Assembly (NCBI RefSeq): GCF_002834295.1
Contig: NZ_PISP01000003.1
Span: 124,001 to 188,000 of the forward strand
Reading direction: 5' to 3'
Origin: Rhodohalobacter barkolensis
GTDB taxonomy: Bacteria > Bacteroidota > Rhodothermia > Balneolales > Balneolaceae
Length of the DNA: 64,000 bases
This document shows positions 1 to 64,000 of the stretch, piece by piece (positions within the stretch are counted from its first letter, which is position 1; every line of letters begins with the position of its first letter). A model generated the notes under the pieces. That model was not told the origin of the DNA. It was given only the letters and a program-made list of their open reading frames with translations, and did no database searches. Position numbers and translations under genes: made by a program.

Positions 1-193
1 CTCTTCAAATGATTTAATATTCAGCCACATGAGTCAACCTGTTTAATTTGATGTTAAATCGAAGCGCTTTCATGTTGTCGTTTTTTCAGACCATTTTCAA
101 GGAGATTTTCAACATTTTGCCTAATAAGTAAAGGAACGGCGGGAAAGCAGTAATAATTACCATTACCTGATTTGCATCGATTTATTCACAAAA

Positions 194-2647
194 ATGCCCC
201 ACGGATTACAAATTGTAGAAAAATGGTTTGCAGAAAAAGGTCAACAACCTTTTGAATGGCAAAGAAATGTCTGGAAAGTGATGGCGGATGGCAAAAGTGG
301 TTTGGTAAATGCCCCAACCGGAAGCGGAAAAACTTTAGCACTATTTATTCCCTCATTAATCCGATGGGTTGAAGAGTATCCGGACTCCTACAAAGATCGG
401 GAAAACAACGGACTGCAACTACTGTGGATTACCCCGCTGAGAGCACTGGCCAAAGATATTGAGCAGGCCATGCTGGAGGTCGTAGTCGATATGGGTATCA
501 AATGGATCGTTCAGCGGCGAACAGGCGACGTCTCGAGTTCCATTAAACAGAAGCAGAAGAATCAGATGCCGGAAGTTCTGATCACAACTCCGGAAAGCCT
601 GCACATCCTGTTAGCTCAAAAAGGTTACCCAAAAAGATTTAGAAATCTTAAAACGGTCGTGGTTGATGAATGGCATGAACTCATCGGCTCCAAGCGCGGA
701 ACACAAACAGAACTGGGAATTTCCCGCTTACGTGGAATGAACCCCGATCTTCAAGTCTGGGGCATTTCTGCAACCATTGGAAACTTGGAAGAAGCCCGCG
801 ACACTCTTTTAGGTCCTGCACATTCCAAAACAGGACAAATCATGAAAACAGACATCCAGAAAAAAATTCACGCATACTCTATTCTTCCGGATGATGTAGA
901 GAGATTTCCATGGTCAGGCCATTTAGGCATTCAATTGTTACCAAAAATTCTGCCACTTCTGGATGAGCCGGGATCAACCTTAATCTTCACCAATACCCGA
1001 TCTCAGTCCGAAATATGGTTTCGAAATATCCTGGAAGCCAAGCCTGAGCTTGCCGGCACCATCGCTCTTCACCACGGGTCACTCTCGTCCGATATACGCA
1101 ACTGGGTTGAGGATGCCCTTCATGATGGAATTTTAAAAACCGTTGTCTGTACCTCCAGTCTCGATCTGGGAGTCGATTTCCGGCCCGTGGATAAAGTCAT
1201 ACAGATTGGCAGCCCCAAGGGAGTTTCACGGTTTCTTCAGCGAGCCGGAAGAAGTGGTCACAGCCCAGGGGCTGAAAGTAACATCTGGTTTGTACCCACC
1301 AATGCACTGGAACTGATAGAAGCTGCTGCTCTCAAGGATGCCATAGACAAAAACGAAGTTGAAAGCCGGATCCCGATTCTGAAACCTTTTGATGTGCTCA
1401 TTCAATATCTCGTCACACTTGCCGTATCGGAAGGCTTTCAACCGGATCAGATTTATGATGAGGTAAAGAAGACGTTTACTTATCAAACCCTTCGTGATGA
1501 TGAGTGGAGCTCTATTCTTAATTTCATTCATACAGGTGGCGCTTCACTCAGCCGGTACGATGAATACTCCAAAACAGAAATTGACAGTGATGGAACCTGG
1601 AAAGTAAATGACCGGAAGATTGCCCAAAGGCACCGAATGTCTATCGGCACCATCACCAGCGACACGATGCTTCGGGTAAAATATCTCAAAGGAGGAAATC
1701 TGGGAAGAATTGAAGAGTGGTTTATCTCCCAATTAAATACGGGCGATTCATTTTGGTTCGCCGGACGAAATCTGGAACTGGTGCAAATCAAAAACATGAC
1801 TGTATTTGTTCGGAAAACAAAGAAAGCTTCCAGCAAAGTACCCAGCTGGCTTGGTGGCAGAATGTCGCTGTCGTCCAATATGTCTCAGCTGCTTCGTGAA
1901 AAATTCCGGGAAGCTTCTCTAGGAGATACTGAAAGTGAAGACCTACAAGCCATCCAACCCATATTGGATATTCAAAAGAGAAGATCTGTCATTCCAAACG
2001 ACGATCAATTCTTAATTGAAAAATCGTGGTCAAAAGAGGGTTGTCACTGCTTCTTTTTCCCATTTGAAGGGCGCTATGTTCATGAAGGACTGTCTGCACT
2101 GGTTGCCCACAGAATATCAAAAATCACACCTATTACGTTCTCCATTGCAATGAACGACTACGGGTTCGAGCTTCTTTCCGATCAGGATATTCCCATTCAG
2201 AAAGCTTTGGCTAATAACCTTTTTTCACAAGAAAATCTGATCAGGGATATTTTAAGCAGCTTGAACGATACTGAATTGGCTAAGCGGAAATTTCGAGGAA
2301 TCAGTCAAATTGCGGGACTTGTCTTTTCCGGATTTCCCGGAAACAAAAAAGCGGGGAAACATCTACAGATGTCCTCTTCGCTATTTTTTGATGTGTTTAT
2401 GGAGTATGAACCCGATCATCTTTTACTACAGCAGGCATACGACGAAGTTTTGAGCCAGCAACTGGACGAGTCACGTTTGCGTCGGGCATTGAATCGTATT
2501 TCCCGGCAAGAGGTTGTGGTAAAAGAGATCGATCGTTTTTCTCCGCTTGCTTTCCCCATTTACGTGGATCGTTTGCGAGAGAGGCTCTCATCAGAAAAGC
2601 TGCTTGACCGTATTTTGAAAATGCAGAAAAACCTTGAAAAAGATTAA
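194..2647 (+). CDS. Ligase-associated DEXH-box helicase (Lhr family)
   Basis: Superfamily 2 DNA helicase of the Lhr-core type, of the subfamily that travels with an ATP-dependent DNA ligase, an MBL-type exonuclease and PdeM in a DNA-repair set. Visible motifs: Walker A APTGSGKT near residue 40, a DEWH box (VVDEWHEL) near 158, SAT (GISATIG) near 195, and motif VI QRAGRSGHS near 350. The C-terminal half (about 450-817) fits the winged-helix and Lhr C-terminal region. The length of 817 residues is usual for this subfamily. The metallophosphoesterase gene follows after only 6 bp, so the two are probably co-transcribed. The partner ligase and exonuclease are not in the window, and the 193 bp before the start show no gene. 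Function is inferred from motifs and neighbour. Confidence 0.9.
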   Translation: MPHGLQIVEKWFAEKGQQPFEWQRNVWKVMADGKSGLVNAPTGSGKTLALFIPSLIRWVEEYPDSYKDRENNGLQLLWITPLRALAKDIEQAMLEVVVDMGIKWIVQRRTGDVSSSIKQKQKNQMPEVLITTPESLHILLAQKGYPKRFRNLKTVVVDEWHELIGSKRGTQTELGISRLRGMNPDLQVWGISATIGNLEEARDTLLGPAHSKTGQIMKTDIQKKIHAYSILPDDVERFPWSGHLGIQLLPKILPLLDEPGSTLIFTNTRSQSEIWFRNILEAKPELAGTIALHHGSLSSDIRNWVEDALHDGILKTVVCTSSLDLGVDFRPVDKVIQIGSPKGVSRFLQRAGRSGHSPGAESNIWFVPTNALELIEAAALKDAIDKNEVESRIPILKPFDVLIQYLVTLAVSEGFQPDQIYDEVKKTFTYQTLRDDEWSSILNFIHTGGASLSRYDEYSKTEIDSDGTWKVNDRKIAQRHRMSIGTITSDTMLRVKYLKGGNLGRIEEWFISQLNTGDSFWFAGRNLELVQIKNMTVFVRKTKKASSKVPSWLGGRMSLSSNMSQLLREKFREASLGDTESEDLQAIQPILDIQKRRSVIPNDDQFLIEKSWSKEGCHCFFFPFEGRYVHEGLSALVAHRISKITPITFSIAMNDYGFELLSDQDIPIQKALANNLFSQENLIRDILSSLNDTELAKRKFRGISQIAGLVFSGFPGNKKAGKHLQMSSSLFFDVFMEYEPDHLLLQQAYDEVLSQQLDESRLRRALNRISRQEVVVKEIDRFSPLAFPIYVDRLRERLSSEKLLDRILKMQKNLEKD

Positions 2648-2653
2648 TTCATT

Positions 2654-3322
2654 ATGATTCCCGAAGGTTCTAAAATAGTAGAATGCCAAAATCAGCAACT
2701 GCTTCTTTTACCGCAGAAAGCACTTTTCTGGCAGGAAAAACAGTATCTCATACTGAGCGACCTTCATTTAGGTAAAACAGGGCACTTCAGAAAGTCGGGA
2801 ATAGCGGCGCCTGCAAAAGCCAATCTTAAAAATCTGGATCGATTGTCGCATCTTATAGACACTTTGAATCCGGTACATCTTTATTTTCTTGGCGACCTCT
2901 TTCACAGCAGTGCTAACCGGGAGTGGTTTCAATTTGAGGAGTGGAGGCACTCCTATCCTGAATTAGAAATTACATTGGTATCGGGAAATCACGATCAACT
3001 GCACACCTCCTTTTACCGGCACGCTCAAATAAATGTTGTTGAGCTTCTGGAGGCTGATCCTTTTGTTTTCATGCATGATGCATCCAGTTATACTTCAAAT
3101 AGCGAATTAACATCAATTGCAGGACACATTCATCCGGGTATAAAAATTAGCAGCAAAGGCAGACAGAATCATCGCCTGCCGTGTTTTTCAATATCTAAGG
3201 ATCAAATCATACTTCCGGCATTTGGCGAATTTACGGGATTACATATCATTCAGGTTGAATCTGATCAAAAGATTTACCCCATTGTTGGGAATAAAGTCAT
3301 CGAATTAAATATGGCAAAATGA
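2654..3322 (+). CDS. pdeM: Ligase-associated metallophosphoesterase PdeM
   Basis: Calcineurin-like metallophosphoesterase of 222 residues, the size of the PdeM family. This family is annotated as the endonuclease or phosphodiesterase partner of the ligase-associated helicase. Metal-binding blocks appear in the expected order: LSDLHLGK (about 32-39), GDLFHS (about 79), GNHDQ (about 115), an internal His in FMHDAS, and a C-terminal GHIHPG (about 155). No signal peptide is present, so it should be cytosolic, which fits a nucleic-acid substrate. It starts 6 bp after the helicase stop, and this pairing is the strongest support for the specific name. The exact substrate is not visible from sequence. 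Confidence 0.87.
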   Translation: MIPEGSKIVECQNQQLLLLPQKALFWQEKQYLILSDLHLGKTGHFRKSGIAAPAKANLKNLDRLSHLIDTLNPVHLYFLGDLFHSSANREWFQFEEWRHSYPELEITLVSGNHDQLHTSFYRHAQINVVELLEADPFVFMHDASSYTSNSELTSIAGHIHPGIKISSKGRQNHRLPCFSISKDQIILPAFGEFTGLHIIQVESDQKIYPIVGNKVIELNMAK

Positions 3323-3377
3323 ATGAAACCACCTTTCACTTCGGTTTATGAAAAATATTCACACTCATTCCAAAATC

Positions 3378-3971
3378 ATGAAAAAATCCCTCTTTCTTTT
3401 TTTACTGATACAGATTCTTTTTGCAAGCTGGTCTTTTGCTCAGAATTCCACACTCGACTTAGAGCAGATCAATCAGGATCGACTAAGCTTAAACAGTAAC
3501 GGAATGTTTATATTGGGCGGATGGGCTATAACCAATCTGGCTATCGGGGGAATTGGCATGACTCAAACAAATGGTCGCCTAAAATATTTTCACCAAATGA
3601 ATGCGATGTGGAATACCGTGAATCTGGGTATTGCCGGTTTTGGTTACTATGGGCTACACAACTCCTCTACAAATATATCGCTTTCTGAAACCGTGAGGGA
3701 GTTCCACAATTTTGAAAACATCCTCCTGTTCAACGCGGGACTCGATGTGGGATATATGGCCATCGGAGCCTACTTATGGGAAAGGGGATTGCGCAAGGAG
3801 AGTGACAGATTGGTTGGCTACGGACAGTCAATGATCGTTCAGGGTGGATTTCTTTTTACCTTTGATGTCATTCTCTACCTGTTAAGCAAGAATCAAAGTC
3901 GTCCTTTAATGGAGAGTCTTGAAAACATCCAATTTACGGGTACTGCACTTTCTGTGACGATTCCTTTTTGA
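3378..3971 (+). CDS. DUF6992-like small membrane protein
   Basis: A protein of about 197 residues of unknown function. The chosen ATG gives a standard signal peptide (MKKSLFLFLLIQILFASWSFAQ). An in-frame ATG 30 bp upstream would add ten polar residues before it and is less likely. The mature part has several glycine-rich hydrophobic stretches (around FILGGWAITNLAIGGIGM, NLGIAGFGYYGL, GYMAIGAYLW and GGFLFTFDVILYLL), consistent with about four membrane helices. The overall look matches DUF6992 proteins, which are common in Bacteroidota. It follows pdeM by about 55 bp and may be read with it, but nothing connects it to DNA repair. Confidence 0.65.
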   Translation: MKKSLFLFLLIQILFASWSFAQNSTLDLEQINQDRLSLNSNGMFILGGWAITNLAIGGIGMTQTNGRLKYFHQMNAMWNTVNLGIAGFGYYGLHNSSTNISLSETVREFHNFENILLFNAGLDVGYMAIGAYLWERGLRKESDRLVGYGQSMIVQGGFLFTFDVILYLLSKNQSRPLMESLENIQFTGTALSVTIPF

Positions 3972-3975
3972 AAAC

Positions 3976-4530
3976 CTATTTAGAAGATTTCCTCTTATAG
4001 CAGTGATGAAGAATATTCAATATTCTGGATTTTCGAATTCGAACATTCCCACTGGAAATATTAAAGTGGTCGGCATACTCTTTACTGCTTTTATCCGGGT
4101 GCTTAAGCATATACTGAATAAGTGAACGACTTTCACGGTCAAGTTCATAGAGACACTCCTCCAGATGCTGCATTCGTTCCTCATCTACCAGGTTCCGAAT
4201 CTGCTCTGCAGGTTCAGCTTGATCATACGCTTCATCAGGTGCCGCAAAACGATGTTGATACTTTTTGTATCGAACATATTCATTTTTAACAGATAGAGTT
4301 ATGTATCGAAAAATATACTTATGCTCGCGAATTTTATCTTTTCGAATTCGATCATAAACTTCTGTAAATACTTCCTGAGTGCATTCCCGGGCTTCATTTC
4401 TGTCGGCACTCATGGTAACAACCAGATAGTCTACAATCCTGGGCATAAGTTCATCAAGCAGCCTATTTGCCGTTGAATCGTCCCCATTTTGTATAGCTTC
4501 TACCAATTCCGAATAATCAACTCTGGCCAA
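3976..4530 (-). CDS. ECF-type RNA polymerase sigma factor
   Basis: Sigma-70-family factor of 184 residues. Region 2 lies at about 25-95 (the segment with RNEARECTQEVFTEVYDRI and the aromatic stretch HKYIFRYITLSVKNEYVRYKK). Region 4 lies at about 120-180 with a helix-turn-helix (KEYADHFNISSGNVRIRKSRILNIL). There are no regions 1 or 3, as in ECF factors. The reading frame opens with TTG, since the first in-frame ATG comes only at residue 29, inside region 2, so TTG is the likely start. It is transcribed away from the twin lipoprotein genes, with a shared 272 bp control region. The anti-sigma-like gene at 8737-9471 could be its partner. The target regulon is unknown; the adjacent lipoprotein/CHAT genes are the obvious candidates. 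Confidence 0.85.
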   Translation of the reverse strand: MARVDYSELVEAIQNGDDSTANRLLDELMPRIVDYLVVTMSADRNEARECTQEVFTEVYDRIRKDKIREHKYIFRYITLSVKNEYVRYKKYQHRFAAPDEAYDQAEPAEQIRNLVDEERMQHLEECLYELDRESRSLIQYMLKHPDKSSKEYADHFNISSGNVRIRKSRILNILHHCYKRKSSK

Positions 4531-4802
4531 AACTGTTTCCTATTCTGTTAAATTTCCCCTGGTTATAAACCAAAACCATATTAACATTCCATTTGAGAGT
4601 CCGCAAAAAGAATATATAAACCGATTCAAAGAGTACAAATGATTTTTGTAAATAACATCTGTTTTCAAAATCAATTTATTAAAATTTCAATGCATCCATA
4701 GACAATTAACTTTATTTCACTTACAATTTATTTTGTAACATAATAGATACAAATTACTCTTGTTCTTAAGGACTTTTACACTTAATGATTAACTAAACTA
4801 AC

Positions 4803-5030
4803 ATGAAAACTATCATGGATACTTATAAAACAGTGATTTCAAAATTATCTTTATCTGCATTTGCTCTTTTCTTAGCTGCAGGCTGTGCAACTGTTACAGA
4901 CGCTAACATCGACCTGCCCGAAGAGAACAACGACAACATCACCACCGTAGAAAAAGCCGGGGACGTCTGGGACCAAAAAGGCGGAAATGACATGGACCCC
5001 ATTATCGTCAAACCAGAAATGACCGACTAA
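4803..5030 (+). CDS. Small lipoprotein, copy A of a tandem pair
   Basis: A 75-residue lipoprotein with no recognised family. It has a hydrophobic signal ending in a lipobox (LAAGC, Cys at about residue 28), then an acidic tail of 48 residues with a conserved end rich in Gly, Asp and Pro (WDQKGG, then IIVKPEMTD). From the lipobox Cys to the last sense codon the DNA is identical to the next gene, while the two signal peptides differ. An internal ATG at codon 5 is an alternative start. It lies between the divergent ECF sigma gene and the CHAT gene. Its size, anchoring and acidic tail could fit a periplasmic ligand, inhibitor or substrate of the CHAT protein. That is inference only. Confidence 0.72.
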   Translation: MKTIMDTYKTVISKLSLSAFALFLAAGCATVTDANIDLPEENNDNITTVEKAGDVWDQKGGNDMDPIIVKPEMTD

Positions 5031-5278
5031 CTAACTCTCTCTAACCATACGCTCAATACTTAACTCAATAAAACCGATTGCTATGAAAACTCTGATCACC
5101 GCTCTATTTACTCTCTCACTGCTCTTCGCCGGATGTGCAACTGTTACAGACGCTAACATCGACCTGCCCGAAGAGAACAACGACAACATCACCACCGTAG
5201 AAAAAGCCGGGGACGTCTGGGACCAAAAAGGCGGAAATGACATGGACCCCATTATCGTCAAACCAGAAATGACCGACT
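4884..5278 (+). repeat. 145 bp perfect direct repeat (4884-5028 and 5134-5278)
   Basis: Two copies of the same 145 bp, 250 bp apart start to start. They match base for base from the lipobox Cys codon to two bases into the stop codon, where one gene ends TAA and the other TGA. The 105 bp between the copies and the sequence on either side are not alike. The repeat therefore coincides with the mature lipoprotein coding segment. Confidence 0.95.
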
Positions 5279-5280
5279 GA
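5083..5280 (+). CDS. Small lipoprotein, copy B of a tandem pair
   Basis: A 65-residue lipoprotein. The signal (MKTLITALFTLSLLFAGC) is shorter than that of copy A and different in sequence, but the mature part after Cys17 is identical in protein and in DNA. It starts 52 bp after copy A and ends 56 bp before the CHAT gene, so the three probably form one transcript. Conservation of the mature part with divergence of the leader points to gene conversion or recent unequal duplication confined to the mature region. No known domain; the function is not known. Confidence 0.72.
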   Translation: MKTLITALFTLSLLFAGCATVTDANIDLPEENNDNITTVEKAGDVWDQKGGNDMDPIIVKPEMTD

Positions 5281-5336
5281 TATTACTTGTAATCTTAGTA
5301 TTTTTGATTACGACTATTTTTATCTAAGCTCTTTTG

Positions 5337-8300
5337 ATGTTCAAAGTCTCTCTATTACTGCTCATTATCTCTGTCTATTCAGACTCATGGACAGACTATA
5401 TCCATCAGTTCCTGGACGAGCAAATTAATAGTGAGGTCAGTTCTGAAACCGTATGGGCTACGGGCACACTTTACTATTCAAGCCCGGATGAATATCAGGA
5501 CGTGATCCTTGATCACATTGTGGATGAACAAATCAAGAGTTATTTACAGGGGAATAGTGACTTAAAGGACTACATTCAGCAAATGAGTTTCCATCTTGAA
5601 GATGAACATTTGCTCCTTTCATATTTGCTGCTCGAAGAAGATATCGAAAGACGTACAGAGATTTACGAGAGCTTCTATAACAACTACCCGGGTTTAGGTC
5701 TCAGGGAGTTAAATGATCTTGTTAAAGACGGAGAAAAATTAGACGAAAAAAGCATTGCCAATTCAATCATTGGTTTTGAACATTTCCTGATTTCTTTCCA
5801 CGTGAGCAACAATAACGTTACGTCAGATGAATTTTTCAATCAGGTCAAAGCTCTTTGGCAACAGTCCGGTGGATCATCTGTTATCCCCACAACAAGTAAA
5901 AGCTATCAAATTGCATCCATTCTAAAGGCATACTACGAAACCGGCGAGTATGGATCCATCAATGGACTTTACAATGAGTTTCATCATCTCCAAAACTTAC
6001 CGCATTCAAAAATAAAATTAAACTTGCTGTGGGGTGCTGAATTTGCCTTATATCGATTGGGATATGTGGATAAAAGCCTTGAAACACAGAGAAAATTTAC
6101 CATCCCAATCAGTAGTTTCCTTGAGCTCAACTCCACATTGAACTCAATCTTAGCTTCCCACGGAGGGTATCTTTATCAAATTGGGAAATATCAGGAAGCT
6201 AAGAACACATTTTTATCCATATTGGATCAGGCTGAAAATCTGCCTTTATCATTTCAAGCTAGCTTATACAACAATTTAAGTCTTGTACTCTACAAAACCG
6301 GTGAATCCTCAAATTATATTGAAACACAATTAAAAGCTCTTGAAATAGCAGATGAACTTGAAAATCATGATTTCAAAAGTAGGATTTTAAGAAATCTTCA
6401 CATTTTTTATGCACAAAACAAAAATTGGAGATTGGCTACTGAATATATTGACGAAGCTGCAAACTTAGCATATAAAGTTGAAAATAAAGACGAGTTAATT
6501 TCAATCCACATATCAAAAGCAGATTTCACATATAATAGTCTTAACGATAGTGAAGCAGCCTTTCGATATTTAGAGTTAGCAAATTCATTCGTTGATGACA
6601 ACACATTACCTAGATTTAAACTTAGAGTTTTATTTCAAAGAGCTCAATTATTAAAGCGTGAAAAAAGGTTTAATGAAAGTCTCAACGTTTTAAATGAAAT
6701 AATTGCTATAACCGGCGGTCAATCGGATACTGTTAGATACTTAGAAGCAATGATTCGTTTGGGGCAGATCAATCTGGAACTAGGAGACCCTCTCGAGGCA
6801 AGACAACTTATGCGTGAGGTCCGAGCTCATGATATGACTGATCTCGAATTTTCTGTTCTTATTCTAGCTCAAACCGTTCAAGCACAGATTGCTCAGCATT
6901 TTGGTGATCCTTTGGAAGCAGACCGGTTGTATTCAGAAGCAGCTGATTTAGTGTTTGAACGTTCACGAAATACCTCTGAAGCCGAATCCGGATATTGGAC
7001 CGTCGAAGAAGATTATCTTTACCTGTTTGAAAAATATGCCGATTTTCTCCTGGATAATGAGCTGTACACTGATGCTCTGATGTTGTTTGATCGTATCAAA
7101 ACCATCAACGATGCTACCCTGACTGAGAATCCACTGGTCCGATCTTCCAGACAAAGTGAGGAGTCGCTTACAGAGATTCAAAACCTAACCCAGGAGATGG
7201 ATCGAGTAAGAAGAGAAATTTTAACGTCGAATGACGACAACCGTCTTACACTCCAAAACAGGCTTGCCCGTTTGTCAGCCGAGCGAAAATCGTTAACTGA
7301 ATCGGACCAAAACAGACTTGAAAGTGAACCGGTTAATATTCTCTCCATTCAACGTCAACTTAGAGATTCACAAACATTACTGCACCTCACTGAAATTGGA
7401 CAAAATATCTTTCTGGCAGTTTTACAAAGAGACGATTTACAAATCAAGAAACTACCCCTCAATAACGAAAATCGACAACTTTTTGAAGCTGCTACTGAGT
7501 CTATTCTGGTGGGAAGAACTGAATTGGATAAATTATACCAGATAGGACAATTAATTAACATAGACGATATTGCAAGCCATTCTAATTCTATCATTGTGAT
7601 GCCGGATGGATTTTTCCATCAGCTGCCATTAGGTGTTATCCCGGTCCAGTCACCAATTTCTCCCTACAGTTACGGTTCTGCACAATATCTTATTGAAGAA
7701 GCTGAAGTTCGAAATCTGAACAGTTTAAAAGATATGACGGAGCGAGCTGTACGAACAGATCATCAGTTCGGTTTTTCAGGTTTTGGCGTAGACGACTTCC
7801 AGAATGAGGCTACATCAAGAAGCTTGGTATCACTTCCCAAAGCACCAATGGAAATTTCCTCTATTAATCAGCAGTTAAACCGTTTAAATAATAACCGGAC
7901 ATTTATTAATGAGTCTGCGACTGTTAGCCAATTTCAACAAACAGCCGGTAACAGTAAAATTCTTCACATGGCAACTCACAGTGAAGTGTCAGAAAGTGAT
8001 CCTCTTTTCTCAACACTCCATTTTTATGCCGATGAGACTGAAAACTCTGAACAGGTTCTCACAGGCCGGCTTTTTGCGTATGAACTGTTTGACCTGAATC
8101 TGCAAAATGATCTGATTATGCTTAACTCCTGTGAATCCGGTGGCGACCGATTTCTACAGGGAAGTGGTGTAATGGGAATCAGCAGGGCACTCAGGTATGC
8201 CGGAGCGAAAAGCCTCGTACTTAATTCCTGGTCCGTAAATGACCAGTATGCAGCTGAATTTGCTGAAGAATTTTATAAACATCTGAATAACGGTGAAAAT

Positions 8301-8507
8301 AAATCCAGAGCTCTTCAGCTCGCTAAAGTTCATTTCATTAAAAATAAAAATGCAAACCCGCACTTTTGGGGACCTTACATTCTGAATGGAGACAACCGGC
8401 CAATTGTAAACAGTAACAAATGGTTTGCAGGTACTCTACTTTTAGCATTGGTATTCTTGTCAGGTTTAGTCTTTACCGGTCGCCGAAAACAAAAACTGGC
8501 AGCCTGA
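5337..8507 (+). CDS. TPR protein with C-terminal CHAT (caspase-like) peptidase domain
   Basis: About 1056 residues. The frame can be read from a TTG at 5334, but the ATG at 5337 is the natural start. It gives a short hydrophobic leader (MFKVSLLLLIISVYS), so export is likely. Residues of about 200-590 form tetratricopeptide-type helical repeats. A coiled segment lies around 610-660, and the CHAT domain fills about 690-1025. The catalytic His of HMATHS (about 880) and the Cys of MLNSCESGG (about 932) are both present, so it should be an active cysteine peptidase. A final helix (WFAGTLLLALVFLSGLVF) followed by RRKQK looks like an inner-membrane anchor. It sits downstream of the twin lipoproteins and between the ECF and anti-sigma-like genes. 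CHAT proteins in other systems are proteolytic effectors; the substrate here is unknown. Confidence 0.88.
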   Translation: MFKVSLLLLIISVYSDSWTDYIHQFLDEQINSEVSSETVWATGTLYYSSPDEYQDVILDHIVDEQIKSYLQGNSDLKDYIQQMSFHLEDEHLLLSYLLLEEDIERRTEIYESFYNNYPGLGLRELNDLVKDGEKLDEKSIANSIIGFEHFLISFHVSNNNVTSDEFFNQVKALWQQSGGSSVIPTTSKSYQIASILKAYYETGEYGSINGLYNEFHHLQNLPHSKIKLNLLWGAEFALYRLGYVDKSLETQRKFTIPISSFLELNSTLNSILASHGGYLYQIGKYQEAKNTFLSILDQAENLPLSFQASLYNNLSLVLYKTGESSNYIETQLKALEIADELENHDFKSRILRNLHIFYAQNKNWRLATEYIDEAANLAYKVENKDELISIHISKADFTYNSLNDSEAAFRYLELANSFVDDNTLPRFKLRVLFQRAQLLKREKRFNESLNVLNEIIAITGGQSDTVRYLEAMIRLGQINLELGDPLEARQLMREVRAHDMTDLEFSVLILAQTVQAQIAQHFGDPLEADRLYSEAADLVFERSRNTSEAESGYWTVEEDYLYLFEKYADFLLDNELYTDALMLFDRIKTINDATLTENPLVRSSRQSEESLTEIQNLTQEMDRVRREILTSNDDNRLTLQNRLARLSAERKSLTESDQNRLESEPVNILSIQRQLRDSQTLLHLTEIGQNIFLAVLQRDDLQIKKLPLNNENRQLFEAATESILVGRTELDKLYQIGQLINIDDIASHSNSIIVMPDGFFHQLPLGVIPVQSPISPYSYGSAQYLIEEAEVRNLNSLKDMTERAVRTDHQFGFSGFGVDDFQNEATSRSLVSLPKAPMEISSINQQLNRLNNNRTFINESATVSQFQQTAGNSKILHMATHSEVSESDPLFSTLHFYADETENSEQVLTGRLFAYELFDLNLQNDLIMLNSCESGGDRFLQGSGVMGISRALRYAGAKSLVLNSWSVNDQYAAEFAEEFYKHLNNGENKSRALQLAKVHFIKNKNANPHFWGPYILNGDNRPIVNSNKWFAGTLLLALVFLSGLVFTGRRKQKLAA

Positions 8508-8676
8508 AATTCTAAATCTAAGAGGTGATTTCACTCCTTTTACCACTCAGTCATTCTGGCAAATAACAGTCCCGCACTATTCCCCCACTCTTTTTATCTG
8601 TTAACACTCTTTCACCAACTCTCTCCCATTGCTTAATTACTATATCCCCTCTTTGAAACCGTAAATCTTTTGCATA

Positions 8677-8720
8677 AAAAAAACCCGGCTTCAAATTTTG
8701 ATGAGACCGGGTTTTAAATG
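8677..8720. terminator. Bidirectional rho-independent terminator
   Basis: AACCCGG and CCGGGTT arms with an 18-nt loop, between the convergent CHAT gene and the anti-sigma-like gene. An A-run on the left flank gives a long U-run for the leftward transcript. The rightward transcript has a shorter T-run, so it may work both ways. Confidence 0.8.
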
Positions 8721-8736
8721 TGATTTAAATAATTGC

Positions 8737-9471
8737 TTATTCAGAGGCGAGCGCCTGAATGTAACGTTCGGCAACTCGGCTGTAAGCTCCATTCAACTGA
8801 TAGGCTTTTTCCAGTGTTGTTCTAGCCTCTTCTATTCGATTCAGCTGAAAATATGTATTTCCTAAATACCAATAACTCTGTTCCTGGATTATGATATTTT
8901 CAATCTCATAATCAAGAGAGCGTTCAAAGTAATCCGCAGCTTCAGTATACATTCCTTCATTGTAATATATAGATCCTGCTGTAGCGAGCAGTTCGGCCTT
9001 ACCTTCCGGAGTGCTAATGTCAGACAATCGCTGATCAACAATAGAAATTGCTGATGAGATATTTCCTCTGTTAGCCTCAGCTATTACAGACATGATAATT
9101 TCAGTAACATCTGTAGATTCAGTAACACCCTCTGCCGATCTGTAATAATCCAGTTCAATAGAACCAATCGGTTGAACTGCAAATTCTTGTTCGTTATATA
9201 CGTTGAAGAGAATTAAACCGGATGCAATAATAACAATGGCTGCAGCTGCAATCCATTGAAATACAGGTCTTTGAGTAAGAAATCGAATATTCTGTTTTCT
9301 TTCGCCATTGGCCAGGCTTTTCAAACTGGCTACGGTTTTTAAATAATCGTAGTAGTAGTCATCAAAAATAATTTCAGACCACAGTTCATCAATTTCATTT
9401 TCATTAAGATTTCCACTTACATATTGGTCAATCTTTTCTTCAAGTTCTTTATTTGTATTGCTCTCAATCAT
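8737..9471 (-). CDS. Membrane TPR protein resembling an anti-sigma factor
   Basis: 244 residues from the ATG at 9471 (a TTG three codons upstream is also in frame). The N-terminal 75 residues are cytosolic and acidic, and resemble the short helical anti-sigma domains found next to Bacteroidota ECF factors. A single transmembrane helix follows (WIAAAAIVIIASGLILF, about 79-95). The periplasmic part (about 135-244) contains two or three TPR-type repeats, for example AGSIYYNEGMYTEAADYFERSL and YLGNTYFQLNRIEEARTTLEKA. It faces the CHAT gene convergently and lies about 4.2 kb from the ECF gene. I infer a membrane-spanning sensor that holds the ECF factor. No zinc-finger anti-sigma motif is present. 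Confidence 0.65.
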   Translation of the reverse strand: MIESNTNKELEEKIDQYVSGNLNENEIDELWSEIIFDDYYYDYLKTVASLKSLANGERKQNIRFLTQRPVFQWIAAAAIVIIASGLILFNVYNEQEFAVQPIGSIELDYYRSAEGVTESTDVTEIIMSVIAEANRGNISSAISIVDQRLSDISTPEGKAELLATAGSIYYNEGMYTEAADYFERSLDYEIENIIIQEQSYWYLGNTYFQLNRIEEARTTLEKAYQLNGAYSRVAERYIQALASE

Positions 9472-9881
9472 ATCTATCAATTTGATCGTATTGGCGTAAA
9501 ATTTCGATTGCTAATCTTTATTCTCTGTATGCCAACTATTTTGTCACACATTTGAATGGTGCTATTCAAACCCCTATGAACCTTTGGTACTTTATATTTG
9601 AGGATTTTCAATTATATAAACTTTTTACCTTCTTCGAAGTTGCTAAATCTATTAAGTTCTGTCCGAAAATCCCTACAAAATTGCTGTGTATTTCGGTTTG
9701 CTTACGTACGGCTTTTATGTCAATATTCAGTCGATATATCGTTACTTACACTTACAAGAGTAATCCACCAATATTTTGTTACAAAATAAAAGGTTAAAAA
9801 GTTTTAATATATGGTCTTATTTGCCGCCTGTTAAAAAACGGTAAAATCAATAATATCAACACTTAATATTTTTTTAATTTG
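9472..9881. other. Intergenic region with divergent promoters
   Basis: About 410 bp of AT-rich DNA between the leftward anti-sigma-like gene and the rightward GH3 gene. Two short overlapping frames are present, but neither has a protein-like composition or a signal peptide, and I do not call them. It contains two copies of ATTTTGTNACA (9538-9548 and 9773-9783); a third lies upstream of the lipoprotein pair (4730-4740). No terminator or RNA structure was recognised. Confidence 0.5.
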
Positions 9882-11006
9882 ATGGAAAAACTTCACTTTT
9901 CAATTCTTTTACTAATTTTTCTCTTTTTTTGTAACACATCCTGCAGTCAGCCTGTAACAGATGAAACTATACCTCTGGATGAAAAAATTGGAGAACTTCT
10001 TATGGTGGGATTCAAGGGATTTGCCATTGAAGACACCAGTCACATAATAAGAGATATTCAGGATTATCATCTGGGCGGTGTTATTCTATTTGATTATGAT
10101 GTCCCCACATCCACTCCGCAGAGAAATATTCAATCGTTTGAACAAGTACTCAATCTTAATTCAGAACTGCAGAAGCTATCCGATAAACAACTCCTGATCG
10201 CAATTGATCAGGAAGGTGGACGAGTTGCCAGACTGAAGCCGGACAGAGGTTTTGAGCTACACGTTTCAGCTCAATATTTGGGACAAATCGATGATACTGA
10301 CACAACTCGATCCTACGCTTCTTCCATGAGTGAACAATTAAATGAACTCGGCTTTAACATCAACTTTGCACCTGTAGTAGATCTAAATACAAATCCTCAA
10401 AATCCGGTTATTGGTGCAATTGAACGAAGTTTTGGTGCTGATCCGGATCTGGTAACAAAGCACGCTTCTATTTTCCTGAATGAGTTTGAAAAAAATGGCA
10501 TAATCGGCGTCATTAAACACTTCCCGGGGCACGGTAGCGCATGGAATGATTCTCACGTGGGAATGGCCGATGTTACAGAAACATGGGATGATTCTGAACT
10601 AAAGCCCTATCAAAATTTGATCGAATCCGATCGGAATTTCGCCATAATGACGGCTCATGTGTTTAATGAAAATCTCGACACTGAATTTCCGGCCACACTT
10701 TCCAGAACCGTTCAAACTGACCTTTTGCGGGATCAACTCAGGTATGAAGGCGTACTTTTTTCGGATGATATGCAGATGGAAGCAATCCGGTCATTTTACG
10801 GACTTGAAATGGCCATCATACAAACCATTAATGCCGGTGTTGATATCTTAGTGTTTGGCAACAACTCCATTTATGACCCTGAGATTGTCCCAAAAGCTGT
10901 TGAAATCATCAAGAATAGTATACAGTCCGGAGAAATCCCGGAAGATCGTATTCATGAATCATATGAAAGAGTCCAAGCATTAAAAGAAAAACTGTCAGAT
11001 GGGTAA
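9882..11006 (+). CDS. Glycoside hydrolase family 3 lipoprotein (beta-N-acetylhexosaminidase-like)
   Basis: 374 residues from the ATG at 9882 (a TTG directly before it is also in frame). The lipoprotein signal ends near NTSCSQ. The single GH3 catalytic domain carries the NagZ-type signature KHFPGHGS (about 212) with the later LNAG-like block replaced by SRTVQTDLLR. FSDDMQMEAI (about 294) supplies the Asp nucleophile, and AIDQEGGRVARL is the substrate-binding block. This short form, without a C-terminal fibronectin domain, is typical of beta-N-acetylglucosaminidases that act on cell-wall fragments. Anchoring in the envelope fits peptidoglycan recycling or chitin-fragment use. It overlaps the next gene by 8 bp. 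Confidence 0.88.
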   Translation: MEKLHFSILLLIFLFFCNTSCSQPVTDETIPLDEKIGELLMVGFKGFAIEDTSHIIRDIQDYHLGGVILFDYDVPTSTPQRNIQSFEQVLNLNSELQKLSDKQLLIAIDQEGGRVARLKPDRGFELHVSAQYLGQIDDTDTTRSYASSMSEQLNELGFNINFAPVVDLNTNPQNPVIGAIERSFGADPDLVTKHASIFLNEFEKNGIIGVIKHFPGHGSAWNDSHVGMADVTETWDDSELKPYQNLIESDRNFAIMTAHVFNENLDTEFPATLSRTVQTDLLRDQLRYEGVLFSDDMQMEAIRSFYGLEMAIIQTINAGVDILVFGNNSIYDPEIVPKAVEIIKNSIQSGEIPEDRIHESYERVQALKEKLSDG

Positions 11007-11571
11007 ATCATATAGTTATACAGATATTATTTCCGAATACTCAGATGCCCTTCAGCGGATTGAGGACTTGACACAAGCGCCGGAAGACCTCTTTCTGCTC
11101 AAACCTGCCCCCAATGTATGGAGTGCAAACGAAATCTTCAGACATCTTAGAAGATTTAATAATCTCTACTTACGTAATATTGATCAGATTATCAGAGATA
11201 GCAACAGACCAACCTCCGATCATTCAAGCTTTGAGCCGAAACTGATCTCCAAAGTATTGATTCGATTCATGGAGCCTCCGTATAAGCTTAAAATTCCAAC
11301 ACTGGCTCCGATGTACCCGAAGATTTCCTCTGACATGGGAATGCAGGAAGCCACTTCAGATTTGAGAGAAACCAACCAAATGGCTATCGACTTTTTGGAA
11401 GATTTGAGATCAAATCAAGCAGATCTGAATAAGATAAAAGGGTTTCACCCGATTTTTAAAATCCTTCCCATGTCCCTTACCGAGCTTTTCCTGGTAATGT
11501 CGGCACATCAAAGACGACACTTTTGGCAGGCAGAGCAAACTCTTTACCGCCTGTCGGGCACCCATTACTAA
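10999..11571 (+). CDS. DinB/YfiT-like four-helix protein
   Basis: 190 residues with the DinB superfamily pattern: an early WSANEIFRHL segment (about 42-51) supplying one histidine, and the late AHQRRHFWQAEQ (about 170-181) supplying the others of the usual metal triad. These proteins form four-helix bundles, often bind a divalent metal, and include thiol-dependent transferases; the substrate cannot be told here. The start codon overlaps the end of the GH3 gene by 8 bp, which suggests translational coupling. No signal peptide, so cytosolic. Confidence 0.75.
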   Translation: MGKSYSYTDIISEYSDALQRIEDLTQAPEDLFLLKPAPNVWSANEIFRHLRRFNNLYLRNIDQIIRDSNRPTSDHSSFEPKLISKVLIRFMEPPYKLKIPTLAPMYPKISSDMGMQEATSDLRETNQMAIDFLEDLRSNQADLNKIKGFHPIFKILPMSLTELFLVMSAHQRRHFWQAEQTLYRLSGTHY

Positions 11572-11576
11572 CTGCT

Positions 11577-12023
11577 CTACTCCTTAACTGTCACATATTT
11601 TAAAATTTCGACAACCTGCTGAGGAGTTTGGCAAACAGCCAAGGCGGCCGCATCGACCTCTTTTAAGGCATGTGTATGCTCTTCCGGATGCATCACAATC
11701 AACTTTTTCCCAAGTGCTGAAGCGTATCCGGCATCAAATGCAGCATTCCATTGGCGATATTTCTCTCCAAATTTGACTACTACTATATCAGACTGTTCAA
11801 TTAAGGTTCGGGTGCGAATGGCATTAATCATTCCGCCTTTGTGATCTTTCCAGAAATCCTTCTCCTCTTCACCCAACACATCCACGCCCACATTGTCCGA
11901 TGCAGGGTGATCTGTCACAGGAGCCGATATTTCTACAGGCAGATTTTCCTTCGCAACTCCTTCCTCAATTTCTTCGCGCCAGTCTGAATGAATCTCACCG
12001 GCTAAATAGACATTCCATTCCAT
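11577..12023 (-). CDS. YtoQ family protein
   Basis: 148 residues that match the YtoQ family closely in length and layout: VYLAGEIHSDWR at the N-terminus, an APVTDHPASDNVG block, and NAAFDAGYASALGKKLIVMHPEEHTHALKEVDAAA. The fold is related to nucleoside 2-deoxyribosyltransferase-like enzymes (the GEIHSDW and FDAGYA motifs resemble the substrate pocket), but the reaction has not been assigned. It is convergent with the DinB-like gene, with only 5 bp between stops. Confidence 0.82.
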   Translation of the reverse strand: MEWNVYLAGEIHSDWREEIEEGVAKENLPVEISAPVTDHPASDNVGVDVLGEEEKDFWKDHKGGMINAIRTRTLIEQSDIVVVKFGEKYRQWNAAFDAGYASALGKKLIVMHPEEHTHALKEVDAAALAVCQTPQQVVEILKYVTVKE

Positions 12024-12120
12024 TTTTCGACCAATTTTTCTTCACATTATTCTTATTAATTACAACAGGCAGAAATTTCGATTCATTCAACAAGTGAAGC
12101 TTACCCACTGGGTAAAACTA

Positions 12121-12156
12121 AAAACCTCCGAACTTTTAAATCCGGAGGTTTTTAAA
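12121..12156. terminator. Terminator downstream of the S9 peptidase gene
   Basis: AAAACCTCCG and CGGAGGTTTT arms around a 12-nt loop. T-rich on both outer flanks, so it probably stops the leftward S9 gene and may also act rightward. Confidence 0.8.
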
Positions 12157-12160
12157 AAAT

Positions 12161-14932
12161 CTATTCACCGCGATAGGGAACTCCGTCCGTTATCCAGGCA
12201 GGAGCGGGTACGCCTTTCAGATAGTGATCCATGTATTCTTTCATCTTGATCGCATAATCCAATCTGTTCGCCATTTTCCGCAGATGGTGCGGTTCATCGT
12301 AGTAGTGTAGAAAAACGGATTCTTTACCGTTACGACGCAACGCAAGATAAAGCTCGATGGACTGGTACCACGGCACAGCTTCATCAGCATCTCCATGCTG
12401 AATCATAATCGGAGTATTGATTCGATCTGCAAAGAAGACCGGAGAGTTTTCGATGTAAGGCGCTAAATTCTCCCACATACTCACACCCAGCCGACTCTGA
12501 GTCTGTTCATACTGAAACTGTCGAGCAAGACCCGATCCCCAGCGAATACCGCTGTATGCACTGGTCATATTACCCACAGGTGCACCTGCGACAGCCGCGG
12601 CAAAAATATCTGTTTGAGTTACTACTTGAGCTGTCAGGTAACCACTCCAGGAGTGACCGTGCAGACCAATCGCGTCCGGATCTGCAACACCCATTTCAAT
12701 CAGCTTTTGAACTCCCGGCACAAGGTTTTTGGTTGCTGAATATCCCGGAATGGGAACATCAAACCATACATCCGGCAGAAATACAGCGTAGCCGTCACTT
12801 GCATACTGCGCAAGATTAGGCCTGTGATTGGTTACGGGTGTATTGAAATCGTGTAGACGCTGCGAAAAACGTTCGTAGTAGTAGATAAACACAGGATATT
12901 TTTTATCCGGATCGTAATCTCCCGGGTAGATTAATATTCCCTGAACGGTATCACCATCCATATTCAGCCAGTCAATCAACTCCGCTTCTCCCCAGGCAAA
13001 TCGATCCAGTAGATCTTCATGCAGATTCGACACTTTAGCCGGATTGCGAAACCGGCGGTCTGCTGCCACCCACAAGTTCGGATACTCCTGATACGTCTCC
13101 TGTGTAAACAGAATTGCGTCATCATCCTCTGCAAGAGCCACAATGTTGAAACGTTTATCGTCTTCCATGATTTGATCGGTACCGGTTCGGCCAACACGCG
13201 CTTCATAAAATCCGTAGCTTTTATTCCAGTCATGGAACATGGTAAGCAGTAATCGCTCATTTCGTGCATATGTCTCTGTATCCGGATCAAGATCGCGGAT
13301 TCTGAAAATCCGATTCTCCTCGCGCCCTTCTGTAATTTTAAGCGATTCGCCGGATTGCGTATCAAATTGCCAAATATCGTATTTGTCATTAATCAAAACA
13401 GCACGGTCATCATCTGTCCAGCCTGCGATATCGTACGAACCGGATGGCTGTGGACGATCGTTATCCTCATCAAAGAAAGGTGTTTCAATATCCGCTGTGA
13501 GATTTCTTGTTGAACCGTTTTCGGTATGCTTCAGATGCCAGTCATCACCGTCAAACCAGGCTGCATATTGCCCGTTTGGCGACAGTGACGCGCCAAATCG
13601 CTGCTGCTCCAGAAACTGTTCCGCTTCACCTGATTGCAGATCAACCAGATAGTAATCCCGATAAGTACCATCCCACGTTCGCAGTTTTTGATAAGGCAGA
13701 TCAGACGAACCCAATGCCTTACCCGGATGATGAACCGGTCCTACATCAGGAATTTCTTTATTGGCGAGCTGAACTGATCTTCCGGAATCTAAATGATATA
13801 CCGCTGTAAAGAGGTGATTTTTCGTTCTTTCCCAAGTTACCTTCTCCTGTGTTTTGATTTGTGGATCATCCCAATGCCACACTTTGCCTTCAATATCTTT
13901 CATAATTCGGTCAATGTCGTACAGATTTTCTACAGTCACAGAGTCCGCCTCCTCTTTATGTTCGTCGAGTGCAACCATCTCGGCATCCATTACACCATAA
14001 AAAAGACGGTTTCCATCGTTTGTCCAGGTGAGGTTGTTATTCGACCTCAATCTGAAACCTTCTTCCACATCATCCGGATTCAGATGAGTTTCTAGTTCTC
14101 CATTTGCTGCCGTCCAGGTTTGAATGGATGCATCTGAAGGATAAAATTCAAATTCCGGATCAAATGCACTTTCTGTAAATGCCAGAACGGATTCACTGTC
14201 ATCCCATGTAAGATTTGAATAGAATGAATTTTCACTTCCGGCTATTTTCTGAACTCCTCCGTCTGCTGATTTCAGATCCAGCATGTACAATCCATTCCCC
14301 TTACCTGATGTATCCACAACAGAGTAAGCTAAATAGGACGATGTGCTGTCCATCGCTGCTTCGTTCACAAACGGCAACATCTGCTCTCGATTATTCTCCA
14401 GATTCAGAATCTGCACCGGCAAACCAATTTCAGAGTTTTTAAACTCACCTTTACTCACCTCTTCAGTTTGATGGTGATTGATCCTTACCCAACGACCATC
14501 ATTCGAGAAAGAGAAACTTCGTACTTCTTCAAACTCCATTGTCTCTCCTGAAGACGTATTCAGTAGTGCCAAACCCTGTTTAGGGCCATTATTATCAGCA
14601 TTTTGCGCCTCGATGTACGGAGGCTGAACAAGAGCCCCAACCCATTTTCCATCAGAGCTGATTTGAGGACTTGCACCTCGCTCAATTGAAAACTCCTGGC
14701 GGCCGTTCACACTTTTCACCACCACTTCACCATCGCCAACCTCAGGCCAGACACCATATACCACCCAGTTTCCATCATCAGAAATGGTTGGTGATTTGAT
14801 GTCTTCGAATTTCATGACATCCTCGAAAGTAAACTGTCCCTGAGACTGAGCAGCCTGATTGAGGAAGATCACGGAAAGCATTGTAGAGAAAAGAAGTAGA
14901 TGTACTGATTTCTGTAGCAATTGTTTTAGCAT
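12161..14932 (-). CDS. S9 family (prolyl oligopeptidase-type) secreted peptidase
   Basis: 923 residues with an N-terminal signal (SVHLLLFSTMLSVIFLNQAAQSQ). Residues of about 45-640 form a beta-propeller with repeated SxDGxW-type blades (TISDDGNWVVYG, QISSDGKWVGAL). The C-terminal alpha/beta hydrolase domain (about 660-900) holds the catalytic Ser in GLHGHSWSG (about 760), the Asp in HGDADEAVPW (about 850) and the His in DEPHHLRK (about 880). This is the layout of dipeptidyl or acylaminoacyl peptidases, in a length common for the large S9 forms of Bacteroidota. It should release short peptides in the periplasm. It has its own terminator and stands alone. Confidence 0.92.
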   Translation of the reverse strand: MLKQLLQKSVHLLLFSTMLSVIFLNQAAQSQGQFTFEDVMKFEDIKSPTISDDGNWVVYGVWPEVGDGEVVVKSVNGRQEFSIERGASPQISSDGKWVGALVQPPYIEAQNADNNGPKQGLALLNTSSGETMEFEEVRSFSFSNDGRWVRINHHQTEEVSKGEFKNSEIGLPVQILNLENNREQMLPFVNEAAMDSTSSYLAYSVVDTSGKGNGLYMLDLKSADGGVQKIAGSENSFYSNLTWDDSESVLAFTESAFDPEFEFYPSDASIQTWTAANGELETHLNPDDVEEGFRLRSNNNLTWTNDGNRLFYGVMDAEMVALDEHKEEADSVTVENLYDIDRIMKDIEGKVWHWDDPQIKTQEKVTWERTKNHLFTAVYHLDSGRSVQLANKEIPDVGPVHHPGKALGSSDLPYQKLRTWDGTYRDYYLVDLQSGEAEQFLEQQRFGASLSPNGQYAAWFDGDDWHLKHTENGSTRNLTADIETPFFDEDNDRPQPSGSYDIAGWTDDDRAVLINDKYDIWQFDTQSGESLKITEGREENRIFRIRDLDPDTETYARNERLLLTMFHDWNKSYGFYEARVGRTGTDQIMEDDKRFNIVALAEDDDAILFTQETYQEYPNLWVAADRRFRNPAKVSNLHEDLLDRFAWGEAELIDWLNMDGDTVQGILIYPGDYDPDKKYPVFIYYYERFSQRLHDFNTPVTNHRPNLAQYASDGYAVFLPDVWFDVPIPGYSATKNLVPGVQKLIEMGVADPDAIGLHGHSWSGYLTAQVVTQTDIFAAAVAGAPVGNMTSAYSGIRWGSGLARQFQYEQTQSRLGVSMWENLAPYIENSPVFFADRINTPIMIQHGDADEAVPWYQSIELYLALRRNGKESVFLHYYDEPHHLRKMANRLDYAIKMKEYMDHYLKGVPAPAWITDGVPYRGE

Positions 14933-15029
14933 TGATTCCGGTTTTGTTCTGGTTAACTATAAGAATCTAACAATCGAATATGTAAAAAGATGAATAATTA
15001 CACGGCTACAAAATACGATATCACAACTA

Positions 15030-16304
15030 TTACGCACGAACGGTTAAAACTTCATCCCACCTTGTTGTGTATCTTGGACTCAGAAACTGTTGTTTCATCT
15101 GCCAGGTCTGATCGATCCCGGTGGAAGCCGAATGAAGTGTTCGTTTACCAAATTTTGAATTGATGTGATCTAAACTCTCCATCAGGGATTTTTTTCTGTT
15201 TGAGTAATCCACCTCTGAAAAGAGTGAAGTTTGAATCTCGGAGTCCGGCACCAATCCGGTGAGCATCACCCACGCTTTTCTGTATTTCCTCCCTTTCTCA
15301 AAAAGTTGTACAGCACACATTCTTGCAACGGAGATCAGTGTGGATAAATCTGCGGTTGGTGTCTGCAGATCCACGCTCAGCCCAAATTTATAGGGTAATC
15401 CGGGATTTGAATATTTATCGGTTACAAGGGTTACCGTAATCATCCCGGTCAAGCTGTTCTGTTTTCTCAATTTTTCGGATGCGCGCTCCGTGAATGTTGA
15501 AACAGCCTCTGTCAGATCGTTCAGGTCATACACCGGTCTGCCAAATGACCTGGAGCTCAAAATACCTTTTCTCTGATCCACTGCATGTTCAATCTCAAGA
15601 CAGGAATGGCCACGCAGCTCCCATACCATTCGCAAACCGGTCACTTTCATCTTACTCCGAATCCAGGAGTCGGGCTGCTGAATCAGATTCCAGGCAGTAA
15701 CTACTCCGTGCTTCTGTAAAGTTTTCGAATAATTTCTACCCACTCCCCAGATTTCAGAAACAGGCGTATTCTTTAGCAATGTTTGATGCTCCCGATGGGA
15801 ACGAAGAGCCATCACCCCGCCTGAGTATTTATCAGATTTTGCCGATTCATTGGCTAATTTTGCCAACGTTTTAGTCCGGGCCAATCCTACAGAAACCGGA
15901 ATCCCCGTCCACTGCAAAACCCTTCTCCTGATCTCTTTACCTTTTTCGATGATATCTTGATGATCTCGACCAGAAATTTCCGCAAACGCTTCATCAATGC
16001 TATACACTTCCATGTTGGGCGTAACAGTTTGAATGGTCTCCATCACCCGCCGGCTCATATCACCGTATAGTGCATAATTGGAGGAGCAAACCGCAATATT
16101 ATGACGTTTTACATCGGGGCGTACTTTAAATTCCGGAACTCCCATTCCCACTCCACACTCTTTGGCTTCATTGGATCGGGCAATCACACAGCCATCATTG
16201 TTTGAAAGAATCACAACAGGGCGATTTCGTAATGACGGATCAAACACGCGTTCGCATGATGCATAAAAGTTATTACAATCGATCAGAGCAAATGCGGAAG
16301 GCAT
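15030..16304 (-). CDS. umuC: Error-prone DNA polymerase V catalytic subunit UmuC
   Basis: Y-family polymerase of 424 residues, the normal UmuC length. Catalytic motifs: ALIDCNNFYASCERVF at the N-terminus (metal Asp) and VYSIDEAFAEI (about 100-110, the SIDE box). Helix-hairpin-helix and little-finger regions follow (VSEIWGVGRNYSKTLQKHGV around 180, then about 240-350), and the last about 60 residues match the UmuC-specific tail. It carries out translesion synthesis after DNA damage, with UmuD' dimers and RecA. The umuD gene is 22 bp upstream on the same strand and both are probably governed by the palindrome at 16757-16779. Confidence 0.95.
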   Translation of the reverse strand: MPSAFALIDCNNFYASCERVFDPSLRNRPVVILSNNDGCVIARSNEAKECGVGMGVPEFKVRPDVKRHNIAVCSSNYALYGDMSRRVMETIQTVTPNMEVYSIDEAFAEISGRDHQDIIEKGKEIRRRVLQWTGIPVSVGLARTKTLAKLANESAKSDKYSGGVMALRSHREHQTLLKNTPVSEIWGVGRNYSKTLQKHGVVTAWNLIQQPDSWIRSKMKVTGLRMVWELRGHSCLEIEHAVDQRKGILSSRSFGRPVYDLNDLTEAVSTFTERASEKLRKQNSLTGMITVTLVTDKYSNPGLPYKFGLSVDLQTPTADLSTLISVARMCAVQLFEKGRKYRKAWVMLTGLVPDSEIQTSLFSEVDYSNRKKSLMESLDHINSKFGKRTLHSASTGIDQTWQMKQQFLSPRYTTRWDEVLTVRA

Positions 16305-16326
16305 AAGAAATCCTCAGTAGACAAGA

Positions 16327-16737
16327 CTAAACAGCATGGACGATGTGCGTTACTTTACCCCAGATTACTGTTTCGTCGCCAAAACTGATCGGGCGATGAC
16401 TCCCATCCCCAAGAAGCAGAACCCACTCATCAAATTGCCGTTCTACACGACATATTGTAATCTCTCCATCCAATACAGCAAGTACTAACGAATCATTCTT
16501 GGGCGCCAGGGAACGGTCTACCACAAGAATATCTCCGTTATGAATCCCAAGCAGTGAATTCGATTCACCCTCAACCCGGCTAAAAAAAGTAGATGTTGGG
16601 TGCTTAACTACATGTTTATGTAAATTCAGCCTGTTTTCCAGATGATCCGTTGCCGGAGATGGAAATCCGGTTTCGTTCACTCCTGAAGATTGAGGTTCCG
16701 TTACGGTATTTCCGGGGTAGGCGATAGCTGCTTTCAT
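16327..16737 (-). CDS. umuD: UmuD-like S24 peptidase with an altered catalytic centre
   Basis: 136 residues, aligned end to end with E. coli UmuD (GFPSPATDHLENRLNLH against its GFPSPAADYVEQRIDLN). The nucleophile Ser is kept (GES, residue 59), but the next residue is Asn rather than the usual Met. The position of the catalytic Lys (Lys97 in E. coli, DGEFTVKK) is Cys here (DGEITICR, codon TGT, residue 96). The residue before the cleavage-site Gly is Thr rather than Cys or Ala. UmuD normally cleaves itself on RecA filaments to give the form active with UmuC; the missing Lys makes self-cleavage doubtful. It precedes umuC by 22 bp. Confidence 0.88.
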   Translation of the reverse strand: MKAAIAYPGNTVTEPQSSGVNETGFPSPATDHLENRLNLHKHVVKHPTSTFFSRVEGESNSLLGIHNGDILVVDRSLAPKNDSLVLAVLDGEITICRVERQFDEWVLLLGDGSHRPISFGDETVIWGKVTHIVHAV

Positions 16738-16756
16738 AGTAATCCATTTAGGTTAA

Positions 16757-16779
16757 CACACATATCCAATATATGTGTG
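16757..16779. promoter_or_regulatory. Perfect palindrome upstream of umuDC (candidate SOS operator)
   Basis: CACACATAT and ATATGTGTG arms, 9 bp each and perfect, around a CCAAT spacer. The palindrome ends 20 bp before the umuD start codon, where a repressor would block transcription or initiation. I know of no established LexA consensus for this group that matches it, so the link to LexA is inferred from position only. Confidence 0.5.
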
Positions 16780-17028
16780 ATTAATGTTAAATGACAATTC
16801 TTCGTTCATTTTTTTTGGGTAACCTATTCGGTTGGGAAGATTGATTTTAGAAGCTATCGGTACCATTCATTCCAAAAACAGATGTGTACCTACTCAATTT
16901 TTGTGCTTTTCCACACATTTAAAATGAAAATTCCTATTTCATAAAATCTGAATTTTAAAAATGTACGCACGTACGTCAGAATTCTGTTATTTTTAACAGT
17001 GTAAAATCTGTAACCATAACAATCCTCG

Positions 17029-17955
17029 ATGTCCCTGCTACTCGTATCTAAAAACAGAGATCTAAAACCATACAAAGAAGCGCTGCTTGAGCTCGACCCA
17101 AATATTGAAATAGATATTTGGCCGGGCGTCAGCAACCCCGACCGTGTACAATTTGCCGTTGCGTGGCGACATCCGGCCAATCTGTTTGAGAAGTTTCCCA
17201 ATTTGAAAGTGATTTCCTCTCTTGGCGCCGGTGTGGATCACCTGTTAAGTGACGATACCATTCCCGAATCGATTCAGTTTACCAGAATAGTCGCCCCTTC
17301 CCTATCCGGGCAGATGTCTGATTATATTCTCACTGCTGTGTTGAATATCATTCGCAGAACAGACAACTACCTCGACCAGCAGCGAAAGACTGTTTGGAAA
17401 CCATTGGATTCGCTTAAGAAAGCAGAGATTTCTGTTGGTGTTATGGGGTTGGGCCAGATTGGATCAGAAGTAGCTAAAATACTGGTTAGAAATGGGTTTA
17501 ACGTCAGCGGATGGTCAAGGACGAAAAAGACGATTGAGGGTGTGACTTGCTACACAAAGGATGAACTCGGCGCTTTTCTTGGCAAAATAAATATTGCTAT
17601 CTGCCTGCTTCCTTTAACACCCGAAACCGGCGGTATCCTAAACCTCGACCTGTTTAAAGGACTCAAACAGCCGGCTTATTTAATAAATGCTGCGCGAGGT
17701 GAACATCTGGTCGAAGAGGATTTGATCTACGCATTGGATACAGATCTCATCCACCATGCAACACTGGATGTTTTTTCTGAGGAACCACTGCCTGAATCCC
17801 ACCCTTTTTGGGGGCGAAAGAAGATCACTATAACTCCACATATTGCATCGGTGACCGATCCTCAGGAGTCGGCAGAGTTAATCCTGGAAAATTACAAGCG
17901 GATGCTCTCGGGAATGGACCTGCTGCATAAGGTGGATAGAGAGGCTGGTTATTAA
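17029..17955 (+). CDS. D-2-hydroxyacid dehydrogenase (glyoxylate/hydroxypyruvate reductase A type)
   Basis: 308 residues, NAD(P)-dependent. The Rossmann motif GLGQIGSEVA is near residue 142. The catalytic Arg is in INAARGEHLVEEDL (about 222), the Glu in LDVFSEEPLPESHPFW (about 247) and the His in ITPHIAS (about 271). The short N-terminal domain and the sequence ESHPFWGRKKITITPHIAS match the GhrA subgroup, which reduces glyoxylate and hydroxypyruvate. It is divergent from umuD with 291 bp between them. That gap holds the umuD palindrome and a short ACGTACGT palindrome at 16969-16976. Cytosolic; its physiological substrate is not certain. Confidence 0.86.
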   Translation: MSLLLVSKNRDLKPYKEALLELDPNIEIDIWPGVSNPDRVQFAVAWRHPANLFEKFPNLKVISSLGAGVDHLLSDDTIPESIQFTRIVAPSLSGQMSDYILTAVLNIIRRTDNYLDQQRKTVWKPLDSLKKAEISVGVMGLGQIGSEVAKILVRNGFNVSGWSRTKKTIEGVTCYTKDELGAFLGKINIAICLLPLTPETGGILNLDLFKGLKQPAYLINAARGEHLVEEDLIYALDTDLIHHATLDVFSEEPLPESHPFWGRKKITITPHIASVTDPQESAELILENYKRMLSGMDLLHKVDREAGY

Positions 17956-18375
17956 TGTGGCCGGCAGCAGGCACCAAACAGGTAGGATGAGCATATACTT
18001 CAAATTCACGAAATTATTAAGATCCTGATTTCTCTACCTCCCCTTAACCCCCTCCTTGCACAGGAGGGGAAGTCCAACCTGAAAATCATTTATCTCACTT
18101 CTTAAGGGTGAATTCAATCAACCTGAAAGCGTATCCGGCTACATTTGAAGGATTACTGTCAGCGTTGAAACTGTGCGGTTTCCGATATGATACTCGACGC
18201 TGTCAGGACTTCCGCTCCGCTGCAGACGCTTACAGGTCTGTGATGTTAGCGTTGAATAATAATGTGATTACAACTAGACGCTTTCAGGGCTTACCAAACT
18301 CGTGGCACGCCTCAAAGTCGTGCCATGAGTAGACAACACTTCCTCATCTGACCGCGGGAAACGGTCTGCCGGGAT
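17956..18375. other. Non-coding interval with small repeats and hairpins
   Basis: 420 bp between convergent genes. It holds a perfect 8 bp inverted repeat CCCCTCCT/AGGAGGGG (18049-18069), three copies of GACGCTNNCAGG (18196-18207, 18225-18236, 18277-18288) and a 12 bp hairpin at 18298-18330. A 74-codon frame crosses these repeats but has no protein-like features and I do not call it. The content resembles small mobile palindromic elements rather than a gene. Confidence 0.6.
18298..18330. repeat. REP-like palindromic hairpin
   Basis: ACTCGTGGCACG and CGTGCCATGAGT arms (12 bp with one G-T wobble) around a 9-nt loop CCTCAAAGT. No T-run follows, so it is not a standard terminator. The shape is like REP elements mobilised by single-strand transposases, but only one copy lies in the window. 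Confidence 0.45.
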
Positions 18376-19932
18376 TTACCTCCTTCGAATCACTCCCGCC
18401 GGACGATTCTCATTTATTTCACCGTTCTCAATTACGGCCACTCCGTTTACAAGCACCCACTCAAATCCTTCTGCTAATTGGTGTGGATTTTCAAAATCAG
18501 CGGTATCTCTCACCTGCTCAGGATCAAAAATTACCAGATCAGCTGCGAAGCCTTCCTTAATCATTCCGCGCGGGATTTCCACTTTTTCCGAATCACTTAA
18601 ACCCAGCAATTCAGCCGACTGCCCGTTCATTTTAAATACGGCCTCCTCAAGTGTCAGCAGCTCTTCTTCAACCACATATTTCCTAATAATTTTGGCAAAG
18701 CTTCCATATCCTCTCGGGTGGCGCATCGTCGGACTGCCGTCTGAACTGACCATCACAAATGGATCCTGTAAAAATCTCTGCATCACATTTTCATTCATCA
18801 CAAAATATGCCGCACTTGCTCCTCTCGGTCCGATATCATCAATCAACACATCTTCGAACGGTTTATCCAGCTCTTCAGCAACATCTGCCAGCGTCATCCC
18901 TGCCCATGGAGCTGTTCCAAAAAGTGTAGCTTCAGGGCCATTCCTCATGTTAACTCGATTTCTCAAATATTCAGCCAGTTCTTCTCTTCTATCGGCAACA
19001 ATCTGATCGTAATCTCCCTCTGTAGCCCAGTCAGGAAACACAATGCCGATGCCCGTAAAACTTGCCGCATAAGGATAGACATCTGCCGTAACTTCCACTC
19101 CTCGCTCCCGTGCTTCATTCATTACCTGCAGCACATCATCCGCCCGTGAAGGGTCATTTCCATATACAATCTTAATATGTGATACGTGAACTTTTGCCCC
19201 GGACTTTTCACCCTGTTCAATCAGTTCCCTGATGGACTCTTCAACCTGATCATCATCTTCATTACGTACATGGCTCATTACCACACCATCAAATTCTGCA
19301 ACGATTTCGCCCAGTGCTGTCAGCTCATCCATCGTGGTATATCGGCCAAATTGATACTCCAGCCCGGTGGACATCCCAAATGAACCGGCCTCCATTGATG
19401 ATCTCATCAGGGACATCATCTCATCCAGTTTCTCTTCCGGCAGATCCGGCTCTTGCGGTGAGTCCGTCAGTTGGCGAAGCGTCCCGTGTCCTTTAAAATG
19501 AAGGATGTTTGGTCCGGTTCCAACCTCATCTACACTTCTCATCCAGCTATCTACATCCTCTACAGCAGCACTTCGCCCATCCTGCCCGAGGCTGATCGAA
19601 GTTACGCCCATTGATAGAAAATTTTCGAAATCCGGAGTTTCCAATGGATCTCCATGTGAATGCAAATCAATAAAACCCGGAGCTACAACTCTGCCTTCTG
19701 CATCAATGATGGATGCATTGGGGAAACGATCTCTATCTACAGTTCCAATCTCCTTAATAACACCATCCTGGATAAGCAGATCCCCCGTAAACCGATCACT
19801 TCCGGTTCCGTCTATTATCGTGGCATTGGTGATGACCGTCGCCTCATCTGATGACGTTGTCTCGGCGCAGGACATTGCATTTAAAACCAGTAAAAGAAAC
19901 AAGAATGAAAGTGACAGGTGTCGAATTATCAT
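18376..19932 (-). CDS. N-acyl-D-amino-acid deacylase family amidohydrolase (lipoprotein)
   Basis: 518 residues. The signal ends in a lipobox (VLNAMSCAE, Cys about 22), so it is an envelope lipoprotein. The amidohydrolase metal site begins with GFIDLHSHGDP (about 90). The D-aminoacylase pattern is seen in GLEYQFGRYTTMDELTALG, in SHVRNEDD and HVSHIKI (metal His residues), and in MVSSDGSPTMRHPRGYGSFAKII near the C-terminus (catalytic Asp). The closing beta-sandwich strands (VNGVAVIENGEINENRPAGVIRR) are typical of the family. It should release D-amino acids from N-acyl-D-amino acids or D-peptide fragments. Single gene, convergent with the dehydrogenase. Confidence 0.88.
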   Translation of the reverse strand: MIIRHLSLSFLFLLLVLNAMSCAETTSSDEATVITNATIIDGTGSDRFTGDLLIQDGVIKEIGTVDRDRFPNASIIDAEGRVVAPGFIDLHSHGDPLETPDFENFLSMGVTSISLGQDGRSAAVEDVDSWMRSVDEVGTGPNILHFKGHGTLRQLTDSPQEPDLPEEKLDEMMSLMRSSMEAGSFGMSTGLEYQFGRYTTMDELTALGEIVAEFDGVVMSHVRNEDDDQVEESIRELIEQGEKSGAKVHVSHIKIVYGNDPSRADDVLQVMNEARERGVEVTADVYPYAASFTGIGIVFPDWATEGDYDQIVADRREELAEYLRNRVNMRNGPEATLFGTAPWAGMTLADVAEELDKPFEDVLIDDIGPRGASAAYFVMNENVMQRFLQDPFVMVSSDGSPTMRHPRGYGSFAKIIRKYVVEEELLTLEEAVFKMNGQSAELLGLSDSEKVEIPRGMIKEGFAADLVIFDPEQVRDTADFENPHQLAEGFEWVLVNGVAVIENGEINENRPAGVIRRR

Positions 19933-20193
19933 ATATGGAAGGGTTTAATTTTGATGCTCACTATTTGTAAATCAGAATATTAGATTATTCTGATTGTATC
20001 AAAAATGTTTAAAAGAAAGGTTTTAAAAGGTGTAAACCAATCAACGAAAACAAACGCTTCTATTTATATAGGCAAAAGCTACTAAGCAATAAATAGGTGT
20101 TTCACCTATCTATTTAAGGCTTAAAAAAAGACGTAAATTATACGCCTCTGCTCATTTAAAACAGTAATCAATTACTGATTTTACCATTCTGAT

Positions 20194-21654
20194 ATGATTA
20201 CACAAAACGATTTGCTCGATCGCGCGCTGTCTACTGCAAAGATTGGAGTTTGGACTTATCACAAAGACAGTTCCATTTTTCAACTCAGTGAAAACTCAAG
20301 GGACATCTTTGGAATCAAGGAGAGCAGACTTTCTGATATAACTGAACTGTTGAACCGTTTTGTATCAGAGCACGATCGGGAACAGTACATAGAATGTCTG
20401 AACAGAATTATTGAAGAGAACGAGTCAAAATCAGGGATCTACCAGATTAAATGTTTGAGCGGTGCTACAAAATGGATCCGATGCATTGGTCAGCCGGAAG
20501 ATGAGAATGGTGATACAGACACAATTTTCGGCACAGTGCAGGATATCACCGATCATATGGAAACTGAACGAAAGCTTGCTGAAACTCAGCACAAGTATGA
20601 GTTGATGGCTAAAAACTCATCAGATGGGATTATCATTATCGACAAGGAAGTTACGTCATTTGTCTCCCCCGGGTTTCTAAAACTGATGCGTTACGATACG
20701 TTTGAAGATTATATCAAAGCCACAAGCGGATCTCTGAGACCGGTTATTCATCCGGATGACAAACCACGTATTAAATCTGAATTCAAACAAAAAATTAGTG
20801 AAAAAGCCGAATCCGGAACCTACCAGTTCAGGGCCCAAACCGGTAATAGTTCATTTATCTGGCGGGAAGACCATGTGAGCTATCAATACGACACCCACGG
20901 GCGGTTAGAAAAAACCTATGCGGTTTGCCGGGACATTACGAAGCGTAAACAAACGGAAAAGAAACTTCGCCAGTTGATCGATGAAAAAAACTGGCTGGTT
21001 TCCACCATTGTACACGACATTCGAAATCCGATATCAGCAGGCGTTTCGCTAAACAGTATCCTACTCGAAGAGATTGAAGATATTGAGCACAGAAAGCTCA
21101 TTTCTGCCGCAAATGAAAAGCTGGAATCTGCACTCAATCTTGCAGCAGAGCTCCTTGAAATTTCGTCTCTGGAGGATGAGGGTTTCAGCATCGAGAAAGA
21201 GACTATCCAGCCTATTATAATCCTTCAAAGTCTCCAGGATTCTTTTGGAGTGAAAGCTGAAAGTGCAGGAATTGAGTTTGTCATCCAAACTGATTCAGAC
21301 CTGCCTGAAATGGAGATGAATAAAAGTAAAATGATTAGGGTGTTAAACAATCTGACCTCCAATGCTCTCAAATTTACTCCTAAAGGCGGTAAGATTCAGG
21401 TTTCGGCTGCTAGCGACAACCAACACTTGAAAATCATAGTTGAAGATAGTGGTATTGGAATTCCTGGTGAACTGATTCCAAATCTATTTGATAAATTTAC
21501 GGAAGCAAAACGTGAGGGTCTCCGCGGGGAATCGACAACCGGACTCGGACTCTCTATTGCAAAACAGATCATTGAGCACCATAATGGCTCCATATCCGTT
21601 GAAAGCAGTGAAGATAAGGGTACAAAATTCAGTATTCAGTTACCCATCAGATAG
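20194..21654 (+). CDS. Soluble PAS-PAS sensor histidine kinase
   Basis: 486 residues with no membrane segment, so cytosolic. Two PAS/PAC units occupy about 10-120 and 130-250 (PAC-like ends FGTVQDITDHMETERKL and YAVCRDITKRKQTEKKL). The HisKA dimerisation helix has the phospho-acceptor His in STIVHDIRNPIS (about 273). The ATPase domain shows the N box (NLTSNALKFTPKGG), G1 (EDSGIGIP) and G2 (TTGLGLSIAKQI) near 390-460. It has no receiver domain and no response regulator next to it, so it is an orphan kinase with an unknown signal, perhaps a bound cofactor or redox change sensed by PAS. Confidence 0.92.
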   Translation: MITQNDLLDRALSTAKIGVWTYHKDSSIFQLSENSRDIFGIKESRLSDITELLNRFVSEHDREQYIECLNRIIEENESKSGIYQIKCLSGATKWIRCIGQPEDENGDTDTIFGTVQDITDHMETERKLAETQHKYELMAKNSSDGIIIIDKEVTSFVSPGFLKLMRYDTFEDYIKATSGSLRPVIHPDDKPRIKSEFKQKISEKAESGTYQFRAQTGNSSFIWREDHVSYQYDTHGRLEKTYAVCRDITKRKQTEKKLRQLIDEKNWLVSTIVHDIRNPISAGVSLNSILLEEIEDIEHRKLISAANEKLESALNLAAELLEISSLEDEGFSIEKETIQPIIILQSLQDSFGVKAESAGIEFVIQTDSDLPEMEMNKSKMIRVLNNLTSNALKFTPKGGKIQVSAASDNQHLKIIVEDSGIGIPGELIPNLFDKFTEAKREGLRGESTTGLGLSIAKQIIEHHNGSISVESSEDKGTKFSIQLPIR

Positions 21655-21717
21655 ATTCAATTTTGATCATCTACTCTCCTTCATTGGTTCTTCCCGATGA
21701 AATGGGTTTATTATGGC

Positions 21718-22632
21718 ATGATGTATAGAATTCTATTTCTCTCGATAGCAATTTTATTTCTCTGTTCCTGCACTCGCAAAGATTTAGGGCAAGCTCCTTT
21801 GCCCGATAATTACGAGGAACAATTTGCAGATTGGCAAGAAGGCCGGATGGAAAGTCTCACCAATCCCACCGGGTGGATGCGTCTTGCAGGAATGTATTGG
21901 CTCGAAGAAGGTGAAAACAGTTTTGGATCAGGAGACCGGGTAGATATCCAGTTTCCTGAAAGTACACTGCCCGAATATGCCGGTGAATTCATTTTAACTA
22001 AAGGCAAGGTTCGCCTGCAGGCTGCCGACGGAGTTGAGTTTCAGTACGAAGACGGTACTTTTCGACAAAAGGAGATTTATGATGGGGAGGAAGCACTCAA
22101 TATTGAGTATTGGTCTCTGGAATGGCTGATAATTGAACGGGAAGATTTGATGGGCATACGCTTATACAACAAGGATAACCCTAAAGTGGATGCCTTTACA
22201 GGATTCGACCGATATCCGCTGGATCCTGAATGGCACCTGAATGCTAAATTTGAACCCGCCACCGAAGGCGAAACCATATCCATTGTTAATGTTTTGGGGC
22301 AATTGGTTGATACGCCGACTCCGGGGTCCATCGAATTTTCTGTAGACGGCGACGTATATACGCTGGATGCCCTGGAAGGCGAAGACCAGATGTTTCTTAT
22401 TGTAGGAGATCTTACAAATCAGACCGAGACGTATCAGGCCGGCCGCTATATCTACATCGATTATCCTGAAGAGGGAAGTGACTACACGATTATTGATTTT
22501 AACAAAATGTATAATCCTCCCTGTGCTTACAATCTGTTCACAACCTGTCAACTGCCCCCGATACAAAATAGGCTGGACGTTGCAATACCTGCCGGCGAAA
22601 AGAGAGCTGAAGGCTGGGAAGGTTTAGAGTAA
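21718..22632 (+). CDS. DUF1684 lipoprotein
   Basis: About 304 residues. I take the ATG at 21718 because it puts the lipobox (FLCSC) about 17 residues from the start; an ATG at 21697 would lengthen the leader by seven residues. The body matches DUF1684: an early NPTGWMRLAGMYWLEEGENSFGS block, a central FTGFDRYPLDPEWHLNAKF, and the family hallmark DFNKMYNPPCAYNLFTTCQLPP near the C-terminus, where Asn, Pro and Cys residues are strongly conserved. No reaction is established for the family. It lies 63 bp after the kinase gene and may be co-transcribed. Confidence 0.85.
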   Translation: MMYRILFLSIAILFLCSCTRKDLGQAPLPDNYEEQFADWQEGRMESLTNPTGWMRLAGMYWLEEGENSFGSGDRVDIQFPESTLPEYAGEFILTKGKVRLQAADGVEFQYEDGTFRQKEIYDGEEALNIEYWSLEWLIIEREDLMGIRLYNKDNPKVDAFTGFDRYPLDPEWHLNAKFEPATEGETISIVNVLGQLVDTPTPGSIEFSVDGDVYTLDALEGEDQMFLIVGDLTNQTETYQAGRYIYIDYPEEGSDYTIIDFNKMYNPPCAYNLFTTCQLPPIQNRLDVAIPAGEKRAEGWEGLE

Positions 22633-22719
22633 GATTGGATTTCGATCTCAGAATTTGACTTTAGAAGCCAAATCATAGCTCCTTACCTGAATAGTCTTCT
22701 CTTTGCTCCAAACCTATTG

Positions 22720-24786
22720 TTACTCTTCGGCGACAACTTCAAACCGGACAGACCGGTTCTTCTGCTGACCGGTTACCATATCTTCTACATGAACTTGCAG
22801 GTCGTATAAACCCGGAGAAAGCTCAGCCGTTTCAATCTCCAGATCTTCAACTACACGATCGTACTCATTTACAAAATTAAGTGTAAGCACAAATTCGGTT
22901 TGATCCGTCAGCACATCTCCGGCCTCATCAACGGGTAGAATTCGGTAGGTCAGTTCAAATTGAGTAAATCCATCATCCCGCGCCTCGAGATTGTAAACCT
23001 CAAAATGGAGAACCAGCGTCTCTTCAAATGGAACAACCCGATCGTTAGCAACAATAAACGGAAATGGTTCTGTAAACTGATCCGTTTTTTGATACCCTAA
23101 AACAAGGTCGGCCATTTCCAGTGAATCGGCATCGGCATTAAGAGGAGCCGGCTGCCGGTATTGATGCTTACCTAACCCTCTTAGGGCAGGGTTAAATGGT
23201 GTTTCATATACGGCTTTGGTATCCGGATTATAGTTCAAAAGTTCTACTGAAGCCGCCTGATTTGACCTTCCGTTATGATCCTGCTCAATAATAGTCCGCG
23301 ATCGATTTCGATTATCTCCTCTGTCTAAAATCAATGGGGGATTATGGACTTCAGAATCCACAACATTCCATGATTCATCGTAAATTTGAAGCGTGTGATT
23401 TAAATCGTAGTAGGTAAAAATTTCACTGATATCCCTTCCATCCTGAAGTTCAGCTGCATTAACATTATATCTTCCACGGTTTCGGTGATAATCAATCAGA
23501 AAAGCTTCCCTGGCACTGCTTTCAATAAATGTGAGAATTTTAGGGTTCAGATTTTCATCCAAAAAACGATATTGGTACACATTTAAAGGGATATCCGGTA
23601 TCTGATCGGCAAAGGTTGACTCCTCTACCGGGGCACTCCCTACTCTTTGATTTAGAATATCAACACTTTCGGATCTGAACTCCATATCAAGTCCGCGAAA
23701 CGCCTGACCACCCTGTTCTAAAATTCGATCCTGAAGACTGTTCAACCTGGATTCAAAGTAGGAATCCAATTGTGCAAGTTGTTCGTAGTATAGCAGTTGC
23801 AACATCAGCGCGGGTGTTAAACCTGCCCTTGTGAACTCAACTCCATCATCCTGCCTTTCTCTTTCCGAATTATAAGCCCGTTCTGGTATAAAATTCTCAA
23901 TGCCCCGCTGAATTTTAAATTCGTCTGTAATAACGTCTGTACCAAAAACAAAAATCAGGGGTTCTCCCTGGCTTTCTGTAATTCCATCATAAAACCAAAT
24001 CTCATATTCAGGATATCGGTGAAATTGATAAATAGCATCCTGCAACCGATTTATTTGCACATCCAGTGCAAATTCCTGCTCGTGCTCATCCTCACCCGAC
24101 ATTTCAGCTTGCTCAGTTTCTGCATAGGGATTTACTTGGTTTTGAAGCCAGTTCCGGATGTTCAAACTCTGAAGCGTCAAAATTCCATTTTGAGATCTGT
24201 CGGGCTCACCATAGCGGATAAATACGGTTCCGCGGTCATCGGTATTGTAAACTGTATTATTGTTCTTATTGAATCGGTTTTGTGCTTCATTTACTCTCTG
24301 CCAATGTTCAATAAGGCGCTCATTGGCTGTCCGGGCCGGTGTCGGATCTGCCTGAACCCAAAATCCTCGCATATCAGAACCCAATTTCTCATTTTCATCT
24401 TCCCACCATTCAGTCCACTGCCTGTAGATTCCTTCTCCCACAATGGGTCTCATTCGATCAATTTCTCGCCGAATAGCCACGCGGCTATCCATCCCCTCAC
24501 CATCCGTAATGGCTCGATAATAGAGTTCTGTTGCCTGCTCATAATACTCCTGTAAATCCCTGTCCGTAACCGTTCTGATATACTCCAGACCAATTCGTGC
24601 ATCCACACTCCCCTCTTCATCATATGCCTGATACCAAATATCCAGAGCGCGGGTAATATTACTTCTGTAGAGCTCTTCCAGTCCCCGATCGTAGGCACGC
24701 TGTGGCTGAGCATGAATCACCTCTGCCAAAATCAGAAAAGTCAGCGCCGCGAACGGGATAGATATGTTTAAAATTTTTTGTCTCAT
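22720..24786 (-). CDS. GWxTD domain secreted protein
   Basis: About 688 residues from the ATG at 24786, which gives a clean signal peptide (ILNISIPFAALTFLILAEVIHAQ); a start 39 bp upstream would put polar residues before it. The N-terminal third is helical, TPR-like (YDRGLEELYRSNITRALDIWYQAY). The GWxTD domain follows at about 135-280, with FWVQADPTPARTANER and DDRGTVFIRYGEPD as its characteristic blocks. The C-terminal third is beta-rich (LSPGLYDLQVHVEDMVTGQ). The domain is widespread in Bacteroidota-like genomes and has no assigned function. It faces dnaX divergently across 195 bp. Confidence 0.8.
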   Translation of the reverse strand: MRQKILNISIPFAALTFLILAEVIHAQPQRAYDRGLEELYRSNITRALDIWYQAYDEEGSVDARIGLEYIRTVTDRDLQEYYEQATELYYRAITDGEGMDSRVAIRREIDRMRPIVGEGIYRQWTEWWEDENEKLGSDMRGFWVQADPTPARTANERLIEHWQRVNEAQNRFNKNNNTVYNTDDRGTVFIRYGEPDRSQNGILTLQSLNIRNWLQNQVNPYAETEQAEMSGEDEHEQEFALDVQINRLQDAIYQFHRYPEYEIWFYDGITESQGEPLIFVFGTDVITDEFKIQRGIENFIPERAYNSERERQDDGVEFTRAGLTPALMLQLLYYEQLAQLDSYFESRLNSLQDRILEQGGQAFRGLDMEFRSESVDILNQRVGSAPVEESTFADQIPDIPLNVYQYRFLDENLNPKILTFIESSAREAFLIDYHRNRGRYNVNAAELQDGRDISEIFTYYDLNHTLQIYDESWNVVDSEVHNPPLILDRGDNRNRSRTIIEQDHNGRSNQAASVELLNYNPDTKAVYETPFNPALRGLGKHQYRQPAPLNADADSLEMADLVLGYQKTDQFTEPFPFIVANDRVVPFEETLVLHFEVYNLEARDDGFTQFELTYRILPVDEAGDVLTDQTEFVLTLNFVNEYDRVVEDLEIETAELSPGLYDLQVHVEDMVTGQQKNRSVRFEVVAEE

Positions 24787-24981
24787 AAGGCTGCATAAAT
24801 TAACGGATTTTCCACAAAATACCACTCGTGGACTTTGAATTATCCTGATAAGTCAGATTCTTTTTAAAATGAAACCTGAAAGATCGGTAATTACTAAAAT
24901 GATTTAAGGAGTTTTACCTGATATAATTCCGACAAAAGACTCAAATTTTGTACCTTTCAAACAAATTAAAAACGAATATCT

Positions 24982-26865
24982 ATGGCAGATAATTACCGCG
25001 CGTTAACCCGTAAATACAGACCGCAAACTTTCGATGATATTGTATCGCAGGATCATGTAAGCAGTACTCTCAAAAATGCGATCAAGCAGAATCGAATTTC
25101 TCATGCTTATATGTTTAGTGGTCCGCGCGGAGTGGGTAAAACGACCATGGCCCGGGTGCTGGCCCGAACCATTAATCAGATTGACAACTCTGTTGACGGA
25201 GAGTCGCTTAATCAGACCCTGAATATTGTAGAAATTGATGCCGCCTCCAACAATAAGGTTGAGGATGTTCATCAGCTCCGCGAAACAGTTCGGATTCCGC
25301 CTCAGAACGGCCGCTATAAAGTGTTTATCATCGATGAGGTTCACATGCTGAGTAAGCAGGCTTTCAACGCCCTGCTCAAAACACTCGAAGAACCTCCCTC
25401 TTATGCCATATTTATTTTTGCCACAACAGAGCCACATAAGGTCCTTCCAACGATCCTTTCCAGGGTTCAGCGCTTCGATTTTAAGCGAATCAGCGTAAAC
25501 GAAATTGTTCAGCGACTGAAAGGAATCTGCGCGGATGAGAGCATCACCATTGATGATGAATCCCTTCATATCATTGCAAAAAGAGCAGATGGTGCACTGC
25601 GCGACGCTCTCGGTTTAATGGATCAGGCCATTGCTTTTTGCGGAACAACCATCCAGCATGATGAACTTCTGCAGGCGCTGAATGTTGTTGGCCACGATCA
25701 ACTGTTCGAATATACCGATGCCATCCAAAAACAGGATGCCAGTGTTGGTCTTGAGCTGATTGACCGTTTGATTAAAAATGGTGTGGATATTCAAGAGTTT
25801 TTGGTGTCGCTTACAGAACACCTCCGCAATCTGTACGTTTCCAAACAATCAAACAAAATGTATCTGGTTGAAGCCACCGAAGATACCAAACAGAAGTACA
25901 GGGAATCCGCTAAACACTTCTCTGATGATGAGTTATTGCGAATGCTGCATCTTGTAAGCGAAGCTCAGATTAAGATCAAAGACGTTCAACAACCACGGGT
26001 TCATTTTGAAATCCTGATGTTGAAGTTGATCCACATGGGCAGAACCAAGGAGATCAATCAATTGATCAGCGGACTGGAGCAGTTAAAAAAAAACGGCAGC
26101 AGTCAGATAACCGCTAACGGTTCGCAAATAAACAACCCAACTCCTTCGTCAGACTCAATTTCCGAAAGTTCAGTAAGTGCCCATGATAATTCAGAGGAGA
26201 ATTCACATTCTTCATCAGATAAAGCTGAAATATCAGAGAAACCGGCTTCTGAACCGGAAAAAAAAGTCAAAGCTGAACCCAAACAGAGTAATCCTGTACA
26301 ATCAGAATCTGCGCCTCACCCGGCTCAACCGCAAACTTCCACAATTGTAGAAGAAGCGCCTGAAGAGGAAGATACCGAAGAGGACTTTCTAACAATACGT
26401 CCATCCCTGGGATATGTGAAAGGAATTAGTTCTTCAAACGGAGAAGAAGTCAAAACTGAAGGTAAGAAAGAAGAACAGCAACCAAGCAGCACAGATCACA
26501 TAAACACATTAGAAGAGGTTGAAGCTTGCTGGAAATCTTTTCTCAATGTTGTGAAAGAGAGTGCTCCACAAATGCTCTATTTCCAGATTTTACGCTTTAA
26601 GCTGAAAGAGTTGAAAGGGTCGACTCTCATTGTAGCTGTCGACAATGAGTTTGCCACCAACCTTGTTGATGAAAACCAGCAGCTGCTCTCATCTCTGTTC
26701 AAGCGTTTAACAGGAACCTTCATTCGGTTTTCTTGTACCGTAGAACAGAACGATCAAAAGAAAAAGGAATCTATCAGCCCTTACGAGCGATTTAAGGAGA
26801 TCCAAAAAGAGGACCCAAACCTCCGTACCATTGTAAATCTGTTCGGGGCTGAACTTGAGTACTAA
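24982..26865 (+). CDS. dnaX: DNA polymerase III subunits gamma/tau (DnaX)
   Basis: 627 residues, the clamp-loader ATPase. AAA+ motifs: Walker A GPRGVGKTTMAR (about 45-56), Walker B VFIIDEVHML (about 114), sensor 1 FATTEPHKVLPTILSR with its SRC-type Arg (about 150), and a lid domain up to about 235. The zinc-binding Cys cluster usually found between Walker A and the DAASN block is absent: the short linker here (NQIDNSVDGESLNQTLNIV) has no Cys. A low-complexity Ser/Glu/Pro-rich linker (about 370-510) precedes a C-terminal tau domain. It heads the classic dnaX-ybaB-recR order. Confidence 0.96.
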   Translation: MADNYRALTRKYRPQTFDDIVSQDHVSSTLKNAIKQNRISHAYMFSGPRGVGKTTMARVLARTINQIDNSVDGESLNQTLNIVEIDAASNNKVEDVHQLRETVRIPPQNGRYKVFIIDEVHMLSKQAFNALLKTLEEPPSYAIFIFATTEPHKVLPTILSRVQRFDFKRISVNEIVQRLKGICADESITIDDESLHIIAKRADGALRDALGLMDQAIAFCGTTIQHDELLQALNVVGHDQLFEYTDAIQKQDASVGLELIDRLIKNGVDIQEFLVSLTEHLRNLYVSKQSNKMYLVEATEDTKQKYRESAKHFSDDELLRMLHLVSEAQIKIKDVQQPRVHFEILMLKLIHMGRTKEINQLISGLEQLKKNGSSQITANGSQINNPTPSSDSISESSVSAHDNSEENSHSSSDKAEISEKPASEPEKKVKAEPKQSNPVQSESAPHPAQPQTSTIVEEAPEEEDTEEDFLTIRPSLGYVKGISSSNGEEVKTEGKKEEQQPSSTDHINTLEEVEACWKSFLNVVKESAPQMLYFQILRFKLKELKGSTLIVAVDNEFATNLVDENQQLLSSLFKRLTGTFIRFSCTVEQNDQKKKESISPYERFKEIQKEDPNLRTIVNLFGAELEY

Positions 26866-26961
26866 TATGATTTAACATTTAATCGGCTGAGCCATAAACA
26901 TTTTTAGTCCGATTTATGTTACTATTCAGACAAACTGAGAACCACGAAAATCAATTTAATT

Positions 26962-27309
26962 ATGAGTGAATTTAATATGGCCGATATGTTTGGAAAGCTT
27001 AACGATATGCAAGCCAAAGTGAAAGAAGCACAGGAAAAACTTGGCGAAGTTACCGTTGAAGCTGATGCCGGCGGCGGAATGGTTAAAGTTAAAGCTAACG
27101 GTAAACGGGAAGTAATCAGTATTGAAATTGATAAGGATGTCATCGACCCGGAAGACAAGGAGATGCTTGAAGACCTGGTTGTTGCCGGTGTAAATAAAGC
27201 TCTTTCAAAAGCTGAAGAAGCAGGAAAAGAGAAAATGCAGGATGTATATAAAGATATGCTGCCCGGCGGCGGAATTCCCGGCATGGATATGAGTAAATTT
27301 GGCCTTTAA
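26962..27309 (+). CDS. YbaB/EbfC nucleoid-associated protein
   Basis: 115 residues, the usual length. The N-terminal coiled region (MFGKLNDMQAKVKEAQEKL) is followed by the family core VKVKANGKREVISIEIDKDVID and a C-terminal helix (EDLVVAGVNKALSKAEE). Binds DNA as a dimer and is thought to influence nucleoid structure and recombination. Its place between dnaX and recR is conserved in most bacteria and supports the call. Confidence 0.94.
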   Translation: MSEFNMADMFGKLNDMQAKVKEAQEKLGEVTVEADAGGGMVKVKANGKREVISIEIDKDVIDPEDKEMLEDLVVAGVNKALSKAEEAGKEKMQDVYKDMLPGGGIPGMDMSKFGL

Positions 27310-27401
27310 ACATTTTTATGAAGGAAGGGCTTTGAGTTTGAATAAATTCCAAACCTTGTGTCCGACAATGCCTGTCCATCCATCACAACGAAATTTAACT
27401 G

Positions 27402-28007
27402 ATGCAAATAACTTCTGAAGTATTAGAGCGTGCAATTGAAGAGCTGGCAAAACTTCCGGGAACCGGACGTAAATCTGCACAACGAATTGCCATTCATCTT
27501 CTTAAGCAATCTGATGAGCGTGTCTTAACCCTTGCCGATTCCCTGGTTCAACTCAAGAAATCTGTAAAACGGTGCTCTGTTTGCGGAACGATCACCGATG
27601 AAGACCCCTGTTCTATCTGCAGTAATCAAAAGCGAAAAACAGGTGTAATCTGTGTTGTTGAGGAATTTCAGGATGTTTACATCATCGAAAAAACAAACGA
27701 ATTCCGGGGCCGATACCACGTGCTTGGCGGAACCATCTCTCCTTTGGATAACATCGGACCGGATGACATCCGAATCAAAGAGCTGCTGGAGCGGCTTGCC
27801 AATGACGATGAACCGGTGGAAGAAGTTATTCTGGCACTAAATCCTGACGCCGAAGGTGAAGCCACCTCCTACTACATCAATAAATTACTGCTCAATTATG
27901 ATGTAAATGTCACCCGAATTGCATACGGAATTCCAATGGGAACGGAGCTGGAGTTCATCGATGAAGCAACTTTGAGTCGCGCTTTTGCCAGCCGTACATC
28001 CTTCTAA
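27402..28007 (+). CDS. recR: Recombination protein RecR
   Basis: 201 residues. The N-terminal helix-hairpin-helix (LAKLPGTGRKSAQRIAIHLL) is followed by a four-Cys zinc finger (CSVCGTITDEDPCSIC, about 58-73) and a Toprim domain (VICVVEEFQDVYIIEKT, then VILALNPDAEGEATSYYI with the acidic pair). The final Walker-like PMGTELEFIDEATLSRAF is standard. RecR works with RecO/RecF to load RecA at gaps. It ends the dnaX-ybaB-recR block. Confidence 0.96.
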   Translation: MQITSEVLERAIEELAKLPGTGRKSAQRIAIHLLKQSDERVLTLADSLVQLKKSVKRCSVCGTITDEDPCSICSNQKRKTGVICVVEEFQDVYIIEKTNEFRGRYHVLGGTISPLDNIGPDDIRIKELLERLANDDEPVEEVILALNPDAEGEATSYYINKLLLNYDVNVTRIAYGIPMGTELEFIDEATLSRAFASRTSF

Positions 28008-28049
28008 CTTTAATCAAACGTCTATCCTATCACAAAACCTGATACCATC

Positions 28050-29948
28050 ATGTTAAAAATTAAACTCGTACTACTTCTTGCAGCAACTCTGCTGTTTACC
28101 ACATTTTTACCAACCAACAGTTCTGCACAAAAAGCAGGTTATTGGCAGCAAGCTGTAGATTATGAAATGGACATCGACTTTGATGTAGAAACCAATCGCT
28201 ATCAAGGCCATCAAAAACTGACCTATCATAACAACTCTCCGGACACCATCGACCGGGTTTTCTACCATCTCTTTTTTAATGCATTTCAGCCAAACAGCAT
28301 GATGGATAAGCGATCCAGAACGATAGCAGATCCGGATCGCCGAGTACGCGACAGAATTTATCACTATGATGAAACTGAAATCGGTTATCAGAAGATTGAC
28401 TGGATTAAACAGAACGGCGAAGAAGTAGAGTTTACGGTAAAAGGCACCATCATGGAAGTTCACCTGAATGAGCCTATTGAGCCGGGTGAAAGTGTGGTAT
28501 TCGAAATGGAACATGAAGCACAGGTCCCGCTCCAAACCCGACGGTCGGGTCGCGATAATGCAGAAGGAGTACGTTATTCCATGTCTCAATGGTTTCCAAA
28601 AATTGCAGCTTATGACGAAAATGGCTGGCATGCGAATCCATACATCGGGCGTGAATTTTATGCTCCATTTGGAACTTTTGATGTAAAAATTCACATCGAC
28701 AGGGATTACGTAGTTGCAGCCGGTTCCATCCTTCAAAACCCGGAAGAAGTTGGTTATGGTTACGAAACTGCTGACATGCAGGTGAATCGACCTTCAGGTG
28801 AAAAACTGACCTGGCATTTCCAATCCGAAGATGTTCACGATTTTATGTGGGCTGCCGATCCGGACTACACACATACTACAGCACAGGTACCCGGCGGACC
28901 GCTTCTTCGATTTTTCTATCAGAAAGAAACAGTAGCAGAAAATGCACCTGAAGAGCGGCAAAGTGAACTTCTCGCCAACTGGGAAGCTCTACCTGAGTAT
29001 ACCGTTAAGTCATTTCAGTATATGAGCGAAAACTATGGTGATTACGCATATGATGAGTATATCACTATTCAGGGTGGAGACGGCGGAATGGAGTACACTA
29101 TGGGTACACTCATCACCGGAAACCGAAATCTACAGAGCCTGGTTGGAGTAACGGTTCATGAATTTGTCCATGCCTGGTACGAAGGTGCGTTGGGTAACAA
29201 CGAGACAAAAGATCAGTGGATTGATGAAGGATTTACAAGTTATGCATCTTCGTTCATCACAAATCATCTGTTCAATGATGGCGAAGGTGATCCGATGCTC
29301 TCTCGCTATAACGGCTATTATCGAACTGTCGAGGCAGGAATTGAAGAGCCGATGCACATTCATGCCGACCATTATGTAACCAACGCCGCCTATGGAATGG
29401 CTAGCTACACAAAAGGAGCAATGTTTCTCCACCAGCTTGGATACGTGATTGGTGATGACGTACTGAAAGAAACCCTCAACCGATTTTACGAAGAGTGGAA
29501 GTTCAAACACCCAACCGGTTACGACTTTCTTCGAATTGCTGAACGGGAAAGCGGAATGATTCTGGATTGGTACTACGAATATTGGGTTGAAACCACGAAA
29601 ACCATCGACTACGAAGTATCATCCGTAGAGGATTCCGAAAATGGAGCCGTTGCCACACTTAATAGAATCGGCCTCATGCCAATGCCGTTGGATATAGAAG
29701 TTGAATTTACTGATGGATCCATCAAACACTACTATATCCCGATGCGAATAATGTGGGGACAGAAAGAGAATGAGTTCCCTGAAGTTGAACGTGTTGTTGT
29801 TGAAGACTGGCCATGGGTGTTCCCGGATTATGAGTTGTCTATTGACCGGAAACCGGATGAAATCTCCAGAATCGAAATCGATCCATCCGGAAGAATGGCC
29901 GACATCGACCGATCTAACAACGTTTGGGAACAGAGCAGCGATAATTAA
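28050..29948 (+). CDS. M1 family metallopeptidase
   Basis: 632 residues with a signal peptide (LVLLLAATLLFTTFLPTNSSAQ). The N-terminal beta-saddle domain (about 40-270) precedes a gluzincin domain with the zinc site HEFVHAWYEGALGNNE (about 369-373 for HEFVH) and the third ligand Glu in WIDEGFTSYA (about 24 residues later). The exopeptidase GAMEN-type loop appears as GGDGGMEYTMG. A Tyr needed for the transition state probably lies in AAYGMASYTKGAMFLHQLG. It should remove N-terminal residues from peptides in the periplasm. It starts 42 bp after recR, which may be incidental. Confidence 0.92.
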   Translation: MLKIKLVLLLAATLLFTTFLPTNSSAQKAGYWQQAVDYEMDIDFDVETNRYQGHQKLTYHNNSPDTIDRVFYHLFFNAFQPNSMMDKRSRTIADPDRRVRDRIYHYDETEIGYQKIDWIKQNGEEVEFTVKGTIMEVHLNEPIEPGESVVFEMEHEAQVPLQTRRSGRDNAEGVRYSMSQWFPKIAAYDENGWHANPYIGREFYAPFGTFDVKIHIDRDYVVAAGSILQNPEEVGYGYETADMQVNRPSGEKLTWHFQSEDVHDFMWAADPDYTHTTAQVPGGPLLRFFYQKETVAENAPEERQSELLANWEALPEYTVKSFQYMSENYGDYAYDEYITIQGGDGGMEYTMGTLITGNRNLQSLVGVTVHEFVHAWYEGALGNNETKDQWIDEGFTSYASSFITNHLFNDGEGDPMLSRYNGYYRTVEAGIEEPMHIHADHYVTNAAYGMASYTKGAMFLHQLGYVIGDDVLKETLNRFYEEWKFKHPTGYDFLRIAERESGMILDWYYEYWVETTKTIDYEVSSVEDSENGAVATLNRIGLMPMPLDIEVEFTDGSIKHYYIPMRIMWGQKENEFPEVERVVVEDWPWVFPDYELSIDRKPDEISRIEIDPSGRMADIDRSNNVWEQSSDN

Positions 29949-30009
29949 TAGAAATTTCATTATAACCTTTAAGTAACAGAATAGACTGTCCGGTTTGGAC
30001 AAAAGCTTT

Positions 30010-31179
30010 ATGTCTAATAAAACAGAAGACTACGGGAAAAAAGCAGTAGAAGCGCATAAAAAGTATGGCGGTAAAGTTGCCATACACTCCAAAATGCCGC
30101 TCGACACACAGGAAGATTTAAGTATTGCTTACACACCCGGAGTAGCACAACCGTGTCTCGACATTTCAGAAAACAGGGAATTAGCATACGATTATACCAA
30201 TAAGCAGAATACCGTTGCTGTGGTAAGTGACGGCTCTGCCGTACTTGGTTTGGGCAATATAGGGCCGGAAGCGTCCATGCCTGTAATGGAAGGAAAAGCC
30301 GTACTGTTTAAAAAGTTTGCTGATGTTGACGCTATTCCAATCGTACTCTCTTCACAAAATACTGAGGAGATTATTACCGCTGTTAAAATGATTGCCCCAA
30401 CATTTGGAGGGATCAACCTCGAGGATATCTCAGCTCCGAGATGCTTTGAAATAGAAAAACGCCTCAAAGAAGAGCTGGATATTCCCGTAATGCATGATGA
30501 CCAGCACGGAACGGCAGTTGTAACACTCGCCGGGATCATTAACGCGCTGAAAGTGACCGGAAAAAAGTTTGAAGATCTGAAAGTGGTCATCAACGGAGCC
30601 GGCGCTGCAGGAATGGCTATCATCTACTTACTGAGAGAGGTCGGTGTAAAGCAGATCATCATGTGCGACAGCCGGGGGATCATTCATAAAGATCGCGGCA
30701 ATCTCACATCTGTAAAAGAAGAAGTAGCTAAGATCACGAACGAAAATCAGCTCGAAGGAGATCTTGAAGATGCCGTTCAAAACACGGATGTCTTCATTGG
30801 AGTCTCTGTTCCCGGTGTTTTAACACCGGATATGGTTCGAAGCATGAATGATGATCCAATCATTTTCGCCATGGCTAACCCGATCCCGGAAATTATGCCT
30901 GCAGAAGCAGTTCAGGCAGGGGCCAGAATTATTGCCACGGGTCGATCAGATTTTCCAAATCAGATCAACAATGTGCTCGCATTTCCGGGAATCTTCAGAG
31001 GATTGCTGGACGCGCGCGCATCTAAACTGACTAACAAGATGTACATTGCCGCAGCGTATGCCATCGCTGACGTTGTGAAGGAACCGAATGAAGATAAAAT
31101 CATACCGGGACCTTTTGATGAAGGAGTTGCAGAAGCTGTTGCAAAAGCGGTGAAGAAATCTGCGATAGACAGTCCATAA
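30010..31179 (+). CDS. NAD(P)-dependent malic enzyme, short form
   Basis: 389 residues from the ATG at 30010; an in-frame TTG at 29995 would add five residues. It converts malate to pyruvate and CO2. Evidence: the N-terminal signature SIAYTPGVAQPCLDI (about 40), the catalytic block NTEEIITAVKMIAPTFGGINLEDISAPRCFEIE, HDDQHGTAVVTLAGI, the dinucleotide fold INGAGAAGMAIIYLL (about 200) and the terminal ATGRSDFPNQINNVLAFPGIFRG. It is the short, one-subunit form without a phosphotransacetylase-like tail. Its last 110 coding bases are repeated exactly at 50562, and its final six codons (KKSAIDSP end) differ from those of the repeat, so this end may have been rebuilt by an insertion. Confidence 0.95.
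   Translation: MSNKTEDYGKKAVEAHKKYGGKVAIHSKMPLDTQEDLSIAYTPGVAQPCLDISENRELAYDYTNKQNTVAVVSDGSAVLGLGNIGPEASMPVMEGKAVLFKKFADVDAIPIVLSSQNTEEIITAVKMIAPTFGGINLEDISAPRCFEIEKRLKEELDIPVMHDDQHGTAVVTLAGIINALKVTGKKFEDLKVVINGAGAAGMAIIYLLREVGVKQIIMCDSRGIIHKDRGNLTSVKEEVAKITNENQLEGDLEDAVQNTDVFIGVSVPGVLTPDMVRSMNDDPIIFAMANPIPEIMPAEAVQAGARIIATGRSDFPNQINNVLAFPGIFRGLLDARASKLTNKMYIAAAYAIADVVKEPNEDKIIPGPFDEGVAEAVAKAVKKSAIDSP
31042..31151. repeat. Left copy of the 110 bp direct repeat bounding the 19.4 kb segment
   Basis: The 3' end of the malic enzyme gene, from the Tyr codon of YIAAAYAIADVV to the GCGGT before the stop region. It matches 50562-50683 base for base, except that the right copy has an extra in-frame 12 bp unit (GGAGTTGCAGAA duplicated). 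Outside these limits the two sites differ. Confidence 0.95.
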
Positions 31180-31203
31180 ATCTAAACTGGATTAGAAAGT
31201 ATG

Positions 31204-31232
31204 AAAGGCAGAGCTTAGACTCTGCCTTTTTT
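31204..31232 (+). terminator. Rho-independent terminator after malic enzyme
   Basis: Perfect 10 bp arms AAAGGCAGAG/CTCTGCCTTT with a 6-nt loop, then a T-run. The arms are identical to those of the terminator after the orphan malic enzyme tail at 50734-50763. Confidence 0.92.
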
Positions 31233-31547
31233 GTGTAAATCTTTTTTAAATCTACTTAAGGAACAATAAAACCTAATTATCAAATTGATGATAAATTTTT
31301 CTAGTTTTTATCTATTGTTCTGGAACTGATTCTTTATTAAGACTCTTTGAATAAATTGAGTTCGTTAAACGACCATTTATCTGATCATGCTACTAGCATA
31401 TATCAATTCATTAAAACACCCTATGACAATTCATCATTAAAATATCATTGTAAGAAAATCGAAATAAGCTGCATCTAATTTAAACAGTTCTGTAACACAA
31501 CGGAATAATGTATTCTTATCGAATAAATTTTATACAGCTTTTTTTTC
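31233..31547. other. AT-rich intergenic region at the left edge of the island
   Basis: About 315 bp, clearly richer in A and T than the malic enzyme gene beside it. No coding potential, integrase gene or inverted-repeat end was seen. It should contain the promoter of the DUF3179 gene. Confidence 0.6.
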
Positions 31548-32639
31548 ATGGAAAATAAAATCACTCTATTAGCTTTCAGCACTTTTATAATTTTCCTTTT
31601 AATTTCTTGTATTTCAAATGTAGATACTGAAAAAACTGCATTTGTACATTCTTGCACAAGTGAAAATTGGGACGTTCCATGCCATCAAGTTGTTGATGGA
31701 GGATCTGGGAAAGATGGTATTCCTTCTATTGAAAACCCAAATTATTCATCGATTAATGATATACATTTTTTACGTGATGAGGATCTTGTATCCGGTATAA
31801 AAGTAGGTAATGAAATTATTGCACATCCTAATATTATCATGTTTTATCATGAAATCGTAAATGATGTTATAAACGACATTTCTATAACATTTTCGTATTG
31901 CCCATTAACCGGTTCAGCAATTGCTTTTGAAAGTCTTGTGAATGGTAAATCCACTACGTTTGGAGTATCGGGATTGATCCATAAAAATAATCTCATTTTA
32001 TATGATCGTTTAACCGACAGTTATTGGTCTCAAATGATTTCAGAAGGAATAAATGGAGAACACCGGGGAACAAGTCTTGCCACAGTAAAGGTTGTTGAAA
32101 TGACATGGAAAGCCTGGAAAGAAGCTTTTCCGGATTCTAAAGTTTTAAACAGAAATACAGGTTTCACCCGTGATTATACAAAATACCTGTATGGTGAAGA
32201 TTATATGACTGATAATAAACGAATTCTATTCCCTGTTCATAATGAAGACATCCGATTAGAACCAAAAACACTTGTTCACGGAATCCGCACATTTTCTAAC
32301 GCAAAAGCTTATCCCATCTCAGGATTTTCAGAAAGCATACAGGTGATAAATGATAATTTAGGGCAGATGGAAATAGTAGTTGCAGGCAGCTCTTCATTAC
32401 ACTTTACAGCTTCTTTTGAAAGAAAAACGAATGATGATCAACTTTTAGAATTCGAAGCAGTTAAAAATAGTTTTCCTATTGTAATGAAAGATCAGGAGAA
32501 CAATACATGGAATATATTCGGGGAAGCTGTAAGTGGAGATCGTAAAGGTGAAAAGTTAACTCCTACAAATGGCTATAATGCTTACTGGTTTGCGTGGGCT
32601 GATTTTTTTCCAGGAACTGAAATACATCTAAATTTTTAA
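31548..32639 (+). CDS. DUF3179 lipoprotein
   Basis: 363 residues. Signal and lipobox: FSTFIIFLLISCISN (Cys about 21). The body has the DUF3179 hallmarks: NPNYSSINDIHFLRDEDLVSGIKVGNEIIAHP, then TFSYCPLTGSAIAFES with the conserved Cys-Pro-Leu, and a late GYNAYWFAWADFFPGTEI. The conserved Cys and a nearby His suggest metal or redox chemistry, but no role is established. It is the only rightward gene inside the 19.4 kb segment and is convergent with the symporter gene. Confidence 0.85.
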   Translation: MENKITLLAFSTFIIFLLISCISNVDTEKTAFVHSCTSENWDVPCHQVVDGGSGKDGIPSIENPNYSSINDIHFLRDEDLVSGIKVGNEIIAHPNIIMFYHEIVNDVINDISITFSYCPLTGSAIAFESLVNGKSTTFGVSGLIHKNNLILYDRLTDSYWSQMISEGINGEHRGTSLATVKVVEMTWKAWKEAFPDSKVLNRNTGFTRDYTKYLYGEDYMTDNKRILFPVHNEDIRLEPKTLVHGIRTFSNAKAYPISGFSESIQVINDNLGQMEIVVAGSSSLHFTASFERKTNDDQLLEFEAVKNSFPIVMKDQENNTWNIFGEAVSGDRKGEKLTPTNGYNAYWFAWADFFPGTEIHLNF

Positions 32640-32713
32640 ACACCAGTGTTGAAAGAAGAAGCCCGAACTTTCAAAATTCGGACCTCATTGTTACTTATTA
32701 TTAAGTATTATTT

Positions 32714-34198
32714 TTAATTTAAAATAGTTTTTTGTGCAATTTTGTGGTTGTAGAATTTAAACAGTGCCATCATAATGCCCCACTGCATTAATACTGTTGC
32801 AACAGAAAATGTACTAAGGGGGTTGTACCATGTTTCGGGGGCATAAATAGCAGCACTCAGGTAAATCCACCACACGAGCAGTGTGATCACTTCAACAGGT
32901 ATCACATACTTTATGATAGCAGTCCACCACTTTCCAAGCTTAACTTTACTTTCATCTGTATTCACAAGAGTATTTCTGAATTTATCTGCTCCAAATGTAA
33001 TCACCGCGAACGAGATAAATCCACCCGAAACCATCAGGCCAACACCCCACACGAAATCCTGATTAGCAAAAAATTCCAGATTCATTGCTGAGGGAAGTCC
33101 AAAAAGAAATCCGGTTGCACAAACTGCAATGGCTGCTTTTTTCCGAGTAATTCCCATATCAATAAATACCTTTGTAGCCAGCTCAATCATGGAAATAAGC
33201 GAACTGAAAGCTGCAAATGTTAATCCAAGGAAAAACAGGATTGCCAGAATTTTACCGCCTGCCATTTCGTGAAACAACTGCGGCATCCACATAAATGTTA
33301 ATCCTGTACCTGCAGGTCCGGCTGTTTGCATTACGTTCAGAATTTCTCCGTCAGTCATTTGACTTCCCAGAGTTCCAAATACGGTTGAGAAAATTATCAG
33401 AGCTGCTACGAGAGATACGATATTATTACCAATGCCTGTTTGCAGGGCCGTAATTGTAATATCATCACGCTTTCGCATATAAGCTCCATAAGTTAGTATC
33501 AGACCCCAAGCTGCACCGGTATCCCATGCATTTTGTGTAAGTGCCTCCAACCATAAACGCGGTTGTTTCAGGGTTGCCCAGTCAGGTGTAAACAGATATA
33601 AAACACCGGCTCCACTGCCTTCAAGAGTCAGTGCCCTTACCAAAGCTATGATTAATACAAGCAGCAGTGAAGGAATTAAAATTTTGTTGATACGCTCAAT
33701 GCTTTTAATCCCTTTAATAATCACAAGTGCACCACAAAACATAATTAACGCATGAAATACAGATGGAAGCATAGATCCCTGAAATCCGTTCCATACTGCA
33801 TCGGCCTGTTCCACACTTTCAGGCAGTGCAGAAAATATTGATTCAATTAAATAATAAAGGCACCATCCAGCAACCACACTGTAATAGAACATAATGGCAG
33901 TAGCTACAAAACCAACAAATGAACCGGCCCAGGCAAATTTTTCACCGACCAGTTTAATGAATGACCCTACAACACCCTTTCGGCCATTTCGCCCAATTCC
34001 ATATTCAGCAATAATGAGCGGAATGGACCATATAAATAAAAATGTAACCCAAGCAATAAGAAAAGCTCCCGCCCCATCGTCTCCACCCTGTTGAGCTGCT
34101 ATACGAGGAAATCGCCAAATATTCCCTGTACCAACAGCAATTCCCAGTACACTTAAAATTAATCCCCATTTAGTAGCAAATCGTTCTTTATCCGACAC
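32714..34198 (-). CDS. Sodium-dependent amino-acid transporter (NSS/SNF family)
   Basis: 494 residues with about 12 membrane helices. The start codon is GTG: the N-terminus MSDKERFATKWGLILSVLGIAVGTGNIWRFP is the family signature, with the sodium and substrate site in helix 1 (NIWRFP). NSS proteins import amino acids or related solutes with Na+. It is the last gene of the leftward island cluster, directly after proline dehydrogenase, so import of an amino acid released by the peptidases (proline is the likely one) is inferred from context. The substrate cannot be read from sequence. Confidence 0.9.
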   Translation of the reverse strand: MSDKERFATKWGLILSVLGIAVGTGNIWRFPRIAAQQGGDDGAGAFLIAWVTFLFIWSIPLIIAEYGIGRNGRKGVVGSFIKLVGEKFAWAGSFVGFVATAIMFYYSVVAGWCLYYLIESIFSALPESVEQADAVWNGFQGSMLPSVFHALIMFCGALVIIKGIKSIERINKILIPSLLLVLIIALVRALTLEGSGAGVLYLFTPDWATLKQPRLWLEALTQNAWDTGAAWGLILTYGAYMRKRDDITITALQTGIGNNIVSLVAALIIFSTVFGTLGSQMTDGEILNVMQTAGPAGTGLTFMWMPQLFHEMAGGKILAILFFLGLTFAAFSSLISMIELATKVFIDMGITRKKAAIAVCATGFLFGLPSAMNLEFFANQDFVWGVGLMVSGGFISFAVITFGADKFRNTLVNTDESKVKLGKWWTAIIKYVIPVEVITLLVWWIYLSAAIYAPETWYNPLSTFSVATVLMQWGIMMALFKFYNHKIAQKTILN

Positions 34199-34253
34199 AG
34201 GTTAAATTAGTTTTTATTGATATTTTATCTTCGCATTAATAAAAAAGATGCTT

Positions 34254-35105
34254 TTATTTTTTGAACATGGTAGTGAAAATGAAGAAGATGTTTTCTTTTC
34301 TTTCCATGAGTCGGCGTTTAAAATAGGGAAACCACATCGTACCATAAGGTACATACACCCGGGTATTGTATCCATCATTGGTAAGCTGTTCCATGGTCTC
34401 TTCACGAAGACCGTATAACATCTGAAATTCAAATCGTGCCTTCCCGATTTTATTTTCAACAGAATAATCTTTCACCCAGTTAACAAGCTCATCGTCATGT
34501 GTAGCAATACGAGGATAAGATGTTTTATCAAGAAGTACTTTTGAATATTCTTTAAATGCTTCCCTGATATCCGACATTTTTTGCAGCGCCACGCGTTCCG
34601 GCTCATTATAAGCACCCTTGCATAATCTTACATCCGCCCCCAGTTCTGCTAAATCATTTATGTCATCTTTTGTTCTGTGAAGGTATGCCTGAATGACTAT
34701 CCCTACGTGCTTTCCGTATTCTTTAAATACTTCTTTAAATACATCAATAGTTTGTTGCGTATAATCTGAACCTTCCATATCAATTCGTACAAATGAATCG
34801 GATTTTCGGGCTTCATCAAGAAGTTTGTAAAGATTATCTCTACAGTAAAGTTCGTCTATATCCAGACCAAGCATGGTCAGCTTTATGGAGATTGTACTTT
34901 TCAATCCGGCAGAGTGTATATCATTCAAAAGACTGATATACTCATTTACAGTCTCGTCTGCTGTTGTTTTTAGTTTAACATTTTCACCGAGAAGATCGAG
35001 TGTTACTTTAATTTTTTTTTTGTTGAGTGCTTCAATTTTTGGAACAGCAGATTTAAAAGTCTCACCTGCCACAAATCGCTTTGCAAGAAAAAAAGGTAAT
35101 TTCAT
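34254..35105 (-). CDS. Proline dehydrogenase, island copy
   Basis: 283 residues, FAD-dependent, oxidising proline to pyrroline-5-carboxylate. It has the barrel signatures KVTLDLLGENV, FVRIDMEGSDYT, VGIVIQAYLHRT, RLCKGAYNEPE, PRIATHDDELV, FEFQMLYGLREE and the C-terminal RVYVPYGTMWFPYFKRRL, where the arginines hold proline. It is a single-function enzyme, without the aldehyde dehydrogenase half of PutA. About 40 of 283 residues differ from the copy at 50794, so the two are homologous but not a recent duplicate. It sits between the symporter and S10 genes. A hairpin precedes it at 35191-35225. Confidence 0.93.
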   Translation of the reverse strand: MKLPFFLAKRFVAGETFKSAVPKIEALNKKKIKVTLDLLGENVKLKTTADETVNEYISLLNDIHSAGLKSTISIKLTMLGLDIDELYCRDNLYKLLDEARKSDSFVRIDMEGSDYTQQTIDVFKEVFKEYGKHVGIVIQAYLHRTKDDINDLAELGADVRLCKGAYNEPERVALQKMSDIREAFKEYSKVLLDKTSYPRIATHDDELVNWVKDYSVENKIGKARFEFQMLYGLREETMEQLTNDGYNTRVYVPYGTMWFPYFKRRLMERKENIFFIFTTMFKK

Positions 35106-35190
35106 ATTTAGATATTTGGGCTATACTTCAAATCAGTTTTTACACTGATTTACAAGATAGTCACCGTATGATTTTATGTAATTATTTATA

Positions 35191-35225
35191 ATCAGCCGGC
35201 TTGTCTATTAAACACACCGGCTGAT
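35191..35225 (-). terminator. Intercistronic hairpin between the S10 and proline dehydrogenase genes
   Basis: ATCAGCCGG and CCGGCTGAT arms, perfect 9 bp, 17-nt loop. On the leftward strand it is followed by an AT-rich but not T-only tract, so it may be a weak terminator or an RNA-processing or stability element. Confidence 0.5.
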
Positions 35226-35240
35226 ATGTTTAATAGCTTA

Positions 35241-36761
35241 TTAATACCTAGCCGGAGCCCCGTTCTCCGGTGCAGATTTTCTAATGAATTCACGAATGTG
35301 TTCATTAGAAGTTTCAAGGTCAGGCCTGCGAAGATACATCATATGCCCGCTTTCGTATCCTTCAAAAGAAAACCTATCTTTCATTTTTCCGCTGGGATCA
35401 ATATTCCACATTACATATTTAGCTGTGAAATAATCTGTGGCTCCGTCAAAATAACCGGACTGAACCATAACATTCAGATAAGGATTTTCCGCCATTGCAC
35501 CACGCAACATTTCACCGGTAGTGTTACCATCTCTGTTCCAAGGGCGTACCGGGCCTGATACATAATACTGCAGTTCTGTTTTGAAACCCAAAACGTCACG
35601 AATGTAATGATTTATAGCCGGCGTAAACGAATGTTTCCAGGAAGAATATTCTGCCGGGTAATCGTACCGTTCGCCGCCATCTTCCCTATCAATTCCTTTG
35701 TACCGGGAGTCCAGCCTGCCAATCGTATGCCCTTCATCCCGCAACAACTCTTTCCAAAATGCTGATGCCGGTACGGCCAGGTTATAATTCCGGACAAACT
35801 GTTCGGATAACCCTGAATAGTAAGCAACTTGTGATGCAACCTCTGATTTCCGGTCTTCATCAATAAAACCACCATATGTCAACGCAGGTAAAAATTCCTC
35901 AACCGTATATTCTTCAACTTCATCCAAAAGATCCGTCAACTCTCTGTTTTGAAGTTCTGGCGGCAACTGTTCGTGATACCAGGCTGTGGCTGCATAGTAG
36001 GGAAGCTTCAAAACGGATGCTCTTGGCGTTGGCCCTTCAGGGTCCATTCCAAGCCCGGTTGGTGACACCAGTATCACCCCATTTAAAAACATCCAGTGGC
36101 TACCCTGAAGCTGCCCAGCCAGTCCCGACACCCTTGGAGTACCATAACTCTCACCAATCAGGTATTTCGGAGATCTCCATCTTTCTGCCCGCGAAACAAA
36201 ATTATCTATCCATTGGGCCAGATAGGTAATATCTTCTTGCACTCCAAAGAACTGTTCTCTTTTTCCCTCATTCAGTATTCTGGATAAGCCTGTGTTCACA
36301 GGATTTACGAATACAATATCGGCAACATCAAGTATTGAGTGCGGATTATCTTCCACTCCATATGGCTGAATGGGATATCCTTCATCATCAATGATTAATT
36401 TTTTGGGTCCGGTATATCCTAAGTGCATCCATAATGACCCCGCCCCTGGCCCTCCGTTGAATGAGATAAATATAGGGCGTTCTTCATCATTATCTACATC
36501 CGTTCTTTTGTAATATGTATAGAAGAGAGAAGCTATAATTTCATCTTCTTCACCATAAACCGGTTGTGTTCCTACATCCACCTGGTACGGAACATTTTGA
36601 CCTTTAATCATTACTTCATCAAATGAAGTAATCGTGGTATCTGCCGGCAGAACTCTGTCCTGTGCATGCAGGTTTAGTGCTGTAAAACTCATCAGCAAAA
36701 GCATCCATAGCAATTTGCTGTGATATTTAATTTTCCTTTTTGATGTACCTTTTTGAATCAT
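35241..36761 (-). CDS. S10 family serine carboxypeptidase-like protein (secreted)
   Basis: 506 residues with a signal peptide (LWMLLLMSFTALNLHAQ). Serine carboxypeptidase blocks: FISFNGGPGAGSLWMHLGYTGP (oxyanion region, about 90), the nucleophile in IGESYGTPR (about 203), the Asp in MVQSGYFDGATDY (about 430) and the His in YESGHMMY (about 470). These enzymes remove C-terminal residues and some accept proline. The family is often listed as carboxypeptidase C/cathepsin A in bacteria. It is part of the leftward peptide-degradation run, 42 bp after the TPR lipoprotein gene. Confidence 0.9.
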   Translation of the reverse strand: MIQKGTSKRKIKYHSKLLWMLLLMSFTALNLHAQDRVLPADTTITSFDEVMIKGQNVPYQVDVGTQPVYGEEDEIIASLFYTYYKRTDVDNDEERPIFISFNGGPGAGSLWMHLGYTGPKKLIIDDEGYPIQPYGVEDNPHSILDVADIVFVNPVNTGLSRILNEGKREQFFGVQEDITYLAQWIDNFVSRAERWRSPKYLIGESYGTPRVSGLAGQLQGSHWMFLNGVILVSPTGLGMDPEGPTPRASVLKLPYYAATAWYHEQLPPELQNRELTDLLDEVEEYTVEEFLPALTYGGFIDEDRKSEVASQVAYYSGLSEQFVRNYNLAVPASAFWKELLRDEGHTIGRLDSRYKGIDREDGGERYDYPAEYSSWKHSFTPAINHYIRDVLGFKTELQYYVSGPVRPWNRDGNTTGEMLRGAMAENPYLNVMVQSGYFDGATDYFTAKYVMWNIDPSGKMKDRFSFEGYESGHMMYLRRPDLETSNEHIREFIRKSAPENGAPARY

Positions 36762-36803
36762 AATAAATGCGATTTTATTTTTTTGTTTTGATGTAGAGTT
36801 CTT

Positions 36804-39713
36804 TTAAAAATCAGGTCCGAGTGGAACAGGTAAATTTTCCGCTTCACTTCGGATTATATTGGCTTCATCATCTCTGCCCTGATCCTGTAACAGATCTGCA
36901 AGATGAACCCTGGCGCTAATATGATAGGGTGTATGAGAAAGAGCTGTTTTAAATTCTGATTCTGCCTGTTCGGCGTTTCCGGCAAATTTAGCAAGATATC
37001 CGCGAGTATATGATATCTCGGCTATTTCTACCGGTATATTTCCTTCTAAATTCTCAACAATTGCCATACCCTTTTCTAACTGATCGATATTTGCATACAT
37101 TCGTGCCAGCAATAATTGATCATCCAGGTTCAAATCCATTTCCTCTGCAGTTTCTACAACTTCATCTACACCTGACAGATTATCCCGGATGATGTTTATA
37201 CGCGCAATTCTGAGCTGATAATCCATTCGATTTTCGTTTGCCGATGCCAGTATTCCCTGGCCTTCTTCAAGCACGCGTAGGGAGTTATCAAGATCACTCA
37301 TTCGGTAAAGCAAGTCAGCAAACATTAATCTGTAACCAAAGTTCTGTGGATTTTGAGCAACCAGATCTGAAAAGAAATCTGATACTTCAGCTGAATAACC
37401 AATCTGACTTCTCAGATTTCGGGCAAATGCATCGGCAGCTTCTTTACGGTCTCGTAGATAGGTAGATATTTCCGGACCATTTTCTGCATAATATTCGGCT
37501 GCCTCAATAGCTTTATCGAATCTTCCGTAATCTCTGTAGCGCTCCCTCAGCCGGCGGTTTACATTAGCTTTTTCAGCCAGATCATTATCAATATCGTATG
37601 CATGCTGCAGCAAAGGTACCTGTTCTTCCAGTGCTTCATCGAATGTTTTTCTCCCCTGGAGTGCTTCCCGGTGAATAATAAACGCTTCTGTAGAGTACAC
37701 AGGCCCATAGCTTTCATCAATCCGAGTGGCTTCATTCAATTTGTCGCGGGCTGCATCAAAATCTCCCAATTCTGCATACACTTCAGAATACTCCAGCAAA
37801 GAAGGCTGATAAGTGATGCTGTACGTCAGTGCCGTATCGAGATATGCGGCTGCAAGTTCTAAATTATTACCCCGAGATCCCTCTGCAAGTGTCAGATAGG
37901 TCTGGGACCAGTTATCATTAAACAATTGTGTTTCTCCCGCAACATAATCCTTCTGTTTTTGCAGCAGCGAATCCAAAAATGCGTAATAATCAGGATCTTT
38001 TCCCCTGATATACTCCCTCGTATTCATAGATTTATGATTCAGCGGGTGCACCTTTTTCTCCGATAGAAATCCTGCATATCCCTGGGCAAAAAATTCCCCT
38101 TCATTGTTGTTTGCGTAGTAATCTAATGTGCGGTTGTTTTCCCGGGCTTTGTGGTAAAGTGCCCGGATTCGGCGACTTTCCTTGTCCGTTAATATTCTGC
38201 CGTGATACAGGTGAGCATACTCATGAGCGAGTACATTTCGCTCCCAGTGTGCTCCTCTTTCCAGATACTCAAAACCCGTTGCACCACTTCCCACTCCGCG
38301 AATATCCATCCACTGACGATTATCAAATGTTGTTCCGTGCCTGAAGTAATTTCTTCCCATTGCTTCAGCCAAATCAATGTGCAGTGGCGGAATGGCAAAA
38401 TCAGAATCCAGTTTATCAATCAGCGGCAGGTAAGCTTCACTTGGGCCAATCTGCTGGGCAATCATTTTGGTTACACGATCGCCCGGATAGTATTTAGCAT
38501 CTTTAAAAATATTGTAGAACTCTGAACCCTCTTCTGGTACTTCTGTAGTATCAATTTCTTGCTGGAGTTCTTCAAAACCATACAGATACTCAAACTGTCT
38601 TTGTTTGATGACTGCAGCAAGTCCATTATGAGCCGGGCCATAGTTTTGCTTGCGTTCCAGAATAGTTTCAAATGTTGTTTGAGCCAAATCCAGGCGGGCA
38701 TCTCTGTCCATATCATAATACATATAGTAAATAGAGCCGCGCGTCATTGTAGGCAAAACAGATTCTGGAAATTCATCTTCAATTTCATGTGTTAATGCAA
38801 TTGCCTGATCTAAATCTTCCTGCCAGATCAACTCTTCGACCTGGTCCAGCCGTCCCCGAACGTCATCGTCCGTAGGATGTGCATAATCAGTATATGTGAG
38901 GTTCGTGTGGCCGTTTCCAAAATGCCAGTGAGCCAGGTAGTGAAGTGGATTGATTTCGAATGCGATGTTCCAGTGAGCTGCCATATCATCAAGCAGTGTG
39001 GCGTCCACCCTTCTCCAGATAGCGTAACCGTAACTGAAACGGGCATCAGCGTTGAATGGATTGATACTCAGTGCTTTTCTTAGTGACGGTTCAGCTGCAG
39101 CAGGATTCTGATCCCAAAACCTTGCCTCAGCCTCCAAAAGATAACCGCCGGCATCATCTGGATTCCAGTTCTGAACTTTTTGAGCCCATTCCAGTGCCTC
39201 ATCATAATCCCGGTTTAAGAGTGCAACTTGCCCGTGAATCAATGCGGCTCCGGCATCACGGCTGTCTTCTGAAAGTAATTCTACTGCGATCTCATCAGCC
39301 TCATCCAACAACCAGGCCTGTATTTTTAATTTTGCATTCAGCAGATGAGAATCGCGATTTTCCGAATCGGCTTCAATCAACCGATTAACAATTTCTTCTG
39401 CATCTGAGTACCTATGCTGCTTGAACAGTAGATTTGCTTCTGCAAGCTGATGGGATTCTTCTGTATTTTCATCAAGAAAAGCCCGGAGATCTTCCCAAAG
39501 GCCTAATTCAATTAATCTCATCAGTTCATCATTACCAGGATTTTGCTCCAAAGCAGCCAATGCCTGTGTGCGTTCCTGGTCAAGCATTTCCCAAGCCTGA
39601 GAGGTATCATCCACGTAGGGTGCAATTTCAGATCCGCATGAATTAAGTAGCAGCGCTGACAGAATAACTACTGGCAGCTTAATAAAGGAAAGGTTCAAAT
39701 AATTTGAAATCAT
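36804..39713 (-). CDS. Large TPR lipoprotein with a central HExxH metallopeptidase-like site
   Basis: 969 residues. Lipoprotein signal: VVILSALLLNSCGSE (Cys about 26). N-terminal TPR array (about 75-380), a middle segment (about 400-590) with HEYAHLYHG (about 495-499) and a possible third zinc ligand Glu in NNEGEFFAQGYAGF (about 539), then a second TPR array (about 610-965). The spacing of HExxH and E-x-FFAxGYA resembles gluzincin families such as the ATLF-like peptidases. I do not recognise a named family for this TPR-peptidase-TPR order. It is probably exposed at the outer face of a membrane and trims or holds peptides for the SusCD system. Confidence 0.7.
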   Translation of the reverse strand: MISNYLNLSFIKLPVVILSALLLNSCGSEIAPYVDDTSQAWEMLDQERTQALAALEQNPGNDELMRLIELGLWEDLRAFLDENTEESHQLAEANLLFKQHRYSDAEEIVNRLIEADSENRDSHLLNAKLKIQAWLLDEADEIAVELLSEDSRDAGAALIHGQVALLNRDYDEALEWAQKVQNWNPDDAGGYLLEAEARFWDQNPAAAEPSLRKALSINPFNADARFSYGYAIWRRVDATLLDDMAAHWNIAFEINPLHYLAHWHFGNGHTNLTYTDYAHPTDDDVRGRLDQVEELIWQEDLDQAIALTHEIEDEFPESVLPTMTRGSIYYMYYDMDRDARLDLAQTTFETILERKQNYGPAHNGLAAVIKQRQFEYLYGFEELQQEIDTTEVPEEGSEFYNIFKDAKYYPGDRVTKMIAQQIGPSEAYLPLIDKLDSDFAIPPLHIDLAEAMGRNYFRHGTTFDNRQWMDIRGVGSGATGFEYLERGAHWERNVLAHEYAHLYHGRILTDKESRRIRALYHKARENNRTLDYYANNNEGEFFAQGYAGFLSEKKVHPLNHKSMNTREYIRGKDPDYYAFLDSLLQKQKDYVAGETQLFNDNWSQTYLTLAEGSRGNNLELAAAYLDTALTYSITYQPSLLEYSEVYAELGDFDAARDKLNEATRIDESYGPVYSTEAFIIHREALQGRKTFDEALEEQVPLLQHAYDIDNDLAEKANVNRRLRERYRDYGRFDKAIEAAEYYAENGPEISTYLRDRKEAADAFARNLRSQIGYSAEVSDFFSDLVAQNPQNFGYRLMFADLLYRMSDLDNSLRVLEEGQGILASANENRMDYQLRIARINIIRDNLSGVDEVVETAEEMDLNLDDQLLLARMYANIDQLEKGMAIVENLEGNIPVEIAEISYTRGYLAKFAGNAEQAESEFKTALSHTPYHISARVHLADLLQDQGRDDEANIIRSEAENLPVPLGPDF

Positions 39714-39759
39714 AAAGAAAAATGTTTTATCAATATTATGTTAAATACTTTTCAACTAT

Positions 39760-41451
39760 TCACTTATTAAACATCAGCCTTTCAATTTGCCTGAAAGTCA
39801 GATATCCGTATGTGAGAAGATTATCATTGAAGTTTTTCAATGTATAATGTTCACCCATTCGTTGTTTATACTCATTTCGCAACTCAATAATTTCCATCTC
39901 CCCGATAATTTCTCTTCCGGGCGGATATGGAGTCTGGCTGTCACGCTGAACTTCTATAAATGCATTCGTAGGTTCCATTCCAATTTTTTCAATGTAAGCG
40001 TCAAGGGCTTCGTCAAAGGTCATTTCACCGAGTGACATTTTCAGCTTCGTCACAATTCGCTGCACACGCCACATTCTCATTTGCAGTCTTGCCATCCGTG
40101 TTTTCAGCGCGGTTATATAATCCAGTCTGTCGTCATAATACCCCTCCTCTTCGAGCATTCTTTCAAGATAAAATGACCAAGCCTGCCCAAAATACGGGGC
40201 TCTGAAAACCTTTCTCATAGGTCGCTCAACATGTTCGCTTGCTGCAGCATCCTGCACATTATGCCCGAGCCATTCGTGATAAGAAATTACATGTGTCCAG
40301 TAAGGATTATAAGACTTGATTCTGCTGGATTTTTCTTCAGAACTTAATCTGTCCTCCAAAGGAGTTAATATATAGTAGCCTGATTGCCTGCCTGCAACTG
40401 TTGGACCGCCTGTAGCCCCGCCAAACGATAGGGTTCTCCGAGCCATAGGGGGGGTAATTCTGGCGCCGTAATCGATGTAATCAGGAATTGTAACTACGTG
40501 GTCGCCTTCACTTTTCAGCCAGTCACTTGCCATATCAACAAAACTTTGTGCCATAGGCAATACTCCTTCCCATGGTGGAGCTTCTTCTTTCATATTTTCC
40601 CAGACTGTGTGCAAATCTCCGGATGGGTGAATGCTATCAGCAAGCGCTTCCATCTCAGCCATTACACTTTTTTCTTCCTCAAGTGCTACCTGCAGCATGG
40701 ATTCTACCGTATAATGAGTGAGTTCTTCCTGGTTATGAATAAAAAAGTTTATATGGTCTGGATCCCAGGCCGCACTTTCAACTGAACGCGGCAATAATAC
40801 ATCATCAAGCCATGTTTCGAAATCAATAATAGCTTCATAAGCAATTTCGGCCGATGCAATCAACTCATTCTTTAATTCAGCATTATCTACAACTGCATTA
40901 GGCACATAATCCTGCAACATTAACTTGGCATAGTAAATCTGGTAGAGGGTATTTTCAGTCCATACCCGGGCTGGCTCTGTCAGATTTTCTTTTCCATTTT
41001 CTAAAATTTCAGGCAATCTTTTCAGCTCATCAATAGCACGTTGAACACCTCGATCGGCAATTGCCCCCGGTCTTATAAAAAGTCTGTTTGTAGCTCCAAG
41101 AACTATATATGATACCGGGTGAAGTTTGTAGAGTTCTACGTTTTCAATTTCATAAATATTTGTTTTCAGGTGTGACTGTAACAATTCATAATCTACCTGT
41201 TCGTCGAGTCCAAGTTGAGCATAGCCAACATCCTGTAATTCTTGTTCGATGTTTTTATATGCTTCAAGCGCTCTTTGGTATTCAGATTCGCTTTTGGTGG
41301 GAACAGAAATTTGAGAAACTTTGCTGACTAAATCAGTTAGTTTTGCTGAATCCTCATTAGACTGGGCATGCAAAGCACCGGACAGAACAAATAGTGCCAT
41401 CAATCCGGTAATTGTTTTTTTATAATTAATAGTCAGCATGATTTTAATCAT
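39760..41451 (-). CDS. DUF885 family secreted protein (M3-like/oligopeptidase-type)
   Basis: 563 residues with a signal peptide (GLMALFVLSGALHAQ). All-helical protein of the DUF885 type, with a catalytic helix at ISYHEWLGHNVQDAA (about 388-402). The usual form in this family is HExxPGHH; here one residue is missing, giving HEWLGH. C-terminal blocks (RMWRVQRIVTKLKMSLGEMTFDEALDAY, then PYPPGREIIGEMEIIELR) are typical. Relatives are thought to be metal-dependent peptidases. An in-frame ATG at 41439 is an alternative start. It lies in the leftward run 46 bp before the TPR gene. Confidence 0.83.
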   Translation of the reverse strand: MIKIMLTINYKKTITGLMALFVLSGALHAQSNEDSAKLTDLVSKVSQISVPTKSESEYQRALEAYKNIEQELQDVGYAQLGLDEQVDYELLQSHLKTNIYEIENVELYKLHPVSYIVLGATNRLFIRPGAIADRGVQRAIDELKRLPEILENGKENLTEPARVWTENTLYQIYYAKLMLQDYVPNAVVDNAELKNELIASAEIAYEAIIDFETWLDDVLLPRSVESAAWDPDHINFFIHNQEELTHYTVESMLQVALEEEKSVMAEMEALADSIHPSGDLHTVWENMKEEAPPWEGVLPMAQSFVDMASDWLKSEGDHVVTIPDYIDYGARITPPMARRTLSFGGATGGPTVAGRQSGYYILTPLEDRLSSEEKSSRIKSYNPYWTHVISYHEWLGHNVQDAAASEHVERPMRKVFRAPYFGQAWSFYLERMLEEEGYYDDRLDYITALKTRMARLQMRMWRVQRIVTKLKMSLGEMTFDEALDAYIEKIGMEPTNAFIEVQRDSQTPYPPGREIIGEMEIIELRNEYKQRMGEHYTLKNFNDNLLTYGYLTFRQIERLMFNK

Positions 41452-41504
41452 AGCAGATATTTTAAGCTTAGCATTTTAAACGATGTTTAATAAAAACCCT
41501 CAAA

Positions 41505-41533
41505 CCGCTGCCGAAATAATTAAACGGTAGCGG
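41505..41533 (-). other. Hairpin between the amidohydrolase and DUF885 genes
   Basis: CCGCTGCCG and CGGTAGCGG arms (9 bp, one mismatch), 11-nt loop. The tract after it on the leftward strand is only partly T-rich. Possible attenuator or mRNA stabiliser. Confidence 0.4.
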
Positions 41534-41581
41534 CCCAAGAGTCCATCAACTTAAAATTGAAATACAAACACTGTATTTTAT

Positions 41582-43270
41582 TTAATCCGTTAAAAACGGG
41601 CTATTCATAATGTTTTCTTTCGGCACACCATCCTTAGATTCTTTAACCATTCGGGCAACCTCTTCCATCAATTTGGCATTTTCATGAACCACACCGGCTT
41701 TAATTGTATGGACTATTCCTTTAGTCCGGTACATTTCACCATTTTGATCCGTATTAATGGAACCAAATGAGTACAGGTTTCTCATGTTTTTCATTGGGCT
41801 TTCATCCACGATAATTAAATCGGCTTTATAGCCCGGACGGACCAAACCTAACTTATCCTGTCTGAGTGTAACCGCACTGTTCTGAGTAGCTGCTTTCAGT
41901 ACTTCAAGAGTATGCATGCCTGACTCTCTGAGTAACTGGAGCTCGCGCACGTTTGAAAATCCGGGAGTAGCCCATATATAATTATCATCTGTTCCGTACG
42001 ATACATGACCTCCCCGCTTATTAAACTCAAAAATCAATTTGCCCCAGAGATCAAATGCTTCGTACCAGTAGTATTCATCATCTGAGGTCCAGTCATAATG
42101 ATATGATCCATGAAAGGCAGGATTGGGTAAATTCCACTCAATTAGAGACTGGTGGGTATATTTTTCATGCCATGGTAAGCTTGAAGCACGAAGAATATCT
42201 CTGTTTGCTTCATAAACCACGCGTGTTGGAAGCATGTGAACGCCATATTCATAAAGCGAATCGGCCACTTCTCCTAAAAGACGTTCACGGTTAGCTTCTG
42301 TCCAAACTTTACCTGCATGCCGGAATCGTGCATTTTCATCATCGTAGTTGTAATCTCTTGGATAATCCTGTACCTGACGATCCAGTGATGACTCAGCATA
42401 AGCATAATGATGTTCAATCATTGTAACTCCAAGACGTGCTGCATCCACAGCCTGGGTAACAGAAGTTGTAGAGGGTGGAATATGATAAGTTGTAATCCCG
42501 CCGGCATCCGTAACAGCTTTTGCTACTGCACCTAAAAGTGCCTGGTTCCACCCAAGGCTTCCAACGCTTACTACATGTGCCCCTTTAGAAAACATTTCAG
42601 CAGCAACTTCAGGTGCATTATCAGGGTTTTCCAAAAACTCCCTGTCAAAATCTGTATTGCTGCCCCATCCCCAAATAGGAAACATGCGCGGAGCAATAAT
42701 TTCATTATTAGCACTTTTCTCAGCTTCTTCCATAGCGGAATTTAATCCACGATCGGGAGCCGGTACCATTGTTGTGACCCCATGTGCCAGTTTGGTATAA
42801 TAGACATATTCAATTTCCATTGGATCCTGCCTCAAGTGCATATGCAGATCAATCATACCGGGCATTACATATTTGCCGGTTCCGTCGATAATTCGATCTC
42901 CTTCAGGTCGCTGAAGATCATCTCTACGCTCGGCTGAAACGGGATCGAATGGAATCATTTCTGTAATTTCATCCCCTTCAATTACTATATCGTAAGGTCC
43001 GCCGGGAGGTCCTCCATGTCCTGGTATGACCATTGCATTTCTAATCACAAGCCTGTCATAGGGACCTTCAGCGAGTTCATTAGAAATGCTTACTGTAGAG
43101 GTCTCATTTTTTTTGTCTTTGTCTGATACATCTGAATCATTATAAGCATCAACAGAGCCTGACAAACCGCTAAATACGACCGTAGCCAGGCCAAGCATCA
43201 TTATTCTAGCATACTTACCGAGGCTTAAACCTCTTCTTTTAAAAACGTTTATCTCATTTTCCATAACCAT
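41582..43270 (-). CDS. Secreted amidohydrolase (imidazolonepropionase/prolidase-like), paralog 1
   Basis: 562 residues. The leader has a hydrophobic stretch (RIMMLGLATVVFSGLSGSVDA) preceded by an unusually long basic start; ATG codons at 43270 and 43264 are both possible. The amidohydrolase metal site begins with MPGMIDLHMHL (about 140), other ligands are in TYHIPPSTTS and EHHYAYAE, and the C-terminal Asp is in HVSYGTDDNYIWA. The last strands (LGLVRPGYKADLIIVDESPMKNM) are typical. Close relatives include zinc dipeptidases acting on Xaa-Pro or other dipeptides. It is similar in order and length to the gene upstream (43319), which indicates duplication within the run. Confidence 0.85.
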   Translation of the reverse strand: MVMENEINVFKRRGLSLGKYARIMMLGLATVVFSGLSGSVDAYNDSDVSDKDKKNETSTVSISNELAEGPYDRLVIRNAMVIPGHGGPPGGPYDIVIEGDEITEMIPFDPVSAERRDDLQRPEGDRIIDGTGKYVMPGMIDLHMHLRQDPMEIEYVYYTKLAHGVTTMVPAPDRGLNSAMEEAEKSANNEIIAPRMFPIWGWGSNTDFDREFLENPDNAPEVAAEMFSKGAHVVSVGSLGWNQALLGAVAKAVTDAGGITTYHIPPSTTSVTQAVDAARLGVTMIEHHYAYAESSLDRQVQDYPRDYNYDDENARFRHAGKVWTEANRERLLGEVADSLYEYGVHMLPTRVVYEANRDILRASSLPWHEKYTHQSLIEWNLPNPAFHGSYHYDWTSDDEYYWYEAFDLWGKLIFEFNKRGGHVSYGTDDNYIWATPGFSNVRELQLLRESGMHTLEVLKAATQNSAVTLRQDKLGLVRPGYKADLIIVDESPMKNMRNLYSFGSINTDQNGEMYRTKGIVHTIKAGVVHENAKLMEEVARMVKESKDGVPKENIMNSPFLTD

Positions 43271-43288
43271 CTCCTCTTATTAGTAAAA

Positions 43289-43314
43289 AAGCCTCCCATT
43301 CAGGAGGCTTCTTG
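43289..43314 (-). terminator. Hairpin with T-run between the two amidohydrolase genes
   Basis: AAGCCTCC and GGAGGCTT arms, perfect 8 bp, 6-nt loop, followed on the leftward strand by a short T-run. Placed in the 48 bp between two co-directional genes, so it may reduce downstream expression rather than end the transcript. Confidence 0.65.
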
Positions 43315-43318
43315 ATAA

Positions 43319-44902
43319 TTAATAGGACTCTTTCAGGCCCATTTCTCTTTCCTGCTCTTCAACCATTCTGGCAACATCTTCAAGAAGTTGTTTGGCGTCA
43401 TAAATGATACCATCTTTGATAGTATATTTTACACCGCCTACCCGTTCAACTTGATTGTTGTCATCAAGCCTGACAGCTCCGGTGCCGTACAGTACCTTCA
43501 AGTTTTGCAGTGGGTTTTCTTCAAGTAAAACAAGATCAGCAAGTAAGCCCTCACTAATTCGCCCGAATTGAATGGGTTCACCTGTTGGATCGTGCAAAGT
43601 TTGAGCACCATTGTAGGTTGCAGCCTGAATGACTTCAAGTGGAGTAAAACCGGCTTCCTGCAATAATTCCAATTCTTCTACAAATCCGAATCCATACAGA
43701 TCGTAGATAAATCCGGAGTCTGAACCCGTGGTAACACGTCCACCCATATTTTTATAGTCATTGATCAATTGCATCCAACGTTTGTAATAATTTTTCCACG
43801 CAACTTCATCAAAGGTTGTCCAATCAAACCAATAAGAACCGTGAGCCCTTCTGTCAGGAGTGTAAAATTTCCACATAGAGGGCAGTGTATACTTTTCATG
43901 CCAGTCTGCATTTCTTGCACGCATTACATCTCGACCGGCTTCATATATAGTCATTGTAGGATCCATTGTAACATTATTGTCAAGGTAGTGCTGTAACAAT
44001 GCATTCCATTCCTCGCTTCCAGGTTCATGAATTTGATCCCAAAGACGTGCTACTTGACCAAATCTGTGCTGTTCATTCTGATGATTGTGATAGTATGGGA
44101 AATCCTGAACAGCGTTATCCTTTAATAGCGATTCAAAATGTCCATAAAAGTGAGTAACAGTTTCAAGACCAATAGCAGTAGCATCTCTTGCATTCATCTG
44201 AGCCACACCAGTCTGAGCAAGGTGAGCTGTAGTTCCTAATCCATGCTTCTTAGCTTCATCAATCAGAGCTTCCATAATTTCAGGCTTTTCGGATCCAAGT
44301 TTTAAACCATGAATTCCCTTATCAGCAGCCCAACGAACCCATTCTCGGGCATCTTCTGGCGCTCTAATCTGCCCTTCCCAACCTCCTCCGCCCGGGCGGT
44401 GATATTCATAAATTCTTGGAGCTGTAATTTCATTGTTTGCACTTCTGCGGCTTTCACTTAGTGCAAAATCCATTTCTCCAAGAGGCACTCCTCTAACCGT
44501 TGTCACACCATGAGCAAGCCATAGTTTATAGGCATATTCTGCATCCGGGTTTTTGGGTGCACCACCAGCGTGGACATGCATATCAACAAAACCAGGCAAT
44601 ACGTACATACCCGAAGCATCTATTTCATGAGTAGCGCCGTCTGGCCTGCCGTCTTCATCTATCGGTACTCCGGGATAACCCACCGTTCTTACTTCTTCAA
44701 TTCTGTTACCTTCAATAACGATATCAACAGGACCCATAGCCGGGTATCCCGAACCTTCAATCATAGTCGCGCCCCGAATTATCAGTCTTTCGTATGGACC
44801 TTCCCCTTCGACTCGATCCGGAGCCGGATTCGTTTGTGCAGATAACAGCCCGGAAAAAGCTATCACCATAAACACAGATAATAAAGTAGTAAATGTTTTC
44901 AT
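43319..44902 (-). CDS. Secreted amidohydrolase (imidazolonepropionase/prolidase-like), paralog 2
   Basis: 527 residues with a signal peptide (LSVFMVIAFSGLLSAQ). Metal ligands in LPGFVDMHVHAGG (about 107), TTAHLAQTG, THFYGHFES, and the Asp of VTTGSDSGFIYDLYGF. The ending ISEGLLADLVLLEENPLQNLKVLYGTGAV is the usual C-terminal fold. Same arrangement of motifs as the 41582-43270 gene. I take both as envelope dipeptidase-type enzymes, with substrates that may differ. It is separated from susD by about 400 bp, so it probably has its own promoter. Confidence 0.87.
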   Translation of the reverse strand: MKTFTTLLSVFMVIAFSGLLSAQTNPAPDRVEGEGPYERLIIRGATMIEGSGYPAMGPVDIVIEGNRIEEVRTVGYPGVPIDEDGRPDGATHEIDASGMYVLPGFVDMHVHAGGAPKNPDAEYAYKLWLAHGVTTVRGVPLGEMDFALSESRRSANNEITAPRIYEYHRPGGGGWEGQIRAPEDAREWVRWAADKGIHGLKLGSEKPEIMEALIDEAKKHGLGTTAHLAQTGVAQMNARDATAIGLETVTHFYGHFESLLKDNAVQDFPYYHNHQNEQHRFGQVARLWDQIHEPGSEEWNALLQHYLDNNVTMDPTMTIYEAGRDVMRARNADWHEKYTLPSMWKFYTPDRRAHGSYWFDWTTFDEVAWKNYYKRWMQLINDYKNMGGRVTTGSDSGFIYDLYGFGFVEELELLQEAGFTPLEVIQAATYNGAQTLHDPTGEPIQFGRISEGLLADLVLLEENPLQNLKVLYGTGAVRLDDNNQVERVGGVKYTIKDGIIYDAKQLLEDVARMVEEQEREMGLKESY

Positions 44903-45300
44903 AGTATTGATATTAGGTGGTTATGATTAGTGAATAATGATTTAAAAAAATAGAAGAGCTTTATTACATGAATACCTCAAGAAACATCAAATTTTAACTT
45001 TAGTATTTGAGCACACTTCACTTTATAACAGTAGTTTTCTAAGTATTAGCCTTCTTTTTTTAGACTTTTTTCCTACAAAATGAGAAGAGATTAATAATCA
45101 CTGTTCGGTCTGATTAATATTAATCTAAATCAGATGGGTATGAGTTTAATGCACTTTCAGTTGAGTTAAATAATTAATAATCAATTGATATATACCCGGC
45201 AAGCCTATTTGACTCACCGAGCTTTATACCAAATTGAAGAAATTAAATTCAGCATGTATTTCCTTAATTCTATCCGCAACTCTAATAATCAAATTATTGG
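44903..45300. other. Intergenic region between susD and the amidohydrolases
   Basis: 398 bp, strongly AT-rich, with no open frame of note. It contains a perfect 14 bp palindrome GATTAATATTAATC (45112-45125), which could be a regulator site. It probably carries the promoter of the leftward amidohydrolase-to-symporter run. Confidence 0.5.
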
Positions 45301-46563
45301 TTATAAGTTTGGATTTGCCAGCAATTCATTAGAAGGAATCGGCAGTAAAGTGCCGGGGCTTTGAATTGCATCCTCATTCTGCAGCCAATTATCTGAGAGT
45401 GATCCGAATCTGTACATATCGTTCAACCGACGATTTTGAAAATGCAGGTTCGCACGACGTTCATGTTCAATAAATTCTACCAAATCATCACCAGGTTCAA
45501 TATCAGGCAGTCCATCAAAGGAACGAACATAATTCATAGTCTCTCTTGCTAAATCGTCATCAATACCTATTGCCTCCTCTGCAATTATCAAATGCATTTC
45601 TCTTGCAGACAACCACGTGAATGGGGGGTATAATTCTGTGTAAGTAGAAGTATCTAAATAATCTTCAATTATTGCCTCAGCCCTAGGATCAGATTCTCCA
45701 GTTTTTAAATCATCGAATGATTCATTAAATGTGATTTCTCCTCTCTGGATTACCTGAGTTGCCATATAGTTTGTCAAAAGTGCTGACTGATAGTCAAAAG
45801 TTGCCTTATAATCATTATCCATTAAGGTCAAGGCTTCTTCAGCATCTGCACTTGCACCAGTTCCAGAAACGAGTGGATTTGAAGGTGTACCTCCAGATGG
45901 ATTTAGTAATTGCCATACTCCTTTAGCATGTTTTGCTCTAGCTCTTACCCCATAAGCCTGAGCTTGGAGTAAGGTATTTCCTATATCTTCAGCAACACTT
46001 AAAGCCTCTGTCGCATGCGTTATTGCTTGATCATACAATTCAAACATATTTTCCTCTCCAATTGCAGGTTTTGCATCCATCCCATCAGAAAACACAAAGT
46101 TATCATACGAGTCTGCTATAGTTATGCGGGTGAGCGCTGAATATATGTAGGTTTTGGCTAGTATTGATCTGTCATCCAGTGTGCCATCTGCATCAAATCT
46201 AGAAATGTTATCTATAGCCAAATCAGCCATGTATCGGGCTTCACTGATATTGGGGAAACCTTCAACAGTAATTTCATTACTTGGAAAGTCTATTCGGCCT
46301 TCATCAAATGTTTTATACGATTCGTAGGACCCTGTCCAATACAATTCATCACTTATTGTTGAGGTTGCTGCCCAAGTCCACGCAGTTCCTACCATAAGTG
46401 AATGCAGTAAGCCATTTTTCAAACCATTTGCAGAAGCTGGTTGAGTGACATCTTCCTCAGTCAAGCTATTGGGATTACTAACATCGAGCAATTGATCACA
46501 ACCGTAAAACATTGTAAGTGAAGCAATCACTAAAAGTGTAATAATTCTTTTAGGTGTTCTCAT
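45301..46563 (-). CDS. SusD/RagB-type nutrient-binding lipoprotein
   Basis: 420 residues. Lipoprotein signal: LLVIASLTMFYGCDQ (Cys about 22), then the family start LLDVSNPNSLTEEDV. TPR-like helices occur as ARYMADLAIDNISRF and YSALTRITIADSY, and the C-terminal block is FIEHERRANLHFQNRRLNDMYRFG, the usual SusD ending that packs against SusC. It acts as the lid of a SusC transporter. It is shorter than classic glycan SusD proteins, as is often the case for peptide-type RagB forms. The gene follows susC by 60 bp. Confidence 0.92.
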   Translation of the reverse strand: MRTPKRIITLLVIASLTMFYGCDQLLDVSNPNSLTEEDVTQPASANGLKNGLLHSLMVGTAWTWAATSTISDELYWTGSYESYKTFDEGRIDFPSNEITVEGFPNISEARYMADLAIDNISRFDADGTLDDRSILAKTYIYSALTRITIADSYDNFVFSDGMDAKPAIGEENMFELYDQAITHATEALSVAEDIGNTLLQAQAYGVRARAKHAKGVWQLLNPSGGTPSNPLVSGTGASADAEEALTLMDNDYKATFDYQSALLTNYMATQVIQRGEITFNESFDDLKTGESDPRAEAIIEDYLDTSTYTELYPPFTWLSAREMHLIIAEEAIGIDDDLARETMNYVRSFDGLPDIEPGDDLVEFIEHERRANLHFQNRRLNDMYRFGSLSDNWLQNEDAIQSPGTLLPIPSNELLANPNL

Positions 46564-46622
46564 TATTCTATTATCTTTTTTGTTGATCTTTTAATTTCGT
46601 TAAATCAAAAATTACCATTGTT

Positions 46623-49600
46623 TTAGAAAGAAGCTTTTAAAGTCATTGAGAACGTTCTGAGCAGTGGCGTACCGTAGGTATCCATGCCGCCGCCAAAGTT
46701 CTCATATAATCCACCGTCATTGCCAGTGCTTCCTTCTCCTGTGGCAAGTGGATCAACCCCTCCATACTTGGTCCAGAGAGCTAGATTATTTCCTGTTGCA
46801 GTTATAGTGGCGCTTGTGAGTCCAAATTCTTCTACAAAGGTTACTGGCAAGCTGTATGACACACTTAAATTTGACCAACGAATATAATCAGCTTGTTCAA
46901 CCTCATTAAGACCGTCAAATGGAGATAGAGCCACCATTTCATTTACCCATCTTTTACCTGCTTCAATTCTTTCGGCCGTTGTAGTTGCGGGGTTTTTCAG
47001 AATGGACTCCAACTCAGTTGATTCCATAAAATTTCGGCCAATACCAGCATTTGTTCTTCTGAATGCGTCGGTCAGGTTATGATGATAGTAGTTCCCGGTT
47101 GCGTATTGAAACCGTGTACTCAATGAAAAACCATTCAAGAATCTAGTACTAAAACCAAATGATCCTTCCCAATCAGGAGTCGGTTTTCCTAAATAGTGAT
47201 CCAAGTAAGATGATCCTCCTGGTAATGCTTCACCATTTGGTCCAGCAACCATTATGTAGGCATTAAGAGTACTTGGATCAACCGGATTTGAAAAAAATGC
47301 TTCTAGTTCAGCCTGATTTGATGGAGTTCCGTTTCCACTCAGATCAAAAGGAAAATCAATTCCCTCAGGTAACTTAGTTCCAAAATATGAACCCGGCGAA
47401 TACCCCTCTTTTATGAACATTCGATCCCGTATATACCCAGCATCTACTTTTATAGAAGGGGTTCCGCCAAGGCTTGTTACCTGTTCATATAGATATGCTG
47501 TATTTGCAAATATGTTTAAAGAAAAATTCGACTTTTCAATTACATTGTAATCAGCAGATATTTCGACACCTCTACCTTCCAATTCTCCTACATTTGTAAG
47601 TTGAGGAGTTGTAAACCCACCAGAGGGAGAATATGATCTGTCAATCAAGGCATCTTTGACCACCCGGTCCCAATAAGTTGCCTCAATACTAAAACGTTCA
47701 TCAAAAAGCCCTAGGTCAAACCCTACTTCCCACTCTGTTGCTGTCTCAGGCTTTAGATCATCATTACCCAAGTTGCCTGGATTAATACCAGAACCCTCTG
47801 GTGAACTTACAGGTGTAAAAGTTTTAAACCTGTCAAAGGCTCCAGGCTGCTGGCCCGATTGACCTATTGCTGCTCGCAGACGAAATGTTGAAATATTTGA
47901 TACAGAAGTATTAAATGCTTCAAAGGGAAGAAAAGATAGTGACAATTTCGGATACGTTGCATAATTAAACTCATCACCAAATGCACTACTAGCATCCAAT
48001 CGAACACCAACTGTCCAATACATCCAATCTTTGTATTCAATCTGATCTTGGGCAAAAATACCAAGATTTGTTACTTCCTGGAATGCAGAATTACTTGATT
48101 GTGATGCTGTTGCACCCAATACCGATAACCCAGGACCTGAAAAATTATTACCTGTCGAACTTGTTGAATTTGTTTCTTCACTGTATCCCTGAAAACCAGC
48201 AACAAACGAATTTTTTAGATTTTGATTAAAATCAAAATTCCAGTTAATCTTACCTTCATAAGACCAGATTAACTGTTGCCTGTTCCCAATTGAAATAGTA
48301 CCATCTTTGCTTGGTGCAACTCCGTCAACTGCATAACCAAATGGCGAATAATCCGTACTTCGTTGATCTCTATAGTCCACGCCAAATGTAGCATCTACAG
48401 ATAATCCTTCTGTTATAAAATAATCTGTCTGAAGTACGAGACGACCTTGATTTGCATTATCTGATATTTCAGGATATGTCCCCTCCCTTACAGTTGCAAA
48501 TACGGCCCCAAATGTATCAAACTGACTATTTAAACCCACTCTTTCTGGTTTTGAATATCTAGCTGTACTTGTAGGAGTATAAATGGTTATACCTGTCCCA
48601 TAAACACTGGTATTCGAATTGGTATATGATGTTTGAACCCGGAACCGAAGTTCATCCGTAGGAATAAAATTCAGATTACCATTAAAGTATAGTTTTTTAT
48701 ATACGTCATCTGCACCTCCTACTGCGCCACCGTTAAACGTGCTTGACTGAGGGTTAAATGGGCCATCTGTGTGAGAATAACTTAAGTTCGCAAAATATGT
48801 CATACCCTCGCCACCACCTTGTACTCCAGCCGAAAACTCCTGTCCTATCCCTGTACTGTACAAATCAATCAGCTGAAATGGTGATTCAAATGGCTCATAA
48901 AAATCGACATCCAAGCCAAGAACATCACGAACACGTTGTTGTTCATCAGCAGTTTCCGCAAAACCGGTATTTCGTTTAAACCGGTCCGGCATTTGGATAA
49001 ATCGTGTAGTGTATTCAGCATTAAATCTTGGTGCAGACTCAGTTGCACCTTGTTTTGTGAAAATCTGAATTACTCCGGAGTTAGCCTGAGAGCCGTAAAG
49101 CGTTGCGGCAGCAGGTCCTTTTAAGATTTCAACCCTTTCTACAGCATCAAAATTAATATTGGAAAGTGCAGAAGGAGCACCTAATCCACCGGCTCCTACA
49201 CCAGGGGCGAAACCACCAAGTCCTTGTACGCGAACGCCGTCAACGTAGATTACTGGCTGGTTACTCATAGAAATACTCGAAGTACCACGAATTCTTATTT
49301 TTGGCTCCTGATCCACCATACCACTTTGAAGGTTCACATTTACTCCCGCAATTTTCCCTTGCAGTGCATCCTGAATAGAGCTAGATGCCGCGAACTCTTC
49401 TCCTTCAAAGTCAACTGAAGAAACTGTGTGGCCAAGAGATCTTTTTGATACCTCTCCACCAGTACCTGTAACAACGAGCTCATCTAAACCTACAGTTGCT
49501 TGGCTCAATTCAAAGTTAACAACTGTTATTTCACCATCATTTACATCTACTTCTCTTGTAACCGGCTGATAACCAATGTACCTAGTCCTTACCTCTACAA

Positions 49601-49811
49601 AACCAACTGGAACATTTGTTATTTCATAATAGCCATCTAAGTTTGTTGAAGCACCAATCGTTCTATCTTCTAAATCTATAATTACATTAACTCCTGGCAA
49701 TGGTTCGCCTGAAATATCAGTAACATTTCCTTGAATGGTACCACTTTGAGCAAATCCAAGTTGAATTGACAACTGTATAACTAGAATAGGTAGTAACAAG
49801 TATTTCATCAT
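46623..49811 (-). CDS. SusC/RagA-type TonB-dependent outer-membrane transporter
   Basis: 1062 residues. A signal peptide (YLLLPILVIQLSIQLGFAQ) is followed by a carboxypeptidase-like regulatory domain (GTIQGNVTDISGEPLPGVNV, about 22-110). The plug begins with DELVVTGTGGEVSKRSLG and carries the SusC signature RIRGTSSISMSNQPVIYVDGV (about 170). A beta-barrel fills the rest and ends in an aromatic-type terminal strand (TFSMTLKASF). It imports large ligands with SusD using TonB energy. The downstream peptidases point to peptides rather than glycans. Confidence 0.95.
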   Translation of the reverse strand: MMKYLLLPILVIQLSIQLGFAQSGTIQGNVTDISGEPLPGVNVIIDLEDRTIGASTNLDGYYEITNVPVGFVEVRTRYIGYQPVTREVDVNDGEITVVNFELSQATVGLDELVVTGTGGEVSKRSLGHTVSSVDFEGEEFAASSSIQDALQGKIAGVNVNLQSGMVDQEPKIRIRGTSSISMSNQPVIYVDGVRVQGLGGFAPGVGAGGLGAPSALSNINFDAVERVEILKGPAAATLYGSQANSGVIQIFTKQGATESAPRFNAEYTTRFIQMPDRFKRNTGFAETADEQQRVRDVLGLDVDFYEPFESPFQLIDLYSTGIGQEFSAGVQGGGEGMTYFANLSYSHTDGPFNPQSSTFNGGAVGGADDVYKKLYFNGNLNFIPTDELRFRVQTSYTNSNTSVYGTGITIYTPTSTARYSKPERVGLNSQFDTFGAVFATVREGTYPEISDNANQGRLVLQTDYFITEGLSVDATFGVDYRDQRSTDYSPFGYAVDGVAPSKDGTISIGNRQQLIWSYEGKINWNFDFNQNLKNSFVAGFQGYSEETNSTSSTGNNFSGPGLSVLGATASQSSNSAFQEVTNLGIFAQDQIEYKDWMYWTVGVRLDASSAFGDEFNYATYPKLSLSFLPFEAFNTSVSNISTFRLRAAIGQSGQQPGAFDRFKTFTPVSSPEGSGINPGNLGNDDLKPETATEWEVGFDLGLFDERFSIEATYWDRVVKDALIDRSYSPSGGFTTPQLTNVGELEGRGVEISADYNVIEKSNFSLNIFANTAYLYEQVTSLGGTPSIKVDAGYIRDRMFIKEGYSPGSYFGTKLPEGIDFPFDLSGNGTPSNQAELEAFFSNPVDPSTLNAYIMVAGPNGEALPGGSSYLDHYLGKPTPDWEGSFGFSTRFLNGFSLSTRFQYATGNYYHHNLTDAFRRTNAGIGRNFMESTELESILKNPATTTAERIEAGKRWVNEMVALSPFDGLNEVEQADYIRWSNLSVSYSLPVTFVEEFGLTSATITATGNNLALWTKYGGVDPLATGEGSTGNDGGLYENFGGGMDTYGTPLLRTFSMTLKASF

Positions 49812-50561
49812 CTATCGAGATTTAAATTTAAATTTAACCACACCAAACTAAATTAACATTTACCCTGGTAATTAGAGCATTGTTATTCGTGTTTGAACTG
49901 AAGTAAGTCATACAAAAATGATTAATCAACTATTCAGTATAAAAATCGGCTTATAAGTCCTTAAATCAGGTCTTTGTTTAATCCTTGCAATTTCAATTAA
50001 ATGGTTTTATATATCTGATTTCCAAATCTAACAAGTGAATTTCATGCCCATGTCTAAGAATCTATCTTGCCTTTAACTACAAGATCAAACTGTATACTCT
50101 CAAGAAAAGCGCTTTTTTAACATTATTTATCATACATTATATTTGAAATGTATACACAATTTTTCTCCGCTTTAAGAAAAATGTCTTTTGCTGCTTGAAG
50201 CGTATCAAAACATTTTCCTTAGTGGGGTAAAACTTAAATTTCTGATTTTAGAATCTTAAGTTTCATCAGAAACTGAATTAAAAATAATTACCAGTTTTTT
50301 ACTAAATATGCCTTCACCCGATCTATCTGACTGGTTCGGTGGCAACCACTATCAGATCATCTCAATTTAAATTCATTTCTCTGTCAATTTTCCAATCATA
50401 GAATTTGAAAAATCCAATGATAATGGCAAACGATAAAATTCAGTAGTCTCAAAAAGCGAATCGAGGGTTTATTCTTGGATTTCGTAGCAAAAATTTCCGC
50501 ACTCATTTGAATTCATCGTGGCAGCAGGCTGATTGCATCTTTCGTGCCCGTATTTAAAATT
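49812..50561. other. Long non-coding region at the right edge of the island
   Basis: 750 bp, AT-rich on the left, with no gene recognised. Notable elements: a perfect 12 bp palindrome AAAAGCGCTTTT (50105-50116), which resembles a LacI-family operator; a 7 bp inverted repeat ATACATT/AATGTAT (50132-50153); and repeated ATTTAAATTTAAATTTA close to the susC start. The last 100 bp (50460-50561) are less AT-rich and could be remnant sequence of unknown origin. It should contain the susC promoter. Confidence 0.5.
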
Positions 50562-50708
50562 TACATTGCCGCAGCGTATGCCATCGCTGACGTTGTGAAG
50601 GAACCGAATGAAGATAAAATCATACCGGGACCTTTTGATGAAGGAGTTGCAGAAGGAGTTGCAGAAGCTGTTGCAAAAGCGGTAAGCGTAACGGCGGTAA
50701 GTGATTAA
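50562..50708 (+). pseudogene. Orphan 3' end of a malic enzyme gene
   Basis: Open frame of 48 codons and a stop, with no start codon or promoter. It encodes the malic enzyme tail YIAAAYAIADVVKEPNEDKI and onward, then ends AVSVTAVSD. The first part is identical in DNA to 31042-31151, apart from an in-frame 12 bp tandem duplication that gives GVAEGVAEAVAK. The last nine residues differ from those of the intact gene. It has its own terminator. I take it as the original end of the gene, separated from the body by the insertion, or as the copy made by it. Confidence 0.9.
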
Positions 50709-50733
50709 TCAGCTTACCCGCACTTAAAACAAC

Positions 50734-50763
50734 AAAGGCAGAGTCTAAAGCTCTGCCTTTTTT
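50734..50763 (+). terminator. Terminator after the orphan malic enzyme tail
   Basis: Arms AAAGGCAGAG/CTCTGCCTTT, perfect, 7-nt loop TCTAAAG, followed by a T-run. The stem matches the terminator at 31204-31232 exactly, while the loops differ. Confidence 0.92.
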
Positions 50764-50793
50764 GTTTCATGTCAATATACCGCAGCTATCTTT

Positions 50794-51645
50794 TTACTTC
50801 TTAAACATTGTGCTAAAAACAAAAAAGATATTCTCTTTTCTCTCTAACAAGCGACGTTTAAAGTATGGAAACCACATGGTTCCATACGGCACGTAAACCC
50901 GGGTATTGTATCCATCTTTGGTGAGTTGCTCCATAGTTTCTTCGCGAAGTCCGTACAGCATCTGAATTTCATAACGCGCTTTACCAATCTTATTCTCTTC
51001 GGTGTACTCTTTTACCCATTCAATCAATTCATCATCGTGGGTGGCAATTCGCGGAAAGGTCGTTTTCTCCAGTAGTACTTTTGTATACTCTTTAAATGCT
51101 TCCCGTATGGCGGGCATATTTTGAAGTGCCACTCTTTCCGGTTCATTATAGGCACCTTTACATAGTCGAACATCGGCACCCAATTCGGCTAGATCGGCAA
51201 TATCTTCTTTGGTTCTGTGCAGGTATGCCTGAATAACAATCCCCACATGTTTTCCATACTGCTTAAATGCCTCTTTATAGATGTCGATTGTTTGCTGAGT
51301 GTAATCCGATCCTTCCATGTCAATCCGGACAAAAGAGTCTAATCGCTTAGCTTCATCCAGTAACGTGTACAGGTTTTCTCTACAGTACTCGCTATCAATA
51401 TCCAGCCCAAGCATGGTCAGCTTGATTGAAATAGTACTTTTAAGACCGGCATCACTAATATCGTTCAACAGTCGGATATACTCCTTTACTGTTTCATCCG
51501 CTGTCGTTTTCTTCTTTACGTTCTCACCGAGCAGATCCAGTGTTACTTTAATTCCTTTTTTATTCAGGGCTTTAATTTTTGGAACAGCAGACTCAAACGT
51601 CTCTCCGGCAACAAACCGTTTTGCAAGTATAAAGGGTAATTTCAT
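50794..51645 (-). CDS. Proline dehydrogenase, second copy
   Basis: 283 residues, same length and motifs as the island copy at 34254 (RLCKGAYNEPE, RIATHDDELI, RVYVPYGTMWFPYFKRRL). About 40 residues differ, many of them conservative, which gives roughly 86% identity. It lies next to the orphan malic enzyme tail, so before the insertion the order was probably malic enzyme, terminator, proline dehydrogenase. A partner pyrroline-5-carboxylate dehydrogenase is not in the window. It seems to be a stand-alone gene with its own promoter in the 271 bp before 51917. Confidence 0.93.
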   Translation of the reverse strand: MKLPFILAKRFVAGETFESAVPKIKALNKKGIKVTLDLLGENVKKKTTADETVKEYIRLLNDISDAGLKSTISIKLTMLGLDIDSEYCRENLYTLLDEAKRLDSFVRIDMEGSDYTQQTIDIYKEAFKQYGKHVGIVIQAYLHRTKEDIADLAELGADVRLCKGAYNEPERVALQNMPAIREAFKEYTKVLLEKTTFPRIATHDDELIEWVKEYTEENKIGKARYEIQMLYGLREETMEQLTKDGYNTRVYVPYGTMWFPYFKRRLLERKENIFFVFSTMFKK

Positions 51646-51803
51646 GTCATTTTATTTTGGTAGAAAATCGGTTGTAATAATAATGAAATCAGTCGTCACA
51701 AACATCAGGCAATTCCTGATACGAAATTCTTTTTAAACATACTGAAACACTTCTACACCTGGCCTCGTAACAAGAAATAAGTTTCAATTTAAATCAAGAA
51801 GCC

Positions 51804-51902
51804 ATGAAAAATCACCTATCCCTCGACCAAGAACATGTTTACATATACAAACTGACAGCAAGTTTGATTTTGCTGTATATACTAATCCTGTTAAACTTTT
51901 AA
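51804..51902 (+). CDS. Possible 32-residue membrane peptide
   Basis: A short frame (begins MKNHLSLDQEHVYIYK, then a hydrophobic stretch LTASLILLYILILLNF to the stop) ends 14 bp before the TSGGS protein gene. A single predicted membrane segment and the tight spacing are suggestive. There is no visible strong ribosome-binding site and no homology I recognise, so it could be chance. Confidence 0.22.
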   Translation: MKNHLSLDQEHVYIYKLTASLILLYILILLNF

Positions 51903-51916
51903 TCTTTTTTTCTGCT

Positions 51917-52858
51917 ATGAGTCATAAAATTCTACCTTTTTATTTGTTACTGATTGCACTGCTTTTTTTTACTGCAACCTCACTTTATGGTCAAAATGAG
52001 CAGGATGCTTACAGAGTTGAAACTTTTTCCACTTCAAATGCACCGTCTGTCGACATAAAGACCTCAGGAGGTTCAATAACTCTGCACGGACACGAAAGCA
52101 ACGAAGTGAAAGTTTTGATGTACGTTAAGCGTGGACGAAGTTTTCTATCTCCATCCAATACAGACTTATCCGATTACGAAATCGAAGTTGATATTTCACA
52201 AACCGGAGATCACATAACAGCATCCGCAAAACGTGAGGGTCGGTTTTTAAACCTTTTCAGGGGTGGAAACAATGTCTCAATTTCATTTGAAGTTTATGCC
52301 CCTGAAGGTACCTCGGTTGAAGGAAATACGAGCGGCGGAAGTGTATCTGCAGAAAATATTCACAATAGCCTGATTCTGAACACAAGTGGTGGCAGCATCA
52401 CTGCCAGTAACGCATCCGGAAATATTTCTTTACGAACTTCCGGAGGCAGTATTTCGCTTGAGGATCTCTCGGGGTCGATATCTGCAAAAACCAGTGGCGG
52501 TTCTATAACCACCGATCGGGTTTATGGAACTTCTGATCTGTCAACTTCCGGCGGGTCTGTTCGTATCAGTGACAGTGGAGGAAAATTATCGGCATCAACA
52601 AGCGGAGGCTCTATTCGCGCTGATTTCTCAGAATTCACCGACGATATCGATTTGAGAACCAGTGGTGGAAGTATCCGCATAAATATCCCCCCAACCGAGC
52701 ATTTTGATCTTGACCTGAGTGCTACGAGAGTAGAAACTGAATTGCGTAATTTTACGGGCCGATCAGAACGCAACTCAATCAACGGAAAAATTGGTAACGG
52801 CGGACCGAAAATAACCGCCAGAACCTCAGGCGGAAGAATTACTTTGAATTACATTTAA
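51917..52858 (+). CDS. DUF4097-like secreted beta-repeat protein with TSGGS motifs
   Basis: 313 residues. Signal peptide (ILPFYLLLIALLFFTATSLYGQ). The body contains nine copies of TSGGS/TSGGR at intervals of roughly 15-60 residues (KTSGGSITLHG, NTSGGSVSAEN, RTSGGSISLED and others, with ARTSGGRITLNYI at the end). This pattern fits a right-handed or DUF4097-type beta-solenoid in which the motif forms a turn. Related proteins are called putative adhesins, but no binding partner is known. It has a strong terminator at 52884-52922. Confidence 0.78.
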   Translation: MSHKILPFYLLLIALLFFTATSLYGQNEQDAYRVETFSTSNAPSVDIKTSGGSITLHGHESNEVKVLMYVKRGRSFLSPSNTDLSDYEIEVDISQTGDHITASAKREGRFLNLFRGGNNVSISFEVYAPEGTSVEGNTSGGSVSAENIHNSLILNTSGGSITASNASGNISLRTSGGSISLEDLSGSISAKTSGGSITTDRVYGTSDLSTSGGSVRISDSGGKLSASTSGGSIRADFSEFTDDIDLRTSGGSIRINIPPTEHFDLDLSATRVETELRNFTGRSERNSINGKIGNGGPKITARTSGGRITLNYI

Positions 52859-52883
52859 TAAGCAAAATTACTGTATCCACTTG

Positions 52884-52922
52884 AATAGTCTTCCATTACG
52901 AAATGGGGGACTATTTTTTTCT
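52884..52922 (+). terminator. Terminator after the TSGGS protein gene
   Basis: AATAGTC and GACTATT arms extended by CCAT/ATGG, with a short loop and a run of seven or more T residues. Confidence 0.85.
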
Positions 52923-53031
52923 CTCCTTTTTATAATTTTTTTGTTTTTGGACAAGCTTGTCTTTTTACTTTAACGTATTAATTCTCTTACTTTCGATTTT
53001 GTCATTTTTAAAATCTTAAAACGGAGACAAT

Positions 53032-53163
53032 ATGGGGAATAAAGACACAGAACACGATGAGGAATTTCGTCCAAAAGGCGCTGTTGCTTTCTTCATTCTA
53101 TTAATGATTTTCTTTTCTGTTGTATGGTTTGCACTCTACTTCGAACTGATGGGGAGGATCTAA
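53032..53163 (+). CDS. Cytochrome c oxidase subunit IIa (ba3 type)
   Basis: A 43-residue protein. It starts MGNKDTEHDEEFRPKGAVAF and then forms one membrane helix (FFILLMIFFSVVWFALYFEL). The PKGA turn before a single helix, the length and the position three bases before subunit II match the small subunit IIa of ba3-type oxidases such as that of Thermus. It stabilises the complex beside subunit I. It is the first gene of the oxidase operon, about 109 bp after the terminator at 52922. Confidence 0.85.
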   Translation: MGNKDTEHDEEFRPKGAVAFFILLMIFFSVVWFALYFELMGRI

Positions 53164-53166
53164 GCC

Positions 53167-53643
53167 ATGGATAAGTCAGAAAAATTAGCTCTATCTCTAA
53201 GCGGGCTCCTTCTATTAGTATTCTTTGGAGCGCTCATGTACGCAGCTGTTGCAGAGGATGTTGAGGTACCTACCTGTATCACAGACATGGACCCATTTAC
53301 GAGTGACACACTATTCCAAACAAGTGAAGATGTATACGAAATTCATATGGTTGCCAGAATGTGGGCATTTCAGCCATCAACCATTCGGCTTCCGGCAGGA
53401 TCAACCGTAGATCTTTATGTTACCTCTCAGGATATCATCCACGGTTTTAAGGTTGAACGAAAAAATGTAAACCTCATGGCTGTACCCGGAGCTATCAATT
53501 ATATAAGAGTGAAATTTGATGAACCGGGTGAATACTTCTTTGCCTGTCACGAATTTTGCGGTGCAGCTCACCACACAATGGCAGGCCGATTTGTAATTGA
53601 AGAGAATGTAGATGAACCTGAAACCATAGGAGGTAAATTATAA
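53167..53643 (+). CDS. ba3-type cytochrome c oxidase subunit II
   Basis: 158 residues: one N-terminal membrane helix (LALSLSGLLLLVFFGALMYAAVA) and a cupredoxin domain carrying the CuA site. The ligands are visible as the His of SQDIIHGFKVE (about 96) and the CHEFCGAAHHTM block (about 126-137; Cys, Cys, His, Met). It accepts electrons from a cupredoxin or cytochrome and passes them to heme in subunit I. The single helix and short length fit the ba3 type rather than the aa3 type. Its stop codon overlaps the start of subunit I (TAATG). Confidence 0.94.
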   Translation: MDKSEKLALSLSGLLLLVFFGALMYAAVAEDVEVPTCITDMDPFTSDTLFQTSEDVYEIHMVARMWAFQPSTIRLPAGSTVDLYVTSQDIIHGFKVERKNVNLMAVPGAINYIRVKFDEPGEYFFACHEFCGAAHHTMAGRFVIEENVDEPETIGGKL

Positions 53644-55334
53644 TGAGCGATTACTCATTCAGATTTTCCAAATCATCTAAGTACCTGAACGCCACTCTGA
53701 TTATCATTCCTATGATCCTGTTGTTCATCGGGGTTTATGGTGGACTCATGCAAACTTTATTCAGGGCAGGTATCATTCAAAGCGATCCCTTTGTAGGTGG
53801 CGACTATTACAAAGGACTCACTTTTCATGGTGTTTTAAACGCAATTGTCTTTACCACATTTTTTGCTGTAGCACTCGGTAATGCGCTTGTTTCTTACTCT
53901 CTCCAAAAACAGTTGAACACAAAGATTGCATGGGCATCGGGTATCATGATGTTGGTGGGTTCTGTGGTTGCAGCAGTTGTTATATTAATTGGAGAAGCCA
54001 CTGTACTCTACACATTCTATCCACCGCTAAAAGCACATCCGCTATTTTATATAGGTCTTACACTGTTGGTTGTGGGCTCCTGGGTTGCCTTTTACAACTG
54101 GATTCCAATGTATCTCGAGTGGCGACATGAAAATAAGGGCAAAAAAACACCGCTTGCCGTTGTTGGGATGTTTACCACATTTATTATCTGGTTTATTGCG
54201 ACACTGGCAGTTGCAACAGAAATTCTGTTTATGCTTCTTCCCTGGTCTCTTGGCCTGGTTGATGAAGTAAATGTTATGCTAGCCAGAACACTTTTCTGGT
54301 TCTTTGGTCACCCGCTGGTTTACTTCTGGCTACTGCCTGCATATGTGATGTACTATGTATTTATGCCAAAACTGGCCGGTGGTAAGCTTTATTCAGACAT
54401 GGCCGGACGTTTAGTATTCATGCTGTTTATCGTATTCTCCATACCGGTAGGTACACACCACCAGTACATGGATCCTGCAATTAGCTCACAATGGAAACTC
54501 CTCCATGGTATTTTCACGTTTGCCGTAGCACTGCCAAGTTTAATTACCGCATTCACACTTGCTGCCTCACTCGAACATGCAGGACGAAACAACGGTGCTA
54601 AAGGATTGTTCGGTTGGATGTGGAAACTCCCCTATTTCGATAAAGAAAAATGGTTTTTCTCATTCCTCATTACCGGTTTGATCATCTTTATCTTTGGTGG
54701 AATTGGCGGTATCATCAACGCTTCATACTCCATGAACACGGTTGTTCACAATACTGCTTGGGTGCCCGGTCACTTTCACCTTACGGTAGCCGGCCCGGTA
54801 TTACTCGCCTTCCTGGGAGGTAGTTTGTATTTGGTTGGCCAGTTTATGGGCAAAAAAATTCGCTTAAAGGGCCTGGCCATGATTACACCCTACATTTACA
54901 CGGTAGGTTTGCTCATCATGTCGTACGGTTTAAAAATTGGCGGACTAAAAGGCATGCCCCGAAGAACCAATACCGGCGCTTCCTATGCCAATCCGGACAG
55001 TGTTCTCTACCAGCCTGACTGGATAGCATATATTGATATGAGTGTGATAGGCGGCTCCATAATGTTTATAGGGATTGTGATCTATCTGATATCATTTTTC
55101 GGAACTGTGTTTTCTAAAAGCGATTCTTCGGAAGAAGGCTCCGTTGTTACTTTTCCGATTTCAGAACCGCTTCATGATGAACCTGCAACATGGCTAAGAA
55201 ACTTTAAGCCGTTTATTATCATGGTAATCATCTTAATCGTACTGTCGTACACACCGGTAATTTATGATGTTATCACAACCACTTACGATACATCATTGCC
55301 ATTTTCACCTAATAGCCCGGTTCCACTGAGGTAA
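53643..55334 (+). CDS. ba3-type cytochrome c oxidase subunit I
   Basis: 563 residues with about 13 membrane helices. Heme and CuB ligand regions: KGLTFHGVLNAIVF (low-spin heme His), FFGHPLVYFWLLPAY (CuB His with the crosslinked Tyr pattern), GTHHQYMDP (CuB His pair) and VVHNTAWVPGHFHLTVAGPV (His pair for the hemes). These spacings are those of family B heme-copper oxidases. It reduces oxygen at high affinity and pumps protons with lower stoichiometry than aa3. It shares four bases with subunit II and is followed by the SCO gene after 7 bp. Confidence 0.95.
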   Translation: MSDYSFRFSKSSKYLNATLIIIPMILLFIGVYGGLMQTLFRAGIIQSDPFVGGDYYKGLTFHGVLNAIVFTTFFAVALGNALVSYSLQKQLNTKIAWASGIMMLVGSVVAAVVILIGEATVLYTFYPPLKAHPLFYIGLTLLVVGSWVAFYNWIPMYLEWRHENKGKKTPLAVVGMFTTFIIWFIATLAVATEILFMLLPWSLGLVDEVNVMLARTLFWFFGHPLVYFWLLPAYVMYYVFMPKLAGGKLYSDMAGRLVFMLFIVFSIPVGTHHQYMDPAISSQWKLLHGIFTFAVALPSLITAFTLAASLEHAGRNNGAKGLFGWMWKLPYFDKEKWFFSFLITGLIIFIFGGIGGIINASYSMNTVVHNTAWVPGHFHLTVAGPVLLAFLGGSLYLVGQFMGKKIRLKGLAMITPYIYTVGLLIMSYGLKIGGLKGMPRRTNTGASYANPDSVLYQPDWIAYIDMSVIGGSIMFIGIVIYLISFFGTVFSKSDSSEEGSVVTFPISEPLHDEPATWLRNFKPFIIMVIILIVLSYTPVIYDVITTTYDTSLPFSPNSPVPLR

Positions 55335-55341
55335 TTGTATC

Positions 55342-55953
55342 ATGTTAAAAAGAAGAACTCTCTTCTACGTTTGGCTTACTATTGCAGCGGGGATTGTGCT
55401 GGTCACTTTCCCCGGTTGCGATAGCTTATCTATCAAACAATCTCTCAGTGAGGATGAATACCTGCTGGTTGATCAGGATAGCAGCTCGGTATCATTTCCC
55501 GAAGTTTACAGCGGTAACGTGATGCTGGTTGGGTACGTTTATACTCATTGCCCTGATATCTGTCCCATGATCACATACAACATGCGGGATGTTCAGCGTG
55601 CCCTTCCAGATCAGGATGATTTTATGCTAGTCAGCGTTTCGTTTGATCCGGATAGAGATACACCGGCAATTCTGAAAGATTACGCTAATAACTATCGTTT
55701 AGATCAAAGCTCCTGGAAACTTCTAACCGGGGATAAATCTGAAGTTGAATCTCTTCTTGAAACTTTAAATATAATCACGATAAAAACACCCACAAGCTTT
55801 ACTGAAGAGGATAAACCGGTATATTTTATTGATCATACCGATCGAGTTACTTTAATTGACAGAGACGGAAATGTCAGGAAACATTATTCAGGAAGTGAGT
55901 TTAATGCCGATGAAGTAAAAGCTGACATTTTAAGATTATTACAGGATTCGTAG
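55342..55953 (+). CDS. SCO1/SenC family copper chaperone
   Basis: 203 residues. The signal region ends in a lipobox-like TFPGC (about 28), so it is probably membrane-anchored. The thioredoxin-like domain has the copper-binding CPDIC (about 73-77) and the conserved His in YFIDHTDRVTLID (about 160). SCO proteins deliver copper to the CuA site of subunit II, and the gene lies 7 bp behind subunit I, which fits. The redox state of the Cys pair may also sense copper. Confidence 0.92.
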   Translation: MLKRRTLFYVWLTIAAGIVLVTFPGCDSLSIKQSLSEDEYLLVDQDSSSVSFPEVYSGNVMLVGYVYTHCPDICPMITYNMRDVQRALPDQDDFMLVSVSFDPDRDTPAILKDYANNYRLDQSSWKLLTGDKSEVESLLETLNIITIKTPTSFTEEDKPVYFIDHTDRVTLIDRDGNVRKHYSGSEFNADEVKADILRLLQDS

Positions 55954-56037
55954 TTAACCTGTGAATGCTATATATTTTATTATTGTTTATATATAGGATA
56001 TAATCAACAACTAATCATAAAAGAACAAAACATTAAG

Positions 56038-56610
56038 ATGAAAAAAGTACTCATTCATTCATTTCTACTATTATTTGTCGTTGCTTTCGCAGCTTGCGGC
56101 GGAGGGGAATCAACGGAACAGGCACCAGCAGAAGAGCAGGCAGCAGGAGAGCAAGCAGCTGAAGATGATGGTGTAAGAACTATAAACCTTATAGGTACTG
56201 ATGATTTAAAATTCGCTGTTGAAGGAGAGCAAGAAGGACTCGTTACCGGCGGAACAACAGGCCAGTATGTAATCCTGGAAGCTATTGAAGCCGCTCCGGG
56301 CGAAGAGATCAGAATTAATCTGAGAACTGAAAGTACAATGCCTCCAACTGCAATGTCTCACAACTTCGTTTTAGTTGAAATGGGAACAGACGTTGATGAG
56401 TTTGCAAGAGAATCATTAGGCGCTCGCGATAATGACTACATCTCACCAAATTTTGAGGATAACATTATTGTTTCTACTTCAATGTTAGGAAACGGTGAAT
56501 CAGACACAGTTACTTTTACAGTACCTGATGAGCCGGGCGAATATGACTTTATTTGCACCTTCCCAGGACACTTTGCAGGTGGAATGGTTGGTAAACTGAT
56601 TGTTGAGTAA
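56038..56610 (+). CDS. Azurin/plastocyanin-like blue copper lipoprotein
   Basis: 190 residues. Lipobox: AFAACGGG (Cys about 20), then a short Glu/Ala-rich linker. A cupredoxin domain occupies about 50-190 with an azurin-type copper site: His in MSHNFVLVEM, Cys in YDFICTFPGHF, the following His, and Met in AGGMVG. The likely role is an electron carrier to the ba3 CuA centre. It sits 84 bp after SCO and ends at a good terminator, so it may be part of the oxidase transcript or have its own promoter. Confidence 0.9.
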   Translation: MKKVLIHSFLLLFVVAFAACGGGESTEQAPAEEQAAGEQAAEDDGVRTINLIGTDDLKFAVEGEQEGLVTGGTTGQYVILEAIEAAPGEEIRINLRTESTMPPTAMSHNFVLVEMGTDVDEFARESLGARDNDYISPNFEDNIIVSTSMLGNGESDTVTFTVPDEPGEYDFICTFPGHFAGGMVGKLIVE

Positions 56611-56637
56611 ATTAACAAGATCACTTCACTGTGATAA

Positions 56638-56672
56638 AGGCTGTGATTCGAAAGATTCACAGCCTTTTTTTA
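56638..56672. terminator. Terminator between the azurin-like and beta-lactamase-like genes
   Basis: AGGCTGTGA/TCACAGCCT arms, perfect 9 bp, 10-nt loop, then a run of T residues. It ends the rightward oxidase cluster and overlaps the stop of the leftward gene. Confidence 0.85.
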
Positions 56673-57587
56673 TTTGTGATATCGTTTCAACTCCCGGTTA
56701 GGCACCCAGTTGGAATTTGGCTCAAAATGGTTGTATAGAAGTGCCGATAAATTCCGGATGAGTACCCACGCTTCATTATCATACTCATAGCTACTGTCTT
56801 CCTGATTTTTTGTAATGACTGAGAAGAGATAATCCCCTGATGGAGCATTTACCAATAAAACCTCAGACCGGGAAGCCCTGACAGCCCCATTTTTGGAAGC
56901 AACATTCACTGTTGGCGGTATTTGAGAAAGAGCTTCACCATCCCAGTAGTTGCGCGACATTATTCTATACATCTGTTCACAGGCATGTGAGCTCACCACC
57001 TCACCTCTGTAAATTTGCCCCACAAGCCGTGCAATTTCTCGAGGAGTAGTCTGACCCCAACCGTAAGTTTCAAAGTCCTCACCCCTATCTTCAGTGCGTG
57101 AGTTCACACGGGTTGCCACGTAGCCATGGTCTGCTAACCATTGATTAATTTCCGTTCCGGTCCCTGCTAGATATTGATTCCAAAGACTTGCAGTATTATT
57201 GGATGTAGACATCATCATATGAACCAGTTCAGATAGAGATACTTCTGTACCCGGAATCAAATTACTGATGATATCTCCCGAGTATTCATACTCCGGTTCA
57301 GGACCGTAGTCCAGTTCCATCTGATACTCTAACTCTCCCTGTTCAATTTTATCAAAAATCTTCACCAAAATTGGAATTTTTACCATGCTCGCTGTTGGAA
57401 ATATCGTATCGGCATTTACTTCAAACTCTGCACCACTTTCCAGATCCTTAACATAGATCCCGATATCACCATTAAATCCCTTGGTTAATTCAAGTATTTG
57501 CTCTGTCGGCAAATCTGATCGGTCATTTCCGTTGCAGCCCACAATTGAAATAAACAGTATGAAAAGAGTAACCTTGCGATATTTCAT
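56670..57587 (-). CDS. Class A beta-lactamase-fold serine hydrolase
   Basis: 305 residues with a lipoprotein-like signal (LFILFISIVGCNGND, Cys about 19). Serine hydrolase motifs: SMVK (SxxK, about 67-70), SNN in the place of SDN, and KNG in the place of KTG before a VRASRSEVLL strand. The expected omega-loop Glu with an adjacent ExxLN pattern is not obvious (the region reads TEDRGEDFETYGWGQTT). It could therefore be a PBP-like or esterase-type relative rather than an antibiotic hydrolase. It belongs to the leftward block up to the acyltransferase. Confidence 0.82.
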   Translation of the reverse strand: MKYRKVTLFILFISIVGCNGNDRSDLPTEQILELTKGFNGDIGIYVKDLESGAEFEVNADTIFPTASMVKIPILVKIFDKIEQGELEYQMELDYGPEPEYEYSGDIISNLIPGTEVSLSELVHMMMSTSNNTASLWNQYLAGTGTEINQWLADHGYVATRVNSRTEDRGEDFETYGWGQTTPREIARLVGQIYRGEVVSSHACEQMYRIMSRNYWDGEALSQIPPTVNVASKNGAVRASRSEVLLVNAPSGDYLFSVITKNQEDSSYEYDNEAWVLIRNLSALLYNHFEPNSNWVPNRELKRYHK

Positions 57588-57617
57588 AAACCTCTCCGCG
57601 GATTTTCTAAGAAGTAA

Positions 57618-59000
57618 CTATTGTTTTTTAGGTTTTCGAAGATACTGCCAGAAAAAAGAGATCAGTCCCAGGTATAAAATTAACGTAAACAGTACGGCCA
57701 AAAACCCCTCGTTGATATCAGAAAAATAGTGAACCGGTGCATTGATAAGAATTAAAAGTGGAAATCCGAATATCAGGGCCAATCCGCTACCATAAACCAG
57801 ATTAAAACTGACAGGAGATTTCATTGTTGGATCAAGTATGCGAAGCAAAACTAATCCGGATTGCAGTGTACCGGTCATATTTCCAAAAATTGCCGCAAAT
57901 CGCTCCAGCCTAAACTGGTTAAATGCACTCTTTGTCATCATCTGTATCAGTAGCCAGGTAGCTAAGATCGCAAAAAGAGAAATACTGAGTAACGGAACCC
58001 AGTATTGCGCTACTACCGCAAAACTGATTGCAGCCACAGATGCCACAATCATAAAATCCATAAAAAGATTTGAACATCGGGTCATTGTAACATCATCGAT
58101 GTATTTACTCGCCTGAATTGAATCAAATCCTTTTCGCATGCTAATGGCAATAATCGCCGCTGCGATAAAATGGAATGACCATAAGGTTGTTACCTCTTGC
58201 TCAGACCCAATCCAAACCAATCCCGCTTCCATCACTTTTAAAACACCATATGTAACGACATAGGTGAACCCAATCAATCCAATATGAAAAGTAAAAGACT
58301 CGATAGATTCCGGCGACGTAGTGATTTTTTCCTCTGAATTTCCCACCGGATTCTTTACTAATCCTGACCGTACATCTTCCGAAAGCCCCTCATCTGAGTT
58401 CACATATTTGGCCTCTCCATTCCTAATTCCTGCTCTAACCAGCCAGATTCCCATCGTATATGCTGCCAAAAATCCAAACGCAGCAAATGTAAGCCCTACA
58501 ATTCCACCGGACTGAAAACCAAACTGCTCCCAGTTCTGACCAATAGAAAATGCAATTCCCGGATTCATCCCGAATGAGAGGGGAGCTAAAAGGCCGATTC
58601 CCGCGAAAAGATCCGGCATGATGGTGTAGATTAAAATAAAAGCGATAGCCAGGCCGATGATAGCCTGTATTAAATAGGATGAAATGAAGATCAATCCGAA
58701 CTTTACGGACGACAATCCCAGCCTTTTTTTGGGAGCCCGTAAACCCAGAGCAATGAAAAGAAGTGCAAGCAGATGGTAAACATACACACCCAGTCGTTCA
58801 GAAGTTAAATCAATCCACCCGAGCCCGTTCATCCCAATAAATAGCCCAACCGTTCCGGCAAGAAGATTAGCGGGAATCAGATATTTCTGTAAAAAAGGAA
58901 TCTTTTTTCTCAACAGTGTACCGGCAATAAGCAGCGCTCCAAGCCATGCAAAATCGAGGAAAAATTGTGCCGCAGTAAACTGTAACGTCCAGGATTCCAT
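57618..59000 (-). CDS. GltS-like sodium:glutamate symporter
   Basis: 460 residues, about 11-12 membrane helices. The N-terminal half (FAWLGALLIAGTLLRKKIPFLQKYLIPANLLAGTVGLFIG) and the glycine-rich segments GIGLLAPLSFGMNPGIAFSIG and GNMTGTLQSGLVLLRILDP are repeats of the symporter fold. Uptake of glutamate with sodium is the usual role, but distant members carry other acids. A cytosolic loop (about 190-235) carries the polar stretch NSDEGLSEDVRSGLVKNPVG. It starts 1 bp after the acyltransferase stop, so they are co-transcribed. Confidence 0.82.
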   Translation of the reverse strand: MESWTLQFTAAQFFLDFAWLGALLIAGTLLRKKIPFLQKYLIPANLLAGTVGLFIGMNGLGWIDLTSERLGVYVYHLLALLFIALGLRAPKKRLGLSSVKFGLIFISSYLIQAIIGLAIAFILIYTIMPDLFAGIGLLAPLSFGMNPGIAFSIGQNWEQFGFQSGGIVGLTFAAFGFLAAYTMGIWLVRAGIRNGEAKYVNSDEGLSEDVRSGLVKNPVGNSEEKITTSPESIESFTFHIGLIGFTYVVTYGVLKVMEAGLVWIGSEQEVTTLWSFHFIAAAIIAISMRKGFDSIQASKYIDDVTMTRCSNLFMDFMIVASVAAISFAVVAQYWVPLLSISLFAILATWLLIQMMTKSAFNQFRLERFAAIFGNMTGTLQSGLVLLRILDPTMKSPVSFNLVYGSGLALIFGFPLLILINAPVHYFSDINEGFLAVLFTLILYLGLISFFWQYLRKPKKQ

Positions 59001-59001
59001 G

Positions 59002-60195
59002 CTATATACTCTTTACCGCATTTTCACCTTTGTTAAGTCTTCGAATGTACCGCTGCCACTGCAGTGCACTCTGACCCTCCAGGTTAATTTGCAAAGTTGA
59101 TTCTGTAGTTGTCACTGTAAGTTTGTGATTCTGTTCAATCGAAGTGTATTGAATGTCTTGAATTGGGATCTCAAAATGATCTGACCCACTGAAAATTTTT
59201 AAGACATCTTTCCGTAGTTCTGTATTTGATCGTCCGACATTTACCAACTTATGATTCTCATCAATCTTGTATAATTCGGCACCTGATTTTTCCAGCAGTA
59301 AATCATCTTTCATAAAAACCATCGGCATTTGATTAATCCTCTCAAAAAGATCAATCAAAGAGTGCTCTTCACCGTCCGCATCAACAAGTCTTGACGATGC
59401 AGTCATCCGGTAGCTCATCGCGGAGGTTCTACTGCACACTCGTTCGCCATCCGGCGAGTATACCGCGCCGTTTTCACCCGTTTTAGGACATCTGTAAAGA
59501 AAGCGCTCCACACCTGCAGCAGGCTTTTTTGATTGAGGCGGACGGGTATCAATAGGTGAATGGTACTCATCAAATTCAATTTGATTGCGGCATAACCGGG
59601 CAAACTCTTCATAACAGTCAAAGTCCGAAGCATGAAGCGGATCCATAAAACGGAGCTCCATACTGCATTTCCGATAGTGATCTGCCCATCGGGGCCACCC
59701 AAGATATGAACCATGAATTTGAACCGGATGAACCGGAATATTCATTTTCCAGAACAGTTTGAGAGTCGTTTCAATCAGAGGTTTGGGTTTTCCATCCCAT
59801 CGACGACCACCTTCCGGGAAAATGACGATCATTCGATTTTGATCAATCATCTTCATCACACTTCGAATAATTCCGGGCTCTGGCACATATTTGCTGGTCG
59901 GCACAATTCCGATGCTATCCATAAAAATGCGTGGAATTGTCTTATGAAATTGGTCCCTCGTCATTACACCCGCTGTGGGCTCTTTAAACATGTTCACATT
60001 GATCAAAAAAGGATCAAAGTAATTGGAGTGATTGCCATAGATAAAGCAAGGTCCTGTTTGAGGTAGATTTTCAGGATTGGTTATCCTCGGTTTAAAAAGA
60101 TACTTCGCCGTCGGAATAATCGTTTTTCGCAAAAAAGCGAATGATTTTTCCGAGAACCCGCGATCATTTTTGCTAAATGTAAACCCGTCTGTCAT
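59002..60195 (-). CDS. PlsC-type 1-acylglycerol-3-phosphate acyltransferase with a C-terminal extension
   Basis: 397 residues. The acyltransferase motifs NHSNYFDPF (about 56, the HxxxxD block) and FPEGGRRWDG (about 125) are clear, with PVHPVQIHGSYLG after them. The domain ends near residue 215. The remaining 180 residues contain a segment with two Cys (YRCPKTGENGAVYSPDGERVC) and a beta-rich end (VTTTESTLQINLEGQSALQWQRYIRRL) not usual in short PlsC proteins. The membrane phospholipid role is assumed from the domain. The start lies 48 bp from the DUF4953 stop. Confidence 0.82.
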   Translation of the reverse strand: MTDGFTFSKNDRGFSEKSFAFLRKTIIPTAKYLFKPRITNPENLPQTGPCFIYGNHSNYFDPFLINVNMFKEPTAGVMTRDQFHKTIPRIFMDSIGIVPTSKYVPEPGIIRSVMKMIDQNRMIVIFPEGGRRWDGKPKPLIETTLKLFWKMNIPVHPVQIHGSYLGWPRWADHYRKCSMELRFMDPLHASDFDCYEEFARLCRNQIEFDEYHSPIDTRPPQSKKPAAGVERFLYRCPKTGENGAVYSPDGERVCSRTSAMSYRMTASSRLVDADGEEHSLIDLFERINQMPMVFMKDDLLLEKSGAELYKIDENHKLVNVGRSNTELRKDVLKIFSGSDHFEIPIQDIQYTSIEQNHKLTVTTTESTLQINLEGQSALQWQRYIRRLNKGENAVKSI

Positions 60196-60243
60196 AAATA
60201 TTACTTAAGCGTATTCAATACTGAAAAATGGGAGCTTCCGATT

Positions 60244-62694
60244 CTAAAAATCACACCGAAGATGAAGATTTCCAGTTTCACCGCTCCCGATTGGAGATCC
60301 GGGAGGAGTGTATGGAGCCGGTGGAATCGAGTATGAATCATCACCTGACAGAAAATTCTCAATCATATCTGACGCTTGCGAGTAGTGGGCTTTCCATATC
60401 ATCTCACTTTCACCCGACGATTTCTCTGCCAGTTGATCTTTCAGATGACTCAGCATGCTTCTGGACAGTGCTATTACATCAGGTGTTGCATTTTCATTAC
60501 CTGCTAATCGCATGAAATTTCGTAACACCGCTACATTAATTGCTCGCTGAATGGTTCCTTCGTACCCATCCGTTTTCTCACCCATAATTGTGCCGTGAAT
60601 TGTACTGCGTAAAAGATCGTGATATCCTAAACTTTCACTATCCCGTGATGACTGAAGAACAAGGCGGGCTGCACGCTGCGGGTTAAAAAGAAGTGATGCG
60701 GTATGATCTGCTGCAACTTCTGCCATGGCTACCGGATCCATTGCCGGATCGGTATAGCCTCTGAAGTTTTCACGAGATGCACCCATTCCCATCGGTTTTG
60801 GAGGAATCAAATCTAATAAGTACTCTGGAAGGGCAAGCGTTTCTACTTGCAGGGTTTTCATCACTTCATCCAGTGCGGCACGTTGAGTCTCAGCGTCAAC
60901 TACTGCAGGTCCTGCCTGGCCATCCCCGCGAATCTGATAGGAATAATCCATACCGCCTACCAATTTTACCGTAGCTTCAGTTTGATATCGATGAAAGAGA
61001 TAGATTGGAACGAGCACATCCTGTAAATAAGCCATTGGACGTCCCATTCGAATATTATTTTCCCCAAACTGATTGAGTGCTTTTTCACGAACGTTCAGGA
61101 TATGATCCATTTGATCCACAACATCCACTCCATAATCCCAGAGGTGAGCATCGGGATGAGAACCACTCTGAGGGCGAGCTACTTCATCTGACAGGAACAG
61201 GTGTCCATGGTCGATGGTTTCTAAAATAATATCTTCAAGAGCTTCTTTCTCGTCTACGTTTTCCGGAAAGTCCTGATATCCCCAGATCACGGTGCGTTTA
61301 TCCCACTCACCAATACCCATGTCGTAGGCTTCGGACAAATTCAATTCTTCATCATCAAACGAGACCATTGGGTGAGGATAATCCATTACGGAAGCTACAT
61401 TATTGACGCTTGCAGCAAAGTTGTGTGTAATTCCTAAAGTATGTCCAATCTCGTGTGCGGAAAGCTGGCGAATTCGGTTGAGTGCCATCTCCAGCATTTC
61501 AGGATCCGGCTCAACACCCTCTTCGTATGGAGCCAGTAATCCTTCGGCGATCATATAATCCTGACGAACCCGCAGTGATCCAAGCAGTACATTTCCTTTG
61601 ATAATCTCTCCCGTTCGGGGATCAACCACAGATGAGCCGTACGACCATCCCCTGGTTGAACGGTGCACCCAGTTGATAACATTATAACGCACATCGAGTG
61701 GATGAGCATCATCAGGCAACATTTTCACCTGAAAAGCGTCTTTATAGCCGGCCGCTTCAAAAGCCTGATTCCACCAGCGACCACCTTCAAGCAGGGCTGT
61801 TCGAACAGGTTCAGGAGTTCCATTATCCAGGTAAAAGACAATCGGTTCAACAGGTTCACTCACATCTGCTTCCGGATTTTTCTTTTCAAGCCTGTGACGA
61901 ACGGCATACCGTTTTGTCATATCCTCGCCGATGGGTACACTGTAATCCTGGTAAGTAACCGGGAAAAAACCTGACCGGGGATCAAATTCACGAGGTTCGT
62001 ATCCATCATCGGGGAGCTCTACAAATGAGTGGTGCAGCCTAACGGTAACGGCATCAGACGAAGGAGCTACAGAACGTAGCCATCCGCCGGCTCCATTCCC
62101 GGTAAATGTTAGCATTGTTTCAAACTCCGAGTTTTTCGGAAAATTAAATGTCCCCGGCAAATAAATTGCGGATCGAGATTTATCTACAGAGTAATTTCCT
62201 TGATTATTGCTCCGGAGACGGTCAGACACACCGTGTGCATCCTGCATCAAAAAGTCAGTAATATCAATCAATACCCTATCCCCTTCGCGTACTTCAATTT
62301 CAAAACCGTATAGTGTAGACTGTGCAAAAGCCTCTTCAATGGATTTCTGCTCAAGAGAATTCTCAGACGATGCACGATAGTCGTAATTGGGCTGAACCAT
62401 CAACACTTTTGGACCCACTCGCACAAATTTAACGATCCGGGTATTACCCAACTGACTTCGATCCAGTCCGATATCATTCGAACCAACTCCGGCGGCCATT
62501 GAATTTACATAGATAAACTCCTGATCAAGTTTGTCGATTTCCAGCCAGATTTTTCCGGTATCATCATCCCACCAGAAATCAAAAAGGCCTTCATGCCTCT
62601 CCATATTCGCAGTTTTCTCAGATATGCTGTCCTGAGCAGAAGTTCCAAGTGGTAAGAGTAAAAAAGAAAAGAGCAGTAGCAGTATGTTTTTCAT
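60244..62694 (-). CDS. DUF4953/DUF5117 zinc-dependent metalloprotease (secreted)
   Basis: 816 residues with a signal peptide (ILLLLFSFLLLPLGTSAQ). DUF5118/DUF5117-type N-terminal beta regions (about 30-320), then the metzincin zinc site HEIGHTLGITHNFAAS (about 411-426) and a possible Met-turn at VASVMDYPHP (about 435). The C-terminal DUF4953 region has LFNPQRAARLVLQSSRD. A large extracytoplasmic endopeptidase, often present in several copies in Bacteroidota and Balneolota. It is leftward, behind the acyltransferase. Confidence 0.9.
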   Translation of the reverse strand: MKNILLLLFSFLLLPLGTSAQDSISEKTANMERHEGLFDFWWDDDTGKIWLEIDKLDQEFIYVNSMAAGVGSNDIGLDRSQLGNTRIVKFVRVGPKVLMVQPNYDYRASSENSLEQKSIEEAFAQSTLYGFEIEVREGDRVLIDITDFLMQDAHGVSDRLRSNNQGNYSVDKSRSAIYLPGTFNFPKNSEFETMLTFTGNGAGGWLRSVAPSSDAVTVRLHHSFVELPDDGYEPREFDPRSGFFPVTYQDYSVPIGEDMTKRYAVRHRLEKKNPEADVSEPVEPIVFYLDNGTPEPVRTALLEGGRWWNQAFEAAGYKDAFQVKMLPDDAHPLDVRYNVINWVHRSTRGWSYGSSVVDPRTGEIIKGNVLLGSLRVRQDYMIAEGLLAPYEEGVEPDPEMLEMALNRIRQLSAHEIGHTLGITHNFAASVNNVASVMDYPHPMVSFDDEELNLSEAYDMGIGEWDKRTVIWGYQDFPENVDEKEALEDIILETIDHGHLFLSDEVARPQSGSHPDAHLWDYGVDVVDQMDHILNVREKALNQFGENNIRMGRPMAYLQDVLVPIYLFHRYQTEATVKLVGGMDYSYQIRGDGQAGPAVVDAETQRAALDEVMKTLQVETLALPEYLLDLIPPKPMGMGASRENFRGYTDPAMDPVAMAEVAADHTASLLFNPQRAARLVLQSSRDSESLGYHDLLRSTIHGTIMGEKTDGYEGTIQRAINVAVLRNFMRLAGNENATPDVIALSRSMLSHLKDQLAEKSSGESEMIWKAHYSQASDMIENFLSGDDSYSIPPAPYTPPGSPIGSGETGNLHLRCDF

Positions 62695-62778
62695 CCAAGA
62701 TCTATTTATTTGAGTTTCATTGAATAAACGAAATGTTCACTGCATAGAAAAGAATGTTTTCCCTTAAATACCGCCTGC

Positions 62779-63948
62779 TCACTCAAATGTTGTAAAAAGA
62801 TTTTTAAACAGAAACCGGGTAAACTCGTCCCTGAATTGAAACATATTATGCTTGCCGTCTGTATTTGTCACAGAAATTACGGCTCTATTCGATTCAGGAT
62901 GAACATAAAACCAGGAGTAGTAAGAGAACTGGGTGCCGGTATGGCCAATAACCCGCATACCGTTGAACTCTTCCAAAAAGAAAGAGAGTGCCGCAGATGA
63001 TTTTACTCCGTCTTTCTCTTCAATTTCAAGCTCTTTTTGCCAAAGTTCATCAAATGATGCTCTGCTCAAAACTTCATGTTCTGAACGATGTACCCCAAGC
63101 AGAAAATTGAGGTATTTAATCATATCGATGAGTGGAGCATTTAAACCGCCATTGGAAGTGGTAATTCCTGCATGAAAGTCGAACCCTCGAGCAACAGGAG
63201 TGTCATTCTTGATTTGATAACTATTGGATCGCCTCGAAAGCAGATGATATGGAGTGTGATTAAAATAGGATCGGTGCATTCCCAACGGCTTCAAAATATT
63301 CTTGTCGATATACACCTCCCAGGGATCACCGCTCAGTTTTTCAATTATTTTACCCAGAAAAATAATTGCCGGATTGGAGTAGCTATGCTTGCTTCCCGGT
63401 TCAAACTCAACTTCAGTATAGGGAAACATGGCTACGAGCTGTTCCCATTGGGTTGGTTCAAACGGATGCCAGTCCTCACTGCCACCCCACGGCCAGGTTG
63501 AATTTCGAAGTCCTGTAGAATGGTTCAGCGCCATTTGAATAGTGATCTCATCCATGCTGCCAAACGGGTTGTGAATTTTTTCCAACTCCGGCAGAAAGCT
63601 TGTCAAAGGATCATCCAGTGAAAGAAATCCCCGATCCCGCAACTGCATAATGGCAACAGCAGTGAATGTTTTGGTAATAGATGCCCAGTGAAAAATTGTT
63701 TCTTCATTCACTCTGCGCTCACTCTCCAAATCAGCGTAGCCGTGATAAACCTTTTCGCTTATTCCACCGTCTTTCAAATAAACTAAAGCGCCTCCTACAA
63801 CCTCATAATCAGAAGCTTTTTTTATAAAATGATTTTCAATTTCACTCCAGTCCAACGAGTCGTGATTCTGTTGAGCAGCTGCATTCATAAATAAACACCC
63901 GGTTATGATTAACAAAAAAGAGAACAGTTGAAAGCGTAATAATTGCAT
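62779..63948 (-). CDS. Class C beta-lactamase-like serine hydrolase (secreted)
   Basis: 389 residues from the ATG at 63948, which gives the signal QLLRFQLFSFLLIITGCLFMNAAAQ; an ATG at 63987 in the same frame would add 13 polar residues before it. Motifs: SITK (SxxK, about 90), YSN (HSYSNPAIIF, about 182) and HTG (IGHTGTQFSY, about 333). These are the three active-site elements of the class C/PBP4-esterase superfamily. Many relatives are esterases or D-amino-peptidases, so antibiotic resistance is not implied. It stands 84 bp from the DUF4953 gene. Confidence 0.88.
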   Translation of the reverse strand: MQLLRFQLFSFLLIITGCLFMNAAAQQNHDSLDWSEIENHFIKKASDYEVVGGALVYLKDGGISEKVYHGYADLESERRVNEETIFHWASITKTFTAVAIMQLRDRGFLSLDDPLTSFLPELEKIHNPFGSMDEITIQMALNHSTGLRNSTWPWGGSEDWHPFEPTQWEQLVAMFPYTEVEFEPGSKHSYSNPAIIFLGKIIEKLSGDPWEVYIDKNILKPLGMHRSYFNHTPYHLLSRRSNSYQIKNDTPVARGFDFHAGITTSNGGLNAPLIDMIKYLNFLLGVHRSEHEVLSRASFDELWQKELEIEEKDGVKSSAALSFFLEEFNGMRVIGHTGTQFSYYSWFYVHPESNRAVISVTNTDGKHNMFQFRDEFTRFLFKNLFTTFE

Positions 63949-64000
63949 GGCATCAAATAAGTTATCATCCGTTTTAAAATATCGCACCGAAACAACTTAG

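Follow-up and report, generated by a model that had tools for sequence, protein, structure and literature searches.

The lipoprotein locus and its gene neighbourhood

The window analysed here, a stretch of 64,000 nucleotides of Rhodohalobacter barkolensis (genome G000; contig NZ_PISP01000003.1, positions 124,001 to 188,000), lies in a genome of 3.6 Mb assembled in seven contigs, on one of 585 kb. Two small open reading frames of 75 and 65 aa lie within 4803-5280 and encode predicted lipoproteins. In Balneolaceae such genes belong to a module with the order sigma-like gene, tandem lipoprotein array, TPR-CHAT peptidase and convergent membrane TPR protein. The features of the window locus are as follows.

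3348..3971, + strand: DUF6992 membrane protein, commonly a syntenic neighbour
3976..4530, - strand: ECF-like sigma factor gene, divergent, the family-wide anchor of the module
4733..4762, + strand: predicted ECF-type promoter TTGTAAC-N17-CTCTTG, 5' of the lipoprotein array
4803..5030, + strand: lipoprotein gene A, 23-aa leader, ATG at 4815 (possible upstream start at 4803)
4884..5028, + strand: copy A of the mature lipoprotein block, from the Cys codon through the stop-codon T (sequence, repeat finder, alignment)
5083..5280, + strand: lipoprotein gene B, 17-aa leader (type B)
5134..5278, + strand: copy B of the same 145-nt block (sequence, repeat finder, alignment)
5334..8507, + strand: TPR-CHAT protein with His/Cys dyad motif; N-terminal hydrophobic stretch and C-terminal transmembrane segment (TM) assigned by eye
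8737..9480, - strand: convergent TM and TPR protein, candidate anti-sigma factor
9755..9784, - strand: second TTGTAAC-N17-CTCTTG site, oriented towards the TM-TPR gene

The sigma gene reached 40.2 bits against TIGR02937 (curated cut-off 42.9), and its Pfam region 4 match also fell under the cut-off. The CHAT domain scores well above its gathering cut-off (PF12770, 150.3 bits vs 24) and its His (HS) and Cys (NSC) motifs are kept in 35 of 35 orthologs, with protease activity being putative; where the locus is contiguous, the gene almost always lies 3' of the array. Conservation of the convergent TM-TPR gene extends to 33 loci; judged by eye, its product has a short N-terminal head followed by a TM. 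A Pfam search of this protein returned TPR and a few weak, unrelated repeats and no anti-sigma domain; this single-span protein may act as the anti-sigma factor. Evolutionary rates differ across the module: identity to the nearest species (G009) is about 66% for both the lipoprotein and the CHAT protein vs 93% for the sigma factor.

Twin lipoprotein genes share an identical mature part

Direct reading and pairwise alignment both showed exact identity over 145 nt between 4884-5028 and 5134-5278. The block opens with the lipobox Cys codon (TGT) and closes with the first base, T, of the stop codon; the base that follows differs (TAA vs TGA). A repeat finder run on the window reported the block as 151 nt at 99% with a spacing of 250. 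Aligned over 147 bases, the two mature parts agree at 146, and across 48 codons there is neither a synonymous nor a nonsynonymous difference. What sets the start of identity at the Cys is a single difference in the Gly codon before it, at the third base (GGC in A, GGA in B), so that the 5' edge of the block is fixed only to about one codon. Outside the block, leader A (MDTYKTVISKLSLSAFALFLAAG) and leader B (MKTLITALFTLSLLFAG) have no relation in sequence, the flanks are unrelated as well (12 of 40 bases the same upstream, 8 of 40 downstream), and so is the spacer. A genome-wide search found no further copies beyond A and B. Chance is excluded as the source of this identity, and the initial annotation, which had described a 145-bp unit running from the Cys codon into the stop with no synonymous change behind unrelated leaders and flanks, is borne out.

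The identity between A and B is set against strong divergence between species. None of the 29.3 synonymous sites differs between A and B, whereas 16.7 of 30.5 do when A is compared with the G009 first copy. Supposing that A and B had been separate since the split from G009, the probability of zero synonymous changes is about 3e-11. Purifying selection at the DNA level, for instance through an overlapping RNA or strict codon use, could also hold two copies identical, and the lack of any synonymous change is what speaks for it. However, the same codons vary freely among species (pS 0.55, pN 0.20) and no Rfam family was found at 4400-10000; we consider this explanation barely credible.

Leaders are older than the mature parts behind them

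The signal peptides of the array fall into two types that recur across Rhodohalobacter. The first-copy leader is 23 aa long in all of G000, G003, G009, G015, G019 and G022, and the window's type A leader is orthologous to those in the first copies of G009, G019, G003 and G022. The later-copy leader is 17-18 aa long in G000, G003 and G015, as well as in the intact copy of G024; the type B leader of window gene B (17 codons) matches these by length, position and 37-41 of 50 bases, on which its assignment as an ortholog is based. The constancy of this arrangement indicates that the leaders are older than the species. Between the first copies of the window and G009, 60 of 69 leader bases are alike but just 108 of 147 in the mature part. 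When adjacent segments were examined for an older history, leader A proved more similar to its G009 counterpart than to leader B. Leader and mature part of one gene thus have two histories, which is a signature of exchange.

These comparisons bear directly on the origin of the twin genes. The initial annotation had offered two causes, recent gene conversion or a very recent event that duplicated the mature segment behind another signal. The latter, a single event in this species that placed a copy of the mature part behind a pre-existing signal peptide, gains some appeal from the exact identity and from a border at the Cys codon that resembles a junction. In G003 and G015, nevertheless, each of the two positions already has its leader type attached to a mature part, and type B recurs in G024, so that both genes must predate the identity of A and B; G009 likewise has two copies, which share the same 126-nt run, and tract borders differ in other genomes. 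A recent duplication of this kind is therefore very improbable, and of the two proposed causes it is gene conversion that agrees with the older leaders and with the recurrence described below.

Two further observations concern the leaders. In G099, G089, G003 and G015 (loci L074, L089, L051 and L054), the first-copy leader escapes homogenisation while the later copies share theirs. In G024 (L057), a decayed first copy, seemingly without the lipobox Cys, lies between the sigma gene and the intact type B copy. As the initial annotation suggested, two identical products behind unlike leaders may differ in how or when they are processed.

Homogenisation recurs across the order

Used directly as a query against genome contigs, the lipoprotein returned no related loci, being too short and too variable; loci in relatives were found with the sigma gene as anchor, and more than 50 homologous loci were read. 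Arrays comprise one to six small lipoproteins per locus: one or more complete copies lie between sigma and CHAT in 41 loci, 26 of which have two to six, copy numbers from draft genomes being lower bounds. Mature parts within a genome diverge by a median of 2.2%, vs 7.8-46% to the nearest copy from another genome. In a tree of 81 mature parts, copies formed a clade of their own for 24 of the 26 multi-copy genomes, the exceptions being G067, in which one copy is old and diverged, and G078, whose near-zero branches do not fix the order. Arrays associated with a more distant sigma factor or found in other families of the order are likewise tandem, with near-identical copies within a genome (four copies in G005; two each in G017, G021, G039, G068 and G074). 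By this sequence pattern, the array is a recurrent, order-wide instance of concerted evolution. Diverged mature parts without signs of exchange, which the initial annotation had named as the contrary outcome, were looked for in these relatives, and the same homogenisation was found instead, partial tracts included.

The extent of the homogenised tract differs between species. In most relatives, the leader is homogenised along with the mature part. In G015, the tract is partial: divergence covers the leader and the N-terminal half, near-identity the C-terminal half, and the breakpoint lies within the mature part. In G069, the entire 201-nt open reading frame is identical between unrelated flanks. 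Given this partial tract and this whole-gene tract, the lipobox border in the window is best read as the end of alignable homology.

Tandem duplication is the other process to be weighed against these patterns. Copy number ranges from 1 to 6, and leader and spacer are near-identical too in G060, G094 and the later copies of G099 and G003; some of these copies are clearly fresh duplicates, and fresh tandem duplication by unequal crossing-over fits them equally well. As the general source of alike copies, however, such duplication cannot place the same mature part behind leaders that are both old and distinct (G000 and, in part, G015), and leaves unexplained both the partial tract of G015 and the identical open reading frames between unrelated flanks in G069. 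Only an intragenic crossover would rescue this account, and such a crossover is itself homologous exchange; we regard the account as improbable. Homogenisation of the twin mature parts, as judged from these comparisons, is in our view very likely.

The pattern is not an assembly artefact

Near-identical copies of about short-read length (145 nt) raise the question of whether an assembler placed one consensus at both positions, and many relatives do show contig breaks or N gaps precisely at the array. In 18 relatives, contigs break between sigma and CHAT, and some assemblies have N gaps there; in 9 of these 18 broken genomes, exact matches of 55-234 nt link the sigma-side contig end to the CHAT-side one, and this is what near-identical copies should produce when they stall short-read assembly. 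In the window, by contrast, the array is embedded in the 585-kb contig and each copy has unrelated flanks. Relatives with single-contig genomes (G060, G094) show the same thing, as do many other relatives, and the copies of relatives often carry a few synonymous differences, unlike a copied consensus. Since the pattern persists in contiguous genomes, often together with such differences, the homogenisation is no artefact of assembly, an explanation to which we assign only a very slight chance. Breaks or N gaps at the array were observed in the public assemblies of G009, G071, G075, G076, G090, G096, G114 and others, so that array copy number is probably underestimated.

Proposed mechanism

Taken together, we consider it probable that the locus is a two-gene tandem lipoprotein array in which homologous exchange, occurring again and again, maintains the identity of the mature parts. 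Gene conversion between the copies would keep the mature parts identical, and unequal crossing-over would be a related route that also alters copy number; with one genome per species, gene conversion and cycles of unequal crossing-over fit alike. The agent would presumably be RecA-type exchange, extending as far as the copies remain alignable. In the window, leaders and spacers are too diverged to pair, and for this reason the tract would stop at the lipobox on one side and the stop codon on the other.

A predicted ECF-type promoter precedes the array

The motif TTGTAAC-N17-CTCTTG occurs at two sites in the window (0.07 expected). Across relatives, 40 of the 44 loci carry TGTAAC-N16/17-CTCTT ahead of the first lipoprotein, vs 0.02 expected from shuffled sequence, and the spacer is 17 in 56 of 60 bipartite motif sites. 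The exact motif had 202 matches in 92 genomes, the reversed pattern about 9 or more. Genomes with a close ortholog of the sigma factor carry a mean of 3.4 sites, vs 0.56 in those without (p 1e-9, with genomes taken as independent). An AAC-containing -35 element is typical of ECF promoters. We consider it fairly likely, from this co-occurrence, that the divergent ECF-like sigma is linked to the promoter of the array and would transcribe both the array and the TM-TPR gene, and the convergent TM-TPR protein may in turn control this sigma factor.

Further sites were detected elsewhere in the genome, at G000:C1:1188808 (L195; counterpart L200 in G019) and G000:C6:383477 (L198; counterpart L199 in G019). 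These sites and their counterparts lie in front of genes for a membrane-anchored protein of 202 aa and for an FtsX/MacB-like permease, both of which are likely members of the predicted regulon. In many genera (e.g. L058, L078 and L098), two same-strand promoter copies lie about 80 or 130 nt apart before the first lipoprotein. An inverted repeat, TTACAA..TTGTAA, was considered as an operator in Rhodohalobacter and rejected, as it is not conserved beyond close relatives. A search for terminator-like sites in 4500-5400 found none.

A lipoprotein family of the order Balneolales

Array lipoproteins combine a lipobox and a CA[ST]VTDA... motif with an acidic middle and a C-terminal [DE]PI..KP. The lipobox Cys is invariant in 22 of 22 aligned family members, the leader qualifies as a signal peptide, and an envelope location would follow for the mature protein. 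Single-sequence folding gave a leader helix only, with the remainder as low-confidence coil. No Pfam match was obtained at E 1e-3, and none of the known small lipoprotein families considered (Lpp/OprI, entericidin, staphylococcal Lpl) gave a family-model match at cut-off; the NCBIfam alanine-zipper model scored 14.8 bits (cut-off 43). NCBIfam matches of lipoprotein B to the Shiga toxin B-subunit were dismissed as chance (about 12-15 bits vs a cut-off of at least 165), and they fall largely on the signal-peptide part. A phylum-wide profile search beyond Balneolales returned just two weak matches, inside 833-aa frames, and the family thus looks order-specific.

Two kinds of role can be envisaged for these proteins: abundant stress-induced components of the envelope, or substrates or regulators of the TPR-CHAT peptidase. 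We favour the former, in which case the copies would serve dosage. That the lipoproteins are functional partners (substrate or regulator) of the adjacent TPR-CHAT protein, whose divergence from G009 is similar to theirs, is a guess, to which we give somewhat less than even chances. A more elaborate and rather unlikely scenario is that of a Balneolales-specific envelope signalling module, in which CHAT would recognise or cut the lipoproteins and thereby set the sigma/TM-TPR switch, and a uniform mature sequence would be needed for a fast-evolving partner. If this were true, homogenisation would be selected against interference between copies, and the first-copy leader would be kept apart for its own regulation.

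Relation to known systems and significance

Long-lasting concerted evolution of prokaryotic protein genes has been described as rare, with 26 genes reported (Wang and Chen 2018, PMC6053082). As in tufA/tufB, the ammonia-oxidation genes, fla and mtrA (PMC6053082), paralogs of the Balneolaceae array are closer within a species than orthologs are between species, synonymous sites included, and the pattern recurs across a whole clade. However, the genes of that report are mostly conserved ones of core pathways, whereas the present case involves a fast-evolving lipoprotein of about 65 aa, in a tandem array of variable copy number, of which some species homogenise the mature part only. The staphylococcal lpl cluster also consists of tandem lipoprotein paralogs and is thought to evolve via exchange through conserved internal DNA (PMC4470592). 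Unlike the Balneolaceae array, lpl genes have variable 5' and 3' regions within a cluster and are island-borne in Firmicutes, and their products are unrelated to the lipoproteins described here, which have no Pfam match. Homologous recombination between small tandem paralogs likewise leads to expansion, loss and mosaicism among the T7SS immunity genes esaG and tipC (PMC9484751), but these are strings of non-identical genes for unrelated proteins, whereas exchange in Balneolaceae erases diversity within the genome.

ECF sigma/anti-sigma envelope-stress circuits, the subject of two reviews (PMC8103513, PMC8999054), are the closest parallel for regulation. The module resembles such circuits in its divergent ECF-like sigma gene, in a two-part promoter whose -35 element contains AAC, in a nearby membrane protein with a short cytosolic head, and in envelope targets. 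It differs in its predicted effectors, namely the homogenised lipoproteins and a TPR-CHAT protein resembling a peptidase, and in the TPR part of the candidate anti-sigma factor. A literature search, with subscription papers mostly outside its reach, returned no description of a sigma-lipoprotein-CHAT module. Homogenised twin genes are thus the product of a known process, and it is the module and the order-wide recurrence that appear undescribed in the literature covered.

In most Balneolaceae genera, concerted evolution is seen here in a tiny, fast-changing lipoprotein array. Since fully, partly and un-homogenised species stand side by side, the borders and rates of exchange tracts and the role of the homology limit become measurable. 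The four-gene envelope module also comes with a recognisable promoter, which makes its putative regulon predictable and testable.
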